Positions 1 to 64,000 of a DNA stretch of 64,000 nucleotides are shown here, one piece after another. Source of the stretch: Caldicellulosiruptor naganoensis (lineage in GTDB: Bacteria > Bacillota > Thermoanaerobacteria > Caldicellulosiruptorales > Caldicellulosiruptoraceae); NCBI RefSeq assembly GCF_026914285.1, contig NZ_CP113864.1, forward strand, positions 1,457,001 to 1,521,000, in the 5' to 3' direction. Position 1 is the stretch's first letter; every line of letters starts with the position of its first letter. A program made the translations under genes and the position numbers. The notes below the pieces were generated by a model. It was not told the origin of the DNA. It did no database searches and was given only the letters and a program-made list of their open reading frames with translations.

Positions 1-38
1 TCTCTGTCAAGCATTATTGAATGCAGATTAAAAGGCAT
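1..38 (-). CDS. Start of a probable Fe-S / [FeFe]-hydrogenase-like protein (partial)
   Basis: Only the first 12 codons are inside the window; they read MPFNLHSIMLDR and run off the left edge. The ATG at 38-36 has an AGGAAGTG ribosome binding site upstream. In many clostridia a DRTGG-domain gene and an anti-sigma-type ATPase gene precede a protein that begins with a similar HS...LD segment, followed by a ferredoxin-like cysteine cluster and a hydrogenase-type domain. The cysteine cluster would lie outside the window, so the identity rests on gene order and a few residues. Confidence 0.45.
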   Translation of the reverse strand, partial: MPFNLHSIMLDR

Positions 39-79
39 TTTAAAATTCACTTCCTTAAGGGAATTTAATAAAGTTTAAA

Positions 80-499
80 TTATTTATTGAGCACAACCAT
101 ATACACCCTTGTTCCACTGCCTTTTTGTGACTCAATTTCAAAATAATCAGAATATTTCTTCATATTAGGAAGACCCATACCTGCACCAAATCCCAAGTTT
201 CTTATTTCTTCAGGTGCAGTAGAGTATCCTTCCATCATTGCAAGTTCAATATTCTCAATTCCTGGTCCTCTGTCTTCAGCAATTATTTCAATCTTGTCTT
301 TTGAAATTATTGCCTTTAACACCCCACCAACAGAATGTATGACAATATTCATTTCTGCTTCATACGACACAATGGCCACCTTTTTTAATATTTCAGGTTT
401 TACACCCAACTTTTTTAATGTATCTTTAATCTTACTTGAAGCTTCACCTGCTAATACAAAATCACCAGCTTTAATGTCAAATTCCATTGTAAGCGGCAT
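80..499 (-). CDS. Anti-sigma-factor-type histidine kinase-like ATPase (RsbW/SpoIIAB fold)
   Basis: GHKL-fold ATPase of about 139 residues, the size of single-domain anti-sigma kinases. The N box is visible (EAEMNIVIHS, with the conserved E and N), then the G1 box DRGPGIENI and the G2 box GFGAGMGLPNMKKY. A longer ORF opens at 547 inside the preceding DRTGG gene. I prefer the ATG at 499, just past that gene's TGA at 504-506 and preceded by GAAGGG, which gives MPLTMEFD. It sits between the DRTGG gene and a probable Fe-S protein. In clostridia this trio looks like a signalling module attached to a hydrogenase-like protein. Its partner and substrate are unknown; a role against a sigma factor is only a family-level guess. 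Confidence 0.75.
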   Translation of the reverse strand: MPLTMEFDIKAGDFVLAGEASSKIKDTLKKLGVKPEILKKVAIVSYEAEMNIVIHSVGGVLKAIISKDKIEIIAEDRGPGIENIELAMMEGYSTAPEEIRNLGFGAGMGLPNMKKYSDYFEIESQKGSGTRVYMVVLNK

Positions 500-503
500 C
501 TTT

Positions 504-854
504 TCAGCACCCTTCTTTGCCAAGCCCATTTTCATAGAGTATTCCACATGCCTGAAACATTGGAAAGTCTGTAGAGTAAAGAGCTATGCATTTTTCTCTT
601 GCCAACTTCACCATCTCTTCTGAGGGTTGCTTTCCACGAACAATTATAACAGCCTTTATATCCATCATTTCAGCTGTACGAATAACTTGAGGATTGACAA
701 GACCAGTAAGGAGAATAACCTTTTCTTTTACAAATGCTAAAACATCACTCATCAGATCAGAACCACAGGCATTCAAAAACTCTTCCTCAGAAAGCTCTTG
801 AGGTTCAAAAAAAACCTTGCATCTCAAGAGCTCTTTTATCTTAGATAATTTCAT
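504..854 (-). CDS. DRTGG-domain protein
   Basis: Protein of 116 residues matching the small stand-alone DRTGG-domain proteins of clostridia. Central parts read VILLTGLVNPQVIRTAEMMD and KAVIIVRGKQPSEEMVKLA, near the C terminus STDFPMFQACGILYENGL. DRTGG domains also occur in phosphotransacetylases and next to CBS domains and are thought to be regulatory or ligand-sensing; the ligand is unknown. It follows tlyA by 23 bases and is followed immediately by the ATPase gene, whose ribosome binding site lies in this gene's last codons. That suggests translational coupling and a shared signalling role. No enzymatic motif is visible. Confidence 0.75.
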   Translation of the reverse strand: MKLSKIKELLRCKVFFEPQELSEEEFLNACGSDLMSDVLAFVKEKVILLTGLVNPQVIRTAEMMDIKAVIIVRGKQPSEEMVKLAREKCIALYSTDFPMFQACGILYENGLGKEGC

Positions 855-877
855 AAGCCAAAAACCTCCATTTTGAT

Positions 878-1690
878 TTATTTATTTTTATTTGCCAACT
901 CTTCAAAAGCTTCACTGACAATTTCTTGGATTTCGTTATCATTTAAAATGTTTTGTGGAAATTCCTCTTGTTTAATGTAAAGTAAATACTCAATATTACC
1001 TTCTGGACCTTTTACAGGAGAGTATGTCAATCCTTTTATACTAAGACCTAAGGAAAAATAACAACTAACAACCTTTTTAATCACATTAACATGGGTTTGG
1101 CTTGATCTAACAACTCCTTTCTTTCCAACCTCCTCTCTTCCAGCTTCAAATTGGGGTTTTATTAGCAAAATACCTTCAGTACCTTCTTCCATAAACTCTT
1201 TTATTTTATGTGAAATAAGCGTCAATGAGATGAATGAAACATCACATACAACTATATCAATTCTATCAGGTATCTTTTCTCTCTCAAAATACCTAAAATT
1301 TGTCTTCTCAAAATTGACAACTCTTGGATCTTCTCTTAGCTTCCATGCAAGCTGGCCATAGCCAACATCAACACAGTAGACCTTCTTTGCACCATGCTGC
1401 AGAAGACAATCTGTAAACCCCCCAGTTGAAACGCCCACATCTAACGCAATCTTATGAGCAACATCTATCTTAAAAAAATTCAATGCTTTTTCAAGTTTAA
1501 ACCCGCCTCTGCTCACATACTTAAGAGGTTCTTTTACCACAATTTGAGCATTACAATCAATCAGTTCCCCTGCCTTTTCAACCTTTTGGTTATCTACGTA
1601 TACATTTCCACTTAAGATAAGCGCTTTTGCTTTTTCACGAGACTCTGCAAAACCTTTTTCAACAAGCAAGATATCTGCCCTCTTTTTCAA
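878..1690 (-). CDS. tlyA: TlyA-family rRNA 2'-O-methyltransferase (S4 + FtsJ-like)
   Basis: 270 residues, the usual TlyA length. The N terminus is an S4 RNA-binding domain (about residues 1-60: RADILLVEKGFAESREKAKA and VYVDNQKVEKAG). The rest is an FtsJ-like SAM-dependent methyltransferase, with ALDVGVSTGGFTDCLLQHGA as the SAM-binding loop and VVCDVSFISLTLI and LLIKPQFEAGREEVGKKGVV further on. Characterised TlyA proteins methylate cytidine 2'-OH groups in 16S and 23S rRNA; some were historically called hemolysins. The start overlaps the dxs stop by 4 bases (ATGA), so the two are probably translationally coupled. Pairing with dxs is common in Firmicutes. Confidence 0.93.
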   Translation of the reverse strand: MKKRADILLVEKGFAESREKAKALILSGNVYVDNQKVEKAGELIDCNAQIVVKEPLKYVSRGGFKLEKALNFFKIDVAHKIALDVGVSTGGFTDCLLQHGAKKVYCVDVGYGQLAWKLREDPRVVNFEKTNFRYFEREKIPDRIDIVVCDVSFISLTLISHKIKEFMEEGTEGILLIKPQFEAGREEVGKKGVVRSSQTHVNVIKKVVSCYFSLGLSIKGLTYSPVKGPEGNIEYLLYIKQEEFPQNILNDNEIQEIVSEAFEELANKNK

Positions 1691-3540
1691 TTTTTTATCA
1701 ACTCCATAATTACATTTTTCAAACTTTTTCTATCTAAACCTAATAAAGAATAAAGCTCCCCAATTGATCCATGTTGAATAAACTTATCGGGAAGACCAAT
1801 ATGTTTTATTAGATTTGAGCTATTCTTTTCAGCAATGATACCTTTTATCTTTTCCCCAAGACCACCAATAATAGTATTGTCCTCTACAACCAAAATCTTT
1901 TTATGTGTCTTTATTATCGTCTCTATAAGTTCAATATCTAAAGGTTTTAAAAATCTTACATTTATCAATGTTGCATTTAAATTATTTTCACAAATAATAT
2001 CATACAACATTGAGACATGTCTTCCAACAGCAAAAATAGCCAAATCCCGGCCTTGTGCCAAAATCTCAGATTTTCCAAATAAAATTGGTTCATAAATGCC
2101 AATGGTTTTGGTTGTTCCTCTTGGATATCTTATTGCAAGAGGTCCTCTATCATACACTGCTGCAAATTCTAACATCATTTCAAACTCTTTTGTATCTTTT
2201 GGAGCCATTACAGTCAAATTAGGTATTAATGTAAGATAAGATATATCAAAGCTGCCATGATGAGTCTCCCCGTCTTCACCAACAAGCCCCGCCCTATCTA
2301 TACAAAATACCACATTAAGGTTCTGTATACACACATCATGAATTATCTGGTCAAACGCACGCTGTAAAAAAGTAGAATATATAGCAATAAACGGTTTTAG
2401 GCCTTCTTTTGCAAGTGCTGCAGCAAAAGTTACAGCATGCTCTTCTGCAATCCCGACATCGAAAAATCTTTCAGGATATATTTTTCCAAAGCGACTCAAA
2501 CCAGTTCCATCAGGCATAGCAGCTGTTATCGCTACAATTCTTTGGTCATTTTTTGCAAGTTCGCAAAGCTTATCTCCTAATACCTCAGAAAAACTTTTAG
2601 AATTTGTGTCTGTCAAGTGATTTCCTGTCTCTACGTCAAATGGTGGAACACCATGATATTTTTCTGGAAACTTTTCAGCATGCTCATAACCCTTACCTTT
2701 TTGAGTTACAACATGAACTAATACAGGCCTTGTCAAATTTTTAACGTTTTCAAATACCTCACACATCTTTTTTATGTCATGTCCATCAATAGGCCCGTAG
2801 TACTCAAAGCCAAGGGCTTCAAAAAGTGTGCCAGGAAAAAGTATATATTTAAGACCACCTTTTAACTTTTTTATCAAATAATTAAGCTTTTCTCCTACTA
2901 ATGGAATTTTTGCAACGAACTCATCAGTAACCTTTTTCAATTTAAAATATTTAGGTTGTGTTCTAACTTGTGACAAATACTTAGCAATTGCACCAACATT
3001 TTTCGAGATTGACATTTCGTTGTCGTTCAATATTACAAGAAGTTTTCCATTATACCTTCCTGCATTGTTAAGGCCTTCATAGGCAAGTCCACCTGTCAAA
3101 GCACCGTCTCCTACTACAGCAATTACATTATAATCTTTATGATTTAAGTCACGAGCAATAGCAAATCCGAGCGCCACTGAGATGGATGTTGAACTGTGTC
3201 CTGTGTCAAATGAGTCATAGATACTTTCTTTTGTCTTCGGAAAGCCGCTCAAACCACCTAACTTTCGCAAAGTAGCAAACTTTTCTTTCCTTCCTGTCAG
3301 AATTTTATACACATAGCATTGGTGACCTACATCCCACACAATTTTGTCATGGGGGGGATTGAATGTATAAAGTAGTGCCAGCGTCAGTTCTACAACACCC
3401 AAATTTGCTGCCAAGTGTCCACCAGTATTTGCAATATTATATAATAAAAACTTTCTAATCTCTTCAGATAAAGAGTATAGCTCTGATATACTGAGTTTTT
3501 TTATATCTTCAGGGTAGTTTACTTTTTCTAATATACCCAA
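1687..3540 (-). CDS. dxs: 1-deoxy-D-xylulose-5-phosphate synthase
   Basis: Thiamine-diphosphate enzyme that condenses pyruvate with glyceraldehyde 3-phosphate, the first step of the MEP isoprenoid pathway. At 617 residues it is full length. Visible features are TGGHLAANLGVVELTLAL, the VWDVGHQCYVYKILTGRK segment, the ThDP/Mg motif starting GDGALTGG and ending in LNNAG, and DRAGLVGEDGETHHG in the pyrimidine-binding domain with the catalytic Glu in GIAEEHAV. The C-terminal transketolase-like domain is complete. It lies 19 bases after oapA and overlaps tlyA, so it is likely transcribed from the OLE promoter. In other OLE-bearing genomes isoprenoid genes also flank the OLE-oapA pair. Confidence 0.97.
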   Translation of the reverse strand: MGILEKVNYPEDIKKLSISELYSLSEEIRKFLLYNIANTGGHLAANLGVVELTLALLYTFNPPHDKIVWDVGHQCYVYKILTGRKEKFATLRKLGGLSGFPKTKESIYDSFDTGHSSTSISVALGFAIARDLNHKDYNVIAVVGDGALTGGLAYEGLNNAGRYNGKLLVILNDNEMSISKNVGAIAKYLSQVRTQPKYFKLKKVTDEFVAKIPLVGEKLNYLIKKLKGGLKYILFPGTLFEALGFEYYGPIDGHDIKKMCEVFENVKNLTRPVLVHVVTQKGKGYEHAEKFPEKYHGVPPFDVETGNHLTDTNSKSFSEVLGDKLCELAKNDQRIVAITAAMPDGTGLSRFGKIYPERFFDVGIAEEHAVTFAAALAKEGLKPFIAIYSTFLQRAFDQIIHDVCIQNLNVVFCIDRAGLVGEDGETHHGSFDISYLTLIPNLTVMAPKDTKEFEMMLEFAAVYDRGPLAIRYPRGTTKTIGIYEPILFGKSEILAQGRDLAIFAVGRHVSMLYDIICENNLNATLINVRFLKPLDIELIETIIKTHKKILVVEDNTIIGGLGEKIKGIIAEKNSSNLIKHIGLPDKFIQHGSIGELYSLLGLDRKSLKNVIMELIKN

Positions 3541-3559
3541 ACCTTCTCACTTCCCACTT

Positions 3560-4108
3560 CTATGTCTTTATAAATATGCTGAGGATCTTCCCGCTTATTT
3601 TAACTATATCATGACTTTTTTTAATTGCAAAATACTTGCCTATTGCTTTACCTGAAATGGTCACAGCAGCAACAGTTGCTGTTAAAAGCAAAGATAGAAA
3701 CACAATATCAGCATTACTATTTTTTGAAATATAGAAAATGATACTTGCTGAGAGCGAACCGCTCAATATTCCACATATATCTCCTATTACATCATTGCAA
3801 ATTGAAGAAACTCTACTTGCATTTTTAATAAGCCAAATACTATTTTTTGCACCTTTCACCTTTTTAGCAGCCATCGCATGAAAAGGAACCTCGTCAGCAG
3901 CTGTAGTTGCTATTCCTATTATATCAAATAAGATTCCGATTAAGATTATCAACAACAAAAGTATGAATGATATAGTAATTGGCAATTTCTTAGACACAAT
4001 ACTTGAAATGTAATTTAAAGACGCAGATAACAAATAAGATAATATAAACAAAAAAGCGACCCACCTAAAATAATTTGACTTTTTGTTTTGTGATTTTTTA
4101 CTCCCCAT
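3560..4108 (-). CDS. oapA: OLE RNA-associated membrane protein OapA
   Basis: Small integral membrane protein of 182 residues. It has a basic N terminus (GSKKSQNKKSNY) and four likely membrane segments near residues 15-35, 42-65, 118-130 and 135-155. The conserved segment GIATTAADEVPFHAMAAKKV is followed by GAKNSIWLIKNASRVSSICN and DVIGDICGILSGS, as in OapA and, more distantly, the DUF21/CNNM membrane domain. OapA binds OLE RNA and recruits it to the membrane; OLE and OapA mutants in Halalkalibacterium halodurans are sensitive to short-chain alcohols, cold and Mg2+. The gene begins about 60 bases after the OLE RNA on the same strand, the canonical arrangement. The start has a GGAGAGGGAAAATGGGG context. 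Confidence 0.9.
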   Translation of the reverse strand: MGSKKSQNKKSNYFRWVAFLFILSYLLSASLNYISSIVSKKLPITISFILLLLIILIGILFDIIGIATTAADEVPFHAMAAKKVKGAKNSIWLIKNASRVSSICNDVIGDICGILSGSLSASIIFYISKNSNADIVFLSLLLTATVAAVTISGKAIGKYFAIKKSHDIVKISGKILSIFIKT

Positions 4109-4170
4109 TTTCCCTCTCCACTAATTGTAATAACTTCCATTTTACCTACCCTTAAAATATACAAATTTAT

Positions 4171-4789
4171 GGGATAGGGTGATTTTACGAAGGGTAAATT
4201 TTGCGGCTTAAGGTCTGGTAGGATTTCCCCCAAACTTACCTCCCGTCGCCAGGAGGCGGTTTCCCTTTAAAAGTTTGGGTGTGCGGTTGCCCAACACACA
4301 ACCAGATCGCCACTTAGTCCGCACTTTAATCCCCTTCGTAAAGCCGAGAAATCGGCACAGCCTAGGAGCTTTCCTCGACAGAGGGCATGCTTTCTAGCCT
4401 CTTTTGCGAAATAGATTTCAGGCCTCAAGACTCCTCTAAAAACGGGCCCTATTTTTAGAGGAGCCACAAATTCGGCCATCCGTCTATTTCGCTCAAGGCA
4501 GGCTACACTACCCCAAGCACATCTACTCATCGTAGATGTACCTGGCGGTAGGTTTTACTAACGCACAAAAAGAACTAAAAAGAGAGCTTTTTGTGCGTTA
4601 GCCTCCGCGGGAAAAGGGTTCCATCCTGCATGCCATTGCAGGACTCCCTTATCCCTTACTCCCAGCTTCAACCCCTGACTGGGCGTCAGAAGCCGAAACC
4701 AGGAACTTCATCGGTGTGCCCTTTGGCGGATTTTTAGGCCCGCCTTCGAAAGCAGCCACTCTGACTAGGATACTGCATCACCCTATCCC
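4171..4789 (-). ncRNA. ole: OLE RNA (ornate, large, extremophilic RNA)
   Basis: A gene-free, GC-richer block of about 620 bases directly upstream of oapA. Its two ends pair: the minus strand opens with GGGATAGGGTGAT (complement of 4777-4789) and closes with ATCACCCTATCCC (complement of 4171-4183), a perfect 13-bp terminal helix. Internal stems are clear: 15 bp between 4558-4572 and 4587-4601, 8 bp between 4519-4526 and 4532-4539, a 12-bp stem around 4433-4462 (CTCCTCTAAAAA pairs with TTTTTAGAGGAG), and TCCTGCA/TGCAGGA near 4624-4644. Size, strand, terminal pairing and the adjacent OapA gene together match OLE RNA. Weak ORFs inside it on both strands show no protein-like signal. Confidence 0.93.
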
Positions 4790-4825
4790 ATCTTATAGCC
4801 TTTTTTATTCAATTTTCAGAATAAT

Positions 4826-4854
4826 ATTATACCACAGCTTCTTTTGGGTTTCAA
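4826..4854 (-). promoter_or_regulatory. Sigma-A-type promoter for OLE RNA-oapA-dxs
   Basis: Minus-strand TTGAAA (complement of 4849-4854) and TATAAT (complement of 4826-4831) are separated by exactly 17 bases, close to the consensus. Initiation about 7 bases past the -10 box would start RNA near 4819, about 30 bases before the OLE terminal helix. The -35 box contains the TGA stop codon of the upstream PAP2 gene, so the promoter is built into the end of that gene. No terminator separates it from the upstream pheST-pcrA-PAP2 genes, so read-through is possible. Confidence 0.8.
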
Positions 4855-5309
4855 ACCAACAATGTAGCAAGTACAATTCCAAGAAGCGCTCCTACAAACA
4901 CTTCTGTTGGTTTGTGGCCTATTAACTCTTTCAATTTATGCTGTGGCTTGTAATGTGGAGAAAAGTACATCTCAATCAGTTCGTTCAATGTCTGTGCTTG
5001 TTTACCAGCCTCTCTTCTCACGCCTGCTGCGTCATACATAACAATCAATGTAAATGTCAGCGAAATAGCAAAATTTGTCGAGTTAAAACCATCAATAAGC
5101 CCCACTGCAGTTGAAAGACCACATGCAAATGCTGAATGTGAGCTTGGCATTCCACCTGAGCTAATAAACTTTTTAAAATCAATCTTTTGTGTCATGACAA
5201 AGGTTATTATTATTTTTAAAAACTGAGCCACAAACCAACTCATCACACCTACCTGCAAAGCCTTGTTTGTAATTATCTCATATACAACCTGTTTCATCTT
5301 CCCCCTCAA
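4851..5309 (-). CDS. Divergent PAP2-family membrane protein (DUF212, YuiD-like)
   Basis: 152 residues with several hydrophobic segments and the PAP2-like signature GGMPSSHSAFACGLSTAVGL near residue 52. AGKQAQTLNEL and a C-terminal GHKPTEVFVGALLGIVLATL follow. This is the divergent PAP2 (DUF212) family; enzymatic activity is not established, though relation to phosphatidic acid phosphatases suggests lipid phosphate chemistry. Its ATG overlaps the pcrA stop (ATGA type). Its stop codon is embedded in the -35 box of the OLE promoter. The C-terminal half of the 18404-19102 protein carries a similar signature. Confidence 0.88.
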   Translation of the reverse strand: MRGKMKQVVYEIITNKALQVGVMSWFVAQFLKIIITFVMTQKIDFKKFISSGGMPSSHSAFACGLSTAVGLIDGFNSTNFAISLTFTLIVMYDAAGVRREAGKQAQTLNELIEMYFSPHYKPQHKLKELIGHKPTEVFVGALLGIVLATLLV

Positions 5310-7450
5310 CCAATTTTCTTAAGATTTGCATACGATAAAAGTAATCTTTTCTGTCCATACTTTTCAAAGTCTACTAGTACCTCATTCAAGTCTTCTGACA
5401 AAGATAATATCTTCCCAATCCCAAATTTATTATGCTGGATTATGTCGCCAACAGCTAAAGTAGTTTTTGTGCTATTTTGTTGACTTTTATTGAGCTGTGT
5501 ATCAAAAGAATTTACATTTCTTAACGGTGTATAAATCTGCTGAATATACTTGGCTGGAATCTCGTCAACAAAACATGACCTTTGCCTTGACGAAAATCGG
5601 CCAAAAACCCTTCTGTTGTTTGCATAAGTTAACACCAAAAACTTTTTTGCTCTTGTTATTGCAACGTAACAAAGCCTTCTTTCTTCTTCAAGTTCTTCTT
5701 CCATCTCAATTGTATCTTCTGCTCTCAAAAGAGGAAATAATCCTTCTTCAAGACCAGTTAAGAAGACCACATCAAACTCAAGACCTTTTGCTGCATGGAC
5801 TGTCATTAACATGACTTTATCTTCTTTTTGAGCATCATCTTCTTCAAAGCTCAGAGCAATAGAGTTTAAAAAGTTCTGCAAGCTCTTATCTTCATTTTCT
5901 TCCTCAAACATAGCAGCTGCACTGATTAGCTGCTCTAAATTCTTTGCTCTTTGGAAATCTTCTTCATTCTTGCTTGAAAGCAAGGTCTCCATATACTTTG
6001 TTTTATCAAGTACAAGCTTTATGACCTCAACCACTGACTTTGTCTCAGCCTCAGTTCTAATATCCTCTAAAAGTGAAACAAATTCGTTTAATTTGAAATA
6101 CGTTCGTCTGTCAAATTCCAAAACTCCTCTTTCTTTTAATAAGCTATAAGCAGAAATTCCATACTCGTCACTTAAAACCTTTATCTTCTCAACTGTACTG
6201 GGACCTATTCCCCTTTTTGGAACATTTATAACTCTAAACAAACTTAAATTGTCATGCGGATTGACTATAAGTCTCAAATATGCCAGTATATCCTTTACCT
6301 CTTTCCTTTCGAAAAACCGCAAACTTCCAACAACCTTGTAAGGTATAGCATGAGCTGAAAGAGCATTTTCAAAGTTTAATGACTGAGCATTTGTTCTATA
6401 AAGAACCCCTATCTCAGACGGTTTTATCCCGCTCTGTATAAGATTTTTTATGGACATTGAGACAAAATTTGCCTCGTCAACTTCATCAAATGCCGGGTAA
6501 AGATAAATTTTTTCGCCTTCACTGTTCTCTGTCCAGAGTCTTTTTGGTTTTCGGTGAATATTGTTTTTTATAACTTCATTTGCGGCAGACAAGATTGTCT
6601 TGGTAGAACGATAATTTTTCTCAAGTTTTATCACTTTTGCATCGTTGAATACCTTCTCAAACTCTAAAATATTTCTTACATTTGCCCCTCTGAAACTGTA
6701 AATGCTCTGGTCATCATCACCTACAACACAGATATTTCTGTGTTTTTGTGCAAGCAAATAAATTAAATAAAACTGTGCATAGTTTGTATCTTGATATTCA
6801 TCAACTAAGATATACCTAAACTTTTGCTGATACTTTTCCAAGATGTCTGGGTTTGTTCTAAAAAGCATTATTGTGTAGTACAAAAGGTCATCAAAATCAA
6901 ATGCATTATACTCCTTCAATAGTTTATTATAGAGTTTGTAAATTTCAGCAACTCTGGGATCAGTCTTTCCTTCTTTGTAAATATCTGATGGAGATATTAG
7001 CATATTCTTGAAATTACTAATCTGTCTAGAGACATACCTAAGTTCAAGTCTATCTTCGTCTATATTTAGCCTCTCAAAACACTCTTTTAATAGCTGATGT
7101 CTATCCTGCATATCGAATATGATAAAGTTATTGGAAAATCCTATATTATGTGCTTCCATTCTAAGTATCCTCGCACATGCAGAGTGAAAGGTGGACACCC
7201 ACATCTCTGAGAAAGACTCTACACTCACAAGTCTCTTTATACGTTCTTTCATCTCATCAGCTGCTTTGTTAGTAAATGTTATAGCCAGTATATTGCTTGG
7301 TTTTGCCAATCCCATATTCAATATATATGCAATTCTGTATGTGATCACCCTTGTTTTTCCGGAACCTGCCCCAGCCAATACTAAAAGCGGTCCTTCTGTC
7401 GAAAGAACCGCCTCTAATTGCTGTTGATTTAACTCTTTCAACCACTCCAT
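5306..7450 (-). CDS. pcrA: UvrD/PcrA-type superfamily 1 DNA helicase
   Basis: 714 residues, full length for PcrA. Helicase motifs in order: Q-motif LNQQQLEAV, Walker A LAGAGSGKTRVI, AITFTNKAADEMKER (Ia), DEYQDTNYAQF (Walker B), VVGDDDQSIYSFRGA (III), LEKNYRST (IV), MTVHAAKGLEFDVVFLTGLE (V) and EERRLCYVAITRAKK (VI). The C-terminal part has the Tudor-like tail GDIIQHNKFGIGKILSLS, which in PcrA contacts RNA polymerase. It moves 3' to 5' on DNA in repair and conflict resolution. It lies 8 bases after pheT and overlaps the PAP2 gene. Confidence 0.96.
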   Translation of the reverse strand: MEWLKELNQQQLEAVLSTEGPLLVLAGAGSGKTRVITYRIAYILNMGLAKPSNILAITFTNKAADEMKERIKRLVSVESFSEMWVSTFHSACARILRMEAHNIGFSNNFIIFDMQDRHQLLKECFERLNIDEDRLELRYVSRQISNFKNMLISPSDIYKEGKTDPRVAEIYKLYNKLLKEYNAFDFDDLLYYTIMLFRTNPDILEKYQQKFRYILVDEYQDTNYAQFYLIYLLAQKHRNICVVGDDDQSIYSFRGANVRNILEFEKVFNDAKVIKLEKNYRSTKTILSAANEVIKNNIHRKPKRLWTENSEGEKIYLYPAFDEVDEANFVSMSIKNLIQSGIKPSEIGVLYRTNAQSLNFENALSAHAIPYKVVGSLRFFERKEVKDILAYLRLIVNPHDNLSLFRVINVPKRGIGPSTVEKIKVLSDEYGISAYSLLKERGVLEFDRRTYFKLNEFVSLLEDIRTEAETKSVVEVIKLVLDKTKYMETLLSSKNEEDFQRAKNLEQLISAAAMFEEENEDKSLQNFLNSIALSFEEDDAQKEDKVMLMTVHAAKGLEFDVVFLTGLEEGLFPLLRAEDTIEMEEELEEERRLCYVAITRAKKFLVLTYANNRRVFGRFSSRQRSCFVDEIPAKYIQQIYTPLRNVNSFDTQLNKSQQNSTKTTLAVGDIIQHNKFGIGKILSLSEDLNEVLVDFEKYGQKRLLLSYANLKKIG

Positions 7451-7458
7451 TTTATCTA

Positions 7459-9831
7459 CTACTCCCTCAGACCAATATTGTAATTTTTTAGCTCATTTAA
7501 GATTTTTTCTTGAAGTGGTAGGATGTCGTCATCCGACAACGTCTTTTCTTTTGACCTGAACACTGCTTTGTATGCATAGCTCTTGAATCCTTCCTTAATT
7601 TGTTGACCTTTATATACATCAAACAGATAAAAATCTTCTAAAATCTCTGATGCATACTTTTTAAATACTCCTTCAATCACCCTGCTTTCAATCTCATCAG
7701 GTACCAAAAACGCATAGTCTCTTTCAATAGCAGGATACTTGGGAAGAGGCACATATTTCTTCTCCTTCTTTTCAACTTCTAAAAGCGCGTCAATGTACAC
7801 CTCAGCATATATCGCTCTTGCTTGAATGTCAAAGCTGCTCAAAATATCAGGATGAATTTCACCAATATATCCTACTAAGGTATCTTTTGATACAATCTTA
7901 GCAGACCTTGTTGGATGCAAATTCAAATTTGTGTGATCAGAGGAAAAATCTATATCTTTAATTCTTAGCATATCAAAAAGGTTTTCTAAGATTCCTTTTA
8001 CAAAGTAGAAGTCCTGTCCAACATTTCCCAATGCTAATACAAGTCTTTCATCTGGGAGTTTATTATTTGACTTTTTGAACACAGTCGCAAGCTCAAATAT
8101 TTTAATATCTTTGATATTTCGTGAAAGATTTAAATAAAGAGTTTTGAGGATCGAACTCAGAAGCTGCATCCTCATAATTGAAAAATCTTCTCCAAGCGGA
8201 TTCAAAATCTTCACAGCATCATCCAATCTGTACCCTTTTAAAATCTCATATACTTTCGGTGATTCAAAGGAATATGAGTAAATCTCATAATAACCACTAT
8301 TTGCAAGAAAACTTCTGATCTCATTGACCATTTTTTGTTTTTTAGTAAGCCCTGAAGAGACAGCATTCCCCATATAAACCCTTGAAGGAATCTTGTCATA
8401 GCCATAGATTCTTATTACCTCTTCAGATATGTCTGCCATATCAGTGACGTCAACTCTAAATGGTGGAATTATAAAAACTTCTTTTTCCCTGTCATAAGAA
8501 ATCTCAAGTCTATCTAAGATTTCAATAATCTCATCCTGCGGGATACTTACTCCAAGTAACTTCTCTATATACGAAAAGTCAGCTTTGACTGTGACTTGTT
8601 GCTGAACATCTAAATAAGTGTCTATGCTTCCTCTTACAACCTCACCTGCACCTATTTCTTCAATAAGTGCACACGCCCTCTGCATTGCAATCTCTGCAAA
8701 GTAAGGACTCAGACCCTTTTCAAACCTATTTGAAGCTTCTGTCCTAAGCCCTAAATATCTTGAGGTCCTTCGCACCATTGCAGGATTGAATGTAGCAGCC
8801 TCAAGAAGCACTGTCTTGGTATTTTCGTCAACCTCTGTTTCCAAACCACCCATCACCCCAGCTACCGCAATCGCTCTGTCCTCATCCGCAATAACTATGT
8901 CTACAGGTCTTAAAGTTCTTTTTACACCGTCAAGTGTAATAATCTCTTCACCATCATTTGCAAGTCTTACAAATACATTCCTTCCATGAATTTTGTTAAG
9001 GTCAAATGCGTGAAGAGGCTGTCCTATCTCAAGCATAACATAATTTGTAACGTCTACAATATTGTTTATTGGACGAATACCACAGGCTATAAGTCTTTTT
9101 CTAAGCCACTGCGGAGATGGTTCAATTTTGACATTTTTTATCACTTTGCCAATATACCTTCTGCAAATATTTTTATCTTGAATCTCAATTTTATCAAGAT
9201 AATTCTCAATCCTGTCTTCAGATTCTTTATAGACCAAGTTTGGGAATTTCAAATTTGTCTTCAAAACTGCAGCAATCTCCCTTGCCAAACCCACAACGCT
9301 CAAACAATCAGGTCTATTAGAGGTTATTTCAAAGTCTATGATTATATCGTCTATTCCTAAAGCTTCTTTAATATCAGTACCAAGTTTTCCATCATCCATG
9401 CCTTCAAGAATAAAAATACCATTTTCATCGGCATAGGGAAACTCGGCACTTGTTAGCCCAAGTTCATCTAGGGAACAAAGCATGCCTTCTGAAACAACAC
9501 CCTTAAATTCTAATTTGTTAATTACTTTGCCATTTGCGAGAGTTGCACCAACTTTTGCAACAGGAACAAAAGCACCTCTGTAGACATTTTTAGCAGCTGT
9601 GATAATTGTCAAAATCTCATCTTTAACATCAACCTTGCAAATAGACAAGTTAGGATTCTCAGGGTGCAAAGATATTTCTAATACTTTGCCTACAACCACA
9701 TTTTTGACAAAATAAAGTCTTCTCTCATACCCTTCAACTTTTGTACCAGTCATTGTAAGTTTCTCGACAAGTTTATCTACTCCACAGTTTATATCCACAA
9801 GGCTTTTTAGCCACTCAAGAGATACCTTCAA
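7459..9831 (-). CDS. pheT: Phenylalanyl-tRNA synthetase beta subunit
   Basis: 790 residues, the normal bacterial PheT length. An EMAP/tRNA-binding domain occupies about residues 40-150 (VVGKVLEISLHPENPNLSIC). B3/B4 editing-domain and B5 DNA-binding-like segments follow (IIDFEITSNRPDCLSVVGLA; RPINNIVDVTNYVMLEIGQP; SNRFEKGLSP). The C terminus is a ferredoxin-fold anticodon-binding domain (PKYPAIERDYAFLV). It forms an alpha2beta2 synthetase with the PheS encoded just upstream. No T-box leader is visible between mtaB, pheS and pheT. Confidence 0.97.
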   Translation of the reverse strand: MKVSLEWLKSLVDINCGVDKLVEKLTMTGTKVEGYERRLYFVKNVVVGKVLEISLHPENPNLSICKVDVKDEILTIITAAKNVYRGAFVPVAKVGATLANGKVINKLEFKGVVSEGMLCSLDELGLTSAEFPYADENGIFILEGMDDGKLGTDIKEALGIDDIIIDFEITSNRPDCLSVVGLAREIAAVLKTNLKFPNLVYKESEDRIENYLDKIEIQDKNICRRYIGKVIKNVKIEPSPQWLRKRLIACGIRPINNIVDVTNYVMLEIGQPLHAFDLNKIHGRNVFVRLANDGEEIITLDGVKRTLRPVDIVIADEDRAIAVAGVMGGLETEVDENTKTVLLEAATFNPAMVRRTSRYLGLRTEASNRFEKGLSPYFAEIAMQRACALIEEIGAGEVVRGSIDTYLDVQQQVTVKADFSYIEKLLGVSIPQDEIIEILDRLEISYDREKEVFIIPPFRVDVTDMADISEEVIRIYGYDKIPSRVYMGNAVSSGLTKKQKMVNEIRSFLANSGYYEIYSYSFESPKVYEILKGYRLDDAVKILNPLGEDFSIMRMQLLSSILKTLYLNLSRNIKDIKIFELATVFKKSNNKLPDERLVLALGNVGQDFYFVKGILENLFDMLRIKDIDFSSDHTNLNLHPTRSAKIVSKDTLVGYIGEIHPDILSSFDIQARAIYAEVYIDALLEVEKKEKKYVPLPKYPAIERDYAFLVPDEIESRVIEGVFKKYASEILEDFYLFDVYKGQQIKEGFKSYAYKAVFRSKEKTLSDDDILPLQEKILNELKNYNIGLRE

Positions 9832-9864
9832 AACTCTTCACTCCTTTGGTAACTTATTATACTC

Positions 9865-10887
9865 TTATCTAAATTGTCTCAAAAATCTAAGGTCGTTTTC
9901 GTAAAAAAGTCTAATATCCTCAATCTCGTACTTCAAAAGTGCTATTCTTTCAACCCCCATACCAAATGCAAACCCTGTGTATTCATCCGGGTCAATCCCA
10001 CAATTTGCTAAAACCTTTCTGTGTACCATCCCTGCTCCTAAGATCTCAATCCATCCTTCTCCTTTGCATGTCCTGCAACCTTTTCCACTACAAAAAATAC
10101 AAGAGATATCAACTTCAGCCGAAGGTTCTGTAAATGGAAAATAATGAGGTCTAAATCTTATTCTTGTCTCTTCACCAAAAAATCTCTTTGCAAAAACCTC
10201 AAGCGTTCCCTTCAAATCAGCCATTGTAACCCCTTTGTCTACAAAAAGTCCTTCTATTTGATGGAATATAGGTGAGTGCGTTGCGTCAACCTCATCAGAT
10301 CTGTAAACCCTTCCAGGGGAAATTATCTTAATTGGAGGTCTTTTACTTTTCATAACTCGAATCTGAACAGGTGAGGTATGTGTTCTCAGTAAAACATCAT
10401 CTGAGATATAAAAAGTATCCTGAGTGTCACGTGCTGGATGGTCAGCAGGAATATTTAAAGCTTCAAAGTTATAATAGTCAAGCTCTACCTCAGGTCCTTC
10501 AGCAATCTCATATCCCATGTTCAAAAATATCTCGCTAATCTCTTTTTGTACTTGAGATAGTATATGGATTGCTCCTATTTCTACTCTTTTTCCGGGAATT
10601 GTTACATCAATTCTCTCCTTTTGTATTCTTCTTTGCTTTTCCTCTCCCTCAAATTTTTTTCTCAGCTGTTCTATCTGCTCCTCAATAAAATCTTTCAATT
10701 CATTTAATTCTTTTCCAGTTTGCGCTCTTTTGTCTGGAGGAAGACTGGAAAGTTCTTTTAGCATGTTTTTAATAATACCTTTTTTTCCTAAATACTTTAT
10801 TTGAAACTCTTCAAGTTCCTTTAAACTCTTAACATTTGCTATTTCACTTACACATTGAGCTTTTAAACTCGAAATGTCAAAGTTCAA
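9865..10887 (-). CDS. pheS: Phenylalanyl-tRNA synthetase alpha subunit
   Basis: Class II synthetase catalytic subunit. Motif 2 lies around SPGRVYRSDEVDATHSP and motif 3 in GMGVERIALLKYEI; the N-terminal coiled coil precedes residue 90. The HPARDTQDTFYI and FPFTEPSAEVDISCIFCSG segments are typical. The ORF can be opened at 10908, but I choose the TTG at 10887 because AAAGGTGGTG lies 5-8 bases before it. That gives 340 residues starting MNFDISSLKAQ, the usual PheS size. The upstream mtaB stop lies within the extended reading frame, so the two genes are tightly coupled. Confidence 0.95.
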   Translation of the reverse strand: MNFDISSLKAQCVSEIANVKSLKELEEFQIKYLGKKGIIKNMLKELSSLPPDKRAQTGKELNELKDFIEEQIEQLRKKFEGEEKQRRIQKERIDVTIPGKRVEIGAIHILSQVQKEISEIFLNMGYEIAEGPEVELDYYNFEALNIPADHPARDTQDTFYISDDVLLRTHTSPVQIRVMKSKRPPIKIISPGRVYRSDEVDATHSPIFHQIEGLFVDKGVTMADLKGTLEVFAKRFFGEETRIRFRPHYFPFTEPSAEVDISCIFCSGKGCRTCKGEGWIEILGAGMVHRKVLANCGIDPDEYTGFAFGMGVERIALLKYEIEDIRLFYENDLRFLRQFR

Positions 10888-10904
10888 ATCAAACACCACC
10901 TTTT

Positions 10905-12209
10905 TCAAATTATTATATCCCCTATGACATACTCATCAAAAACCTGTCTTACTTTGACCTTGTAAATCTCATTTAGCCTAATTGACTCCATTTTGGGAAC
11001 AAGTGTGCGAATGTAGTTCCCTGAGTATCCTTCAATATACCCTTTAAAACTCGAGTTTTCTTCTATTAAGACCTCTAATATCTTGCCCTCAAACCTTTTG
11101 TGAAAATTAAATGAAAGTTGTTTTGCTACACCTTTCAAAATCTCACTTCTCTTTTCTTTCTCTGCACTGCTCACTTGATTTGGCATGTCATATGCCCTGG
11201 TACCTTTTTTAGGTGAAAATCTAAAAACATGAATCCTTGAAAACCCTATCTCTTCTACAAACTTTACTGTACTCTCAAAATCCTCATCACTCTCCCCTGG
11301 AAAACCAACGATAATATCTGTTGTAAAAGCAACATCGTCCCAATAACCTCTCACCATCTTTACAATTTGTCTGTACTCCTCAGTTGTATAATGCCTGTTC
11401 ATAAGTTTTAAAATCTTGTCACTTCCGCTTTGGAGTGATAAATGTAAATGATGGCATAATTTGTCAATCTTTACTAATCTTTTTATAAAGTCTTCTTTCA
11501 TGACAATTGGTTCAAGCGAACTAAGTCGAATTCTCTTTACTTTTTCAAGTTTGCTAATCTCTTCTACTACATCAAGAAGTGTAACCTTATAATCCAAATC
11601 TTTACCATATGCAGAGATATTTATACCTGTGATTACAAATTCCTTGTAGCCATTTGAGGCAAGCCTTTCTACTTCCTCCAAAATGGAACTTAGACTTCTG
11701 CTCACAACAGAACCTCTTGCATATGGAATTATACAGTAAGAACAAAACTGTTCGCAACCCTCTTCTATCTTTATAAATGCTCTTGTCCTTTCATTAAAAC
11801 TAGATACTTTTAATTCTTCAAAAACATCTCTTTTATATTCGTTATTTACATCAATAATCTTCTTTTTTTGTTTCAAATATTCAGTTACATATTCTAAAAT
11901 CTTTTCCCTATTTCTCGTACCAACAACTATATCAACTCCCTCAATCTTTTGAACCTCTTGCGGGTAAACTTGTGGATAGCAACCCATAACCACTACTATG
12001 CTATCTGGTGAGATTCTCTTTGCTCGTTTTATTGCCTGTCTTGATTTTCTGTCGCTGATATTTGTAACTGTGCACGTGTTTATAACATATATATCTGCTG
12101 GCTTATCAAAGTCTACTATCTCATAGCCAAGTTTTTCAAAAGCTTCAGCAATTGCTTGTGTTTCATATTGGTTTACCTTGCACCCAAGTGTATAAAAAGC
12201 AACTTTCAA
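10905..12209 (-). CDS. mtaB: tRNA (t6A37) methylthiotransferase MtaB
   Basis: Radical-SAM methylthiotransferase of 434 residues. The N-terminal UPF0004 domain has its three cluster cysteines in TLGCKVNQYE, VINTCTVTN and VMGCYPQVY. The radical-SAM cluster is CEQFCSYC (CX3CX2C) within IEEGCEQFCSYCIIPYARG. A TRAM-like C-terminal domain ends the protein. The GCKVNQYE form and length fit MtaB (t6A to ms2t6A at tRNA position 37) better than MiaB or RimO. Translation begins at TTG, 11 bases after GGAGGTG. A TATAAT at about 12238-12243 (complement) may be the -10 box of its promoter, without a convincing -35. Confidence 0.92.
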   Translation of the reverse strand: MKVAFYTLGCKVNQYETQAIAEAFEKLGYEIVDFDKPADIYVINTCTVTNISDRKSRQAIKRAKRISPDSIVVVMGCYPQVYPQEVQKIEGVDIVVGTRNREKILEYVTEYLKQKKKIIDVNNEYKRDVFEELKVSSFNERTRAFIKIEEGCEQFCSYCIIPYARGSVVSRSLSSILEEVERLASNGYKEFVITGINISAYGKDLDYKVTLLDVVEEISKLEKVKRIRLSSLEPIVMKEDFIKRLVKIDKLCHHLHLSLQSGSDKILKLMNRHYTTEEYRQIVKMVRGYWDDVAFTTDIIVGFPGESDEDFESTVKFVEEIGFSRIHVFRFSPKKGTRAYDMPNQVSSAEKEKRSEILKGVAKQLSFNFHKRFEGKILEVLIEENSSFKGYIEGYSGNYIRTLVPKMESIRLNEIYKVKVRQVFDEYVIGDIII

Positions 12210-12436
12210 TGTATAACATTCACCTCCATGTTTAAGTTATATTATAATATTTAGCTTACAATAAATAAAGAGTCTCAATTGCTTTTCAGCCCTTATTACA
12301 AAAATTAAAATAGATTGTTATTTTTTAATGAAAAATGGGTATAGAAAATGTGTAAGAGGTTAATTGATTTGAGCCATAAAAATATGTATGATAATAAGTG
12401 TGAGTATTATTTTAGTTTTGAAGGGAGGAATTTAAA

Positions 12437-12667
12437 ATGAAAACAGTAACAGTAAGACTAAACACAATCGATGCCGTTAAGAACTTTGTCAACATTGTAA
12501 GCAAGTATCCATTCGACATTGACTTGACATCTGGCAGGTATGTAGTTGATGCAAAGTCGATCATGGGTATTTTTAGCCTTGACCTCAGCAAACCTATTAA
12601 GGTAGAAATTCATTCAGACAACTGCGAAGACCTTTTAAAAGAGCTTGAACCGTTTATGGAAAAGTAA
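12437..12667 (+). CDS. HPr-like protein lacking the phosphorylatable histidine
   Basis: 76 residues with the HPr fold signature. The conserved serine-loop motif reads AKSIMGIFSLDLS, so the equivalent of HPr Ser46 is present. The expected active-site segment (LHARPA in HPr) is NTIDAVKNF here, with no histidine and no arginine, so PTS phosphotransfer from enzyme I is not possible by the usual route. Related short HPr-like proteins are common in clostridia; their role is unclear, perhaps a regulatory partner through the Ser46 site (inference). Strong RBS GAAGGGAGG, 7 bases before ATG. It diverges from mtaB and ends at a bidirectional terminator. Confidence 0.82.
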   Translation: MKTVTVRLNTIDAVKNFVNIVSKYPFDIDLTSGRYVVDAKSIMGIFSLDLSKPIKVEIHSDNCEDLLKELEPFMEK

Positions 12668-12671
12668 AAAA

Positions 12672-12707
12672 TAAATTTAGCGTGGCCTCAAGCCCACGCT
12701 AAATTTA
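12672..12707. terminator. Bidirectional intrinsic terminator between the HPr-like and carboxypeptidase genes
   Basis: A 14-bp perfect inverted repeat (TAAATTTAGCGTGG at 12672-12685 with its complement at 12694-12707) and an 8-base loop. It lies between convergent genes. The minus-strand exit has TTTTTTACTTTT and the plus-strand exit ACTTTTA, so it can stop transcription in both directions, better on the minus strand. Confidence 0.85.
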
Positions 12708-12710
12708 CTT

Positions 12711-13838
12711 TTAGGACCTTTTTTGTTTGAAAAGCTTCTCTTTTAAGATATCCCAAAATGTTTTCCTCTGACATTCTTGAAGAGTTACAATAGGAAGTGA
12801 GTAGGATTGATGGTCAAATTTTATTTCTATCTTTCCCACCTTGGTGTACTTTTTAACTGGAGCCAAAATTTTGCTTGAAATAATCACATTGATTTTTGGA
12901 CTTTGATCTTTTGTAAAAATAAAGCTTTTTTGTTGTTTTATCCCTAACTTTACCCATTTTTCTCTTGAATCTTTGACTTTCAAATAGCCCATCTCTCCTC
13001 TCTCAATTTTTAGAAGTTTGTAATTTTGATATGCAAAGTCAAGAATTTTCTTGGTATCATTCCACATATCAGGTGCGTTGAGCACAAAACAAATAACCCT
13101 AAAATCATCTCGGCAGGCAGAAGTAACAAGGCACCTACCAGCTCTTTTAGTAAAACCTGTCTTAACACCTTCAGCTCCTTTATATGATTTGAGCATTTTA
13201 TTTTTGTTTTTCAAAATTCTGTTATATGATCGGGTTGTCCATCTTATTTCTTTCTGAGTCGTCCTCACAATCTCTCTAAATGTCTGATTCTTCATAGCAT
13301 AAGCAGTAAGACGTGCTAAATCATGGGCTGTGGTGTAATGCTGTCCTTCTTCAAGTCCATGTGGTGATGAAAATACAGTATTCTCAAGTCCAAGTTCTTT
13401 TGCCTTTTTATTCATCAAATGGACAAATTTCTTAACATCTCCACAAACGCTAATTGCCAAAGCCACTGCAGCATCGTTGCCAGAAGCAAGCATAAGTCCA
13501 TACAAAAGTTCAATTATTTTTAGTCTTTCACCCTTTTCTAAATAAATTGATGAGCCAGGAACACCAACTGCTTGAGCAGGAATTTCAATCTCCTTGTTGA
13601 GGTCACAATTTTCTATTGTCAGTATTGCTGTCATTATTTTAGTAGTACTTGCCATAGGGAGCTTTAAATCTTTACTCTTCTAAAATAAAATTTTGCCTGT
13701 GGTCCATTCTATCGCTATTGCCGATTTTGCAGTGATTTGAGTGTCACACTTTAAACCTGCATAACATTCTTTACAGTAATTTAGAGACCATAAACTTACT
13801 ATAACCAATAGAACGAAGAACTTGATTATCTTGGCCAT
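12711..13838 (-). pseudogene. D-alanyl-D-alanine carboxypeptidase (DacF/PBP5 type) with in-frame amber codon
   Basis: The reading frame after 13655 carries a complete penicillin-binding domain: ASTTK (SxxK nucleophile), LASGNDAAVAL (SxN) and GVKTGFTKRAG (KTG). The ORF as opened at 13655 lacks a signal peptide and begins almost at the catalytic serine. In the same frame upstream an ATG at 13838, with GGGGGTG in front, encodes MAKIIKFFVLLVIVSLWSL, a clear signal sequence. Then follow IAIEWTTGKILF, one TAG codon (13680-13682, codon 53), and KSKDLKLPM. The frame is kept on both sides, so a single substitution separates the two parts. Without readthrough no exported enzyme is made. An intact paralogue is at 34821-36185. 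Confidence 0.88.
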
Positions 13839-13902
13839 ATACAAAAACACCCCCTACACTTTTATTTTGAGTTTTTCGTGTAGGGAGGTATGTATCCATC
13901 TT

Positions 13903-15048
13903 TTACTTCTGGTATAATCTTTTGTAATTATCTATCATGATATCTAAGGAATCACCTGACAGGCGCTCAATCAAACTATTTGCTAATACATAAGCCACAG
14001 CCGCCCTCATCACGACACTTCCTGCTGGTACAGCACAAGTATCTGACCTTTCAATTGCCGCTTCTTTTTCCTTTAAATCTTGTAAATCTACACTTCTAAG
14101 TGGCTTGTACAATGTAGGAATTGGCTTGAAAGCAGCCCTTATTACAATATCCATACCATTCGAGATTCCACCTTCAATGCCACCTGCATTGTTTGTCTTT
14201 CTATAAAAGCCTTTTTGATCATCGTAAAAGATCTCATCATGCACCTCACTACCAAGCCTTCTTGCTGCTTCAAATCCCAGTCCAATTTCAACACCTTTAA
14301 CAGACTGGATGCTCATAACGGCTTGAGCAAGAAGGCCGTCAAGTTTTCTATCCCAGTGTGTATGACTTCCAAGCCCAAAAGGCACATTTTTACAAATCAC
14401 TTCAGCAACCCCACCGACACTATCTCCCGACTCTTTTGCTGTATCTATTACCTTTTTCATATCACTCTCAGCCTCTTTGTCAATACAGAAAAGTTCGGAA
14501 TCCTGTGCTTCTTCAAACAAACTTACATCATCAAGACTGTACTTTCTTTTAATTCTAACCCCGCCTATTTCCACAACATGATTGTAGAGCTTTATTCCAA
14601 AAACCCTCAAAAGCTCCTCACACAAAGCTCCTATCGCAACACGCATAGCCGTCTCACGCGCACTTGCCCTTTCTAACACCGGCCTTGCATCAACAAACCC
14701 ATATTTAAGACACCCCGGCAAGTCAGCATGACCAGGCCGAGGTATAGTAACCTTTTTAGTCACTGTGTCACATGAAATTGGATCCATGTATTTTTGCCAA
14801 TTTACATAGTCTTTGTTCTCAATCATTATTGTAATGGGTGCACCTGTTGTGTAGGAGTTTCTCACACCTGACAAAATTATAGCTTTGTCTTTTTCAATCT
14901 CCATTCTTTTTCCTCTACCATATCCTCGTTGCCTAAGTTCTAATAGCCTATTAATATTTTCAATATTGATTTTTACATTTGCTGGGAATCCTTCAAGAAT
15001 TCCTATTAAACACTTTCCATGGGTTTCGCCTGCATCTAAGAATCTCAT
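13903..15048 (-). CDS. aroC: Chorismate synthase
   Basis: 381 residues. It makes chorismate from EPSP with reduced FMN, the last step of the shikimate pathway. Typical segments are near the start FLDAGETHGKCLIGILEGFP, then RQRGYGRGKRM, IMIENKDYVNW, PRPGHADLPG, RASARETAMRVAIGAL and GGIEGGISNGMDIVIRAAFKP. It stands alone between the broken carboxypeptidase gene and a plus-strand membrane-protein gene; no other shikimate genes are in the window. Confidence 0.96.
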   Translation of the reverse strand: MRFLDAGETHGKCLIGILEGFPANVKINIENINRLLELRQRGYGRGKRMEIEKDKAIILSGVRNSYTTGAPITIMIENKDYVNWQKYMDPISCDTVTKKVTIPRPGHADLPGCLKYGFVDARPVLERASARETAMRVAIGALCEELLRVFGIKLYNHVVEIGGVRIKRKYSLDDVSLFEEAQDSELFCIDKEAESDMKKVIDTAKESGDSVGGVAEVICKNVPFGLGSHTHWDRKLDGLLAQAVMSIQSVKGVEIGLGFEAARRLGSEVHDEIFYDDQKGFYRKTNNAGGIEGGISNGMDIVIRAAFKPIPTLYKPLRSVDLQDLKEKEAAIERSDTCAVPAGSVVMRAAVAYVLANSLIERLSGDSLDIMIDNYKRLYQK

Positions 15049-15155
15049 TTTTTCACCTCGAGCAAAAAAAATAATTTTATTTCACTGCAAAGAAGGAAGT
15101 TGCAGAAAATATAATATTAAGTGAGCATGGTCTTTAAGTCAAAGTAACTTTAACA

Positions 15156-15670
15156 ATGAAAACAAAACTTGTAAGTTTAGCTTTAGTTATCTTAATTATA
15201 TACATTATTCTCACCATCTTCATTATGAAAAGTTCAAATCAGTATATATATGTGTACCACGAACCTTCCATGTTAAAAACAAATTTTGGACAGTCTAAGT
15301 ATTTTTCAATCATAGGACAGTTCAAAGTAAGCCTTGAGAAGGTAACAAAAGAGAAATTTTTTATAATCTATTCTCAGATTACAGGAAATCAAAGCTATTT
15401 TGGCTTAACACTTATTATTGAAGACTTAATAAAAAAAATATTGACAAATCAGCATTTGAATATATCTACATTCAAGATACAAAAACATTAAAGAAGTTTT
15501 ACCCCATTCCGTACTATGAAATTGAAAACTTTCCAATAGATAAACCTCTTGCATACAAAGCAAAATTCTATGCTAAATTTCTGCCTCTACCTTACCAAAC
15601 CTCATCCATAGATATCTACTTCAAATTTTCTGACAAACTTTTTGTACTAAATAATGTGGACATAAGATGA
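15156..15670 (+). pseudogene. Unknown membrane-anchored protein, split by a one-base frameshift in an A8 run
   Basis: The first frame codes for 111 residues: one N-terminal membrane anchor (LVSLALVILIIYIILTIFIM) and then an extracellular-type stretch. It stops at 15491. The same protein-like composition continues in the next frame, reading NIDKSAFEYIYIQDTK to a TGA at 15668-15670. One extra A in the run of eight at 15431-15438 would join them into about 171 residues. No family is recognised. The RBS is weak. Its 3' end faces the beta-CASP gene five bases away. A sequencing error, phase-variable slippage or a true pseudogene would all fit. Confidence 0.65.
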
Positions 15671-15675
15671 AAACC

Positions 15676-17298
15676 TCAATAATCGTTGAGTGCTAAGCTA
15701 ATAAGGTATCTCAGTTCTTCGAGATTGTTGTTCAGAAGATCTAATCTCTCTGGTGAAATAGAAGCACTCTTTATATGTTCTTTTAACCTGTATAGCTCAT
15801 CTTCAATATCCTCAATCTGAGCCAAAATTGAAAGATTGATAAACGAAGGCGAAGGAGAAAATAGCCTATCTTTTGTCACAACCTGCTCTGGATCTATTAC
15901 GTAAAATTCGCCTCGTGCAGGAATATGAACATCAACACCAAAGATTTTTCCAAGTTCCTGTGCAAACTCAATTTGTGACTCCTTCTCCCCATGCACTACA
16001 AAGATTTGTTTTGGCTTACTTTTCATCTTATCAATCCAGTTAATAAGTCCATTTTTATCCGCATGGCCAGAATATGCTTCAATATACTCTATCTTTGCTC
16101 TAACCTCAATTTCTTCACCAAAGATTTTGACCTTTTTCTGACCATCTAAGAGTTTTCTTCCCAGGGTGTTTGGTGCTTGATAACCAACAAAGAGTATTGT
16201 GTTGTTTTCCTTCCAAAGATTATGTTTGAGATGATGTTTTATTCTCCCAGCTTCACACATCCCGCTTGAAGAGATTATTATACAGCTTTTTTCATAGTTA
16301 TTTAGCATCCTTGATTCATCAGCTGTGCGGACAAACTTTAAATTCTTAGGTTCAAGCGGGTAAATTCCTTTTTTTACAAACTCCGCAGCTTCTTCATCAA
16401 AATAATCTATATGTTTTTTATACACACTACTTGCCGAGGTAGCCAATGGACTGTCAACAAAAATCTCAACACTCTGAATTAGTTTTGCTTCATCAGAACC
16501 ACTACTTATCTCCTTTGCTATTTCATACAAAATCTCTTGAGTCCTCCCAACAGCAAATGAGGGAATTATAACCTTTCCACCTTTTGAAATAGTATCACAA
16601 ATTATCTTTATCAGTTTTTTAGATTTGTTTTCCACATCTTCATGGAGTCTATCGCCGTAGGTGCTTTCAATAAAAAGGTAGTCACACCCATCTATTGTTG
16701 ATGGGTCTTTTAAGATAGGAACATTTCTGTTTCCTAAGTCACCAGAAAACACTAATTTATACTCTTTCCCACCTTCAGTTATGTAAAGTTCAACTATTGC
16801 TGAGCCAAGCATATGACCTGCGTCTTTTAATACAAACCGAAGATTATTGCTTATTTCAATCACCTGCTCATATTTTACACCCTTGAACAATTCCAAACAG
16901 GAATAGGCATCATCAATAGTGTAAAGAGGTTTTAGCCCTTCTTTTCCCTCTCTTTTTCTTTTTTTATTCTTCCACTCTACTTCACTTTCCTGAATATGAG
17001 CACTGTCCGGAAGCATAATGCTACATAAATCAGCAGTTGCATCAGTTGCATAGATTGTCCCCCTAAAGCCATCTTTGTAAAGCTTGGGAATTCTTCCACT
17101 GTGGTCAATGTGAGCATGAGATAAAATTATAAAGTCAATATCTGGCGGATTGAAAGGAAATGTCTCAAAATTCAGTTCATCTTCAGCATGTCCACCTTGA
17201 AACATACCACAGTCAATCAAAAATTTTTTACCGTCACATTCAAAATAGTAACACGAACCTGTTACAGTTTGAGCAGCACCTAAAAAGGTTACCTTCAA
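15676..17298 (-). CDS. Metallo-beta-lactamase / beta-CASP RNA-processing exonuclease family protein
   Basis: About 540 residues in CPSF73/Ysh1-like order: a metallo-beta-lactamase core with SHAHIDHSGRIP (HxHxDH), FSGDLGNR and DAGHMLGSAIVEL. A beta-CASP domain follows (IIPSFAVGRTQEILYEI), then the C-terminal RMMBL segment EAYSGHADKNGLINW and IFVVHGEKESQIEFA. Zinc ligands appear intact. Family members are RNA nucleases; the substrate is unknown. An ATG at 17316 overlaps the previous stop, but it encodes MRGERI, which is the ribosome binding site AGAGGAGAG read as protein. The TTG at 17298 right after it gives the usual start, MKVTFLGAAQ. A 60-residue C-terminal helical tail (IEDIEDELYRLKEHIKSA) extends beyond the core. 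Confidence 0.9.
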   Translation of the reverse strand: MKVTFLGAAQTVTGSCYYFECDGKKFLIDCGMFQGGHAEDELNFETFPFNPPDIDFIILSHAHIDHSGRIPKLYKDGFRGTIYATDATADLCSIMLPDSAHIQESEVEWKNKKRKREGKEGLKPLYTIDDAYSCLELFKGVKYEQVIEISNNLRFVLKDAGHMLGSAIVELYITEGGKEYKLVFSGDLGNRNVPILKDPSTIDGCDYLFIESTYGDRLHEDVENKSKKLIKIICDTISKGGKVIIPSFAVGRTQEILYEIAKEISSGSDEAKLIQSVEIFVDSPLATSASSVYKKHIDYFDEEAAEFVKKGIYPLEPKNLKFVRTADESRMLNNYEKSCIIISSSGMCEAGRIKHHLKHNLWKENNTILFVGYQAPNTLGRKLLDGQKKVKIFGEEIEVRAKIEYIEAYSGHADKNGLINWIDKMKSKPKQIFVVHGEKESQIEFAQELGKIFGVDVHIPARGEFYVIDPEQVVTKDRLFSPSPSFINLSILAQIEDIEDELYRLKEHIKSASISPERLDLLNNNLEELRYLISLALNDY

Positions 17299-17312
17299 AA
17301 TTCTCTCTCCTC

Positions 17313-18389
17313 TCATTTAATCTCAACTTTTCCATATTGAGGCACTATCTCAAACCATGTATTGCCTTTTAAAAGCTGAATCTCTTTACCGTCATTATCT
17401 TTAATTGTAAATGAGTTTTTCATATCAAATGTATAAGTTACTGGAATAGTTCTTCCTTCTTGAAGCAAGTATCCTTTTCCTTTAGAAAAATCTACTTCTT
17501 GCCTCCCCTTATCATCATTTTTTATTGTGTCATATTTAGCAACTAATATTATCAAATTTTTTGCAAAAAGCTGAGAACCTGTTTCTTTGTCAATATGTGG
17601 TTTTTCTTTCACAAACCTCATATAAACTCTTTTGACAGGGTCATATTCATACTTGACATAATACCAACCTGAAAATCGTATTTTTACTTTTGAGTTGCTC
17701 AATGTATGTTTATTTGCTACCCTATCTGTTAAAGGATAAAATTTATAACTTTGCTGCTTCTTGTAGCCTTTCTTATCAAAATACCTTATCAGGTTTTCCA
17801 TAGTCGAGTACAAATTATGGGGAGCTTTTCTATCAGATGTTCTATAAAAAATTCCTCCACCTGTGTAAATCGCATCAATATGAGGAATATAATTTTGTTT
17901 AAAGAGTCTATAAGCTTGGGGGCTTCCACCACAGTGAACATAATACGCGTTTAGTGACTTTGCTATCTGCATAAAGTAAGGCCTTGCACTTCTGATTGGT
18001 CCCACTTTTTTAGGATATGTATGATGGTAGATTGCCATTATACGTGTCGCTCCACCTTCTATTAGTGCTTCATACAAATATTCTGCCTGGTTTAACGACG
18101 ACTGAGGAATTGCACCTGGTTCGTTGTTTATCATCACTGCAATTACCTGATGTTCATCCCCTCGATGTATTGCCTCACCTGTAAGCTTGCATGTGTAAGT
18201 ATCAGCTCTGCTACCGTCTGAAACCACTTGTTCCTGTTTTTTGGGCTGTGTGACTTTTGTGACTTCGGAACCTGTAGAAACAGAAGCCTTTTTCTTTCCA
18301 CAGCCTATTAACAAAACTACAAGCAAAATTATTACAATTGCAATTGTAAAAGCTTTATATAAAAAATTTCTTGAACAAATCCATCTCAT
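17313..18389 (-). CDS. DUF3048-family lipoprotein (YerB-like)
   Basis: 358 residues. An N-terminal membrane segment ends in the lipobox LLIGC, followed by a lysine/serine-rich linker, so it is probably a lipoprotein on the outer face of the membrane. The DUF3048 body is recognisable: VIAVMINNEPGAIPQSSLNQ, AEYLYEALIEGGATRIMAIY, VGPIRSARPYFMQIAKSLNA and YVHCGGSPQAY. B. subtilis YerB is the nearest well-known relative; biochemical function is unknown. It lies 14 bases after the dgkA-PAP2 fusion gene. Confidence 0.9.
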   Translation of the reverse strand: MRWICSRNFLYKAFTIAIVIILLVVLLIGCGKKKASVSTGSEVTKVTQPKKQEQVVSDGSRADTYTCKLTGEAIHRGDEHQVIAVMINNEPGAIPQSSLNQAEYLYEALIEGGATRIMAIYHHTYPKKVGPIRSARPYFMQIAKSLNAYYVHCGGSPQAYRLFKQNYIPHIDAIYTGGGIFYRTSDRKAPHNLYSTMENLIRYFDKKGYKKQQSYKFYPLTDRVANKHTLSNSKVKIRFSGWYYVKYEYDPVKRVYMRFVKEKPHIDKETGSQLFAKNLIILVAKYDTIKNDDKGRQEVDFSKGKGYLLQEGRTIPVTYTFDMKNSFTIKDNDGKEIQLLKGNTWFEIVPQYGKVEIK

Positions 18390-18403
18390 ACTTGTCCCTC
18401 TCT

Positions 18404-19102
18404 TTATTTAATCTTAAATATCAAAAGTGTCACCAGTATACCAATAACCGCCCCTACAATTGTTTCCCAAATGGTGTGAATCTTTGCTTCAATTCTACTC
18501 TCCAAAACTAAAAACGCCATAAAAATAGCTAAGGTTACTACTATCAAATTGTTTGTCAGCATAATTATGGCAGTCGCTGCTGCAAAAGCTAAAGCTGTAT
18601 GTCCGCTTGGCATACCACCTTGCATGAACTTTGTTCTATTGTTAATAGCCTTTACAACAATTATTACCATTGATACTATAATAAGTGATAAAAAAACTAC
18701 ATGAAAAGAAATTCCCCTTATGTGTTTTAACGTTATTTCTAAAGGCAACTTCATCTTGTCATAAAACAAAAAGTATCCAATTGTTAATACTAAAAGAGCA
18801 GTTACTAAAACAGCACCTGCTGCTACATCCTTTGCAATCTTTGCTTTTGTCTCAAAGTCTTTGGCTATAAGATCAATGGTATTTTCTATCGCAGTGTTTA
18901 TAAGTTCTGCCGTAATAACAAGCCCAATGCAAATTAAAATTATTATTGTTTCAATTTTGTTTAATTTGAAGACTATAGTAAATAACAATACTAAAAAAGC
19001 TATCAGAAAGTGTATCCTCATATTCCTTTGTGTCTTGAATGCAACAATTATTCCATTTATTGCATTATCGAAACTCTCAATAAGTGTCCTTTTTCTCTTC
19101 AT
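18404..19102 (-). CDS. Fusion of DgkA-type undecaprenol/diacylglycerol kinase and PAP2-type phosphatase domain
   Basis: 232 residues with two domains. Residues 1-115 are DgkA-type: FKTQRNMRIHFLIAFLVL, ITAELINTAIENTIDLIAKD and a following transmembrane helix; in Gram-positives such kinases phosphorylate undecaprenol. Residues 120-232 are PAP2-like, with the signature GGMPSGHTALAFAAATAI, SRIEAKIHTIWETIVGA and several membrane helices. A kinase and a lipid-phosphate phosphatase in one chain suggests handling of the same polyprenyl or diacyl lipid pool. It overlaps ybeY by 4 bases, the usual Firmicutes neighbour, so it is part of the phoH-HD-ybeY operon. Confidence 0.9.
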   Translation of the reverse strand: MKRKRTLIESFDNAINGIIVAFKTQRNMRIHFLIAFLVLLFTIVFKLNKIETIIILICIGLVITAELINTAIENTIDLIAKDFETKAKIAKDVAAGAVLVTALLVLTIGYFLFYDKMKLPLEITLKHIRGISFHVVFLSLIIVSMVIIVVKAINNRTKFMQGGMPSGHTALAFAAATAIIMLTNNLIVVTLAIFMAFLVLESRIEAKIHTIWETIVGAVIGILVTLLIFKIK

Positions 19103-19575
19103 CTTGTCAATCCCATACCTTCTAAGACCATCTCTTCATACTTTCTCATAAGTTTTCTATCATTTTCTTCTATGTGATCAAAACCCAATAAGTGTAAAAC
19201 TGAGTGAACAGTCAAATATGCTATCTCTCTTTTCACCGAGTGTCCAAATTCCTTTGCTTGTTCATATACCTTTTCAATTGAAATAACAATATCTCCAAGT
19301 GGGATTTCCTCTTCCACAATAGTTATATCTTCCTGCAGCACACCATTTTTGAACTCAAAAATAGGAAATGACAACACATCAGTTTCTTCGTCTATATTCC
19401 TGTAGTTTTTGTTTAGCTCTTTTATGAACTGATTGTCCACAATCATTACGCTAATCTCATAGTTGTCATCATCCATAAAAATCTTTAACGTATTTAGCAC
19501 CGAATCCTCTATTATCCTATAAATATTTTCATCTATTTGATATTTATCCTGCTGATTTTGAATGTAAATTTTCAC
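19099..19575 (-). CDS. ybeY: Endoribonuclease YbeY (16S rRNA maturation)
   Basis: 158 residues with the zinc-binding motif HSVLHLLGFDH (H-x3-H-x5-H) near residue 130. Preceding it is NYRNIDEETDVLSFPIFE, the conserved YbeY segment. YbeY takes part in 16S rRNA 3'-end maturation and late ribosome quality control. It overlaps both the HD-protein gene (its start lies inside that gene's tail) and the dgkA-PAP2 gene, in the conserved order phoH-HD-ybeY-dgkA. Confidence 0.94.
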   Translation of the reverse strand: MKIYIQNQQDKYQIDENIYRIIEDSVLNTLKIFMDDDNYEISVMIVDNQFIKELNKNYRNIDEETDVLSFPIFEFKNGVLQEDITIVEEEIPLGDIVISIEKVYEQAKEFGHSVKREIAYLTVHSVLHLLGFDHIEENDRKLMRKYEEMVLEGMGLTR

Positions 19576-21055
19576 TTCTTTCTACCACCTCTTCTTTGTC
19601 TATACCATCATCAATCAAATTATAGCTCACTCTTTTATGAAAAACACCTGTTAAAACTTTAATAAAACTCTCACAAATAGCTTCCAACTCTTTAAAGGTC
19701 AAATTGCTGGAATTGAGCTGCCCATCCATAAGTTTTTCATGAATTATATTCCTTATAGTACTTTCTATAAGCTGTGGAGTTGGTGACGAGAGTGCTCTTA
19801 CCGCAGCCTCGACAGAGTCTGCAAGCATCACTATTGCTGCTTCTTTGCTTTGAGGAATTGGGCCTTCATACCTAAACCTTTGTTCGCTTACCTGCTGATT
19901 TTGTACCAAAGCCTTGCCATAGAAAAAAGCCACCTTTGTTGTCCCATGATGCTGCTTTATAATATCTAATACCTGTTTAGGAAGCCTATACTCTTTGCCT
20001 ATCTCTACACCATCCTTGGTGTGAGATGTTATAATTAGCGCAGAAAGTGTTGGAGTTATCTTATTGTGTGGGTCTTCTTCTATAATTTGATTTTCCTTAA
20101 AATAGAATGGCCTTTTCAATTTTCCAATATCATGATAATAAGCTCCTACTCGTGCCAATAGGTAATTCCCACCCACTGCTTCACAAGCAACCTCTGCTAA
20201 ATTACCTACTATCAAGCTGTGATGGTAAGTACCAGGTGCTTCTAACAGAAGTCTTTTCAGTAGTGGGTGGTTCGGGTTTGAAAGCTCCATTAGTCTAATT
20301 GGCGTGGCATAGTCAAGGATATACTCCCATATTGGGAGTGTACCATATGCAAGCACAAATGACAGCGCTGTTCCAACAAAGGAGTTCACTGCATTATATA
20401 AAACCATTTCGCCTTGAGTTTGGTAAACAAGTTCCATTGTCAAAACAAAGAGAGATGAAATCATGCTTGCTAAAAAACCATGACTTACAAACTGCATTCT
20501 GTTTTGAATCTTGTGTGAAACAATTGAACTTAAACTTCCACCTATAAAAAGATACAAGGCAAAATTAAGGTTTTTGTCCCCTACTATCAACAATGTAATG
20601 ATTGATATAACAATATTAAAAATAATTGCAATCCTTACGTCAATCAAAAGAGAAACCAACACAATTCCCATAAAAGCAGGTATTGCAAATGCAGAAATTG
20701 GAAGAAGAAATTTTATTAAAAGTAAGTTCAAAATCAAAATTGAACTCACAGCAGTCATATCTTTGCAGTTGTTTATAAACTCTCTTTCAACAAGATAGAA
20801 GTATACACACATAAATAGAAGCAAGATCAGAAGAAGTAACAATATCCCTATGAAATCTTTGGTAGTTTGTATATTACCATAATGATTTGGGTTGATATTT
20901 AATACCGACAAAATTCTTCTAATTAAAAAATCCTGATTTTTTTGGTTAGATGTCAATATTAAAATCATAGATATAATAAAAAAAGTAAAGAGTGACAATA
21001 CACGGCAAAAATACACTTTTTGCTTTTCATGCCATTTTTGATAGTTTTGTAACAT
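19544..21055 (-). CDS. Membrane-bound HD-domain phosphohydrolase (PgpH-like)
   Basis: About 503 residues. A multi-helix membrane domain (about residues 20-235, six or more hydrophobic segments) precedes a cytoplasmic HD domain: APGTYHHSLIVGNLAEVAC, GAYYHDIGKLKRPFYF, HTKDGVEIG and IKQHHGT. PgpH of Listeria, with the same layout and neighbours, degrades cyclic di-AMP; substrate here is inferred. It lacks the long extracellular 7TMR-HDED domain, so it is shorter than PgpH. An ORF start at 21106 would overlap phoH by 50 bases. I prefer the ATG at 21055, right after the phoH stop, although the nearest GGGAG is 16 bases away. Confidence 0.85.
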   Translation of the reverse strand: MLQNYQKWHEKQKVYFCRVLSLFTFFIISMILILTSNQKNQDFLIRRILSVLNINPNHYGNIQTTKDFIGILLLLLILLLFMCVYFYLVEREFINNCKDMTAVSSILILNLLLIKFLLPISAFAIPAFMGIVLVSLLIDVRIAIIFNIVISIITLLIVGDKNLNFALYLFIGGSLSSIVSHKIQNRMQFVSHGFLASMISSLFVLTMELVYQTQGEMVLYNAVNSFVGTALSFVLAYGTLPIWEYILDYATPIRLMELSNPNHPLLKRLLLEAPGTYHHSLIVGNLAEVACEAVGGNYLLARVGAYYHDIGKLKRPFYFKENQIIEEDPHNKITPTLSALIITSHTKDGVEIGKEYRLPKQVLDIIKQHHGTTKVAFFYGKALVQNQQVSEQRFRYEGPIPQSKEAAIVMLADSVEAAVRALSSPTPQLIESTIRNIIHEKLMDGQLNSSNLTFKELEAICESFIKVLTGVFHKRVSYNLIDDGIDKEEVVERSENLHSKSAG

Positions 21056-21056
21056 C

Positions 21057-22037
21057 TTAATTTTCTTGTTTCTCCCTTCGTTTTTCTTCATACCTATTGT
21101 ATGCATTTATGATTTTCTGGACAAGCTGATGTCTTACAACATCTTGATATGTCAAAAACACAAACTCAATTCCTTCAATGTCTCTGAGTATCTTTGTCAC
21201 TTGAACAAGTCCTGACTCAACACCACTCGGAAGGTCAATCTGGGTTATATCCCCCGTTACTACCACCTTTGACCCAAATCCAAGTCGTGTCAAAAACATT
21301 TTCATCTGTTCAGATGTTGTATTTTGAGCCTCATCTAAGATAATAAAAGCATCATCTAAGGTTCTACCACGCATGTATGCAAGTGGGGCAACCTCTATGA
21401 TCCCTCTTTCCATATATCTTTGATAGGTTTCTGTGCCAATCAAATCATGCAGTGCATCATAGATTGGTCTTAAGTACGGATCAACCTTTGTCTGCAGATC
21501 ACCTGGTAAAAATCCTAATTTTTCCCCCGCTTCAACAGCTGGTCTTGTCAGAATAATCTTACTTATTTCCTTCTTCTTAAGGTAATAAACAGCCATAGCC
21601 ATTGCTAAATATGTCTTTCCTGTACCTGCTGGCCCAATCCCAAACACAATTGTGTTGTTCATTATTGCTTCAATATATCTCTTTTGCCCCAGCGTCTTTG
21701 GTTTTACTTGTTTTCCCCTGTGGGTTATAAATATGACTTCATCTTCTAATTTCCTTACCTCTTCGTCTTCCAATGTTTCGATAACATATCTTATTGTGTG
21801 CTCATCAATGTCCAGTTTCTTCTTCTCCATATCATGTAAAATCTTTATTGTTTTCTCAGCTTTTCTGATGTTTTCAGGACTGTTTCCAATAATTTTAATT
21901 GCATTATCACGGAAAACTATATTAACATGCAACAATTCCTCCAAGGTTTTTACCTTAGAATCAAACTCACCAAAGATGTTCCACAGATCTCTTGTATCTT
22001 CAATACTTACAGTTGATATTAATCTTTCTTCCAACAA
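21057..22037 (-). CDS. phoH: PhoH-like ATPase
   Basis: 326 residues. An N-terminal KH-like region comes first. The ATPase core follows, with Walker A FGIGPAGTGKTYLAMAMA near residue 135, ILTRPAVEAGEKLGFLPGDL, Walker B FIILDEAQNTTSEQM, and VVTGDITQIDLPSG. PhoH proteins are RNA-associated ATPases whose gene is regularly next to ybeY. Here it follows yqfC-yqfD in the sporulation-type order. The GGAGGGTAAGC upstream is the RBS. Confidence 0.95.
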   Translation of the reverse strand: MLEERLISTVSIEDTRDLWNIFGEFDSKVKTLEELLHVNIVFRDNAIKIIGNSPENIRKAEKTIKILHDMEKKKLDIDEHTIRYVIETLEDEEVRKLEDEVIFITHRGKQVKPKTLGQKRYIEAIMNNTIVFGIGPAGTGKTYLAMAMAVYYLKKKEISKIILTRPAVEAGEKLGFLPGDLQTKVDPYLRPIYDALHDLIGTETYQRYMERGIIEVAPLAYMRGRTLDDAFIILDEAQNTTSEQMKMFLTRLGFGSKVVVTGDITQIDLPSGVESGLVQVTKILRDIEGIEFVFLTYQDVVRHQLVQKIINAYNRYEEKRREKQEN

Positions 22038-22061
22038 AAGCTTACCCTCCTAAAGTCCGTT

Positions 22062-23203
22062 TTATTTTTTCAATGCTATATCTTCCAAACATTCATAATA
22101 TCTAATACATTCTATCCTCTTTATTTCGTTCCTCATTTTTATGACCTTAAAATATGTCCTTACTTTTGAAATAGCAAGAATTTTTTTATCTGTCGTTTTT
22201 CTTTTAAAATCCTTATCGCAACTTTTTATTAGCTCTTCTTTTACCTTCTCTAAATCAAGGATATATTTTCTTAACTCATATTTTCTTATCTCATATACAC
22301 CTACTCTAAATGGAACAATAAAAATTTTATACTCCCTTATTTTAATTTTATCACAATTTTCATTATTAGTAACCACAATTTTTGGTATAACCTCATGTTG
22401 ACCTATTGCAATAAATGGCACCTTTTTTTGAAAGGTATAAACCTTCTGAGATGTAGGCAAAGAAAAGTCTTTAGAGACTGTATAAAATGTTGCCGCAATT
22501 ATATCTGCTATGGCATCTTCATAGTACTCATTTCCATCTTTCGTAACAACCTTGTTATCAACAAGAAGCTGACCTGCAATTACAGTATCTCCTTCTTTCA
22601 CAAGAGCATTTCCTGATTTTAGTAAAAGCTTTTGTACAACTCCACTGCTTCTTGCAAAAATTTTCCCATGTTTGTTTTGTGGATTGTCTCCTTCTCTTTT
22701 TACGTATTCTACTATTAATAATCCCCCTTCTTTCTTCACCTTTACCCACATCAGCTCTTCTAATTCGGAAAGAAGCACTTTTGATAGTTTTTCTCCATCA
22801 ATGCAGGACTTTAATGTAAATGGTTTTATGTTGTAGTTCCTCAACTTTTGTTCTATTTTTTGCGCACTAAGCTATCGTCATTTTGAGGGTTTATTTTTAT
22901 ATCAAATATAAAAAGATTGAACAGAAAGAGTAAAAAGACGGAAAACACAATGGAGATAAGCTTAAAAATTGTAACTTCTCTCAATAAAAAATAAATTCCC
23001 CTCTTTTCTAAAACATGAAACCTTGATTTTGACTTTTTAGTAATGTTTACTACTTTCCTAAAATTAGACAACCTTATCATAATAATTAACGAATCTGGTT
23101 CTCTTTTCTTTACTGCCAGTAAAACTTTGTTAAATACAAGCATATTCAAAAACTTATTTAGATTCCCACCTTCTACTTTCAAGACTACGTAATTCGTAAG
23201 CAT
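22062..23203 (-). pseudogene. yqfD: Sporulation protein YqfD, split by a one-base frameshift in an A6 run
   Basis: Two reading frames together make one YqfD of about 380 residues. The upstream frame (23203 to 22853) holds the N-terminal part with YVVLKVEGGNLNKFLNMLVF and a membrane helix (TIFKLISIVFSVFLLFLFNLF). It ends in DDSLVRKK at a TAG. The second frame (from 22844) resumes with RNYNIKPFTLKS and continues through MWVKVKKEGGLLIVEYVKR to the end. Adding one A to the six-base run at 22856-22861 restores continuous code reading VRKKIEQKLRNYNIKPF, the expected YqfD junction. YqfD is a sigma-E-regulon protein next to YqfC. The break is a pseudogene, a homopolymer error, or slippage. Confidence 0.82.
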
Positions 23204-23255
23204 CTTATTTTTCTTTCTCCTCACTTAGGCTTATATACTCAATACATTTTATCTT

Positions 23256-23498
23256 TCAACCAATCACTATAACTTCTTCGTTCACTTTTTTGATTATAAG
23301 TTTATTACCTTTAATGTAAAGTGGACGTTTTATTGTACTTAATTTAACTACGTTTTCTTCATACATAATAAGCCCCTTATGATTCTCTACTACCACCTCA
23401 TCTTCTCCAACAACTGTAATTCTCGGTTCATTTGTAATTGCTTCTATGGGAAGTTGAGAAACTTGTATCATCTCTTTTAAAACCTTGTGTTTTTTCAT
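23256..23498 (-). CDS. yqfC: Sporulation protein YqfC
   Basis: 80 residues. The family pattern is visible: LPIEAITNEPRITVVGEDEV, VENHKGLIMYEENVVKL, then IKRPLYIKGNKLIIKKVNEE. YqfC is a small sigma-E-regulon protein of unknown molecular role, almost always next to yqfD and phoH. Its presence is notable because organisms of this type are usually described as non-spore-forming. A spacer of about 120 bases and the yqeY terminator separate it from rpsU-yqeY. Confidence 0.88.
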   Translation of the reverse strand: MKKHKVLKEMIQVSQLPIEAITNEPRITVVGEDEVVVENHKGLIMYEENVVKLSTIKRPLYIKGNKLIIKKVNEEVIVIG

Positions 23499-23573
23499 TG
23501 ATATAGTTCACACACCTTAAAACAAACTGTTCCACCTCTATTTTATTTATACTCTCATACTTTTATAACAAAA

Positions 23574-23603
23574 AAGTGGCCCTCCTTTTTGGGAGAACCA
23601 CTT
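23574..23603 (-). terminator. Intrinsic terminator after rpsU-yqeY
   Basis: On the minus strand AAGTGGTTCTCCC, a loop of A residues, then GGAGGGCCACTT followed directly by TTTTTTG. The stem has a two-base internal mismatch. It lies 14 bases past the yqeY stop and separates that unit from yqfC. Confidence 0.85.
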
Positions 23604-23616
23604 GTTATACTCTTCA

Positions 23617-24066
23617 TTATAATCTTGAGAGATGCTTTTTCACAACCTCACTCACAACCTTACCTTCTGCCCTGCCACTTACCTTTTGCATTACTTCTTG
23701 CATAACCTTGCCCATGTCTTTCATTCCTGAAGGTTTTAACTTTTCTATCACCTCAAGAACTATTTTTTCTATTTCTTCATCGGTCAGCATAGGCGGAAGG
23801 TATGATTGCAATATCTCAATTTCTCTATTTAGCTCATCAATCAATTCCTGTCTTCCACTTTTTATATACTCTGGCAGGCTATCTTTCCTCTTTTTGATCT
23901 CTTTTGCAATTACATTCAAAACCCCACTGTCGTCAAGCACAACTTTATTGTCCTTTTCAAACTGCAATATTGCAGCTCTTACCATGCCAACGACATTCTT
24001 TTTCACAACATCCTTTTCTTTCATAGCAGATTTGTAATCTCCTAAAAGCTTTTCTTTAAGGCTCAA
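23617..24066 (-). CDS. yqeY: YqeY-family protein (GatB/YqeY domain)
   Basis: 149 residues, full length for YqeY. It begins SLKEKLLGDYKSAMKEKDVV and contains YKSAMKEKDVVKKNVVGMVR, then YLPPMLTDEEIEKIVLEVI, MKDMGKVMQEVMQKVSGRAE and a C-terminal VSEVVKKHLS. The domain resembles the tRNA-binding tail of GatB amidotransferase, but no catalytic domain is present; function is not established. It follows rpsU by 19 bases, a conserved pair. Confidence 0.92.
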   Translation of the reverse strand: MSLKEKLLGDYKSAMKEKDVVKKNVVGMVRAAILQFEKDNKVVLDDSGVLNVIAKEIKKRKDSLPEYIKSGRQELIDELNREIEILQSYLPPMLTDEEIEKIVLEVIEKLKPSGMKDMGKVMQEVMQKVSGRAEGKVVSEVVKKHLSRL

Positions 24067-24085
24067 AATCCACGCCCCCTACAAC

Positions 24086-24262
24086 TTATCTGCGCTTTCT
24101 CCTACGTGCCGCTTCTGATTTCTTTTTCCTTCGTACGCTTGGGCTTTCATAGTGCTCTCTTTTTCTAAGCTCTGCTAAAATCCCAGCCTCTGCTAATTTC
24201 TTCTTAAATCTCCTGAGGGCACTATCGAGCGATTCATTTTCGCCCACTCTTACTTCTGACAT
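24086..24262 (-). CDS. rpsU: 30S ribosomal protein S21
   Basis: 58 residues, beginning [20 protein letters not shown] and ending in a very basic tail ([15 protein letters not shown]), the S21 pattern. A longer frame from 24280 exists, but its extra residues RGGNL are the translated ribosome binding site GAGAGGAGGG. The ATG at 24262 with that RBS 5 bases away is the real start. First gene of the rpsU-yqeY unit behind the promoter at 24319-24348. Confidence 0.96.
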
Positions 24263-24318
24263 CAAATTCCCTCCTCTCAAACCAAGCTCAAAAACACAAG
24301 CACGGGATTTATGGTACT

Positions 24319-24348
24319 ATTATAACTCACTTATCTCAAGGATGTCAA
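24319..24348 (-). promoter_or_regulatory. Promoter of rpsU-yqeY
   Basis: Minus-strand TTGACA (complement of 24343-24348) and TATAAT (complement of 24319-24324) with 18 bases between them, both perfect consensus hexamers. It sits directly at the end of the thioesterase gene, whose stop is at 24350. The transcript would carry a leader of about 50 bases before the rpsU RBS. Confidence 0.85.
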
Positions 24349-24349
24349 A

Positions 24350-24772
24350 TTATTTACTAATATCTTCTTCAAATAATTTTTGAAACAAACCAAAAAGTTC
24401 TTTGTTCTTTTTCTCTAAATTTATCGGCTTGAAACTTCTGTCAACAAACGCATGTTCGGTATATCCAGTTGCACAAACAATACCCTCTTTTAAAACTTCA
24501 TAATAGAATTTTATTCTACTACGTGTCAAATTATAAATCTTTGTTCTAATTTTTAGCCTATCTTCATAAAAACAAGGCTTTTTGAAATCACAGCCGCAAC
24601 TTATTAATGGTAAATACACACCCAAGTTATTTTCTATCTCAGAATATGAAATCCCTGCCTTTTTAATAAGCTCTGTCCTTCCAACTTCAAACCATATAAA
24701 ATAGTTTGAATGATGGACAATCCCCATTTTATCTGTCTCAGCATATCTTACAACAAGATCTGTCTCTATCAT
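24350..24772 (-). CDS. Acyl-CoA thioesterase, YbgC/FadM-like 4HBT fold
   Basis: 140 residues. The hotdog-fold motif is at the N terminus, VVRYAETDKMGIVHHSNYF and then IWFEVGRTELIKKAG, with the catalytic Asp in the ETDKMG position. LTRSRIKFYYEV and a C-terminal HAFVDRSFKP follow. Members hydrolyse acyl-CoA thioesters; chain-length preference cannot be read from sequence. It follows pyk by 25 bases, probably in the same transcript, and its 3' end overlaps the rpsU promoter. Confidence 0.88.
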   Translation of the reverse strand: MIETDLVVRYAETDKMGIVHHSNYFIWFEVGRTELIKKAGISYSEIENNLGVYLPLISCGCDFKKPCFYEDRLKIRTKIYNLTRSRIKFYYEVLKEGIVCATGYTEHAFVDRSFKPINLEKKNKELFGLFQKLFEEDISK

Positions 24773-24797
24773 TTCTGATTACCCCAAATAAGTAATT

Positions 24798-26549
24798 TTA
24801 GCTCTTGAGTTCTCCACTAAAGACAAGTCCTTTTTGTGCATCCATTGTAACAACAATTCCATTTTTGAGTATCTCTACAGCATTTTTAGCATCGGTTATG
24901 ACAGGAATATCCAACGCAGCACCGACAATTACTGCATGTGAGTTTTGGCCGCCTTCTTCTGTTATAATACCTGATGCTCTTTTCATATAAGGAATAAAAT
25001 CATTGTTTGTCTGCGTTGTGACAATTATATCTCCATCTTCAAAGTTTTGCTTTAGCTCATTAAGATTTTTTGCAACACATACTCTTGCTGTAACTTTGCC
25101 ACTTCCCCAACCTCTTCCTTCAACCAGTACATGACCAACAACATGAACTTTGAGAATATTTGTTGTTCCACTTACACCAACTGGCACACCTGCCGTGATT
25201 ACAACCAAATCGCCATTTTTGACAATCTTTGATTTAACAGCAATTTCTACTGAGTGGTCGAAGATATCATCGGTAGAATCTTTATACTCAGCTAAAAAAG
25301 GATAAACACCCCATGAAAGATTGAGTTGTCTTCTTACCTTCTCGCATGGAGTAGTTGCTATAATTGGACAAGCAGGTCTGAATTTTGAAACCATTCTTGC
25401 TGTGTTGCCTGATTTTGTAACAGTAATGATTGCCTTTGCCCCAAGGTCATGGGCAGTTGTACACGTAGCATGAGATATAGCATTTGTAACATTAACTGGC
25501 ATGTCAAACACCTGAGATTGGAATCTTTTGATATAGTCAATCTGGCTTTCTACTCTTTCAGCAATCTTTGCCATTGTAGCAACACTTTCAACAGGGTATT
25601 TACCCATAGCCGTCTCGCCAGAAAGCATTATAGCAGATGTTCCATCAAAGATTGCATTTGCTATGTCGCTTACTTCTGCTCTTGTTGGACGCGGATTTCT
25701 TATCATTGATTCTAACATTTGGGTTGCTGTAATTACTGGCTTGCCTGCTTTATAACATTTTTCAATAAGCATTTTTTGGACAAGTGGTACTTCCTCAAAT
25801 GGAAGCTCAACACCTAAATCTCCTCTGGCAACCATAATTCCATCAGCAACTCTTATAATCTCATCACAGTTTGCAACACCTTCTTGAGTCTCTATTTTAG
25901 CTATTATCAAAATGTCTCTACCGCCGTGTTTATTTAAAAACTCTCTTATCTCCAGAACATCACTTGCCTTTCTTATAAAAGAAGCTGCTATGAAGTCAAC
26001 ATCGTTTTCAATACCAAAAAGAATGTCTTCCTTGTCCTTTTGAGTCAGTGCTGGAAGCCTTATGGGTATACCTGGAACATTTACTCCTTTTTGATTTGTT
26101 AAAACTCCTCCGTTTTTTACTTTACAAATTATATTCTTGTCTGTCTTGTCTTCAACAATAAGCTCAATCAATCCATCATCAATCAATATCTTGTCACCTG
26201 GTTTTACATCCTCAACAAGTTCTTTGTAGGTTATACTTACAACTTCTTCATTTCCTAATATCTCCTCTGTTGTGAGTATAAATCTCTGTCCTTCTTTCAA
26301 TTCAACCTTACCATCTTTGAAAAAACCAATCCTAATTTCTGGACCTTTTGTATCAAGCAAAATAGGAATAGGCTTATCAAGCTCTTCACGAATTTTTTTT
26401 ATCAAATCAATTTTTCTCTTATGTTCTTCGTGAGTTCCGTGAGAAAAATTAAGCCTTGCAACATCCATTCCATGTTCAATAAGTTTTCTTACTATCTCTT
26501 CAGAGTCACTTGCTGGCCCCAATGTACAGACTATCTTTGTCTTTCTCAA
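24798..26549 (-). CDS. pyk: Pyruvate kinase with C-terminal PEP-utilising mobile domain
   Basis: 583 residues, longer than the roughly 470 of a minimal pyruvate kinase. The catalytic part starts RKTKIVCTLGPASDSEE and includes VARLNFSHGTHEEH, LLDTKGPEIRIG, IIAKIETQEGVANCDEII, VARGDLGVELPFEEVP and ATQMLESMIRNPRPTRAE. The extra tail of about 110 residues carries EEGGQNSHAVIVGAALDIP, the phosphohistidine-type domain of PEP-utilising enzymes, as in Bacillus pyruvate kinases. An ORF opens at 26564, but GGAGG lies 8 bases before the TTG at 26549, which gives the family start MRKTKI. It follows pfkA closely, a glycolytic pair. Confidence 0.96.
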   Translation of the reverse strand: MRKTKIVCTLGPASDSEEIVRKLIEHGMDVARLNFSHGTHEEHKRKIDLIKKIREELDKPIPILLDTKGPEIRIGFFKDGKVELKEGQRFILTTEEILGNEEVVSITYKELVEDVKPGDKILIDDGLIELIVEDKTDKNIICKVKNGGVLTNQKGVNVPGIPIRLPALTQKDKEDILFGIENDVDFIAASFIRKASDVLEIREFLNKHGGRDILIIAKIETQEGVANCDEIIRVADGIMVARGDLGVELPFEEVPLVQKMLIEKCYKAGKPVITATQMLESMIRNPRPTRAEVSDIANAIFDGTSAIMLSGETAMGKYPVESVATMAKIAERVESQIDYIKRFQSQVFDMPVNVTNAISHATCTTAHDLGAKAIITVTKSGNTARMVSKFRPACPIIATTPCEKVRRQLNLSWGVYPFLAEYKDSTDDIFDHSVEIAVKSKIVKNGDLVVITAGVPVGVSGTTNILKVHVVGHVLVEGRGWGSGKVTARVCVAKNLNELKQNFEDGDIIVTTQTNNDFIPYMKRASGIITEEGGQNSHAVIVGAALDIPVITDAKNAVEILKNGIVVTMDAQKGLVFSGELKS

Positions 26550-26570
26550 TTTTAAAACCTCCAAAATTTC

Positions 26571-27539
26571 TTATAAAGATAAGATCGTAGCCAAGTTATA
26601 CATATACTCGTCAATGCTCTTTTGCATAGATAAAGCCTCATCAATGTCATAGTCAACAATCTTACCATCTTTTAGGGCAATTATCCTATTTCTCTTTCCT
26701 TCTCTGATTACTTCAACTGCTTTTGCCCCCATAAGACTTGCCATCACTCTATCATATGCAGTTGGTGAGCCTCCTCTTTGGATATACCCAAGGATGGTTG
26801 CTCTTGTTTCAATACCTGTTGCCTCTTCTATCTCTCTTGCAAGTTCTGTTGCCCCACCAATTCCTTCTGCTAAGATGATTAAATTGTGGAGCTTCCCTTT
26901 GTTTTTACCATCTATAATCCTTCTTATTATCTCGTCTTTGTCCAAGCCCTTTTCGGGTATCACAATTGACTCAGCACCACCAGCTATACCGCTGTAAAGC
27001 GCTATATAACCTGCATGTCTTCCCATCACTTCCAGAATGCTAACTCTTTCATGGGAAGTTGCTGTGTCTCTAATCTTATTGATTGCATCTTGGACAGTAT
27101 TTAAAGCAGTGTCAAATCCAATTGTATAATCTGTGCATGCAATGTCATTGTCAATTGTTCCAGGAATACCAACTACATTTATTCCAAATTTACTCAAATC
27201 TCTTGCCCCTCTAAAAGAACCGTCTCCTCCAATTACAACAAGAGCATCAATCTTGAATATCTTACACATGGATGCTGCCTTTTTTAATCCATTTTCTGTC
27301 ATAAATTCTGGAGACCTTGCTGTCAGCAGAATTGTTCCTCCACGCTGAATTATATCAGACACTGACCTTAAATTCATTTCAAATATATCGCCTTCTATCA
27401 GACCATTGTACCCACGTCTTATTCCCATTACTCTAAAACCATAGTAAATTCCTGTTCTCACAACAGCTCTTATAGCTGCATTCATTCCCGGTGCGTCTCC
27501 ACCACTTGTAAGCACTCCTATTGTCTTCACTTCTGGCAT
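26571..27539 (-). CDS. pfkA: ATP-dependent 6-phosphofructokinase
   Basis: 322 residues, the bacterial PfkA size. Motifs: [37 protein letters not shown] with the ATP-site [25 protein letters not shown] containing the catalytic Asp, [20 protein letters not shown] and [15 protein letters not shown]. The Gly in GGDGS favours ATP over PPi (family knowledge). It lies 24 bases downstream of a small gene and 21 upstream of the pyk TTG start, so glycolytic control points are co-transcribed after dnaE and mtrB. Confidence 0.96.
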
Positions 27540-27563
27540 ACACGGTACCCCTTTCTGTAAATT

Positions 27564-27755
27564 TTAGAATCCTTTTTCAATAATTATATTGTGTGCTTCA
27601 TTGACATCAGTTTCTGGCACAATAATTTCAAAATAGCCTTCCTGCCCCTCTTGAGAAATTGCCTTAATTTTTGCATGTATTCCTGCTTTTTCTAACTCTT
27701 CTCTTATTTTATTAGCTACTTCACTATTAGATGTTATATATACAACTTCCCACAT
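27564..27755 (-). CDS. Small protein, DUF2007-like putative signal-transducing domain
   Basis: 63 residues, MWEVVYITSNSEVANKIREE and then AGIHAKIKAISQEGQEGYFE, ending VPETDVNEAHNIIIEKGF. The layout (one strand, amphipathic helix, strands, and a helix of the type V...A...I) resembles DUF2007, a small domain of unknown function. No catalytic residues stand out. It sits between mtrB and pfkA with 17- and 24-base gaps, which supports its being a real co-transcribed gene. The function is not known. Confidence 0.65.
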   Translation of the reverse strand: MWEVVYITSNSEVANKIREELEKAGIHAKIKAISQEGQEGYFEIIVPETDVNEAHNIIIEKGF

Positions 27756-27772
27756 AAAAACACCTTCTAAAT

Positions 27773-28015
27773 TTATTTATTTTGGGATTCTGCAATCACA
27801 ACCCCAAACTTTGTATAAATTTCTGCCTTGCCTCTTACCTTTATTGCAGATGTCACTTCAGTAAACTGGGCAAGTAACACCTCACCACTGTCGAGCTTTT
27901 CAGTGTGATGAAGCTTTGTGTCCTTGCCTCTTGTCAGCCCTATTACATTTACACCATTCTCCAACGCTTTCACTACTATATAGTCTCCATTTTTGTACTC
28001 GTATACATTTTCCAT
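27773..28015 (-). CDS. mtrB: Trp RNA-binding attenuation protein (TRAP)
   Basis: 80 residues, very close to Bacillus TRAP throughout: [60 protein letters not shown]. The KLHH, LDSGEV and KVRG residues are those known to bind RNA (KxxR) and tryptophan in the 11-subunit ring. With tryptophan bound, TRAP wraps around repeats of GAG/UAG triplets in trp leaders. In B. subtilis mtrB lies with folE; here it lies between dnaE and pfkA. The trp operon and its leader are not in the window. Confidence 0.95.
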
Positions 28016-28063
28016 TATCCTTTCTCACCTCTTTTCAAATATTATAACAAAAAAGCCTAAAAA

Positions 28064-31000
28064 TCAAGAATCTAAATCTTCAAGCCACACATTTTCCTCA
28101 CCGAACCACTCTTTTAGTTGCTCAATCACAACGTCATTTATATCTATGCACATATTTGCTTTTGAAACAAGCCTTTTTTGCTTGTAATACACAATAATTT
28201 TAGAACTACCTGTAAAAAATTTAACAAAAGAGGTAAACTTTTTGGACTTCAAAATAGAGTCGTCGTCTGTCTTTATTGCAACTGCTTTATTAGATTTTTT
28301 TGGAGAAGATAAACTATCTTCTTTCTCACCAAGTCTATCTATTTTTTGTGCAATAATTTTCACACCTTCATCTTCTCTGTATGTGGCTTTTGCTTCAATC
28401 AATAAAATTGAATCTTCTTTCATTAAATGTGAATACTTTTCGTAAACGCTTGGAAAAAACAAAACTTCTAAAGAATCGGTCAAATCTTCCAATTTTGCAA
28501 ATGCCATTGTTTGGTTGTTCTTGGTAAGTTTTATTTTTACCTCTTTCAAGACTCCACATACAAGTATTTGCTGGTATTTGTACTCATCTTCTTCTGTCAT
28601 ATTAGAAAGTTCAGCTAAATTCACAACATTGTATTTTGAAATCAAATCTGCGTACTTTTCCAATGGATGACCAGTTATATAGATTCCTATTGCATCTTTT
28701 TCCATTTGCAAAAGTTCCTCAGGACTCGGTTGAGGAAGGTTTTTGTATGAAAAAAGCTCTATGTCACTGTTAGATATTTCAAAAAACGTCACTTGATTTG
28801 CACTTTTCTTTTGCAATTGCTTAATTGTAAGAATATCTTCCACAGAAGCTAAGAGTGAATTTCTGTTTACCTTCGTAAAATCAAAAGCTCCACTTTTTAT
28901 TAAGTTCTCAATAATTCTCTTGTTCACCGTATTAGTATCTACTCTCATTATAAAATCATATAAGTCCTTGAACTCTCCATTCTGTTCGCGTTCTTTTAAA
29001 ATATGAGAAATGACATTTTCGCCTAAGCTCTTTATTGCTCTCAAACCAAATCTAATACTATTCCCCTCGATTGTAAAGTCATAGCTACTTTTGTTTATAT
29101 CAGGTGGCAGGACCGAAATTCCAAATCTTCTACACTCCTCAATATACATTCCAACCTTTTCATTTGAGTTCATTACACTTGTAATTAAGCTTGTCATAAA
29201 TTCAATGGTAAAGTATCTCTTCAAATAAGCTGTCTGATACGCCAAAATAGCATAAGCTGCTGCATGAGACTTGTTAAATGCATAGCTTGCAAAGTCCTCA
29301 ATTATTGCAAATATCTTTTCTGCTACCTGCCTATCAACACCGTTGGCAACAGCTCCTTCAATAAATCTATCTCTCTCTTCCATCAAAATGTCTGCTTTTT
29401 TCTTTGCCATTGCGCGTCTGACAAGGTCCGCTCTCCCAAGTGAATAGCCTGCAAGTTCTCTAAAAATCTGCATAACTTGCTCTTGATAAACTATACATCC
29501 GTACGTAACATTTAAAATTGGCTCAAGTTTTGGATGCAAGTACTCAATTTTCCCTTTATTGTTTTTGTTTTGAATATATACTGGAATCTGGTCCATAGGA
29601 CCTGGTCTGAAAAGAGATATTCCTGCTATTACGTCCTCTAAATTTTCTGGTTTTAATTCTTTCATGAACTGTTTCATACCACTGCTTTCAAGCTGGAACA
29701 CTCCATTTGTATTTCCTTCGGAAATGAACTGGTAAACATTCTTGTCATTGTAGTCAATTTTGTCAAGGTCAATTTCAATGTTGCGATGTTTTTTTATAAG
29801 TTCTAAGGTATTCTGAATGACAGTGAGAGTCCTCAATCCTAAAAAGTCCATCTTCAAAAGTCCAAGCTCTTCTAAATTGGTCATTGGGAATTGAGTAACT
29901 ATAGCATCCTCTGTTTTTGCTAAAGGAACCAGTTCGGTAATCGGACAGTTTGAAATAACAACTCCTGCTGCGTGAACTGAAGTGTGGCGTGGCATTCCCT
30001 CCAGACTTTTTGCAGTGTCAATTATTCTTCTGACAGTGTCGTTTTGATCATACAATTTTTTAAGGTCATAATTTATCTCAAGCGCCTTATCAATTGTCAT
30101 GCCAGGTGAAAAAGGTATCATCTTTGCAATCTCATCAACTTGCGCATATGGTATACCAAGTGCTCTTCCCACATCTCTTATTGAGGCTCTTGCTGCCATT
30201 GTACCAAATGTTATTATTTGGCTTACTCTATCTTTACCGTACTTGTTAGTAACGTAATCAATTACTTCTTGCCTTCGTTGATAGCAAAAATCAATATCAA
30301 TATCAGGCATAGAAACCCTTTCAGGGTTCAAAAATCTCTCAAAAAGAAGATTATACTTGATTGGATCGACGTTTGTAATTCCAAGACAATATGCAACTAT
30401 GCTTCCTGCCGCAGATCCTCTACCAGGCCCGACCATTATATTGTTCTGTTTTGCAAAGTTTATAAAATCGTGGACAATCAAAAAGTATTCTGTAAAACCC
30501 ATGTCTCTTATCACACTTAATTCCATTAAAAGTCTGTCATATGCTGCTTTGTCTTCTTTTGAATATCTTTTTTCAAAACCAGACAGTGCTAACTCTTTGA
30601 GATACTCAAACGCATCAGATTTTCCTTCTGGTAGTTGAAATTTTGGAAGGTTAATCTTTCCAAATTCAAATTCAACGTTACATTTTTCAGCAATCTCCAA
30701 CGTATTCTTAAGCGCCTCAGGAACATACCCAAATATTTCTTCCATCTCTTCAGGAGATTTGAGATAAAACTCATTTGTAGGAAACTCCATTTTATTGCTA
30801 TCATGTATTGTTTTACCTGTCTGAATACAAAGCAATATTTCGTGAATTTCTCTATCTTCTTTTCTTAGATAATGTACATCATTTGTAGCTACAAGAGGAA
30901 TCTGGTATTTTTTAGAAAGTCTTATGAGTTCACTATTTACAAATCTTTGCTCTTCAATTCCGTGATATTGAAGTTCTAAATAAAAGTTGCTCCCAAAAGT

Positions 31001-31489
31001 ATCTTTGTAAAAACTAATCGCATCAACTAATTTTTCCTTTTGGTCTCTGAGAATTAATTTAGGTATCTCTCCAGCAAGACAGCTTGTCAGCGCAATTAAA
31101 CCTTTTGAATACTTAGAAAGGATTTCCCTGTCAATTCTTGGCTTATAATAAAATCCCTCAATAAATCCCAGTGAGACAATCTTTGAAAGGTTTTTGTACC
31201 CGTCATTGTCCATTGCAAGAAGTACCAAATGATGAATATCATTGTCAATATTTGGTTCTTTGTCAAACCGTGAACGAGGAGCAATATATACTTCACATCC
31301 TATAATTGGCTTTATTCCATGTTCTTTTGCTGCCTTGTAAAATTCAACAACCCCATACATAGCTCCATGGTCTGTTATCGCAATGCTTTGCATATTAAGC
31401 TGTTTTACTCTTTCAAATAAGCTTCCTATCCGAACAGCTCCGTCAAGCAAACTATATTCTGTATGCACATGAAGATGTACAAAACTCAT
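28064..31489 (-). CDS. dnaE: DNA polymerase III alpha subunit, DnaE type
   Basis: 1141 residues, a DnaE1-type C-family polymerase. The N-terminal PHP domain starts FVHLHVHTEYSLLDGAVRIG. The catalytic acidic pair lies in MPDIDIDFCYQRRQEVIDY, after VGPGRGSAAGSIVAYCLGIT. SYAFNKSHAAAYAILAYQTAYL belongs to the thumb/finger region. A helix-hairpin-helix region is around residues 830-870, and an OB-fold follows with LVCGVLKEVKIKLTKNNQ and MAFAKLEDLTDSLEVLFFP. It has no exonuclease domain, unlike PolC. mtrB follows 48 bases downstream. Confidence 0.97.
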   Translation of the reverse strand: MSFVHLHVHTEYSLLDGAVRIGSLFERVKQLNMQSIAITDHGAMYGVVEFYKAAKEHGIKPIIGCEVYIAPRSRFDKEPNIDNDIHHLVLLAMDNDGYKNLSKIVSLGFIEGFYYKPRIDREILSKYSKGLIALTSCLAGEIPKLILRDQKEKLVDAISFYKDTFGSNFYLELQYHGIEEQRFVNSELIRLSKKYQIPLVATNDVHYLRKEDREIHEILLCIQTGKTIHDSNKMEFPTNEFYLKSPEEMEEIFGYVPEALKNTLEIAEKCNVEFEFGKINLPKFQLPEGKSDAFEYLKELALSGFEKRYSKEDKAAYDRLLMELSVIRDMGFTEYFLIVHDFINFAKQNNIMVGPGRGSAAGSIVAYCLGITNVDPIKYNLLFERFLNPERVSMPDIDIDFCYQRRQEVIDYVTNKYGKDRVSQIITFGTMAARASIRDVGRALGIPYAQVDEIAKMIPFSPGMTIDKALEINYDLKKLYDQNDTVRRIIDTAKSLEGMPRHTSVHAAGVVISNCPITELVPLAKTEDAIVTQFPMTNLEELGLLKMDFLGLRTLTVIQNTLELIKKHRNIEIDLDKIDYNDKNVYQFISEGNTNGVFQLESSGMKQFMKELKPENLEDVIAGISLFRPGPMDQIPVYIQNKNNKGKIEYLHPKLEPILNVTYGCIVYQEQVMQIFRELAGYSLGRADLVRRAMAKKKADILMEERDRFIEGAVANGVDRQVAEKIFAIIEDFASYAFNKSHAAAYAILAYQTAYLKRYFTIEFMTSLITSVMNSNEKVGMYIEECRRFGISVLPPDINKSSYDFTIEGNSIRFGLRAIKSLGENVISHILKEREQNGEFKDLYDFIMRVDTNTVNKRIIENLIKSGAFDFTKVNRNSLLASVEDILTIKQLQKKSANQVTFFEISNSDIELFSYKNLPQPSPEELLQMEKDAIGIYITGHPLEKYADLISKYNVVNLAELSNMTEEDEYKYQQILVCGVLKEVKIKLTKNNQTMAFAKLEDLTDSLEVLFFPSVYEKYSHLMKEDSILLIEAKATYREDEGVKIIAQKIDRLGEKEDSLSSPKKSNKAVAIKTDDDSILKSKKFTSFVKFFTGSSKIIVYYKQKRLVSKANMCIDINDVVIEQLKEWFGEENVWLEDLDS

Positions 31490-31512
31490 CTTTTATTACA
31501 CCTTTCTTGTCT

Positions 31513-32586
31513 TCAAAGTTCTATATCTTCTAAAACATCAACTATATAATAGTGAAAATTCAATGCCAAATCTATATCCTTTTTGTATGGAAGTTTTCTA
31601 CCTTCACTGTCATAGAGAACTCTCACGATAGGGCGAGATGGAAACTTGGGGTTGTTATGTACAACAATTCCCTTTTCTCTTGTATTCAATATCACAGGTG
31701 TCCCTATTGGGAATAGTGATATAAAAGTAACAAACTTGGATACAATATAGCTGTCAAAATGGGTTGAACATGAATTTAAAAGATATTCTACTGCTATGTG
31801 GGGTTTTAGACGTTTTCTAAACTCCCTGTCACTTACAAGTGTATCAAACACATCTGCTACTGCAACTATCTTAGCTGTCTGGGGTATCTCATCTCTTGTT
31901 TTTCCAAATGGATATCCACTTCCATCCAGTCTTTCGTGATGATAAAGGGCAATTTCAGCCACTTGCTGTTCAAATTTGTACTCAGAGTTTAAGATATCAT
32001 ACCCAATAATTGTGTGCATCTTTATCATTTCATACTCTTTTTCTTGTAGAGGACCTTTTTTGCTTAAAATGGTTTTTGGGACCTTTACCTTGCCTATATC
32101 ATGAAGTAATGTGCCCATTCCAAGTGCCAGCAGCTTGTCATAGTCATAATTCAGCTTTATTCCAACCAAAAGTGCAAAGACGGTAGTGTTAAGTGAGTGA
32201 AATAGCGTATAGTTTCCCACCGTTCTGATATCACAAAGGTTTAGTACAACTTCTTTTTGCTCAATAAGTTGTGAAATAATCTTGCTAATAAGTAGCCTTA
32301 TCTCAGGCGTAATCTCTTGTGAATTAATATACTCTAAACTGAAAGCAGTGTTTACAACTCTAAATGCCTCCTCTTTGATCTCCTTGGTGATAACGTCTTC
32401 TATTTCAACTATGTCTGTATTGTCATCTACAATATAGATATCATATACACCAAAGTCCTTCAGCCTTTTTATTATACTGCTTGTAAGTTTTTGACCAGAA
32501 GCAACCAAAATCTTTCCATCTTCGCTATAAATGTCTTTTGCAAGTATCATATTCTCTTTGGCGTTTTTAAGTATAATCCTTCTCAT
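31513..32586 (-). CDS. HD-GYP domain protein (putative cyclic-di-GMP phosphodiesterase)
   Basis: 357 residues. An N-terminal 'secretion regulator' type segment (MILAKDIYSEDGKILVASGQ) precedes an HD-GYP domain from about residue 125. It contains GTLLHDIGKVKVPKTILSKK (HD), MIKMHTIIGYDIL and YHHERLDGSGYPFGK (HHE and GYP), all complete. IVAVADVFDTLVSDREFRK closes the domain. HD-GYP enzymes hydrolyse c-di-GMP. No receiver domain is present, so the input is unclear. It overlaps the preceding folate gene by 20 bases and lies 24 bases upstream of dnaE. Confidence 0.9.
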   Translation of the reverse strand: MRRIILKNAKENMILAKDIYSEDGKILVASGQKLTSSIIKRLKDFGVYDIYIVDDNTDIVEIEDVITKEIKEEAFRVVNTAFSLEYINSQEITPEIRLLISKIISQLIEQKEVVLNLCDIRTVGNYTLFHSLNTTVFALLVGIKLNYDYDKLLALGMGTLLHDIGKVKVPKTILSKKGPLQEKEYEMIKMHTIIGYDILNSEYKFEQQVAEIALYHHERLDGSGYPFGKTRDEIPQTAKIVAVADVFDTLVSDREFRKRLKPHIAVEYLLNSCSTHFDSYIVSKFVTFISLFPIGTPVILNTREKGIVVHNNPKFPSRPIVRVLYDSEGRKLPYKKDIDLALNFHYYIVDVLEDIEL

Positions 32587-33169
32587 TGTATTCTCCCCTA
32601 TATTTGTTTTCTTTTTTTCTTAAAATGAGCCTATCAGTCACAATAACATCAAGCTCAACATCATGCTTTTCAGCAAAAATTCTTGGTACCATCTGAAAAT
32701 AATATGCAATACCCACTTTTAAACAGGAGGAAGTTACTTCTCTTAAAAACCTATCATAATAGCCTTTACCAAACCCTATTCTATTCAAACTCCTATCAAA
32801 AGCCAATAAGGGAATTATACAAATGTCTATATTAGATGGATTTACCTCTATTGTTTCTTTTGGTTCCACAATTCCAAACTTGTTTCTTTTTAATTTACTA
32901 TCTTTCCTGTATTCTGTAGCAATCATTTTTTCTTTGTCAACAATTTTTGGAACACAAATCTTTTTACCTTTTGCCGTAAGGTATTTTATAATCCTACTTG
33001 TATCAACCTCATCTGGCAAACTCATATATATAAATGCAGTGGTAAAATCCAACTTTGATAGAAACTTCTTTAGGTTAAGATACACCAGTATATCAAGGTG
33101 TAACTTCTGTAAGCTGTCAACAAGTTTTCGCTTTACACCAATTATTTTCCTTATCTTTTTCTTTTGCAA
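32567..33169 (-). CDS. 5-formyltetrahydrofolate cyclo-ligase
   Basis: About 200 residues. Converts 5-formyl-THF to 5,10-methenyl-THF with ATP. Typical segments are near the N terminus KKKIRKIIGVKRKLVDSLQ, then FIYMSLPDEVDTSRIIKYLT, KKICVPKIVDKEKM, and the substrate/ATP motif LLAFDRSLNRIGFGKGYYDR. The frame opens at 33190, but AAAGGGTG lies 9 bases before a TTG at 33169, the better start. The gene follows the hairpin that ends the yceD-rpmF transcript. Confidence 0.9.
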   Translation of the reverse strand: MQKKKIRKIIGVKRKLVDSLQKLHLDILVYLNLKKFLSKLDFTTAFIYMSLPDEVDTSRIIKYLTAKGKKICVPKIVDKEKMIATEYRKDSKLKRNKFGIVEPKETIEVNPSNIDICIIPLLAFDRSLNRIGFGKGYYDRFLREVTSSCLKVGIAYYFQMVPRIFAEKHDVELDVIVTDRLILRKKENKYRGEYNEKDYT

Positions 33170-33240
33170 TAGAGAATTCACCCTTTGCAATTTTTAATTT
33201 ATCACATTTTTGGGAGGAATTAAAATACTTTTTCATAAGT

Positions 33241-33276
33241 AAAAATAGCCCTGAAAGTTTTCTCAGGGCTATTTTT
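33241..33276 (-). terminator. Intrinsic terminator after yceD-rpmF
   Basis: A 14-bp perfect inverted repeat (AAAAATAGCCCTGA at 33241-33254, complement at 33263-33276) with an 8-base loop. The A/T pairs at the outer end give a U-run in either direction. It lies 7 bases past the rpmF stop codon. Confidence 0.85.
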
Positions 33277-33282
33277 CTTATC

Positions 33283-33459
33283 TTAGTCTTCATTTACTAC
33301 TTTTCTATTTTTATAGTATCCGCAGCTTGGGCAAACTCTATGTGGAAGTTTCATCTCATGGCATTGAGGACATTCAACAAGATTCGGAGCTTCAATTTTC
33401 CAATTTGCTCTATGTTTATGAGTTCTTTGCTTTGACCATCTTCTTTTTGGTTGAGCCAA
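33283..33459 (-). CDS. rpmF: 50S ribosomal protein L32
   Basis: 58 residues, too short for most ORF cut-offs. Translation reads MAQPKRRWSKQRTHKHRANW, then PNLVECPQCHEMKLPHRVCP, then SCGYYKNRKVV. It has the four zinc-binding cysteines in CPQC and CPSC, as in the zinc form of L32. It starts at TTG (33459) with AAGGAGGTG ahead, and ends at TAA (33283-33285). It follows yceD by 3 bases, the conserved yceD-rpmF pair. A plus-strand ORF across it (33327-33521) is a shadow. Confidence 0.95.
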   Translation of the reverse strand: MAQPKRRWSKQRTHKHRANWKIEAPNLVECPQCHEMKLPHRVCPSCGYYKNRKVVNED

Positions 33460-33462
33460 CCT

Positions 33463-33984
33463 TCACACCTCCTTCTTTTCATCTGTGTCAAGCATATTTT
33501 TTAGTGTTTTTAAAATGCTAAGTCTTGGGTCAATCTCATCTCTTTCACACGAACACGAACCAAAATTGAGATTAGTGCCGCAAATAGGACATAAACCTTT
33601 ACAGTCTTCTCTGCATAAGTATTTCATCGGAAGATACAACACAATAGTTGCAATTACATTTTCGTCAAATTCTATCACATCGTTCTCAAATTGAATTACC
33701 TCATCATCTTTAATCTCAGCATTGTTTGAATATTCTTCATAAAATGGAACATCGACATCAACAAAAGTATCTTCCGCACATCTGTAACAACTTGTTTTAA
33801 GTTTTGTTTTGATATTACCACTTACTTCAATCACATTTCCTTTCTTTGTTGCAACTCCATAAAAACTAACTGGTTCAACAAAGAATAAGTTATCACCCCT
33901 AAATTCTATCTTTTCCCAATTTTCGCAAAATTCAAATTCTTCTGAATCGCCATTTGATTTAAGTTTTGACACATCTAATCTCAT
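33463..33984 (-). CDS. YceD/DUF177 family protein (23S rRNA accumulation)
   Basis: 173 residues. Contains KLKTSCYRCAEDTFVDVDVP, FYEEYSNNAE and, in the C-terminal half, YLPMKYLCREDCKGLCPICG followed by TNLNFGSCSCE. The four-cysteine zinc-like cluster (C..C, CxxCG) is normal for this family. YceD proteins are linked to 23S rRNA accumulation and are almost always encoded just before rpmF, as here. Confidence 0.92.
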   Translation of the reverse strand: MRLDVSKLKSNGDSEEFEFCENWEKIEFRGDNLFFVEPVSFYGVATKKGNVIEVSGNIKTKLKTSCYRCAEDTFVDVDVPFYEEYSNNAEIKDDEVIQFENDVIEFDENVIATIVLYLPMKYLCREDCKGLCPICGTNLNFGSCSCERDEIDPRLSILKTLKNMLDTDEKKEV

Positions 33985-34047
33985 CTTTTTGTCACCTCAT
34001 ATCATAACGGTTGTATTATAAACTTTTATTTGAGTTTTGTCAATTCA

Positions 34048-34695
34048 TTATTGAACTGTAATAGAATCTTTAATGGCTTCAAATATCTTATCTCCTATAC
34101 CATTTACGTTTTTTATCTCTTCTATACTTTTAAACGGACCGTGTGTTTGTCTATACTCTATTATTCTTTCTGCAAGTTTATCACCTATTCTATCAAGAGT
34201 TTTTAGTTCTTCTTTCGAGGCAGTATTTATATTTATTTTACCACTCTGGCCAGGGAAATTTGGAGTGTTTTGTGTAGTCTGAGAAGACAGAATGGTTTGA
34301 TTCTGTATCTCACCAATTTTGGGAATGTATATCTTCTGGCCATCTTGTATTTTTTCAGCAAGATTTATAGCATTTAGGTCACTATTTGGTAATAAACCTC
34401 CGGCTTTTTCTACCGCATCATTTACTCTACTACTACTCGGAAGTTCATAAACTCCTGGCTTTCTTACATTGCCGCAGACATACACTACATAGTAGTTTTG
34501 TTCCTGTGTGTTTTGGTCTATCTGTGAACTTTCCTTTTCTTGTTGCTGCACCTGTTCAGTTTGTGTATCAAGCAGTAATTGATAACTATCATTTCTATCA
34601 GTAACTGAGTATTTAAAGTATTGTATAATATTTAGCACAATAAGTAGCCCAATTATGGCAATCATTATTTTTTCTCTTTTTGAAAATGAAAACAT
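34048..34695 (-). CDS. comEA: ComEA-like DNA-binding competence protein
   Basis: 215 residues from the ATG at 34695, preceded by AAGGAAGGTG; an upstream ORF start at 34740 adds residues with no RBS. Order: one N-terminal membrane segment (KIMIAIIGLLIVLNIIQYFK), a Gln/Glu-rich linker, an SLBB domain (YYVVYVCGNVRKPGVYELPS), and at the C terminus two helix-hairpin-helix motifs (ININTASKEELKTLDRIGDK; IKNVNGIGDKIFEAIKDS). ComEA is the membrane-anchored dsDNA receptor of the natural transformation machinery. No comEB/comEC is adjacent in the window. Confidence 0.92.
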   Translation of the reverse strand: MFSFSKREKIMIAIIGLLIVLNIIQYFKYSVTDRNDSYQLLLDTQTEQVQQQEKESSQIDQNTQEQNYYVVYVCGNVRKPGVYELPSSSRVNDAVEKAGGLLPNSDLNAINLAEKIQDGQKIYIPKIGEIQNQTILSSQTTQNTPNFPGQSGKININTASKEELKTLDRIGDKLAERIIEYRQTHGPFKSIEEIKNVNGIGDKIFEAIKDSITVQ

Positions 34696-34742
34696 ACTTT
34701 CACCTTCCTTCTTTAAAAATAGGACATGAGAAATGTTCACAA

Positions 34743-34772
34743 TTGACTTAATTTAACTGCATAATATATACT
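34743..34772 (+). promoter_or_regulatory. Promoter of dacF
   Basis: TTGACT (34743-34748), 18 bases, TATACT (34767-34772). It lies 49 bases ahead of the dacF start. The comEA gene points away, so this is a divergent intergenic region. Confidence 0.6.
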
Positions 34773-34820
34773 TATTTTATCATAGATATCAAAAGTTTTT
34801 GAAGGAGGCATCATGTTTTA

Positions 34821-36185
34821 ATGACACAAAAGTCTGAAAAGCTTTTTTTTAATTCTTTGAAGATCGCTTTATTAGTCTTTTTAATTTTGCTCATCCCGGT
34901 GCCAGTTTATTCAACACAAGAAAGTAATAGCACATTACCCGATATAAGTGCCAAGTCGGCAATTCTTATCGACGCATACACTGGACAGTTACTTTATCAA
35001 AAAAATCCAAATTTAAGGTGTTTTCCAGCAAGCACAACAAAAATCCTAACAGCTCTTGTTGCACTTTCTAAAGAAAAAGACCTGAACAAAACTTTTAAAG
35101 TGTCTAAAACCGCCATAATGATAGAACCTGGCAGTAGCAGTTACTACCTTAACGAAGGTGAGACAATATCTTTTCAGGATGCTCTTTATGCAATGCTCTT
35201 AATATCTGCGAATGACGCTGCCAATGTGATTGCTGAAAATATCTCTGGCAGTATACAAGAGTTTGTTAAAGAGATGAACTTATTTGCTCAAAACATAGGT
35301 GCAAAAAACTCTCATTTTGTAAATCCAAATGGGCTTCACAACCCACAGCATTACACAACAGCTTATGACCTGAGCTTAATTGCTCGGCAAGCTTATAAAA
35401 ATGAAATTTTACGAAAGATTATGTCAACTGTTGAATACAAAATTACAACAGCTTCAATGCACAAAAAACCTGATTGGCAAATTATATATAATATCAACAA
35501 ACTTTTGCGAAAAAATTCAAAGTATTATTATCCATATGCGAATGGTATGAAGACAGGCTATACTGCTCAGGCAAAAAGATGTTTGATTGCCTCTGCAAAA
35601 AAAGATGATATAGACCTTATTGCAGTGATTTTAGCTTCTGACGACGCCTTTGCCGATGTAATTAAGCTTTTTGATTACGGTTTTAATAATTTCAAAAAAG
35701 AAGAATTGTTTAAACAAAATCAAATTGTTGGAAAGGTAATGGTAGATAAAACTAACAACAAATGGATTGAAGGATACATTAAATCTCCATTCTTTATTCT
35801 AAAAAATCAAAGCTCAAATTCAAAAAAACAAGACGTCACTTATCATGTAGACTTTCTCAAAGATATCAAACCACCAATAACCAAAGATACTGTAATTGGA
35901 AAAGTATACATTTATAGTAGCGGATATTTGCTAACTTCAATTCCTGTACTCTCATATGAAAGTTACATTCCTCAATCAAAAGTTACAACGTTCGTACATA
36001 ATGTAAAAAGAGGGTTTGTCAAAGGAATGAAGTTTTTATTTTATGTGCTATTCATTCTTTCGGTACTTATGATTATTTTTATAGTAGCAATTATTATAAA
36101 ACTGAGAAGAAAAAAAGTAAAGCTAAGGCTAAGGTCAACAAAGACAATAGACTTTTCTTCGTTTGTAAACAAAAAACTAAAATAA
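34821..36185 (+). CDS. dacF: D-alanyl-D-alanine carboxypeptidase (DacF/PBP5 type)
   Basis: 454 residues. N-terminal signal sequence (SLKIALLVFLILLIPVPVYS), then the active-site motifs ASTTK (SxxK) at about residue 74, ISANDAAN (SxN) and GMKTGYTAQAK (KTG), then a PBP5-C-type beta domain. At the end is a transmembrane helix (FYVLFILSVLMIIFIVAIII) and a basic tail. Such enzymes trim the last D-Ala from peptidoglycan stem peptides. Just before the start the RBS GGAGG faces ATGTTTTAATG: a two-codon ORF (ATG-TTT-TAA) overlaps the real ATG. Its last codons are duplicated beyond the following IS. An amber-interrupted paralogue lies at 12711-13838. Confidence 0.95.
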   Translation: MTQKSEKLFFNSLKIALLVFLILLIPVPVYSTQESNSTLPDISAKSAILIDAYTGQLLYQKNPNLRCFPASTTKILTALVALSKEKDLNKTFKVSKTAIMIEPGSSSYYLNEGETISFQDALYAMLLISANDAANVIAENISGSIQEFVKEMNLFAQNIGAKNSHFVNPNGLHNPQHYTTAYDLSLIARQAYKNEILRKIMSTVEYKITTASMHKKPDWQIIYNINKLLRKNSKYYYPYANGMKTGYTAQAKRCLIASAKKDDIDLIAVILASDDAFADVIKLFDYGFNNFKKEELFKQNQIVGKVMVDKTNNKWIEGYIKSPFFILKNQSSNSKKQDVTYHVDFLKDIKPPITKDTVIGKVYIYSSGYLLTSIPVLSYESYIPQSKVTTFVHNVKRGFVKGMKFLFYVLFILSVLMIIFIVAIIIKLRRKKVKLRLRSTKTIDFSSFVNKKLK

Positions 36186-36189
36186 AAAA
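36168..36189. repeat. Left copy of a 22-bp direct repeat flanking the IS1634-type element
   Basis: The 22 bases covering the last codons and stop of dacF (starting AACAAAAAACTAAAAT, ending in six A) recur exactly at 38189-38210, beyond the right inverted repeat of the IS. It is 15 bases away from the left inverted repeat. This probably reflects the long target duplications known for IS1634-type elements. Confidence 0.8.
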
Positions 36190-36346
36190 TGAGGGTCAGG
36201 ACTTTTCTTGACTTTGTCAGTTAGGAGGAGTTTTTGAGCTAACAAAAAATAACAAAGTCTTAATTTATGCGGGTTTTGAGAATAGAAAAATAAAAAATTT
36301 TAAAAATTGTAGTGGCAAATTATAGTCTGAAATATGCTATAAATAC

Positions 36347-36375
36347 TTGACATTTTGAATATTTTGTGGTACAAT
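36347..36375 (+). promoter_or_regulatory. Promoter of the IS1634-type transposase
   Basis: TTGACA (36347-36352), 17-base spacer, TACAAT (36370-36375). The transposase ATG follows 29 bases later, with GAGGAG as RBS. A strong promoter close to the start is consistent with an intact, potentially active element. Confidence 0.75.
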
Positions 36376-36404
36376 TACTCAAAATACCTTTGAGGAGTTA
36401 CCAT

Positions 36405-38108
36405 ATGTTTGTCAAAATAACTAATGCTGGCGGTTACCAGTATGTTAGATTAGTCGAAAACTATCGTGAAAATGGCAAGGTAAAACAAAGAGTGTTATTT
36501 AATTTTGGTAGACTTGATCTTCTCAAAAGTGATCCTGCTTTTAAAAACATTGTAAGAAAACTATCCGACATTGTTGAAAAAACAACTACTGGAAATACAA
36601 AAGCTGTTACTATTGAATCTGAAGAGGATGTATCGGATGCAGTTATAAAAAATTGGGGATACATTGTATTCAGAAAGTTATGGGAAGAACTTGAAATAGA
36701 TAAGTTTTTAAAAGAGAGAGCAACAAAAGGGAGAAAGATAAAATTTGATGTAGACAAAGTAAGTTTTTTAATGACCATACAGAGATTGATAGAACCTATG
36801 AGCAAACTAAGAACTTATCATCAGAGAAATAAATATTTTGGATTTGAAGAGGATATAGATTTAAATCAGTTGTACAGGTGTTTAGATTTTCTTGACAGTA
36901 TAAAAGAAGATTTAGAGACGTATCTGTATCAGAAAAATAGGGATTTATTTAAGATGGTAGTTGATGTAGTTTTTTATGACGTGACGACAATATACTTTGA
37001 GAGTTGTAGAGCCGATGAACTTAAAAATTTTGGTTTTAGCAAAGACAACAAGATAAATGAAGTACAGGTTGTGTTAGGGCTTTTGGTAGACAAAGAAGGC
37101 AGGCCGATAGGTTATGAACTTTTTCCTGGCAATACAATAGATAGCAAAACAATGGTAAAGATACTGAGGAAACTGAAAGAAAAATTTAGTATAGATAAGA
37201 TAGTGATAGTAGCAGACAAAGGGCTCAACAGCAGATTAAATTTAAAGATGATAAAAGAAGCGGGATACGATTATATAGTAGCAAGCAGATTAAAGAATGC
37301 AAGTAAAGAAATTTTAGATGAAGTATTTAAGCAAGAAGGATATAAAAGGCTTGATGGAAAAAGTTGTTTGAATGCTGAAGAAATTTATGGAGATGAATTC
37401 AAATATAAGGTATTGGAAAGAACAAATGTTATCAAGGATGAAGAGTGTAAAGAGTTTAAAATAGAAGAGAGACTGATAATAACCTATTCAAGCAAGAGAG
37501 CTAAGAAAGACAAAGAAGACAGAGAGAGATTGGTATCAAAAGCCAAAGAGCTTTTAGAGAACAAAGGAAGTATAACAGCCTCAGAGAAAAAAGGTGCGAG
37601 GAAATATTTGAAGAAGAAATCAAAGTCAGAAGAATATGTATTGGATGAGGAAGCGATAAAACGAGATGAGAAGTTTGACGGTTACTATGCAATACAAACG
37701 AGCAAAAAGGATATGGATGTAGAAGAAGTTTTAGGAGCATATCACGATTTATGGAAGATAGAACAGTCTTTCAGAGTAATGAAAAGCTGTTTAGAAGTAC
37801 GACCGATATATCACTTTACAGAAAGCAGAATAAAAGGACATTTTGTGATATGTTTTTTGGCATTTTTATTACAGAGGACATTGGAATATATTTTGAGGAA
37901 AAAAGGTAAAGGAATAAGTAGTGAAGGGATAATGAAAGCAATAGATTCAATGAATTTTATTGAAATAGAGATAAAAGGGAAGAGATATTTGATAAAGCAA
38001 AGGACAGAAGGAGGAGCTGGAGATATACTGAATGTGATGAAGATAAAGGGGCCAAAAAATTTCATTACATATGAGGAAGGCTTAGAATTTATTGGTATAA
38101 GGAAATGA
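36405..38108 (+). CDS. IS1634-family DDE transposase
   Basis: 567 residues from the ATG at 36405 (GAGGAG 7 bases before); an earlier in-frame start at 36366 lacks an RBS. Catalytic acidic residues likely lie in VVFYDVTTIYFES, IVIVADKGLNSRLNL and, near the C terminus, HDLWKIEQSFRVMKSCLEV. The last is the Y/W-x2-IE-x2-FR-x2-K pattern of the IS4-superfamily IS1634/IS1549 group. No frameshift or stop interrupts it, so it may be functional. Confidence 0.9.
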   Translation: MFVKITNAGGYQYVRLVENYRENGKVKQRVLFNFGRLDLLKSDPAFKNIVRKLSDIVEKTTTGNTKAVTIESEEDVSDAVIKNWGYIVFRKLWEELEIDKFLKERATKGRKIKFDVDKVSFLMTIQRLIEPMSKLRTYHQRNKYFGFEEDIDLNQLYRCLDFLDSIKEDLETYLYQKNRDLFKMVVDVVFYDVTTIYFESCRADELKNFGFSKDNKINEVQVVLGLLVDKEGRPIGYELFPGNTIDSKTMVKILRKLKEKFSIDKIVIVADKGLNSRLNLKMIKEAGYDYIVASRLKNASKEILDEVFKQEGYKRLDGKSCLNAEEIYGDEFKYKVLERTNVIKDEECKEFKIEERLIITYSSKRAKKDKEDRERLVSKAKELLENKGSITASEKKGARKYLKKKSKSEEYVLDEEAIKRDEKFDGYYAIQTSKKDMDVEEVLGAYHDLWKIEQSFRVMKSCLEVRPIYHFTESRIKGHFVICFLAFLLQRTLEYILRKKGKGISSEGIMKAIDSMNFIEIEIKGKRYLIKQRTEGGAGDILNVMKIKGPKNFITYEEGLEFIGIRK

Positions 38109-38188
38109 TGTAGTGACAAAATTGAGGTCCATATTTTGTCAATCCCAGTCCTCCCAAGCTTTTTGAGTTTCAAACTGACAAAGTCAAG

Positions 38189-38210
38189 AACAAAAAACTA
38201 AAATAAAAAA
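38189..38210. repeat. Right copy of the 22-bp direct repeat
   Basis: Identical to 36168-36189. It begins within the last two bases of the IS1634-type right inverted repeat and ends exactly where the IS1182-type element begins (38211). The remainder of the expected duplication is not seen on the other side of that element. Confidence 0.8.
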
Positions 38211-39901
38211 GAGGCTGTCCAAAAACAATAATTTTTAATAACCAAAATCAAGCATTTGATGGTATTTAATGTTAATATTGAACTATGCAGTAAAAAGCAA
38301 GAGGGTTGGCTGGCAATTTTGCCCCAACCCCCTATTATTATCTTTGCCAATCTTTCTATGTTATAGGCAATACAAACCAAACTCTACTTTAGCTTCACAC
38401 CCTTCATACCCCTGAGCAGGAATCTCCTAAACCCTTTATTGTTCTTTATTATCCCAAATACTGTCTCAACTTCTATCTTCCTTTTTTCGTAAATCTCTTC
38501 GCCTTCTCTACTTAACAGCCTTTGCCTCACCTCTTCCTTCAATTTCTCTAACCTCGGTCTTATACTAAATCTCTTCTTCCATCTCTTACCTTTATAACAT
38601 TTTTCTCTGTGTTCACAACCATTACAAATATCTTCACATTGATATACCTTCTCATAACTTACAAATCCTCTCTCATTTGCACTTATCTTCGGATATAAGT
38701 ATTTCACCTTCTTACCAGCAGGACAAATATATGCATCTTCTTCAGCTATGTACTCCCAGTTCCTTACATTGAAAATATCCTTCTTAAATCTTCTTGTCTG
38801 TTCCAAGTCAAATGTGTTATACTTAATGTAGCTATTTATGCCACATTCTTTCAGATGAAGGTAGTTTTCTTCAGACCCATAGCCACTGTCTGCTACAATG
38901 TTCTTTGGCATGAAACCTGTTATCTTCGTCACAAGCTCAAGGTGTTCCTTTAGACAGACAGTGTCTGTGGGACTTTGGTGGATGCTAAAACCTATGACAA
39001 ATCGGTTCTGTGTGCCGATTTGTACATTATACCCGGGTTTTAGCATCCCATTTTTCATATGGTCATCCTTCATCCTCATAAATGTGGCATCATTGTCTGT
39101 TTTTGAAAAACTATTCCTGCCATTTAAGATCTGCTCATAAGACTCATATTTCTTGAGTCTTAATACGCAGTTGTTTTGGAGAGTTTTTACAAGCTTTTTC
39201 ACTCTCCTTTCTTTCCTTTTGCTCCCAAAGTTAGCTTCTGCTATCTTTTGGGAGAGTTCTTCAACTTTTTGTTCAAGCTCTTGGCTATCATAATCAGCTT
39301 CTAAATTGACATCCAACTCGCCAAGAATTCTGTCTTCTTCCTCATTTATCCTCTCTATTTCATTAAGAATTTCTCTTACTTTTTCTCTTAATTTCTTTTT
39401 GTATGTTCTTGTACTTCTTGCCCATACAAATGTATACTTGTTCGCATTTGCTTCAATCTTTGTCCCGTCAAGGTAGTAATACTCAAAGTTTACATACCCC
39501 AGTTTTACAAGAAGTTCAATAACTTGTGCGAAAATCTCTTCAATGCAATCACCTATTATCTCTTTTCTGAATCTATTGATAGTTCTGAAATCAGGGGTTT
39601 GAAGTTTTGAAAGCCACATAAAGGTTATATTCTCTTGAAGTGCTTTTGCTATCTTTCTTGAAGAGTATATCCCCTGTATGTAAGCATAGATAAGTACTTT
39701 CAAAAGCATCAAAGGATGGTAGCTGGAAGTCCCACCACCTTTGTATTTCTCTACTATGGTTGAGATATCTATTTTATCAATGATTTTATCGATTGCTCTT
39801 ACTAGATGAGTTTGAGGGATAAAGGCTTCAGGGTCGATTGGCATTATTAATTGGTTGGGGTTATATTCTTTGAAGACTATTTTATCATGTTTGCGTGGCA
39901 T
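38198..39901 (-). pseudogene. IS1182-family transposase with an in-frame amber codon near the C terminus
   Basis: The main frame (39901 to 38384, 505 residues) holds the IS1182 pattern: N-terminal DUF772-like region LIMPIDPEAFIPQTHLVRAI and TPDFRTINRFRKEII, catalytic YYLDGTKIEANANKYTF, NIVADSGYGSEENYLHL and KRKIEVETVFGIIKNNKGFR. It stops at a TAG (38384-38386). The same frame then continues with SLVCIAYNIERLAKI, the expected conserved C-terminal helix, where relatives have EWxLxCIAxN. So a single Trp (TGG) to TAG change is the likely event. The continued frame runs past the element's left end. Product is probably truncated by about 60 residues and may be inactive. Confidence 0.8.
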
Positions 39902-40009
39902 ATTAATCCTCCTTATGTAATCATTTCTGAGATATTATATCATAATTATCTCACAATGTAAATACAGTAAAAATAAAGAGGCTGTCACCTCATCTTTTTA
40001 GACAGCCTC
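38211..40009 (-). mobile_element. IS1182-type insertion sequence (about 1799 bp)
   Basis: Ends read GAGGCTGTCCAAAAA at 38211 and, on the complement from 40009, GAGGCTGTCTAAAAA: a 15-bp inverted repeat with one mismatch. The single transposase gene inside belongs to IS1182. Its left end touches the right direct repeat of the IS1634-type element, so the two IS are head to tail with no unique DNA between. Its right end forms a hairpin 8 bases from the leuS stop. No target duplication could be recognised. Confidence 0.8.
39978..40009 (-). terminator. Hairpin at the IS1182 right end, probable leuS terminator
   Basis: GAGGCTGTC at 39978-39986 and its complement GACAGCCTC at 40001-40009 form a 9-bp stem with a 14-base loop. 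Downstream on the minus strand is TTTATTTTTA. It lies 8 bases past leuS and uses the IS terminal repeat as one arm, so transcription from leuS may end inside the IS. Confidence 0.6.
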
Positions 40010-40017
40010 ATTTTTTA

Positions 40018-42471
40018 TCATCTTACTACTATATTAACAAGCCTATTTTTGACATATATAAATTTTACAATCTCTTTCCCCTCTAAAAGAACTTTCACCT
40101 TCTCGTCATTCATAATCTTTTCTTTTAGCTCATCCTCAGAAATATCTGTAGGAATCTCAAATCTTGCTCTTACCTTGCCGTTTATCTGAATAGCTATCTC
40201 AACATTCTTTCTAACAAGTGCACTTTCATCATACTCTGGCCATGAAACATCTTCAATGTCGTCTCCGAACCCCATAATCTCCCACAGTTCACATGCAATA
40301 TGAGGAGTAAACGGATATATCAAAATTAAAAGATTCTTAAGTGTCTGTAAAATCAAATCTCTATTTAAAGTTCCTTTTTCTTTGTAATCGTACAAGAAGT
40401 TTAAAAGCTCCATAATACTACTTATTGCCGTATTGAAACTAAACCTCTCTCCAATATCTTCCGTAACCTTTTTGATGGTGTAATTTAGCCTGTAGTTCAA
40501 CTCATCGTCAAGTTCAGACTTACCTGTCAAGCTATTATCAGAAAGCTTATCTTTTAGCTCAATATATAGTCTCCAAAGCCTATTTAAAAATCTAAAACAC
40601 CCTTCTACACCTTGGTCTGACCACTCCAAATCTCTCTCAGGCGGTGCTGCAAAAAGGATAAAGAGTCTTGCTGTATCAGCCCCATACCTTTCAACTATCT
40701 CCTCAGGACTTACAATGTTGCCAAGAGACTTTGACATTTTAGCTCCATCTTTTAATACCATACCCTGGGTCAAAAGATTTTTAAACGGCTCTTCAAATGG
40801 CACATACCCCAAGTCATAAAGCACTTTGGTGAAGAATCGCGAATACAAAAGATGGAGTATTGCATGTTCAACTCCACCAATATACTGGTCAACAGGAAGC
40901 CAGTAACTTACAAGTGATTTTTCAAAAGGCTTTTCTGAATTTTTAGGATCTGCATACCTAAAATAGTACCAAGATGAACATATAAAGGTGTCCATTGTAT
41001 CAGTTTCTCTTTTTGCAGGTCTTCCACATTTTGGACAGGTTGTGTTTACAAATTCTTCACAGTAAGCAAGTGGTGACTGTCCAGTGGGTTTGAACTCAAC
41101 ATTGTATGGCAAAAGTACAGGAAGCTGGTCTTCTGGCACAGGTACAATTCCACACTCATCGCAATACACAATTGGAATTGGTGCACCCCAGTAGCGTTGA
41201 CGAGAAATTAGCCAATCTCTTAGTTTATAAGTAACACAAGCCCTGCCACAACCCTTTTCCTCAAGATGTTCGGTAATTTTTTTCATAGCATCTCTGTTAT
41301 CCAGGCCATCAAACTTACCCGAATTAATTAAAATTCCTTCTCCTTCATATGCACTCTGAAGATTCTCTATGTCAACCTGCTCTCCTTTTATTACAACCTT
41401 TATTGGCAGGTTATATTTTTTGGCAAACTCAAAGTCTCTCTGGTCATGAGCTGGAACACCCATTACTGCACCTGTTCCATAGTCCACAAGTACATAATTT
41501 GCAATCCAAATAGGCACCTTTTCTCCTGTCAGCGGATGAATAGCATAACCACCTGTGAACCGACCCTCTTTCTCTGTTTCTGTTGAAGTCCTTTCAATTT
41601 CGTTCAAATACTGCATCTTTTCAATAAACTCAAGACATTGCTTTTCTTGTGGTTTCCCTGCAATTATCTCTCTCGTAAGTGGATGTTCTGGAGCTAAAAC
41701 CAAGTATGTCACACCAAAAAGTGTATCAGGTCTTGTGGTAAACACTTTAACCTTTTTATTCAACCCTTCTATTTCAAATTCTATCTCTGCACCTTCACTT
41801 CTTCCAATCCAGTTTCTCTGCATAACCTTAACTTTTTCAGGCCAACCTTCAAGTTTTTCTATATCACGAAGGAGTCTCTCTGCATAGTTGGTTATTCTAA
41901 AGAACCACTGCTCTAAATCTTTCTTCCCAACAAGAGATTTACATCTTTCACATCTTCCATTTACAACCTGCTCATTTGCCAAAACTGTTTCACAAGATGG
42001 ACACCAGTTAACATAAGACCTTTTTCTGTATGCAAGACCAGCTTTGTAAAATTGCAAAAACATCCACTGTGTCCATTTATAGTAGTCAGGATGACATGTA
42101 GCAATTTCTCTGTCCCAATCATAGCTAATGCCAAGCTCTTTCAGTTGCCTCTTCATGTTCTCAATGTTTGACCATGTCCAATCAGAAGGATGAATTCCGT
42201 GTTTGATAGCAGCGTTTTCAGCAGGAAGCCCAAAAGCATCCCACCCCATTGGATGAAGCACATTATATCCTTTGAGCCTCATAAAACGGGCAAATACATC
42301 GCCAATTGAATAGTTTCTTACATGTCCCATATGAAGTTTCCCAGAAGGGTAAGGAAACATCTCAAGCACGTAATACTTTGGTTTCGGGCTGTTCTCTGTC
42401 ACTTTATATTTATTTTGTGAGAACCACTTTTGCTGCCATTTCTTCTCAATTTCTCTAAAATTGTATTCCAT
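40018..42471 (-). CDS. leuS: Leucyl-tRNA synthetase
   Basis: 817 residues from the ATG at 42471, which has GGGGGT 7 bases before it; an ORF start at 42489 adds six residues across the RBS. HIGH-type motif [19 protein letters not shown] at about residue 42. A CP1 editing domain follows ([39 protein letters not shown]). Zinc-type cysteines lie in [23 protein letters not shown] occurs in [20 protein letters not shown], followed by the anticodon-binding domain. Last gene of the nadD-yqeK-LCP-rsfS-leuS run. Confidence 0.97.
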
Positions 42472-42515
42472 AAAACATACCCCCATCAATTTTATCTTTT
42501 GAGTACTTCAAAAGG

Positions 42516-42842
42516 TTACATTGCTATTTCAACTTTTTGTGCGTCTATCCATAATCTTTCTAAATTATAAAATTCTCTTTCTTTTTCATGAAAGATATGA
42601 AGAATTATATCGCCGTAGTCAACAACAACCCACCTATAACTTTCTCTTCCTTCGATTCTAAGTATCTGAGCAGGCGATTTTTCTTCAATCTCATCAACAA
42701 GCGCCTTCACATGCTGAATATTTGATGCACTGCATATTATAAAGTAATCCGCTATTATTGTGAGTTTTGATATATCCAACACTACAATATCTTGTGCTTT
42801 TTTTTGATTGAGAATTTCCACAATCTGAAGTATCTTTTCCAA
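42516..42842 (-). CDS. rsfS: Ribosomal silencing factor RsfS
   Basis: 108 residues: DIVVLDISKLTIIADYFIIC, SASNIQHVKALVDEIEEK, then RIEGRESYRWVVVDYGDIIL and HIFHEKEREFYNLERLW, the standard RsfS (YbeB/Iojap) pattern. It binds L14 and blocks 50S-30S joining in starvation. It sits in the conserved nadD-yqeK-(LCP)-rsfS order. Confidence 0.95.
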   Translation of the reverse strand: MEKILQIVEILNQKKAQDIVVLDISKLTIIADYFIICSASNIQHVKALVDEIEEKSPAQILRIEGRESYRWVVVDYGDIILHIFHEKEREFYNLERLWIDAQKVEIAM

Positions 42843-42862
42843 TTTAATTATGTCACCCCTTC

Positions 42863-44074
42863 TTACTTTACTTTAATATACACATCAAATTTATCACTGT
42901 AATCAGGTGAATACACAATTTGGTAAGTGGAAAGATCAATATCGTTTTTCAGCAATTCTAAATACTTTCTATTCACCCTCTTTAGCTCAACTTTGTTCTC
43001 TTCAATCTTACTTGCCCTCCCAATTTCCACATTTGAATATCCTTTAGTTTCAAGGTCATTTTTGAGCTGACTTATTCTGTCGTCAATAGAGGTTGATAAG
43101 ATTTTAATCCTAATACTATCTTTTAACACATCGGGTTCATTCAGATCATCTATCAAAGCTTTGCAATTTTCTTCATCGATGATGTAATAAGAAACCTTGT
43201 CAATATACTTGGAATAACCTGGTAAGATTGTCATCATAATATTCTGCATATTGAACTTCCCAACATTTTGGACAAACCATATCATTTCACCTTTTGTAAA
43301 ATTGTGGTCTGTATACTTAGAAACTGTCTGCACTATTACTGGAAGTCTCACTATGTTTTGTGGTTTTAGCATCTTTTCAATGAGAGCATACACAAACTTT
43401 CTTTGCATTTCGATGCGTCCCAAGTCTCCGCCTTTTCCATATTCTTTGCCGTTGGAATTATGTCGCCAGCGCAAAAACTCAACAGCCTTTTCCCCATTAA
43501 GGTGCTGAAGACCAGCAGGAATGTCAATATAAAGCTCTTTGCCAGGTGTTGTGTCCACGTAATAAAGATGAAACGGTACTTCAACATCAACTCCGCCCAC
43601 CAAATCCACTATCTTCTTTACAGCTTCATAATTCACAGCAACATATTTGTCAATCTTTATCCCAAGAACGTTTTCTACTGTTTTTACAGCAAGCTCTGAT
43701 TTTCCATAGGCATAAGCAGCATTTATCTTTGAATACCCTTTTACTCCTTCAATCTTTACCCGTGTATCTCTTGGTATTGAAATTGCAATTATCTGAAAAT
43801 CTTTTTGTATATGAACAAGCATTATAGTATCTGACCTTCCACCCTGTTTTTCATCACTTCCCAACACAAGAATATTCATAGGAAGGTTATTTTCTATATC
43901 AGCAGGCTCAGTATTTGTAACCCTTTCAATTATTTCGCTTAAAAAAGGTGGCGGTGTTTTTGTTTGTTTGATATACAACGCAGTTGCTATGATACCAGCA
44001 AGAATAACAGCTATTGTAATCAAAAAAGAAACCAAAAATATCTTTGCTTGTTTGTGAAGTCGAATCCTCTTCAA
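42863..44074 (-). CDS. LytR-CpsA-Psr family protein (cell-wall glycopolymer ligase)
   Basis: 403 residues. N-terminal membrane helix (IFLVSFLITIAVILAGIIAT), then the LCP domain: NILVLGSDEKQGGRSDTIML, VHIQKDFQIIAISIPRDTRV, KINAAYAYGKSELAVKTVEN, VDLVGGVDVEV and, later, QHLNGEKAVEFLRWRHN, and GKGGDLGRIEMQRKFV. The Arg and Asp residues that bind polyprenyl pyrophosphate are present. LCP proteins transfer wall polymers from lipid carriers to peptidoglycan. A C-terminal LytR_C-like part follows. It overlaps yqeK (44071). A second LCP gene lies at 53866-55197. Confidence 0.92.
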   Translation of the reverse strand: MKRIRLHKQAKIFLVSFLITIAVILAGIIATALYIKQTKTPPPFLSEIIERVTNTEPADIENNLPMNILVLGSDEKQGGRSDTIMLVHIQKDFQIIAISIPRDTRVKIEGVKGYSKINAAYAYGKSELAVKTVENVLGIKIDKYVAVNYEAVKKIVDLVGGVDVEVPFHLYYVDTTPGKELYIDIPAGLQHLNGEKAVEFLRWRHNSNGKEYGKGGDLGRIEMQRKFVYALIEKMLKPQNIVRLPVIVQTVSKYTDHNFTKGEMIWFVQNVGKFNMQNIMMTILPGYSKYIDKVSYYIIDEENCKALIDDLNEPDVLKDSIRIKILSTSIDDRISQLKNDLETKGYSNVEIGRASKIEENKVELKRVNRKYLELLKNDIDLSTYQIVYSPDYSDKFDVYIKVK

Positions 44075-44649
44075 TTGTCTTCCCCGCTTTCTTTAAGAAT
44101 TAATTGATTTCTCGCAAAAATAGTAGAAGGGTGAATAAGACCGCCTTTTTCAATTACATATTTTATAGTATTGTCCATAGCCATAATCACTGCTTTGTCA
44201 AGATCTTCAAAGGACTTTTTCCTGAGGATTTCAACTGATTTGAATTTTCTTGAAGGTTCAATTAAATCAGCAACATAAATAATCTTTTCTAATTTTGTCA
44301 TATTCTCTCTTCCAGTTGTGTGATAAGCAATGGCATTCAATATCTCACTATCGTAAATTTCAAAAAGCTGTTTAGCAAGATAACTTCCTGCTGGACCATG
44401 TAAAAGCTCTGGTTGATTTATCATTATGTTATCTATAACTATACCAGATTTGAAAGCATAATTCAACAACTCTTCTTTCTCAAGGCATTTTGCACAGTCA
44501 TGAACAAGCCCTGCAATCATAGCCTTTTGAACATCTTCTCCAAACTTTTGAGCAAGTAAAACTGCATATTCCATTGTTCCCAATGAATGGACAAACCTTT
44601 GCTCATCTAAAAGCTCTTTTAGTTTTTCTTTGATTGTGTCAATATTCAC
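44071..44649 (-). CDS. yqeK: YqeK-family HD-domain hydrolase
   Basis: 192 residues with the HD-domain pattern RFVHSLGTMEYAVLLAQKFG, AGLVHDCAKCLEKEELLNY, ELLHGPAGSYLAKQLFEI, AIAYHTTGRENMTKLEKIIY and ADLIEPSRKF. YqeK enzymes hydrolyse diadenosine tetraphosphate symmetrically (known for the family). It overlaps nadD upstream by 4 bases and the LCP gene downstream by 4 bases. Confidence 0.93.
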   Translation of the reverse strand: MNIDTIKEKLKELLDEQRFVHSLGTMEYAVLLAQKFGEDVQKAMIAGLVHDCAKCLEKEELLNYAFKSGIVIDNIMINQPELLHGPAGSYLAKQLFEIYDSEILNAIAYHTTGRENMTKLEKIIYVADLIEPSRKFKSVEILRKKSFEDLDKAVIMAMDNTIKYVIEKGGLIHPSTIFARNQLILKESGEDN

Positions 44650-45236
44650 TCTTTATAAAGCCCCTTTCTTATTATATATTCTTCCACCTTTGGATGCACC
44701 ATATATTTTATGCTCTTGTTTTCTTTTACCAGTCTTCTTATCTCTGTTGAAGAAATATCGATAATCGGCATATCTATAAGAACCATTTCTGCGCTATACT
44801 TGTAGGAAAACTCTTCAATTTGTCTTTTTATTAAATTTTTTTTTCTCTCTCTTGGCAGAACAATTATGGGAAATTCTTTTAAGATCTCTTCCGCCTTGTA
44901 CCATTTTGCTATCTCAAAAAGGTTATCACTTCCTATAACAAAATATACCTTCTCATAAAAGAGAGCAAAATATTCCAATGTATTTATAGTAAAACTGGGA
45001 CCTTCATTTTTAATCTCAAAGTCACTTATTTCAAAGTCCGGATTGTCTTCAATGGAAAGTCTTACCATTTCATATCTGTCTTGTGGTAATGCAATGTTAA
45101 AGCTTTTATGGGGTGGTATACCATTTGGTACAAATATAATCTTGTCGACTTCAGAAAAATTTCTAACATATTGTGCCATAATCAAATGCCCTATATGAAT
45201 TGGATTAAATGTTCCGCCAAATATAGCTACCTTCAT
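44646..45236 (-). CDS. nadD: Nicotinate-nucleotide adenylyltransferase
   Basis: 196 residues from the ATG at 45236 (AAGGAG at -8 or so); a longer frame from 45263 adds nine residues without an RBS. Nucleotidyltransferase motif AIFGGTFNPIHIGHLIMAQY at the N terminus, FVIGSDNLFEIAKWYKAEEI in the middle and DISSTEIRRLVKE (ISSTxIR) near the end. It adenylates nicotinate mononucleotide in NAD synthesis. First gene of the nadD-yqeK-LCP-rsfS-leuS transcript, diverging from argG. Confidence 0.95.
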   Translation of the reverse strand: MKVAIFGGTFNPIHIGHLIMAQYVRNFSEVDKIIFVPNGIPPHKSFNIALPQDRYEMVRLSIEDNPDFEISDFEIKNEGPSFTINTLEYFALFYEKVYFVIGSDNLFEIAKWYKAEEILKEFPIIVLPRERKKNLIKRQIEEFSYKYSAEMVLIDMPIIDISSTEIRRLVKENKSIKYMVHPKVEEYIIRKGLYKE

Positions 45237-45324
45237 ACATAAGCTCCTTGAATTCATCACCATATCTAAGATATTATAATAAAATAAATCCTCCTAAATC
45301 TCAAGAAAATTTGAGAAACGACCG

Positions 45325-45353
45325 TTGCATAATTATTCATTTAGGTGTATAAT
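45325..45353 (+). promoter_or_regulatory. argGH promoter overlapping a probable ArgR box
   Basis: TTGCAT (45325-45330), 17 bases, TATAAT (45348-45353). The segment TGCATAATTATTCA (45326-45339) covers the -35 box and spacer and matches the palindromic ARG box TGAATnnnnATTCA with two mismatches in the left arm. An ArgR repressor there would block RNA polymerase in the presence of arginine (inference from family). RBS GTGAGGGGAATT precedes argG. Confidence 0.65.
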
Positions 45354-45387
45354 TTTATAAAAATCTATAAAGTGAGGGGAATTGTAA

Positions 45388-46599
45388 ATGCAACTTAATA
45401 AGGTAGTACTCGCGTATTCGGGTGGACTTGATACATCTGTGATAATACCATGGCTAAAAGAAAACTTTGGTTGTGAGGTGATTGCGGTAGTAGTTGATGT
45501 TGGACAGGAAGATGACTTTGAAGCTATAAAAGAAAGAGCCTACAAAACTGGTGCATCAAAAGTTTATATAGAAGATGCTAAAGAGGAGTTTGTAAAAGAA
45601 TATATATTTCCTACTTTGAAAGCCGGTGCAATTTATGAAGGGAAGTATCTTCTTGGTACATCAATGGCAAGACCACTTATTGCAAAAAAACTCGTTGAGA
45701 TTGCTAAAAAGGAAAATGCTGATGCCATTGCTCACGGCGCAACAGGCAAAGGTAATGATCAAGTACGATTTGAAGTAACAATAAAGGCACTTATGCCAAA
45801 TATAAAAATAATTGCTCCTTGGAGAATGTGGAACTTAAAATCACGCGAAGATGAGCTAAATTATCTTGCCCAAAAAGGTATAGACATTCCTTTCAAAAAG
45901 GAAGAAAGCTACAGTATGGACGGGAATATATGGCATCTTTCACATGAAGGACTTGAGTTAGAAGATCCTTGGAATATGCCTGATTTTGATAAGGTGTTGA
46001 AGATTACAAAAAATCCTCTTTCTCTAAACGATCAACCAGAAATTGTAGAAATAGAGTTTGAAAAAGGTATTCCTGTAAAAGTAAATGGAAAAGAAATGAA
46101 TTGTGTTGAACTTATTAAGTCCTTAAACAAAATTGGGGCTGAGCATGGTATTGGGATTGCTGATATAGTTGAAAATAGGCTTGTTGGAATCAAATCGCGT
46201 GGCGTATATGAAACACCAGGGGGTACAATTCTTTACTATGCTCATAGAGAATTAGAATATCTCTGCCTTGACAGAAACACATTGCATTTTAAGGAAATGG
46301 TAGCTATCAGGTTTGCCGAACTTGTATATGATGGACTTTGGTTTTCACCTTTAAGAGAGGCACTCTCTGCATTTGTTGACAAAACTCAAGAGGTTGTAAA
46401 TGGTACAGTAAAACTTGTGTTGTACAGAGGTAATATTTACTCTGCTGGTTCAAAATCACCAAATTCACTGTACATCAAAGACCTTGCAACATTTGAAGAA
46501 GACCAGATGTACAACCAAAAAGATGCAGAAGGCTTTATAAATTTGTTTGGCTTGCCTTTAAAGGTATATGGAATGGTAAACAGAAAGGAGGATGAGTAG
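45388..46599 (+). CDS. argG: Argininosuccinate synthase
   Basis: 403 residues. Opens [20 protein letters not shown] with the SGGxD P-loop, then [60 protein letters not shown] and [20 protein letters not shown], ending with [20 protein letters not shown]. Joins citrulline and aspartate in arginine synthesis. It overlaps the argH start by 8 bases; its last codons carry the argH RBS AGGAGG. Confidence 0.97.
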
Positions 46600-47980
46600 A
46601 ATTAAACTTTGGGAAGGAAGATTTTCAAAATCTACATCAGAGATTTTTGACCAATTTAATGCATCTATTTTAACTGACATAAAATTTTTCGAATATGATA
46701 TTGTGGGCTCTGTTGCCCATGTTAAAATGCTCGCAAAGTGTAATATTATCCGTGAGGATGAGGAAAAACTTATTATAGAAACACTTTATCAAATATTAGA
46801 AGATTTTAAATCAGGAAAAATCAAATTTCAAATCACTGACGAAGATGTTCATATGTTAATTGAAAAGGAACTAATAAAGAGAATAGGAGAAGTTGGTAAA
46901 AAGGTTCATACAGCAAGAAGTAGAAATGACCAAGTTACACTTGATGAAAGGTTATTTTGTCGTGAAAAGAACTTGTATCTTCAAGAGCTGGTAAAAAAGT
47001 TGATAAATACTATCATAAAATTGGCTGAAGAAAACATAGATTCAATTATGCCAGGATATACACACCTTCAAAAGGCACAGCCAGTACTTTTTTCTCACTA
47101 TATTCTTGCATATGCACAAATGCTGAAAAGAGATTTGTTGAGATTAAAGCAAAATTTTAATATGATAAATCAAAATCCACTTGGTGTTGCTGCTTTGGCA
47201 GGAACAACATTTGACATAGACAGGTTTTTTGTGGCAAACCAGCTTGGTTTTGAAGGCGTAACAGAAAATAGTATAGATACTGTATCTGATAGGGACTTTA
47301 TTCTTGAGATGTTATTCATTTGTGCCATGATTCAGATGCATCTTTCACGACTTGCAGAAGATTTCATTATATTTAACACAGATGAATTCAAATTTATTGA
47401 GCTTGATGATAGCTTTTGCTCAGGCAGTAGCATCATGCCTCAAAAGAAAAATCCTGATGCTCTGGAGCTTATCCGCGGCAAGACAGGAAGAGTATACGCA
47501 AACTTGATTGGACTTTTAACAGTACTAAAGGGTTTGCCTCTTTCATACAACAAAGATTTGCAGGAAGACAAAGAATTTTTATTTGATTCCATTGAAACAG
47601 TAGAAATGAGTTTAATAATAATAAATGAAATACTCAAAACTCTCAAAATTAACAAAGAAAATATGACAAGTTCCTGCAAATCTGGATTTATCAATGCAAC
47701 AGACCTTGCAGATTACTTGGTTACAAAAGGAGTAGCTTTTAGAGATGCCCACTTTATTGTAGGAAACATTGTAAAGTACTGCATTGAAAGCAGCAAAACA
47801 TTAGAAGACTTATCGTTAGAGGAATATAAAAGATTTTGTGAGAAGATTCAAGAGGATGTATATCAATTTATAAATATTGAAACCTGCGTAAATCGGAGAA
47901 AAAGCTATGGCGGAACTTCGCTGGAGAGTGTGAGAAAGCAAATTGATAATCTAAAAGAATTTTTAAAAAACTTAGAATAA
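46592..47980 (+). CDS. argH: Argininosuccinate lyase
   Basis: 462 residues. [19 protein letters not shown] start, [38 protein letters not shown], and the superfamily signature [38 protein letters not shown] at the C terminus. Splits argininosuccinate into arginine and fumarate, completing the route begun by argG. The 8-base overlap with argG and the terminator after it define a two-gene operon. Confidence 0.97.
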
Positions 47981-48004
47981 TACATTGAAAATGAATTAGA
48001 TTTA

Positions 48005-48047
48005 AGGTGGGTGTTCAAGGTGGATGCTGAACACTCACCTTTTTTTG
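48005..48047 (+). terminator. Intrinsic terminator of argGH
   Basis: AGGTGGGTGTTCA (48005-48017) pairs with TGAACACTCACCT (48028-48040), 12 of 13 pairs, with a 10-base loop, and is followed by seven T. Confidence 0.9.
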
Positions 48048-48086
48048 TTTTTTGTAGCCAGAATCTATTTAGATTTTCAAGAAAGA

Positions 48087-48130
48087 CTATAAAAAGTATA
48101 GTTGACAAAATATCGATAGTGGTATATATT
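48087..48130 (+). promoter_or_regulatory. Promoter with upstream palindrome, copy 1 (orphaned by IS insertion)
   Basis: CTATAAAAAGTATAG (48087-48101) is a short palindrome just before TTGACA (48102-48107), 17 bases, TATATT (48125-48130). A close copy is found at 51427-51471. The IS4-type element is inserted about 35 bases after the -10 box; the DUF6973-like gene that this promoter probably served is now 2 kb away. Confidence 0.65.
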
Positions 48131-48154
48131 TTATGTTTGTAGCAAGAAAATCCA

Positions 48155-48167
48155 AAAATTTAATAGT
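48155..48167. repeat. Left target-site duplication of the IS4-type element (13 bp)
   Basis: AAAATTTAATAGT, repeated exactly at 49991-50003. The length of 13 bases suits IS4-family elements. Confidence 0.8.
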
Positions 48168-49990
48168 TAGCCGTTTGCAAAATGCATAAAGGTATAAACA
48201 ATAAAATGGAAGCAGAGTAATAAAGAACAAGAAAAATGAGAAGTATTTACACCAATAGTTACCAAAAACAACATTATCAACAATAAAAGAGCAGGCTAAA
48301 GAACTGGTAAATAATACTAAAAGCAAAGAAGACAAAACTATCTCAAACCCTTTTAGAAAGTAACTTTAAAAGGGCTTTTAGAAGAGGCAATTTATATTGA
48401 ATAAAAAATGCAAATTTTTAAAAGTTGAAATCAAGTGCAAACTATGAGTTTTTTAAGTTTTTGAAGTTTTTTATAGGTAATAAATTTTTGAGACTTTAGG
48501 ATAGCAAAAGAGAGAATAAAAATAAGGAGCATACAAATTGCAGAGAGCAAGAAGTCAGAAAAAAAGAGAGATATGGTCGCGGGAGAACAAGGTATCATGA
48601 CCGAGTGAAGATTTAAGCTGGAAGATAGTTTGCTCTATAGTAACTTTTGAATGATAGAGTTTTTCGAACTGGATAGAGTTTCTGTTGATACCGGGGCAAA
48701 AGCGCAAGTTGGCATCTGGGTAGGTGTAGAATATTTTGCCCGATTTAGAAGAAGTACAGGGCTCAGGGCAAGAGCAGGTGCGTTTATTATCTTTGAAAGA
48801 GGAGAGAGGGCAGCGCCACTTAATTCTTGGCGAGCGATTTTTACCCCTGCACATACCTTCACATTTGAAAGGTAGATTGAATTTATTACAAATTGGAGTG
48901 CCATTTCAGAGGTAGGGGTATTAGAAGTAGATTTAGAGTTTCTGGGATTTAGAGGGATAATAGCTTTTGAGAAATTGAAGTTTTTGAATATAGTGGAATA
49001 GATAGAATATGAGTCAAGTGCACTGTCAGCGATAAAAGTAGAGAAAGAGTCATTTGTGAAGTTTTTCTTTAATGATATTAAAGCAGGGACAAGAGCTTTT
49101 GAGTCGGAGATAGTTTTAGACAGAGCAGGGTCGAGAGAATTATTGAAAGAATGAGCGGTAGCAGGGGAGATTACAAGATGTATACCAAAGGCATTTGTGA
49201 GGATGGCAAATTTAAAGCCATAGCAGAAGTGTCCATTGGCTAACATAAGTGAGAAACAGGAGAAGCAGAAGCGAACTTGGGGAGGTTAGAATATGTAAGT
49301 GAGTAGATGACAGGTGTTTTGACGTCAGGGTTTTGAAATTTAGTTTTTTAAGTTGAGACTGGATAAATTTAGGGTTATTTTCTTTGAGGATAGGTTTAAG
49401 TGCAGTAGTATCGAAGATAATGGTAGAAGCAAGTTCAGGATTTAGCTGGGAAGATAGATTTTGAGCGTATTTTGCGATATTGTAGAATAGAGTTTCTATT
49501 TCAGAGCAAAAGAATTTTCTGAATCTTGAGAAGGTAGAGATAGAAGGGACTTTAATAAGGTTACAGAAGTTTCTAAGTTCAAAGGAGTTAAGGAGAACAG
49601 CACAAAGCTGAGTGAGAGTAGATAGTTTAAGTATTTTTTGGACGAAGAAAGCGCATAGTATAGACTCTAATGAGAATTGTCTATGTTTACCGAAGTAGTG
49701 GTAGTAAGCTTTGTAGAAGGATTGAGGGATGAATTGAGAAAGGTCGATGAAGTTATTGAAGAAGCCAAGGAGCGAGTGAGGATTGTTGAGAGCGACGTTT
49801 TTTAACGTGCTCATAGAGTTCTAAGAAAGAGAGTTGTTTATGATGGTGTTTAAACATTTTAACTTCCTCCTCATAGAAAGTATGTTTTATATAGATAAAT
49901 TTTACACTATCTATGAGGAGGAAGGAAGACTTTTTTAAAGATTCTAAAAAGCTTGATAACGCTCATCTTGAGCGTTTCTGCAAAAGGCTA
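48168..49990 (-). mobile_element. IS4-type insertion sequence, degenerate (about 1823 bp)
   Basis: Bounded by 13-bp direct repeats. The termini are imperfect inverted repeats: TAGCCGTTTGCAAAATGC at the left and, on the complement, TAGCCTTTTGCAGAAACGC at the right. It carries one transposase pseudogene on the minus strand. An internal 15-bp inverted repeat (CTTCCTCCTCATAGA and its complement, about 49863-49925) lies just upstream of the transposase start. A short palindrome AACGCTCA-TCT-TGAGCGTT lies near the right end. About 260 bases (48168-48430) at the left end hold no gene. Confidence 0.8.
48431..49857 (-). pseudogene. IS4-type transposase, broken by several frameshifts
   Basis: The likely start is ATG at 49857 (MFKHHHKQLSFLELYEHVK). 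A frameshift in an A run leads to the frame containing NVALNNPHSLLGFFNNFID, FYKAYYHYFGKHRQFSLESI, PSISTFSRFRKFFCSEIET and the first catalytic Asp in IIFDTTALKPILKENN. Another shift leads to MLANGHFCYGFKFAILTNAF and FIADSALDSYSIYSTIF (second Asp). A further shift leads to RFCPGINRNSIQFEKLYHSK and VTIEQTIFQLKSSLGH (Glu). A last shift leads to an end at 48431. At least four changes, so the element cannot move by itself. The three frames are all protein-like, hence recent decay. Confidence 0.75.
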
Positions 49991-50003
49991 AAAATTTAAT
50001 AGT
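49991..50003. repeat. Right target-site duplication of the IS4-type element (13 bp)
   Basis: Exact copy of 48155-48167, directly after the terminal GGCTA of the element. It is followed by ATAAAGGAGG, so the insertion cut a promoter-leader region. Confidence 0.8.
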
Positions 50004-50023
50004 ATAAAGGAGGCGTTTTGTCA

Positions 50024-50056
50024 TGTTGTTTTGTACTTTCATTAATAGTTCTTAGA
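50024..50056 (+). other. Possible short leader ORF before the DUF6973-like gene
   Basis: AAAGGAGG is followed 9 bases later by an ATG at 50024 coding for MLLFCTFINSS and a stop at 50054. The same beginning, MLLFYTFIR, is encoded after the second promoter copy at 51521. Conservation of both the RBS position and the first eight residues suggests either a leader peptide or the remains of a longer gene start. No function can be assigned. Confidence 0.4.
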
Positions 50057-50202
50057 TGTTAAAAAATTTATTTATTATATTGAATTTGCAAACTCTTCTC
50101 ATAGCAGTATATTTGTTTTATATGTTCTCACTACAAGTATTAATAAGGATGACCAGAGTTTTTAGGTATTGGATATTCTGGGTAACGCTCATATTGAATG
50201 TT

Positions 50203-50997
50203 ATGAACAGAACTATAAAGGTTTCAGTAAGTGCCCTAATAGTTTTATTGTTTATAATAACTGGAATAATTGCATTTGCACAAAGTAATGTGACTGGAGA
50301 TTTAATGAAAAAAGATGTGAATCAAGTTGTAAGGAACAATGAGGTTGAAGATATTAGAGGTAATATAAATTATGGAGCATTAATAAAAACAACAGATGTT
50401 GAGTACTTTATGACTAAAGTAAATGGGTATATTCAAAATAAACCCAATGCTACAGAAGACGAAATTAACAACTTTCTGAGAAAAGAAATAGCGAATAAAT
50501 ATTTGTCGAAGGAAAAAATTGATGTTAATAATTCTAATAAGATAATGGGGTCATCTGATTATCCTGGACTACCTGACTTAAATCAAAAAGAACAAGAACT
50601 ATTTAATCAAAATCCCATTAAAGGATTAAAAGCAATATGGGCTGGATATAAAGCTGATACTGAAGCTAGAGAAAGATATAATGATTCAGTATTACACAAT
50701 GGCAATGGCGATGCATTTAGACATGCATATTGGAATGCATTAATGGTTAAGTATATTGATTATAGCTGGGCTTATGATTGGGCAACAGCTCATGAAGAAG
50801 GCGCTACTGGACAGTCTGCTATTGAAAAAGAAATGGATTTATATAATAATATGATGGGTTGAACGTTAGTGCTTGGTAATGAATCAAAATCTGATGAAGA
50901 AATTGCCGATATAATACAAAATGCAGTCAGAAACGGAAAGATGAAAAGAATTGTAGATAATAAATTAGCTCCAACTAACTCTGAAGGAGAGAAGTAA
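50203..50997 (+). pseudogene. Secreted DUF6973-like protein, interrupted by an in-frame TGA
   Basis: From the ATG at 50203 a signal peptide is encoded (NRTIKVSVSALIVLLFIITG, ending IAFAQS). An uncharacterised region follows, then the DUF6973-type block: NGNGDAFRHAYWNALMVKYI, WATAHEEGATGQSAIEKEMD and LYNNMMG. A TGA (50860-50862, codon 220) stops it there. The same frame continues with TLVLGNESKSDEEIADIIQN to a TAA at 50995. Relatives usually read LHNNQVGR at this point, so a CGA-to-TGA change is likely. An upstream frame start at 50056 adds 49 hydrophobic residues of doubtful reality. Histidine/aspartate-rich DUF6973 proteins are often secreted; activity is unknown. Confidence 0.7.
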
Positions 50998-50999
50998 TC

Positions 51000-51231
51000 A
51001 TGAAAAAAGTTGCATTAATAAATCTAATAATTATGATTTTAATTCTTCTGTCGCTCATGTTTTTTTTTGTTTGAATTTAATGGAAAATATAGTTTAGTTG
51101 CTCACAGTGAAGGATTAAAATATATTGATATAAACTGGTTTAGAATAAAAATTGTTGGTACGTCTGCTCAGGTTGTCATTAACTATCCTTTTTATGTAAT
51201 TTGTGTAGCTATCCTAAAAAATAAAAATTGA
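51000..51231 (+). pseudogene. Small membrane protein, frameshifted in a T9 run
   Basis: GGAG precedes an ATG at 51000, 2 bases after the TAA of the DUF6973-like gene. The first frame gives KKVALINLIIMILILLSLMF and then stops. With one T fewer in the run at 51060-51068 the frame continues FLFEFNGKYSLVAHSEGLKY and then IDINWFRIKIVGTSAQVVIN, ending in a second hydrophobic stretch at a TGA (51229-51231). The restored product is about 76 residues with one or two membrane helices. Tight coupling to a secreted protein gene suggests a partner or immunity protein (inference). No family recognised. Confidence 0.55.
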
Positions 51232-51301
51232 TTTTGTTAATTCTTTTATCAAATGTTTTGTATCAAGATAACTTAAAGTTTCTAAACTCATAAAAATGAG
51301 A

Positions 51302-51342
51302 AAGGTGGTGGCAGTTCGGAATTTGCAACTGTCACCTTTTTT
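51302..51342 (+). terminator. Intrinsic terminator of the DUF6973 locus
   Basis: AAGGTGGTGGCAGTT and AACTGTCACCTT form a stem with one bulge, followed by six T. It lies about 70 bases past the small membrane-protein gene. Confidence 0.8.
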
Positions 51343-51426
51343 CATCATCTTTACTTTTAATACTTATGCAAATCCTTCAACTTCAACAGCTTTCTCGTAA
51401 GTAAATGGAAAAGCTGATCCAAATCC

Positions 51427-51471
51427 CTATACAAAAGTATAGTTAACAAAATATTAATGATAATACATAGT
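51427..51471 (+). promoter_or_regulatory. Promoter with upstream palindrome, copy 2
   Basis: CTATACAAAAGTATAG (51427-51442) then TTGACA (51443-51448), 17 bases, CATAGT (51466-51471). It repeats the arrangement at 48087-48130, with AAAGTATAGTTGACAAAATAT identical apart from flanking changes. The -10 hexamer is weaker than in copy 1. Confidence 0.5.
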
Positions 51472-51512
51472 TATGGTTAGATATCTAAATATTTGTATAG
51501 TAGAAAGAAGAC

Positions 51513-51600
51513 TTTTTGTCATGTTGTTTTATACTTTCATTAGATGAGATATTGCTGATATTATTCAAAACGCAGTAAGAAGTGAGCATCTGATTTTGAA
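51513..51600 (+). pseudogene. Deletion remnant of a second DUF6973-type gene
   Basis: The leader TTTTTGTCATGTTGTTTT(A)TACTTTCATTA (51513-51543) matches the one at 50016-50047 but is then joined directly to bases 51551-51580. Those match 25 of 30 bases of the extreme 3' end of the DUF6973-like gene (50902-50931, coding IADIIQNAVR). The frame ends at TAG shortly after. So a paralogue has lost nearly its whole body. Confidence 0.6.
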
Positions 51601-51616
51601 ATAGACAATCATGGAA

Positions 51617-51658
51617 AAAGAAAGGTGGCATATTTGTTTGTTGTTGCCACCTTTCTTT
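51617..51658. terminator. Terminator hairpin between the remnant and rplY
   Basis: AAAGAAAGGTGGCA (51617-51630) and its perfect complement (51645-51658), 14 bp, loop 14. T-rich on both exits, so it may serve both the plus-strand remnant and minus-strand rplY, which ends at 51705. Confidence 0.75.
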
Positions 51659-51704
51659 ATTCGCAATTTTATATAGGTCACATTTTTTAATCTTTTCTGG
51701 GTGA

Positions 51705-52307
51705 CTATGCATTTGAAGAAGTCTCTTCTTTCTTCTCCTCTACCTCTGGCTCTTCTGTAATCTCGCTTACATCAATTACTGCAACAACCTCATCTAAATC
51801 TTCTGTTATTTTGATTCCCTCTGGAAGTTTTATATCTCTTAACTTTATAGCTGTTGGTTTTTCATATTCCATAAGGTCAATTACCAAGTGTTCAGGAATA
51901 TCCTTAGGCAGTCCTTCTATCTCTACTGTCTCCATCTGTCTTTGCAATACAAGTCCTCTTGATTTTAATATTTCTGCATTCTCAAATACAATTGGCACCT
52001 CAACATAAATGGGTTTGTTTTCAGAAAGTATCTGAAAATCTACATGGATAATATTCCCTTTTACATAGTGAGTTTGAACCTCTTTTATAAGCGCAGTTCT
52101 TTCTTTTCCGTCAATCAAAATTTTTATTTTCCCAGCTAATCCTTTTTGTTGATATAATTTTTCAAACTCTTTCTTAGAAACATATCCAGGAAGGCTCTCT
52201 ATGTCATCACCATATGCAACAGCGGGAATATACCCTTCTTTTCTGAGTTTGTTTAAATTGCTCTTTGTAAATACGTCTCTTCTGTTGTAGACAAGTACTG
52301 GTTCCAT
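51705..52307 (-). CDS. rplY: 50S ribosomal protein L25, Ctc/TL5 type
   Basis: 200 residues. An N-terminal L25 domain (VYNRRDVFTKSNLNKLRKEG; IPAVAYGDDIES) that binds 5S rRNA, then the TL5-type beta domain (PIYVEVPIVFENAEILKSRG; VEIEGLPKDIPEHLVIDLME) and an acidic Glu/Lys tail (EEPEVEEKKEETSSNA). The two-domain form with an acidic tail is the Ctc general-stress type of Firmicutes. It is the last gene before the accessory region. Confidence 0.93.
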   Translation of the reverse strand: MEPVLVYNRRDVFTKSNLNKLRKEGYIPAVAYGDDIESLPGYVSKKEFEKLYQQKGLAGKIKILIDGKERTALIKEVQTHYVKGNIIHVDFQILSENKPIYVEVPIVFENAEILKSRGLVLQRQMETVEIEGLPKDIPEHLVIDLMEYEKPTAIKLRDIKLPEGIKITEDLDEVVAVIDVSEITEEPEVEEKKEETSSNA

Positions 52308-52351
52308 AAAGATATACCTCCCTTCTTTGAATATACGCCTAACGTATCTTA

Positions 52352-53260
52352 TTATAGCTGATTATCCTCTTTTTTGTCACTATCTACACTTTCAATTTGA
52401 TTTTCTTGTTTTTGAGGATTCAAATATTCTCCAAATACATAATTTGTGTAAAAGTTTTGCATAAGTCCTAAAATACTTACCCAAATAAGAGGATAAAGCA
52501 AAAGCACAAGTAGGAAACCAGTTGTAAGCAGCAGTAAAAAAGGTACTATCCATACAATAACCATCAGCAAAAACATTCCTATTGTATGTGGAAGTTTTAT
52601 AACTGTAAAGATAAATGCATTCTTATATATGTGCCTTACCTTTAGTTTATATGTCACCATCATAGGATAGATGTAAATATGCATCATAACATACACAATA
52701 AAAGTAAATATCAGAAAATATTTTATAATTCCCACACTGGGATATTTAATGCTTTGGTACGAATAAAACCTTATAGCAACAGAAAATAAAAATATGACTA
52801 ATAAATCTGTAACAAAAGTTATAAAGCCCTCTTTTATATTCTTCCTCAGATGTTCAAAAAAATCACTTGTAACCCATGCATGTTCTTCCCTTGCAAAATT
52901 CCTAACAATATAGGTAAAACCTGCAGTTGTTGGCCCTATTCCAAAAACCATAAAACCACTTAAAAGCAGTAAACTTATAGCATTGATTAAAAAGGATTGT
53001 ACCGTTTGTATATCTTTTAAGTTTTGCACTCCTTTAGTTGCAGATTCTATTACCGGAATTAAATAACTTCCAACTACAAAGTATAGAATTACTAATATAG
53101 GCAGTGATACAAGAAAATAGAGAATATTCAGCCAACATAGTTTCCAAAACTTTCTTGCCAGTACCTCAAAGAAGACTATAAATTTTGATTTTGGTGGGAG
53201 ATCTTCTGGCACACCTGGTCCTGGCTTTGTATAATCGAAAAATCCAAAAAATCCAGCCAC
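52352..53260 (-). CDS. DUF624 (YesL-like) membrane protein
   Basis: 302 residues, five or six membrane helices. Start AGFFGFFDYTKPGPGVPEDL then PKSKFIVFFEVLARKFWKLC, LNILYFLVSLPILVILYFVV, and FMVFGIGPTTAGFTYIVRNF, AREEHAWVTSDFFEHLRKNI, ending in a charged Gln/Asp tail. This is the DUF624/YesL family, often seen near sugar transporters but of unknown function. It lies between CarD and rplY with 15- and 45-base gaps. Confidence 0.88.
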   Translation of the reverse strand: MAGFFGFFDYTKPGPGVPEDLPPKSKFIVFFEVLARKFWKLCWLNILYFLVSLPILVILYFVVGSYLIPVIESATKGVQNLKDIQTVQSFLINAISLLLLSGFMVFGIGPTTAGFTYIVRNFAREEHAWVTSDFFEHLRKNIKEGFITFVTDLLVIFLFSVAIRFYSYQSIKYPSVGIIKYFLIFTFIVYVMMHIYIYPMMVTYKLKVRHIYKNAFIFTVIKLPHTIGMFLLMVIVWIVPFLLLLTTGFLLVLLLYPLIWVSILGLMQNFYTNYVFGEYLNPQKQENQIESVDSDKKEDNQL

Positions 53261-53274
53261 AAATGATAGCCCCC

Positions 53275-53781
53275 TTATTCTGCTGTCTCAAGCTCAAAAA
53301 GAATACTGTCAACCATCCTTTCAACCTCTTCCATGTCAAGTCCTTTCGCAAGTCCAAGTTCGCTCACTAAAATCTGCTTTGCATTGTTGAACATCATTTT
53401 TTCATTAGTTGACAAACCCTTAACTTTTTCTCTTGCTGCAAGCATCTTCAAAACTTCAACCACACAATAAATATTTCCACTCTTTAGTTTTTGCTGATTC
53501 TCTCTGATTCGCTTGTTGTAATTCCCACAGCTATTTATGTCAACTTTGAAATTGTTGTCTTTCAAAAGCTCAAACACTTTGTTTGCTTCTTCTTCAGAAA
53601 TGACATTACGAATGCCAATTTCAGCAGCACTGTTGACAGGTACCAAGACTTTCATATCATTGTATAGAATTCTTACAACATAATACTTCTGGACACTATC
53701 AAATATCTTCTCCTCTACTATCTCAACTATCTCTCCTGCTCCATGCAAAGGGTGTATTATGGTATCTCCCACCTTGTACAT
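53275..53781 (-). CDS. CarD/CdnL-type transcription regulator
   Basis: 168 residues from the ATG at 53781, with GGGGTGG 6 bases before; the frame can be opened at 53853 but without an RBS. The CarD/TRCF RNA polymerase-interacting domain is at the N terminus: YKVGDTIIHPLHGAGEIVEI, YYVVRILYNDMKVLVPVNSA, EIGIRNVISEEEANKVFELL. A helical DNA-binding part follows (NKRIRENQQKLKSGNIYCVV, MLAAREKVKGLSTNEKMMFN). CdnL/CarD proteins stabilise open promoter complexes at rRNA and other promoters. Confidence 0.92.
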   Translation of the reverse strand: MYKVGDTIIHPLHGAGEIVEIVEEKIFDSVQKYYVVRILYNDMKVLVPVNSAAEIGIRNVISEEEANKVFELLKDNNFKVDINSCGNYNKRIRENQQKLKSGNIYCVVEVLKMLAAREKVKGLSTNEKMMFNNAKQILVSELGLAKGLDMEEVERMVDSILFELETAE

Positions 53782-53865
53782 TCTTTGCCACCCCATGACA
53801 TCTCTCAATAACTTTACATAATAAAGTATATCCAATTGAAAAGTTTTTGTCAAAAATATCTTTCT

Positions 53866-55197
53866 CTATCTTTCACTATATACACTTGAAACTACTTCTG
53901 AAGAAGTAGCGGGTGCATTTGTTTGAATCCCAGAATCAACTACGGGCTGTTGTTGAATACTTTGAGGAGTTTGACTCTCTTCTTCGGGTGGCAAAGGTAA
54001 GCTTTCAGTATTTTCCAAATTCGTTTGACTGCTCAACTGGCTTTGATAACCTTCTTTTTCAACACTTGACTGAGTTTGAGAAACGTCACTATCATTTCTT
54101 TGAGTTTGACTTCGACTTAGATTATCTGGGGTTGTGACAATTTTGTGGTTGTTATAACTTATGTTATTCTTATTATTCTCACTTTTACCTTTTACTATAA
54201 CGCTCTCTGTGTATTTGTATTTTTCTGGCATTTTCAAGTCGATTTCGATATCATATCCAAGCAAATCCTTAATAAGCTTTTTTATTCCTTCATAATCAGG
54301 TTTCCAGTAACTGATACCTCTGTAATTAAAATAATTCCCCGGAATGCTTTCGAATATGATATCTTCTTTCTTTATACTCTGAGCAAAATAAGCCAATGAT
54401 GTTATTTGCTGTAAGGTTAAATTGGTATAAAAATGCCGTCTTATCTTCCAGTATATCTCTGGAAGAGTTACTATTTTATTGCTTGCCTTTAACTGTTCAA
54501 AAATTGAAAGCATAAGTTCTTTGTCTCTTTTTATACGGTCGATATCACCACCTGGTGTTTTTCTCCAAAGTGCATAGTACAATGTTTCTATACCGTTTAA
54601 TTTCTGATATCCTGGCTTTAAATCTATGTCGACCCATTTCGTCTTTACCTTTACCGGAACCTCAACATTTACATATACTCCTCCTAAAATGTTCACAACC
54701 TTTCTTACCGCATCAAGGTCAAACCCTACATAGTACTCAATTGGCATTCCACCTAATAGTTTACTAACAGTTTCCATAGTATAAAAAAACCCTTCTTTCT
54801 TTTCTCCCCCACCATAGCCAAAGGCACTGTTTATCTTATCCCATTTACCAACCTTATATATCTCAGTTAAAGTATCACGGGGAATAGATATACCCTTTAC
54901 TTTCTTGTCTTTAAAATTAATGTTTAAAAATAAGATTGTGTCTGTTCTATGAAGGTCGTATGTACTGCGATTGCTTGCCTTGTCAAGTCCAACAACTAAT
55001 ATATTAACACTATTTTCATCAAAAGGGTACTTAATTTGTCCCATCTTACTTTTCGAAGATCTCTTTTTGTCAAAGACTTTCTCTATATTTTTTGTATCAA
55101 TTATAAAGACTTTGTACAAACACCCTAATGTGCCTACAAGGACTATAGCTATACATAATATAATGATAAGAGGTTTATTTTTAATTATCCTCCCCAT
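53866..55197 (-). CDS. LytR-CpsA-Psr family protein with long Ser/Thr/Gln tail
   Basis: 443 residues. N-terminal membrane helix (LIIILCIAIVLVGTLGCLYK), then the LCP domain: NILVVGLDKASNRSTYDLHR, TDTILFLNINFKDKKVKGIS, PRDTLTEIYKVGKWDKINSA, VNILGGVYVNVEVPVKV, LNGIETLYYALWRKTPGGDI and DRIKRDKELMLSIF. The last 110 residues are a low-complexity Ser/Thr/Gln/Pro-rich tail, probably a wall-spanning linker. Placed between CarD and the polysaccharide operon, it likely attaches the polymer made there to peptidoglycan (inference). Confidence 0.9.
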   Translation of the reverse strand: MGRIIKNKPLIIILCIAIVLVGTLGCLYKVFIIDTKNIEKVFDKKRSSKSKMGQIKYPFDENSVNILVVGLDKASNRSTYDLHRTDTILFLNINFKDKKVKGISIPRDTLTEIYKVGKWDKINSAFGYGGGEKKEGFFYTMETVSKLLGGMPIEYYVGFDLDAVRKVVNILGGVYVNVEVPVKVKTKWVDIDLKPGYQKLNGIETLYYALWRKTPGGDIDRIKRDKELMLSIFEQLKASNKIVTLPEIYWKIRRHFYTNLTLQQITSLAYFAQSIKKEDIIFESIPGNYFNYRGISYWKPDYEGIKKLIKDLLGYDIEIDLKMPEKYKYTESVIVKGKSENNKNNISYNNHKIVTTPDNLSRSQTQRNDSDVSQTQSSVEKEGYQSQLSSQTNLENTESLPLPPEEESQTPQSIQQQPVVDSGIQTNAPATSSEVVSSVYSER

Positions 55198-55254
55198 ACC
55201 TTAAATTATCTCCTTCCCCGCCATTTTAAATGTATCAGTCTAAAAATCTTTTTC

Positions 55255-56355
55255 TTAACCCATAATCTTTTTGTAAAAATCAAAAAGTTTTTCCTCTTCT
55301 TTTGACCAGTTGTACATTTCAATAAATGCTCTATAACTATTTTGTCCTTTTTTTACAATCTCTTGCCGATTATTGTAAAAATATAGAATAGCATCTCTAA
55401 TTTGCCCAATATCAGCTGGGTCAACAGTAATGCCACAGTCACTGCCTTCAATAATATCTTTCCAAAGCTTAAAGTTTGAAGCAATCACAGGCATCCCTGC
55501 CGCCATATATTCAAAGAGCTTGAGAGGAAGTGATGTCAAGTACCTCTTTAATGGCAAGAGAGTAACAAAACCAATATGCGCATTTTTCAAAATTTCTGGT
55601 ATGCAACTCTTGGGTACTCTTCCCCATATCTTTATTTTCTCATTTTCAAACTTTTTTATCTCTTCAAAGTAATCTTTACTTTCGGCAGGTCCTATAATAT
55701 CCAATCTTATATCAAGGTCTAATAGATGGTTTACTGCTAAAATTAAATTTGTAATTCCCCTGTGATAAGACACATTCCCAATATAAACAAGATTTATTGT
55801 GCCATTCAAATTATACTCCTGCCTTTCTTGCCATTCATCAATGGTCGGAAAATTCTTTAATATCACCTTATTTTTGCAGTTAAATTTGTTAAAAATATCT
55901 TCGGTTACAACAACCACACCGTCCAACAGCTTACTGACACCTTTTTCAAAAAAATCAAATGCAAAAGAGAAAAGATTTCTTATAAATTTTGGCAAATACT
56001 CACGGTCTTGAAATGCCAAGAAATAATCTTCGTGAACGTCGTATATCACTTTTCTCCTGAGTACCAGCTTAAAATACAAAGCTAAAAGTAATAGATCAGG
56101 GTCATGAAAATGAATTAAATCTGGCATTTCTTTTTTTACTATCTTTATAATCTTTGAATAGTTCTTATACCTCTTTGATCTTGGTAGTTTTTTAAATCCA
56201 TAGACTTTTATACCATCTACAACCTGAAAATCATTTTCTGCAACTGCACACAAAACCGTCTCATACCTTTTACTAAGGCTTTTTGTAATTTTGTTAAACA
56301 CCCTTTCATCATCCCAAGGATGTGCAGATGACAATACTAATACCTTTTTTTTCAA
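55255..56355 (-). CDS. Glycosyltransferase, GT4-type fold
   Basis: 366 residues. N-terminal KKKVLVLSSAHPWDDERVFN, an acceptor-binding part with LIHFHDPDLLLLALYFKLVL and IYDVHEDYFLAFQDREYL. The C-terminal GT-B domain has NLVYIGNVSYHRGITNLILA, IWGRVPKSCIPEILKNAHIG and PLKLFEYMAAGMPVIASNFK, where the E of the EX7E-type motif lies in the KLFEYMAAGMPV stretch. Substrate unknown; it probably adds a sugar to the polymer repeat unit. It overlaps the ligase-type gene upstream by 4 bases. Confidence 0.88.
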   Translation of the reverse strand: MKKKVLVLSSAHPWDDERVFNKITKSLSKRYETVLCAVAENDFQVVDGIKVYGFKKLPRSKRYKNYSKIIKIVKKEMPDLIHFHDPDLLLLALYFKLVLRRKVIYDVHEDYFLAFQDREYLPKFIRNLFSFAFDFFEKGVSKLLDGVVVVTEDIFNKFNCKNKVILKNFPTIDEWQERQEYNLNGTINLVYIGNVSYHRGITNLILAVNHLLDLDIRLDIIGPAESKDYFEEIKKFENEKIKIWGRVPKSCIPEILKNAHIGFVTLLPLKRYLTSLPLKLFEYMAAGMPVIASNFKLWKDIIEGSDCGITVDPADIGQIRDAILYFYNNRQEIVKKGQNSYRAFIEMYNWSKEEEKLFDFYKKIMG

Positions 56356-57638
56356 TTTCTTTGCTCTCCTTCACTTCCTTGAAAATTTGATACTATAAAA
56401 ACCGCAAGTGCAAATAAAAACCACATAATTCTCATCTCTATCATCTTTGAAGAGCTTACACTCGAAAAACCAAATGCAGCAATTGAAGCAATTACTGAAA
56501 CTGCTGGCAATCTTAATTCATTTTTTGTAACCCTTATTTGTAGCAGTTTGTATATTATATAGAAAATCCAAATTATGTAAAATACAAACACAATAATACC
56601 ATAGCACACAAGTACATCCATAAACCAATTGTGAAGTTCTACATTTACCGTATACTGTCTTACCTTTTCCATCAAAACCCTACTATTACCCGATCCAACT
56701 CCAAAGAAAAGGTAGTCATATAAAAATGAAAGACCATATACTATTAAAAGTACTCTTCTTACATTCGATGAAAGGGTACTTGCCGAAAAATCAAAGAGTG
56801 AAGATAGCTGTGTTGAAATCATCTGACCTATTTTGCTAAAAAGCCCGAAGTCTAATCTAAAGCCAGTGAGAATTACTAAAAACAAGAAAATAGCAAGTGA
56901 ATACTTTAAATATTCCCTTTTTTCAAGTTTCTCAATCAAGAAAAAATAGACAATCAAAGCTAAAACAAAACCTATATAGTTTGCCCTGCTGGTAGTGAGT
57001 ATTAAAAGAGGCACTGAAAATATAGCAGCAAATAAAGCCGCAATTTTTCTTAAAGTAAATACTCTCTCACGCACAATAAAATTCAAAATAAATGGCAAGT
57101 ATAGTACCAAATAAGTTGCAAAATCGTTTGGGTTTGAAAAAAAAGTTGATGGCGTCCTGTGCAGGTTATATAGAGGAATTTTGGATGTCCAAAGATGTCT
57201 ATCTGTTACAACCTCCCAGTATCCAACAATGATGTTTATTATATACGAAGACAAAATAATGTTTTCTAAAACATTCCATCTGACATAATTTGAGTAGTAC
57301 ATAAAAATCAGAACAACCAAGATATTTGCAGTTAAAAATACTTGGTCGCGAAGAGCATTTTTGATATCCTGAGCCCATAAAAAACTGAGTAAAGAATATG
57401 CAGTCCAGCTAATTAAAAAATATGAAGAAAAATTTAAAAATTTCTTTATCTCAATACCATTTAAAATTATATCTATGCAAATCAACACAAATAATAATCC
57501 TAAAAATATCCTGTATAAAAAAAGGTAACTCAAACGAGGATACGCAAGTGTACTGCCAAAAAAATTAGCCATAAAAGTAAGGTATATGAAAAAAGGAAGA
57601 TACCTCTCTTTCAACCTAAAATGAAAAGGTTTTCCCAT
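56352..57638 (-). CDS. O-antigen ligase/polymerase-type membrane protein (Wzy-like)
   Basis: 428 residues with about twelve membrane segments and one large loop (about residues 300-345, VGSGNSRVLMEKVRQYTVNV, ELHNWFMDVLVCYGII), as in the Wzy_C/O-antigen ligase superfamily. HNWFMD corresponds to the conserved H in the periplasmic loop. Acts in the cell membrane to join or polymerise lipid-linked glycans. A paralogous gene lies directly upstream; sequences differ, so one may polymerise and the other ligate (inference). Confidence 0.85.
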   Translation of the reverse strand: MGKPFHFRLKERYLPFFIYLTFMANFFGSTLAYPRLSYLFLYRIFLGLLFVLICIDIILNGIEIKKFLNFSSYFLISWTAYSLLSFLWAQDIKNALRDQVFLTANILVVLIFMYYSNYVRWNVLENIILSSYIINIIVGYWEVVTDRHLWTSKIPLYNLHRTPSTFFSNPNDFATYLVLYLPFILNFIVRERVFTLRKIAALFAAIFSVPLLILTTSRANYIGFVLALIVYFFLIEKLEKREYLKYSLAIFLFLVILTGFRLDFGLFSKIGQMISTQLSSLFDFSASTLSSNVRRVLLIVYGLSFLYDYLFFGVGSGNSRVLMEKVRQYTVNVELHNWFMDVLVCYGIIVFVFYIIWIFYIIYKLLQIRVTKNELRLPAVSVIASIAAFGFSSVSSSKMIEMRIMWFLFALAVFIVSNFQGSEGEQRN

Positions 57639-58812
57639 TCTCTTGTCTCCACCTTCTAAATTTTCGCAAAACTAAAGCTATATAATAAACATAAATCAAA
57701 TTCACAACCACCATTCTCACATTTGTTATCTCAGCCATATCAAACATCTGAAATATTGTAATACAAATCAATCCCACAAATACTACCCAATCAAAACCTT
57801 TTTTTGATCTTGACATATTAAACGTAGTAACAAAAATAAGGAAATAAACTAAAAAAACAAACATCCCATATCCTATTATACCATACTCTATAAGAGCATT
57901 TAAAAACAAATTATGCACTGAGTGAAGAGCTACAATCCCTGGAGCTTTTAAGCTTCTAAAAAAACTCTCAAACTGTGCCGGTCCAATTCCTTCAAATAAA
58001 TTTCTGTGTTTAAAATAATTTAGAACAAACTCTATGGCAAAGATTCTCTGCCCTACAGCATTTTTTGTGCTGTATATATCAGAAAATTTTGGAATTCTAT
58101 ATGCAATCTTGGGTAAAAACAAACTTAAAACTATGCCGAAACCTATAAAAATTTTCACTATATTTTTTTTAACAAGCCTTATATTAATAAGCAGCGCCTC
58201 AAGGAGATACACCAAAAATCCTGTCCTTGAACCAGATAGCAAAATCCCCAAGAATATGATGAGTGTACCCGTAATTCTTTGCCTGTCATTTTTTAAAAAG
58301 CTCAATACAAAAGGATAAACCATTACTAAAAAAAACGCAAATGTATTTGGATTGAAAAATACTGAAATTGTTCTTTCTCTATATGATTTAAACAGTAGAT
58401 AATATAAATACTCAACTATGCAAACTAAAAGTGCAATAACAAACACGAAAATCCATACTTTTTTAATTCGGTAAAACAGATTATTTCCAGCCACAACGAA
58501 TACAATGTAGAACAAAGCTGGAATAATAAAAGCATTTATCACTCCTAAAATAGCTTTGTTCTTTTCTATAGCATTTTTGTAAAATATTGTACTTAAGATA
58601 ATCATTACAATGTAGAAAAACAGTGGAATAAGCTCAATTATTTCAAATTTTAACTTTGGTTTATAGTAGTAAAATACTGAAATAACAACAGTTAATAGAA
58701 AAAGATAAAAGGGTATATAAGAAAACCGCACAAGCTGAAATAAAATTATTCCAACTATACTCAAAATAATCTCAGTCTTATTGGTTTTCAAGAAGTTGTT
58801 CAGGTGGTACAT
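57616..58812 (-). CDS. O-antigen ligase family membrane protein
   Basis: 398 residues, multiple helices. The Wzy_C-like region contains RTISVFFNPNTFAFFLVMVY, LIIFLGILLSGSRTGFLVYL (SGSRTG motif) and, in the large loop, GIGPAQFESFFRSLKAPGIV then HSVHNLFLNALIEYGIIGYG (HNLFL). These are the family's conserved Arg/His sites. It overlaps the acyltransferase gene upstream by 35 bases and the second ligase-type gene downstream by 23 bases. Confidence 0.87.
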   Translation of the reverse strand: MYHLNNFLKTNKTEIILSIVGIILFQLVRFSYIPFYLFLLTVVISVFYYYKPKLKFEIIELIPLFFYIVMIILSTIFYKNAIEKNKAILGVINAFIIPALFYIVFVVAGNNLFYRIKKVWIFVFVIALLVCIVEYLYYLLFKSYRERTISVFFNPNTFAFFLVMVYPFVLSFLKNDRQRITGTLIIFLGILLSGSRTGFLVYLLEALLINIRLVKKNIVKIFIGFGIVLSLFLPKIAYRIPKFSDIYSTKNAVGQRIFAIEFVLNYFKHRNLFEGIGPAQFESFFRSLKAPGIVALHSVHNLFLNALIEYGIIGYGMFVFLVYFLIFVTTFNMSRSKKGFDWVVFVGLICITIFQMFDMAEITNVRMVVVNLIYVYYIALVLRKFRRWRQENGKTFSF

Positions 58813-59518
58813 CTCTGAGCTCCTTTGCAGGATTTCCCACTACTATCTTGCGAGGTTTGACATCCTTTGTCACAACACTCCCAGCACCTACAAACCCTTC
58901 CTCACCAATCACTTTCCCAGGCAAAATTGTCGCATTTGCCCCGATCCTGCCACCGCGCTTTATTGTCACACCTTTGAAAAACTTTGATCTGTCCTTCCCT
59001 CTTCCTGCAAAGTTGTCATTTGACGTAACAACACACGGCGCAACAAACGCCCAATCTTCAATTTCCGAGATTGCTGTAATGTACGCATTTGTCTCTATTT
59101 TACAATAGCTTCCTATAGTGGTCTTATTCTCTATGCTAACTCCTCTTCCAATAATTGTGTTACTCCCCACTTTAACATTTTCTCTTATTGTTACAAGGTC
59201 AGCAATAAATACGTTTTCGGAGATATGAGCACCTCTATAAATTATAGAGTAAGCACCAATTTTTACACCATTTTCTATCACAGCTGGCGGCAAAGTAATA
59301 TCTTCTGTTGTCCTGCTCATTGAAGCCTTTTGAGGAAGCTTACCTATAATTGTGCCATCTAATATCTCTACATTATTGCCTATTACACTTCCACTTTTAA
59401 TAACAACATTGTGACCAATTTTACAGTTATCTCCAATTACAACATCATCCTCTATCACTACAAAATAACCGAATTCAACATTTTTACCTATTTTAGCATT
59501 CTTACTTATATATCTCAT
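58778..59518 (-). CDS. Left-handed beta-helix N-acetyltransferase (WbpD/WlbB-like)
   Basis: 246 residues built from hexapeptide repeats: ISKNAKIGKNVEFGYFVVIE, DDVVIGDNCKIGHNVVIKSG, VIGNNVEILDGTIIGKLPQK, TIIGRGVSIENKTTIGSYCK. The C-terminal GNPAKELRDVPP tail is typical of sugar acetyltransferases. WbpD/WlbB acetylates the 3-amino group of UDP-GlcNAc3NA. The assignment rests on the three neighbouring genes, which match WbpB, WbpA and WbpE types. It overlaps the oxidoreductase gene by 4 bases. Confidence 0.85.
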   Translation of the reverse strand: MRYISKNAKIGKNVEFGYFVVIEDDVVIGDNCKIGHNVVIKSGSVIGNNVEILDGTIIGKLPQKASMSRTTEDITLPPAVIENGVKIGAYSIIYRGAHISENVFIADLVTIRENVKVGSNTIIGRGVSIENKTTIGSYCKIETNAYITAISEIEDWAFVAPCVVTSNDNFAGRGKDRSKFFKGVTIKRGGRIGANATILPGKVIGEEGFVGAGSVVTKDVKPRKIVVGNPAKELRDVPPEQLLENQ

Positions 59519-60639
59519 TTTCTAACTCTCTGCCTTTCATATTCTCTTTTCACATCAAGTGTTGAAAAGTTTCCAAGTGGAAATTTAATAGGTCTTTTCT
59601 CAATAGCAGATTTATATATTCCCAAGATTATCTCCAGCGATTTTCTCCCTTCCTCGCCTGTCGCGAGTGGATCCCGCCCATTTTTTATAGCTTCAATTAC
59701 ATCTCTAAAAAGAGGCGTGTGCCCAAATCCATATACATTATCAGGATTTTCAACAAACTTCTCTATTACCTCTTTCTCATCTTCCTCTGGGACACGCCAC
59801 ACAACAATCCTGTTGACAGAGGTGCCTCCAAGAATAGCTGTACCTGTTTCACCAAAAATGCTAAGAGTCTCTTCTAAATTAGATGGCCAGACACATGTTG
59901 TACCTTCTATAATCCCCCGTGCTCCATTTTTAAATCTCAACAAAGCAAAACCTGTGTCTTCTGCTTCAATTGGACGTAAAAATGTTTCAATATCCCCATA
60001 AATTTCATCAACATCAGAATTTATAATCCATTGCAAAAGATCTATGTCATGTGTGCATTGGTTCATAAGTGCACCGCCATCTTGTTCCCATGTGCCACGC
60101 CAAGCACCTTGTTTATAATATTCATTGTTTCTGTTCCATCTTATGTTTGCAACACCGTAAAGGATTTTGCCAAACTTGCCACTTTCTACTGTTGCTTTTA
60201 ACTTCTGTACACTTTTGTTGAATCTATTTTGTAAGCATACCGCCAAAACTTTTTTCTTTTCTCTTGCCTTTTGAATCATTTTATCTGCATCCTCAATAGA
60301 AAGTGCCATAGGCTTTTCAACAATCACATGCTTACCAAAATCCAGTGCTACAAGCGTCTGCTGGGCATGACAGCCACTGAATGTAGCAATATCAACTATA
60401 TCAGTGTCTTGTTCTTTCAACATCTTGATATAATCAGTATATATTGGAATTTCCCTTTTTATTTCAATTCCCTTGCTTTTTAAAAGCTCATAATACTTTT
60501 GTCTTGTCTTTTGAGCTCTTTCTTCGATCAAATCACAAAACCCAACAACTTCTAAGCTATCGAAGTTGTTGGCATAAGCTTCTGCATGCTTGAATGATAT
60601 TCGACCACATCCAATCAAGCAAACCCTTAGTTTGTCCAT
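59515..60639 (-). CDS. Gfo/Idh/MocA-family oxidoreductase (WbpB/WlbA-like)
   Basis: 374 residues. Rossmann start LRVCLIGCGRISFKHAEAYA (GxGxxx-type), VVGFCDLIEERAQKTRQKYY, and the sugar-binding half with the catalytic pair VIVEKPMALSIEDADKMIQK (EKP) and GALMNQCTHDIDLLQWIINS (HxxD). WbpB/WlbA oxidises the 3-hydroxyl of UDP-GlcNAcA, supplying the keto group for transamination by the DegT-type enzyme encoded at 61968. The substrate is inferred from the gene cluster. Confidence 0.87.
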   Translation of the reverse strand: MDKLRVCLIGCGRISFKHAEAYANNFDSLEVVGFCDLIEERAQKTRQKYYELLKSKGIEIKREIPIYTDYIKMLKEQDTDIVDIATFSGCHAQQTLVALDFGKHVIVEKPMALSIEDADKMIQKAREKKKVLAVCLQNRFNKSVQKLKATVESGKFGKILYGVANIRWNRNNEYYKQGAWRGTWEQDGGALMNQCTHDIDLLQWIINSDVDEIYGDIETFLRPIEAEDTGFALLRFKNGARGIIEGTTCVWPSNLEETLSIFGETGTAILGGTSVNRIVVWRVPEEDEKEVIEKFVENPDNVYGFGHTPLFRDVIEAIKNGRDPLATGEEGRKSLEIILGIYKSAIEKRPIKFPLGNFSTLDVKREYERQRVRK

Positions 60640-60657
60640 ATTTCATCCTCCAAAAAC

Positions 60658-61971
60658 TTATAGTTTGTATATCTTCTCAGATTTTATCCCTTTTGTTGCA
60701 TTCCTCGTATCGAATATAAGTTTTGCATGTTCCACTATAAACTGATAGTCGTACTTGGAATGGTCAGTTGTTATCACAACTATGTCATATTGACCTAAAC
60801 TTTCAGCTGTAATGTCTACCGAAGTATATTGTTTTCCTTTATAAGTAAAACTCGGCACATATGGATCATTGTATTCTACAATTGCATTTTCCTTTTCAAA
60901 GTTTTCAATTACCTTTAAAGCAGGTGACTCTCTTATATCATCAATGTCTTTTTTATACGCAACACCCAACACCAGTATTTTTGAGCCATTCAGGGGTTTT
61001 TTGAATTTGTTCAGTATTTTCATAACCCTTTCAACAACATATTCTGGCATGTAGTTATTTATCTCACCAGCAATTTCAATAAGCCTTGTATGATAGTCAT
61101 ACTCACGTGCCTTCCAAGTAAGGTAAAACGGGTCAATGGGTATGCAATGACCGCCAAGGCCAGGTCCGGGATAAAATGCCATAAAACCATAAGGCTTTGT
61201 CTTTGCTGCTTCAATTACTTCCCAAATGTCAATATTCATTCTCTCACATAAAATAGCCATTTCATTTACAAGCGCAATATTTATGTTTCTGAATGTATTT
61301 TCTAAAATCTTTTCCATCTCTGCAACCTTTGGTGAACTTACCCTAAAAACTTCGCCCTCTAAGACATTTTCATACAGCCTTGCAGCAATTTCTGTACATG
61401 TTGGAGTTACTCCACCCACAACCTTAGGTGTATTTTTGGTATTATACACTTTATTTCCCGGGTCAACACGCTCAGGTGAAAAGGCCAAGAAAAAGTCTTG
61501 ACCGCATACAAGCCCGCTTTCCTCTAAGATTGGTTTTACAACCTCTTCTGTTGTCCCAGGATATGTTGTGCTTTCTAAAACTACAAGCATACCTTTGTGA
61601 AGGTATTTCGCAATCTCTTTTGTTGAGTTCACAACATACGAAATGTCTGGTTGTTTATATTTGTCAAGCGGAGTTGGAACACATATAGCCACCGCATCAA
61701 CATCTGCAATTTTGCTATAATCGGTTGTAGCAAAGATTCTTCCTTCTTTGACAAGCTGTTCAAGTTCTTTGTCAACAACATCTCCAATGTAATTTTGTCC
61801 TTTATTAACCATGTCAACTCTCTTTTGCTGTATATCAAATCCAATTACCTTATAGCCTGCCTTTGCTTTCTCAACAGCCAAAGGCAGCCCTACATATCCA
61901 AGCCCAACAACACCAATCACCGCTGTTTTTTCTTCAATCTTCTTTAGAAGCTCTTTTGCAACCTCATTCAT
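60658..61971 (-). CDS. Nucleotide-sugar 6-dehydrogenase (WbpA / UDP-GlcNAc dehydrogenase type)
   Basis: 437 residues with the UDP-glucose/GDP-mannose dehydrogenase layout: NAD part VIGVVGLGYVGLPLAVEKAK; LESTTYPGTTEEVVKPILEE; KILENTFRNINIALVNEMAI in the middle domain; the catalytic cysteine in PGPGLGGHCIPIDPFYLTWK; and a C-terminal SKILVLGVAYKKDIDDIRES. GGHCIPIDP and the cluster favour a UDP-N-acetylglucosamine dehydrogenase (WbpA/WbpO type). It overlaps the aminotransferase gene by 4 bases and is 18 bases from the oxidoreductase gene. Confidence 0.92.
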   Translation of the reverse strand: MNEVAKELLKKIEEKTAVIGVVGLGYVGLPLAVEKAKAGYKVIGFDIQQKRVDMVNKGQNYIGDVVDKELEQLVKEGRIFATTDYSKIADVDAVAICVPTPLDKYKQPDISYVVNSTKEIAKYLHKGMLVVLESTTYPGTTEEVVKPILEESGLVCGQDFFLAFSPERVDPGNKVYNTKNTPKVVGGVTPTCTEIAARLYENVLEGEVFRVSSPKVAEMEKILENTFRNINIALVNEMAILCERMNIDIWEVIEAAKTKPYGFMAFYPGPGLGGHCIPIDPFYLTWKAREYDYHTRLIEIAGEINNYMPEYVVERVMKILNKFKKPLNGSKILVLGVAYKKDIDDIRESPALKVIENFEKENAIVEYNDPYVPSFTYKGKQYTSVDITAESLGQYDIVVITTDHSKYDYQFIVEHAKLIFDTRNATKGIKSEKIYKL

Positions 61972-63080
61972 AAAAAATTCCCTCCGAATTCATTTATTGA
62001 TGAAATGATAAATTCAACTTCTTCATCCTTAAGCTCTGGAAACATTGGAATAGCAAACGCTCTTTTAGAAACTTCTTCTGCAACCTTAAAGTCTCCCTCT
62101 TTATGCCCTAAAAATCTTAGTGCCTTTGTCAAATGTAATGGCACAGGATAATATATACCTGTTGCAATTCCCTTTTGTGTTAAATACTCAAGTATTTTAT
62201 CGCGATTTTCATATTGCAGAATATACAAGTGATAAATATGTCCTCTTTCACAAGCATTTGTCTTTGCAGGAGTAACCAACCCCTCAAGTTTCAAGCCATG
62301 GTTATATTTTTCAGCAATCTCTGATCTTTTTTTATTCCACTCATCTATGTATTTGAGTTTTACAAGCAAAATGGCAGCTTGAATCTCATCAAGCCTACTG
62401 TTAAAACCAATGAGCTCATTGTAATATTTCTTCTTTGACCCGTGCTGGCGAAGCATTCTTGCCTTTTCTGCAACCTCATCATTATTTGTTACAATCAGAC
62501 CTCCATCTCCAAAACCGCCCAAGTTTTTTGTTGGAAAGAACGAAAAACATCCAACATCCCCAATTGTCCCTGCTTTTTTGCCGTTGTATTCTGCTCCAAA
62601 AGCCTGGCATGCATCTTCTATGACATATAGATTGTACTTTTTTGCTATTTCTAATATTCTGTTCATATCACATACTTGACCAAATATATGCACAGGCATA
62701 ATAGCCTTTGTCTTTGGCGTGATTTTCCTCTCAATCTCCTCAGGATTTATATTGTAAGAAAGTGGATCAATATCAACAAAAACTGGTGTTGCACCGACTC
62801 TCACAATAGCTTCTGCTGTTGCAAAAAATGTAAATGGGGTTGTGATTACTTCATTACCATTTCCAATCCCCAAACTTTCAAGTGCTATCACAAGAGCATC
62901 CGTACCGTTGCCAACACCTATACAGTGCTTGACATTTAAGTATTCACTGCACCTTTTTTCAAATTCCAAAACTTTGGGACCGAGTATATACTGCCCACTT
63001 TGCAAAACCTCAGTTATAGCATGCATTATCTCATTTGAGAGCATTGTATATTGGCGCTTTAGGTCAATTAGAGGTATCAT
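61968..63080 (-). CDS. DegT/DnrJ/EryC1/StrS aminotransferase (WbpE/WlbC-like)
   Basis: 370 residues from the ATG at 63080 (GGAG 11 bases before), giving MIPLIDLKRQY, the usual family start; a TTG start at 63119 is less likely. PLP enzyme with CIGVGNGTDALVIALESLGI, TPFTFFATAEAIVRVGATPV, EDACQAFGAEYNGKKAGTIG and the PLP-lysine segment GCFSFFPTKNLGGFGDGGLI. WbpE transfers an amino group to C3 of the UDP-3-keto-GlcNAcA. With WbpA, WbpB and WbpD types next door the pathway to UDP-GlcNAc(3NAc)A is complete. Confidence 0.92.
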   Translation of the reverse strand: MIPLIDLKRQYTMLSNEIMHAITEVLQSGQYILGPKVLEFEKRCSEYLNVKHCIGVGNGTDALVIALESLGIGNGNEVITTPFTFFATAEAIVRVGATPVFVDIDPLSYNINPEEIERKITPKTKAIMPVHIFGQVCDMNRILEIAKKYNLYVIEDACQAFGAEYNGKKAGTIGDVGCFSFFPTKNLGGFGDGGLIVTNNDEVAEKARMLRQHGSKKKYYNELIGFNSRLDEIQAAILLVKLKYIDEWNKKRSEIAEKYNHGLKLEGLVTPAKTNACERGHIYHLYILQYENRDKILEYLTQKGIATGIYYPVPLHLTKALRFLGHKEGDFKVAEEVSKRAFAIPMFPELKDEEVEFIISSINEFGGNFL

Positions 63081-63115
63081 CTTTTTTTCATCTCCATTCA
63101 TATTGTATTTTGAAA

Positions 63116-63901
63116 TCAAAGTTTAGAAAGTATATATTTTCTTTCTCTCAAGATAACATACAAAATTGCTATTATAACTCCTGAAATTGTTCCAGCAGCA
63201 ATTCTTACAGCCTTTTCAAATTTGCTACCTGCTGATTCATATATTTTAAGTTTGCCGTATTCAGCTATGGCACTTTTTAAATCAATCACTTTATTATAAT
63301 TCTCATTAAACCACTTAATGAGGTTTATAGCCGAGAAGATTTGACTATACTGTTCCTGCTCAGCTGCAGTCAATTTTAGTTTGTCATACTTTTGTTTTTC
63401 CTTTAAAAGTTCATTCAAAAGCTTTTGAGCAGCTTCAGACCTGTTTTTCAAATCTAACAAAACCTTATCGTTTAAACTTTTCATATACTTGCTGAGCATC
63501 CTTTGTGCCTGGTCAGAAGAATCGGCAACAGCTTTTACAACAACATAGTTTACACCACTCTTGGATGCCTTTGGTTCAACAAATACGCCAAACCTCTCAT
63601 CTTCTCCATACTTGCTTGTGACATAGTCTAAAAAAGGCGGGTTTAATGCCACCATTTCCAAATACTCTTTGTTCAAGTCAATAGAAGTCATATTAGAATA
63701 AAGCCCTTGAACAATATTCGAGATTGAAGAAGAAGCCATATTGAAATTCAGAGGGTTTAAGAGGTTGTTGTCAAGCCTCAGATTTATTTCAGCTGTCCAA
63801 AGAGTCTTTGTGAAAAATTGAACAACAACAACTGACAATATCATGAAAGCAACTACAATTGATATTATTTCTTTCATTCTCTTTTTAAAAATCTCAGCCA
63901 T
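63116..63901 (-). CDS. Wzz-type polysaccharide chain-length/co-polymerase protein
   Basis: 261 residues. A membrane helix near the N terminus (ISIVVAFMILSVVVVQFF), a long extracytoplasmic part with a coiled-coil-like stretch (NRSEAAQKLLNELLKEKQKY, LTAAEQEQYSQIFS), and a second helix at the C terminus (IAAGTISGVIIAILYVIL). The two-helix layout is that of Wzz/PCP proteins, which set polymer length. No kinase domain follows. The gene heads the polysaccharide run in this window and is preceded by a partial gene. Confidence 0.8.
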   Translation of the reverse strand: MAEIFKKRMKEIISIVVAFMILSVVVVQFFTKTLWTAEINLRLDNNLLNPLNFNMASSSISNIVQGLYSNMTSIDLNKEYLEMVALNPPFLDYVTSKYGEDERFGVFVEPKASKSGVNYVVVKAVADSSDQAQRMLSKYMKSLNDKVLLDLKNRSEAAQKLLNELLKEKQKYDKLKLTAAEQEQYSQIFSAINLIKWFNENYNKVIDLKSAIAEYGKLKIYESAGSKFEKAVRIAAGTISGVIIAILYVILRERKYILSKL

Positions 63902-63919
63902 TTAGCTTTTTTCTCCTTT

Positions 63920-64000
63920 CTACCTTTCTGTTAAGACTTTTACATTTCCATCAGGTGAGATTATAACTGCAATGTTACCATTGTCCATTGTTGTCAAAAC
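63920..64000 (-). CDS. C-terminal end of an unidentified protein (partial)
   Basis: Only the last 26 codons are inside the window: VLTTMDNGNIAVIISPDGNV then KVLTER and a TAG at 63920-63922. There is a 19-base gap to the Wzz-type gene, so it is probably in the same operon. The residues are not enough to identify a family. Confidence 0.6.
   Translation of the reverse strand, partial: VLTTMDNGNIAVIISPDGNVKVLTER

Follow-up and report, generated by a model that had tools for sequence, protein, structure and literature searches.

Sequence analysis of a full-length OLE RNA locus and its terminal helix in Caldicellulosiruptor naganoensis

Gene organization of the locus

The window analyzed here, a 64-kb stretch of the C. 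naganoensis genome, contains a gene-free block of 742 bases (4109-4850), which is bounded upstream by a gene for a DUF212 (divergent PAP2) protein (4851-5309; PF02681, E 2e-51) and downstream by oapA (3560-4108), dxs (1687-3540) and tlyA (878-1690), all on the minus strand. A cmscan search with Rfam 15 gave OLE (RF01071) as the sole Rfam match in the window, from 4797 to 4163 on the minus strand, with a score of 552.4 bits (E 2.9e-159) in comparison to a gathering score of 50 bits. The match spans model positions 1 to 616 of 616, and the OLE RNA is thus full length. An earlier reading of the letters alone (the sequence-only reading) had proposed that the OLE RNA here is complete and comes with a terminal helix, a promoter and oapA, and had named the covariance-model search as a check; the proposal is borne out by this match. 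The only open reading frame of at least 80 aa wholly within the block (87 aa, 4267-4530, minus strand) is internal to the OLE RNA. The folding energy is -313.8 kcal/mol, which corresponds to z = -13.9 relative to 20 dinucleotide shuffles. We regard it as nearly certain that the locus is an intact, functional OLE RNA gene, which is a statement about its identity and not about its working mode. As such, it is a textbook member of an already known family and no new class of RNA, and nearly all results at the locus agree with published OLE biology.

The OLE RNA is present in a single copy in the genome (2,494,610 bases, one contig), the whole of which was searched for a second copy without finding one. 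Every one of the genus's 12 genomes has an OLE RNA, and so do 290 of the 398 that were sampled across the phylum, in which OLE can therefore be regarded as common. No OLE was found in viral contigs by a search with an 18-base conserved pattern, and none was found in phage records. The OLE RNA of one locus elsewhere (L069, genome G050) is divergent and has a low score of 169.9 bits, but it retains a P1-like terminal helix. Another OLE locus (L217, 2343-2896) lies on a contig labeled as an Armatimonadetes MAG, outside Bacillota, and this genome may be mis-assigned or mis-binned. In Pusillibacter faecalis, an OLE-like match (L246; region 195854-206470 of NZ_AP023421.1) was observed on a 504-kb replicon labeled as a conjugative plasmid, where it is followed by a gene with a CNNM domain (OapA-type), dxs, tlyA, NAD kinase, argR and recN.

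The gene immediately after the RNA encodes a protein of 182 aa, and its start codon ATG (4108) lies about 60 bases past the 3' arm of the terminal helix P1 and about 55 past the Rfam OLE end. The match of this protein to PF01595 (CNNM) is weak (E 5.6e-5, below the Pfam cut-off), its hydropathy profile has four hydrophobic peaks, and the DxxxD motif known as the OapA signature (PMC11332333) reads DVIGD, of which D, G and D are invariant in 147 homologues. Together with gene order, these features identify the product of the gene as OapA, the OLE-associated membrane protein A. The protein resembles the CNNM membrane domain of MpfA in its weak CNNM match and its four hydrophobic peaks, and differs from MpfA in carrying neither CBS nor CorC domains and in its invariant DxxxD. 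For comparison across the family, we collected 149 OLE loci and reduced them to 104 non-redundant loci at less than 90% identity. An oapA homologue immediately follows OLE in 103 of these, and the position of the OapA gene given by the sequence-only reading, about 60 bases after OLE, was likewise found to be correct.

Further downstream, dxs (1-deoxy-D-xylulose-5-phosphate synthase; TIGR00204, 800 bits), a homologue of which was found in 98 of the 104 loci, is separated from oapA by about 20 nt and overlaps by 4 nt with tlyA (TlyA-family rRNA methyltransferase; TIGR00478, 277 bits). No terminator-like site was found on the minus strand between OLE and dxs, and one weak terminator-like site is located inside dxs (2066-2042). 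Since the gaps are short, the OLE-dxs interval lacks a terminator-like site and the order is kept across loci, it is plausible that dxs and tlyA are co-transcribed with OLE. In H. halodurans, a single polycistronic RNA covers the OLE cluster (PMC12265935).

Promoter upstream of the OLE RNA

A sigma-A type promoter with an extended -10 element (TG before the -10 box) was identified at 4826-4854 on the minus strand, consisting of TTGAAA (4854-4849), a spacer of 17 nt and TATAAT (4831-4826), with 11 of 12 matches, and it outranks all other sites between 3400 and 5500. The -10 box ends 29 bases ahead of the Rfam OLE start (4797), in agreement with the promoter about 30 bases before OLE that had been noticed earlier, and the TGA stop codon (4853-4851) of the upstream DUF212 gene falls within the -35 box. 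The 12 genomes of the genus all share the -10 box, while bases near it vary. The results for the 67 bases before P1 in the 104 loci showed TGnTATAAT in 76 loci in comparison to a shuffle mean of 1.2, and TATAAT in 84 loci in comparison to a shuffle mean of 14.1; the numbers were lower in a second, named set (19 of 60 and 28 of 60, respectively). The OLE of H. halodurans also has a separate promoter inside a larger operon (PMC9723947).

Covariation of the P1 terminal helix

The two ends of the RNA form a perfect inverted repeat of 15 of 15 bases, ATGGGATAGGGTGAT (4169-4183) with ATCACCCTATCCCAT (4777-4791), 593 nt apart, which provides the 5' arm (AUGGGAUAGGGUGAU, 4777-4791) and the 3' arm (AUCACCCUAUCCCAU, 4169-4183) of helix P1 on the minus strand. 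The end-to-end helix of the sequence-only reading is therefore real, but its length is 15 bp and not the 13 bp given there. This is the longest uninterrupted run in the 104-locus sample, in which the median is 10. The Rfam consensus structure leaves the P1 positions unpaired, so the RF01071 match is uninformative on P1 and the helix needed a test of its own. For this test, the 3' strand was aligned without pairing information. The published numbering of P1 is used here as given in later reviews.

Each of the inner pairs 1 to 11 is present in between 63% and 100% of the 104 loci, mostly with several pair types; pair 8, for example, is T-A in 37, C-G in 26, A-T in 9 and G-C in 6. The mean pairing of the first 8 pairs was 0.94 in comparison to 0.77 in column shuffles, none of 500 of which reached 0.94, and it fell to 0.30 to 0.65 when the partner was slid by 1 to 3 positions. 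When changes were counted by the Fitch method on a tree built with FastTree from the RNA core, about 164 double compensatory changes between standard pairs were inferred for pairs 1 to 11 in the 104 loci, in comparison to 25 to 43 double changes with the partner strand slid by 1 or 2 positions. P1 is thus kept by compensatory change in relatives, which was the second check named for the locus. The outer pairs 12 to 15 showed no family-wide covariation support in the 104 loci; among members of the genus they are shared as identical sequence, and in some species the helix measures 14 bp. Judged from these alignments, the family-wide support for P1 is limited to the inner 11 bp or so.

Just outside the P1 3' arm, 33 to 46 bases after a conserved GACCT, a TACATA hexamer was observed in about one third of other OLE loci (for example L011, L063, L090 and L145). 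It was counted in 32 of the 104 non-redundant loci and in 23 of the 60 named loci, in comparison to 0 to 3 in control windows of the same length, and it is not part of the Rfam OLE consensus. The hexamer is absent from the locus studied here and from the genus. As a guess, it might be a 3'-end processing site, or it could be a promoter element for oapA. One may further imagine an OLE precursor cut at a fixed point just outside P1, for which TACATA in many lineages and the lengthened P1 of 14 to 15 bp in this genus are alternative solutions to 3'-end formation, and we consider this scheme rather improbable.

Internal stems and loops

The several long internal stems of the sequence-only reading were also recovered. 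They include a perfect 15/15 hairpin in the P7 region (4558-4601, minus strand), a 12/12 hairpin at the tip of P9 (4431-4463, minus strand) with the palindromic loop GGGCCC (4444-4449), an 11/11 pair (4184-4194 with 4332-4342) and a 13/15 pair (4401-4415 with 4483-4497). The next inner stem, in the P2/P3 region, joins CAGUAUCCUAG (4765-4775, minus strand), unpaired in the Rfam structure, to CCUAGGCUG (4358-4366, minus strand) and is supported by covariation, as 95 of 98 loci have U-A or C-G at the y-r position of CAGUAUyCUAG/CCUAGrCUG. The P4 hairpin (4725-4744, minus strand) has a conserved A-rich loop (CUAAAAAU) in agreement with the Rfam consensus, and the P4 loop is a known OLE dimer contact (PMC12265935, PMC12286853). 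The P9 loop here contains the GGCC which serves dimer kissing in other OLE RNAs (PMC12286853). With the L5 and L6 consensus letters retained along with the A-rich L4 and the palindromic L9 (GGGCCC), the RNA resembles those of H. halodurans and Clostridium in its conserved P4, P5, P6 and P9 loops, its P1 clamp and its own promoter within a gene cluster. Local elaborations that set it apart from other OLE RNAs are the 15-bp hairpin of the P7 region and an extended hairpin in the P8 region.

One difference from H. halodurans concerns the CCUCC anti-Shine-Dalgarno mimic described in P6 of that OLE RNA for bS21 binding, which is missing in P6 here. Because the mimic is absent from this locus and is found in the P6 region of only 24 of 103 sampled OLE loci, bS21 binding may not be general.

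Protein partners in the genome

Genes for further partners of OLE were found in the genome. OapB is encoded between map and infA and matches PDB 7k9b, "OLE-associated protein B" (E 1e-9), a candidate OapC, an L7Ae/YbxF-type protein, is encoded after rpoC and matches PDB 4lck (YbxF; E 5e-13), and rpsU, which encodes the known OLE partner bS21, lies in the window at 24092-24256 on the minus strand (genome 1481092-1481256; PF01165, E 7.3e-22). With oapA directly downstream of the RNA and genes for OapB, an OapC-like protein and bS21 in the genome, the system is like the OLE systems of H. halodurans and Clostridium. In the whole genome oapA was the sole CNNM match, from which we conclude that the genome is without MpfA, in agreement with the published anticorrelation of OLE and MpfA (PMC11332333).

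Alternative explanations

The block precedes oapA by about 55 to 60 bases and has the same orientation, no terminator-like site separates OLE from dxs, and the OLE-oapA order is constant in 103 of 104 loci. All of this would suit a riboswitch-like role, in which the block is not a free RNA but mainly a structured 5' leader of very large size controlling oapA, dxs and tlyA in cis. However, P1 closes the whole RNA of about 620 nt on itself as in free RNAs, with strong covariation, and the OLE of H. halodurans is a stable, abundant RNA of about 630 nt which binds OapA, OapB and OapC (PMC9723947, PMC12265935). A predominantly cis-acting leader is thus considered very unlikely. Less probable still, to a degree that is practically negligible, is a remnant of OLE that has decayed or matches by chance and has no function, as no point in its favor was found and both the full-length match of 552 bits and the perfect P1 count against it. 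The remnant reading is refuted by conservation, since every one of the 12 genus members keeps the promoter and the neighbor.

Proposed model and implications

For the intact OLE RNA gene favored here, the mode of action is best considered in the light of other species. OLE forms a membrane RNA-protein complex in which an RNA dimer is joined through L4, L5/L6 and L9 (PMC12265935, PMC12286853). Read at the level of sequence, the C. naganoensis genome holds a full-length RNA with a covarying P1 clamp, a sigma-A type promoter, and genes for OapA, OapB, an OapC-like protein and bS21. By analogy with other species, the RNA would start near 4819, fold, and dimerize through its P4, P5/P6 and P9 loops, and an OapA dimer would hold it at the membrane. 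Transcription from the OLE promoter, as well as upstream transcripts, probably extends through oapA, dxs and tlyA, with processing just outside P1 releasing the mature RNA. As extrapolated from H. halodurans, the complex would aid adaptation to stress such as alcohol, cold, Mg2+ and poor carbon sources; the sequence-only reading, which had named an OLE-OapA complex at the membrane with roles in alcohol, cold and Mg2+ tolerance, is in line with the literature on this point. Among the views of what the RNA does, we tentatively favor the published hypothesis, at somewhat below even chances, that OLE RNA is a regulatory partner of the CNNM-like OapA and replaces the soluble domains of MpfA. A genome without MpfA, a Mg2+ exporter, is consistent with the RNA standing in for these domains.

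As by-products, the analysis provided family-wide covariation for P1, a helix which is unpaired in the Rfam model, and family-wide evidence for OLE having its own extended -10 promoter, while the TACATA motif outside P1 could guide work on OLE 3'-end formation. Few structured RNAs of bacteria whose biochemistry is still unsolved are as large as OLE RNA, and for this reason each clean genomic copy, such as the one described here, is useful comparative material.
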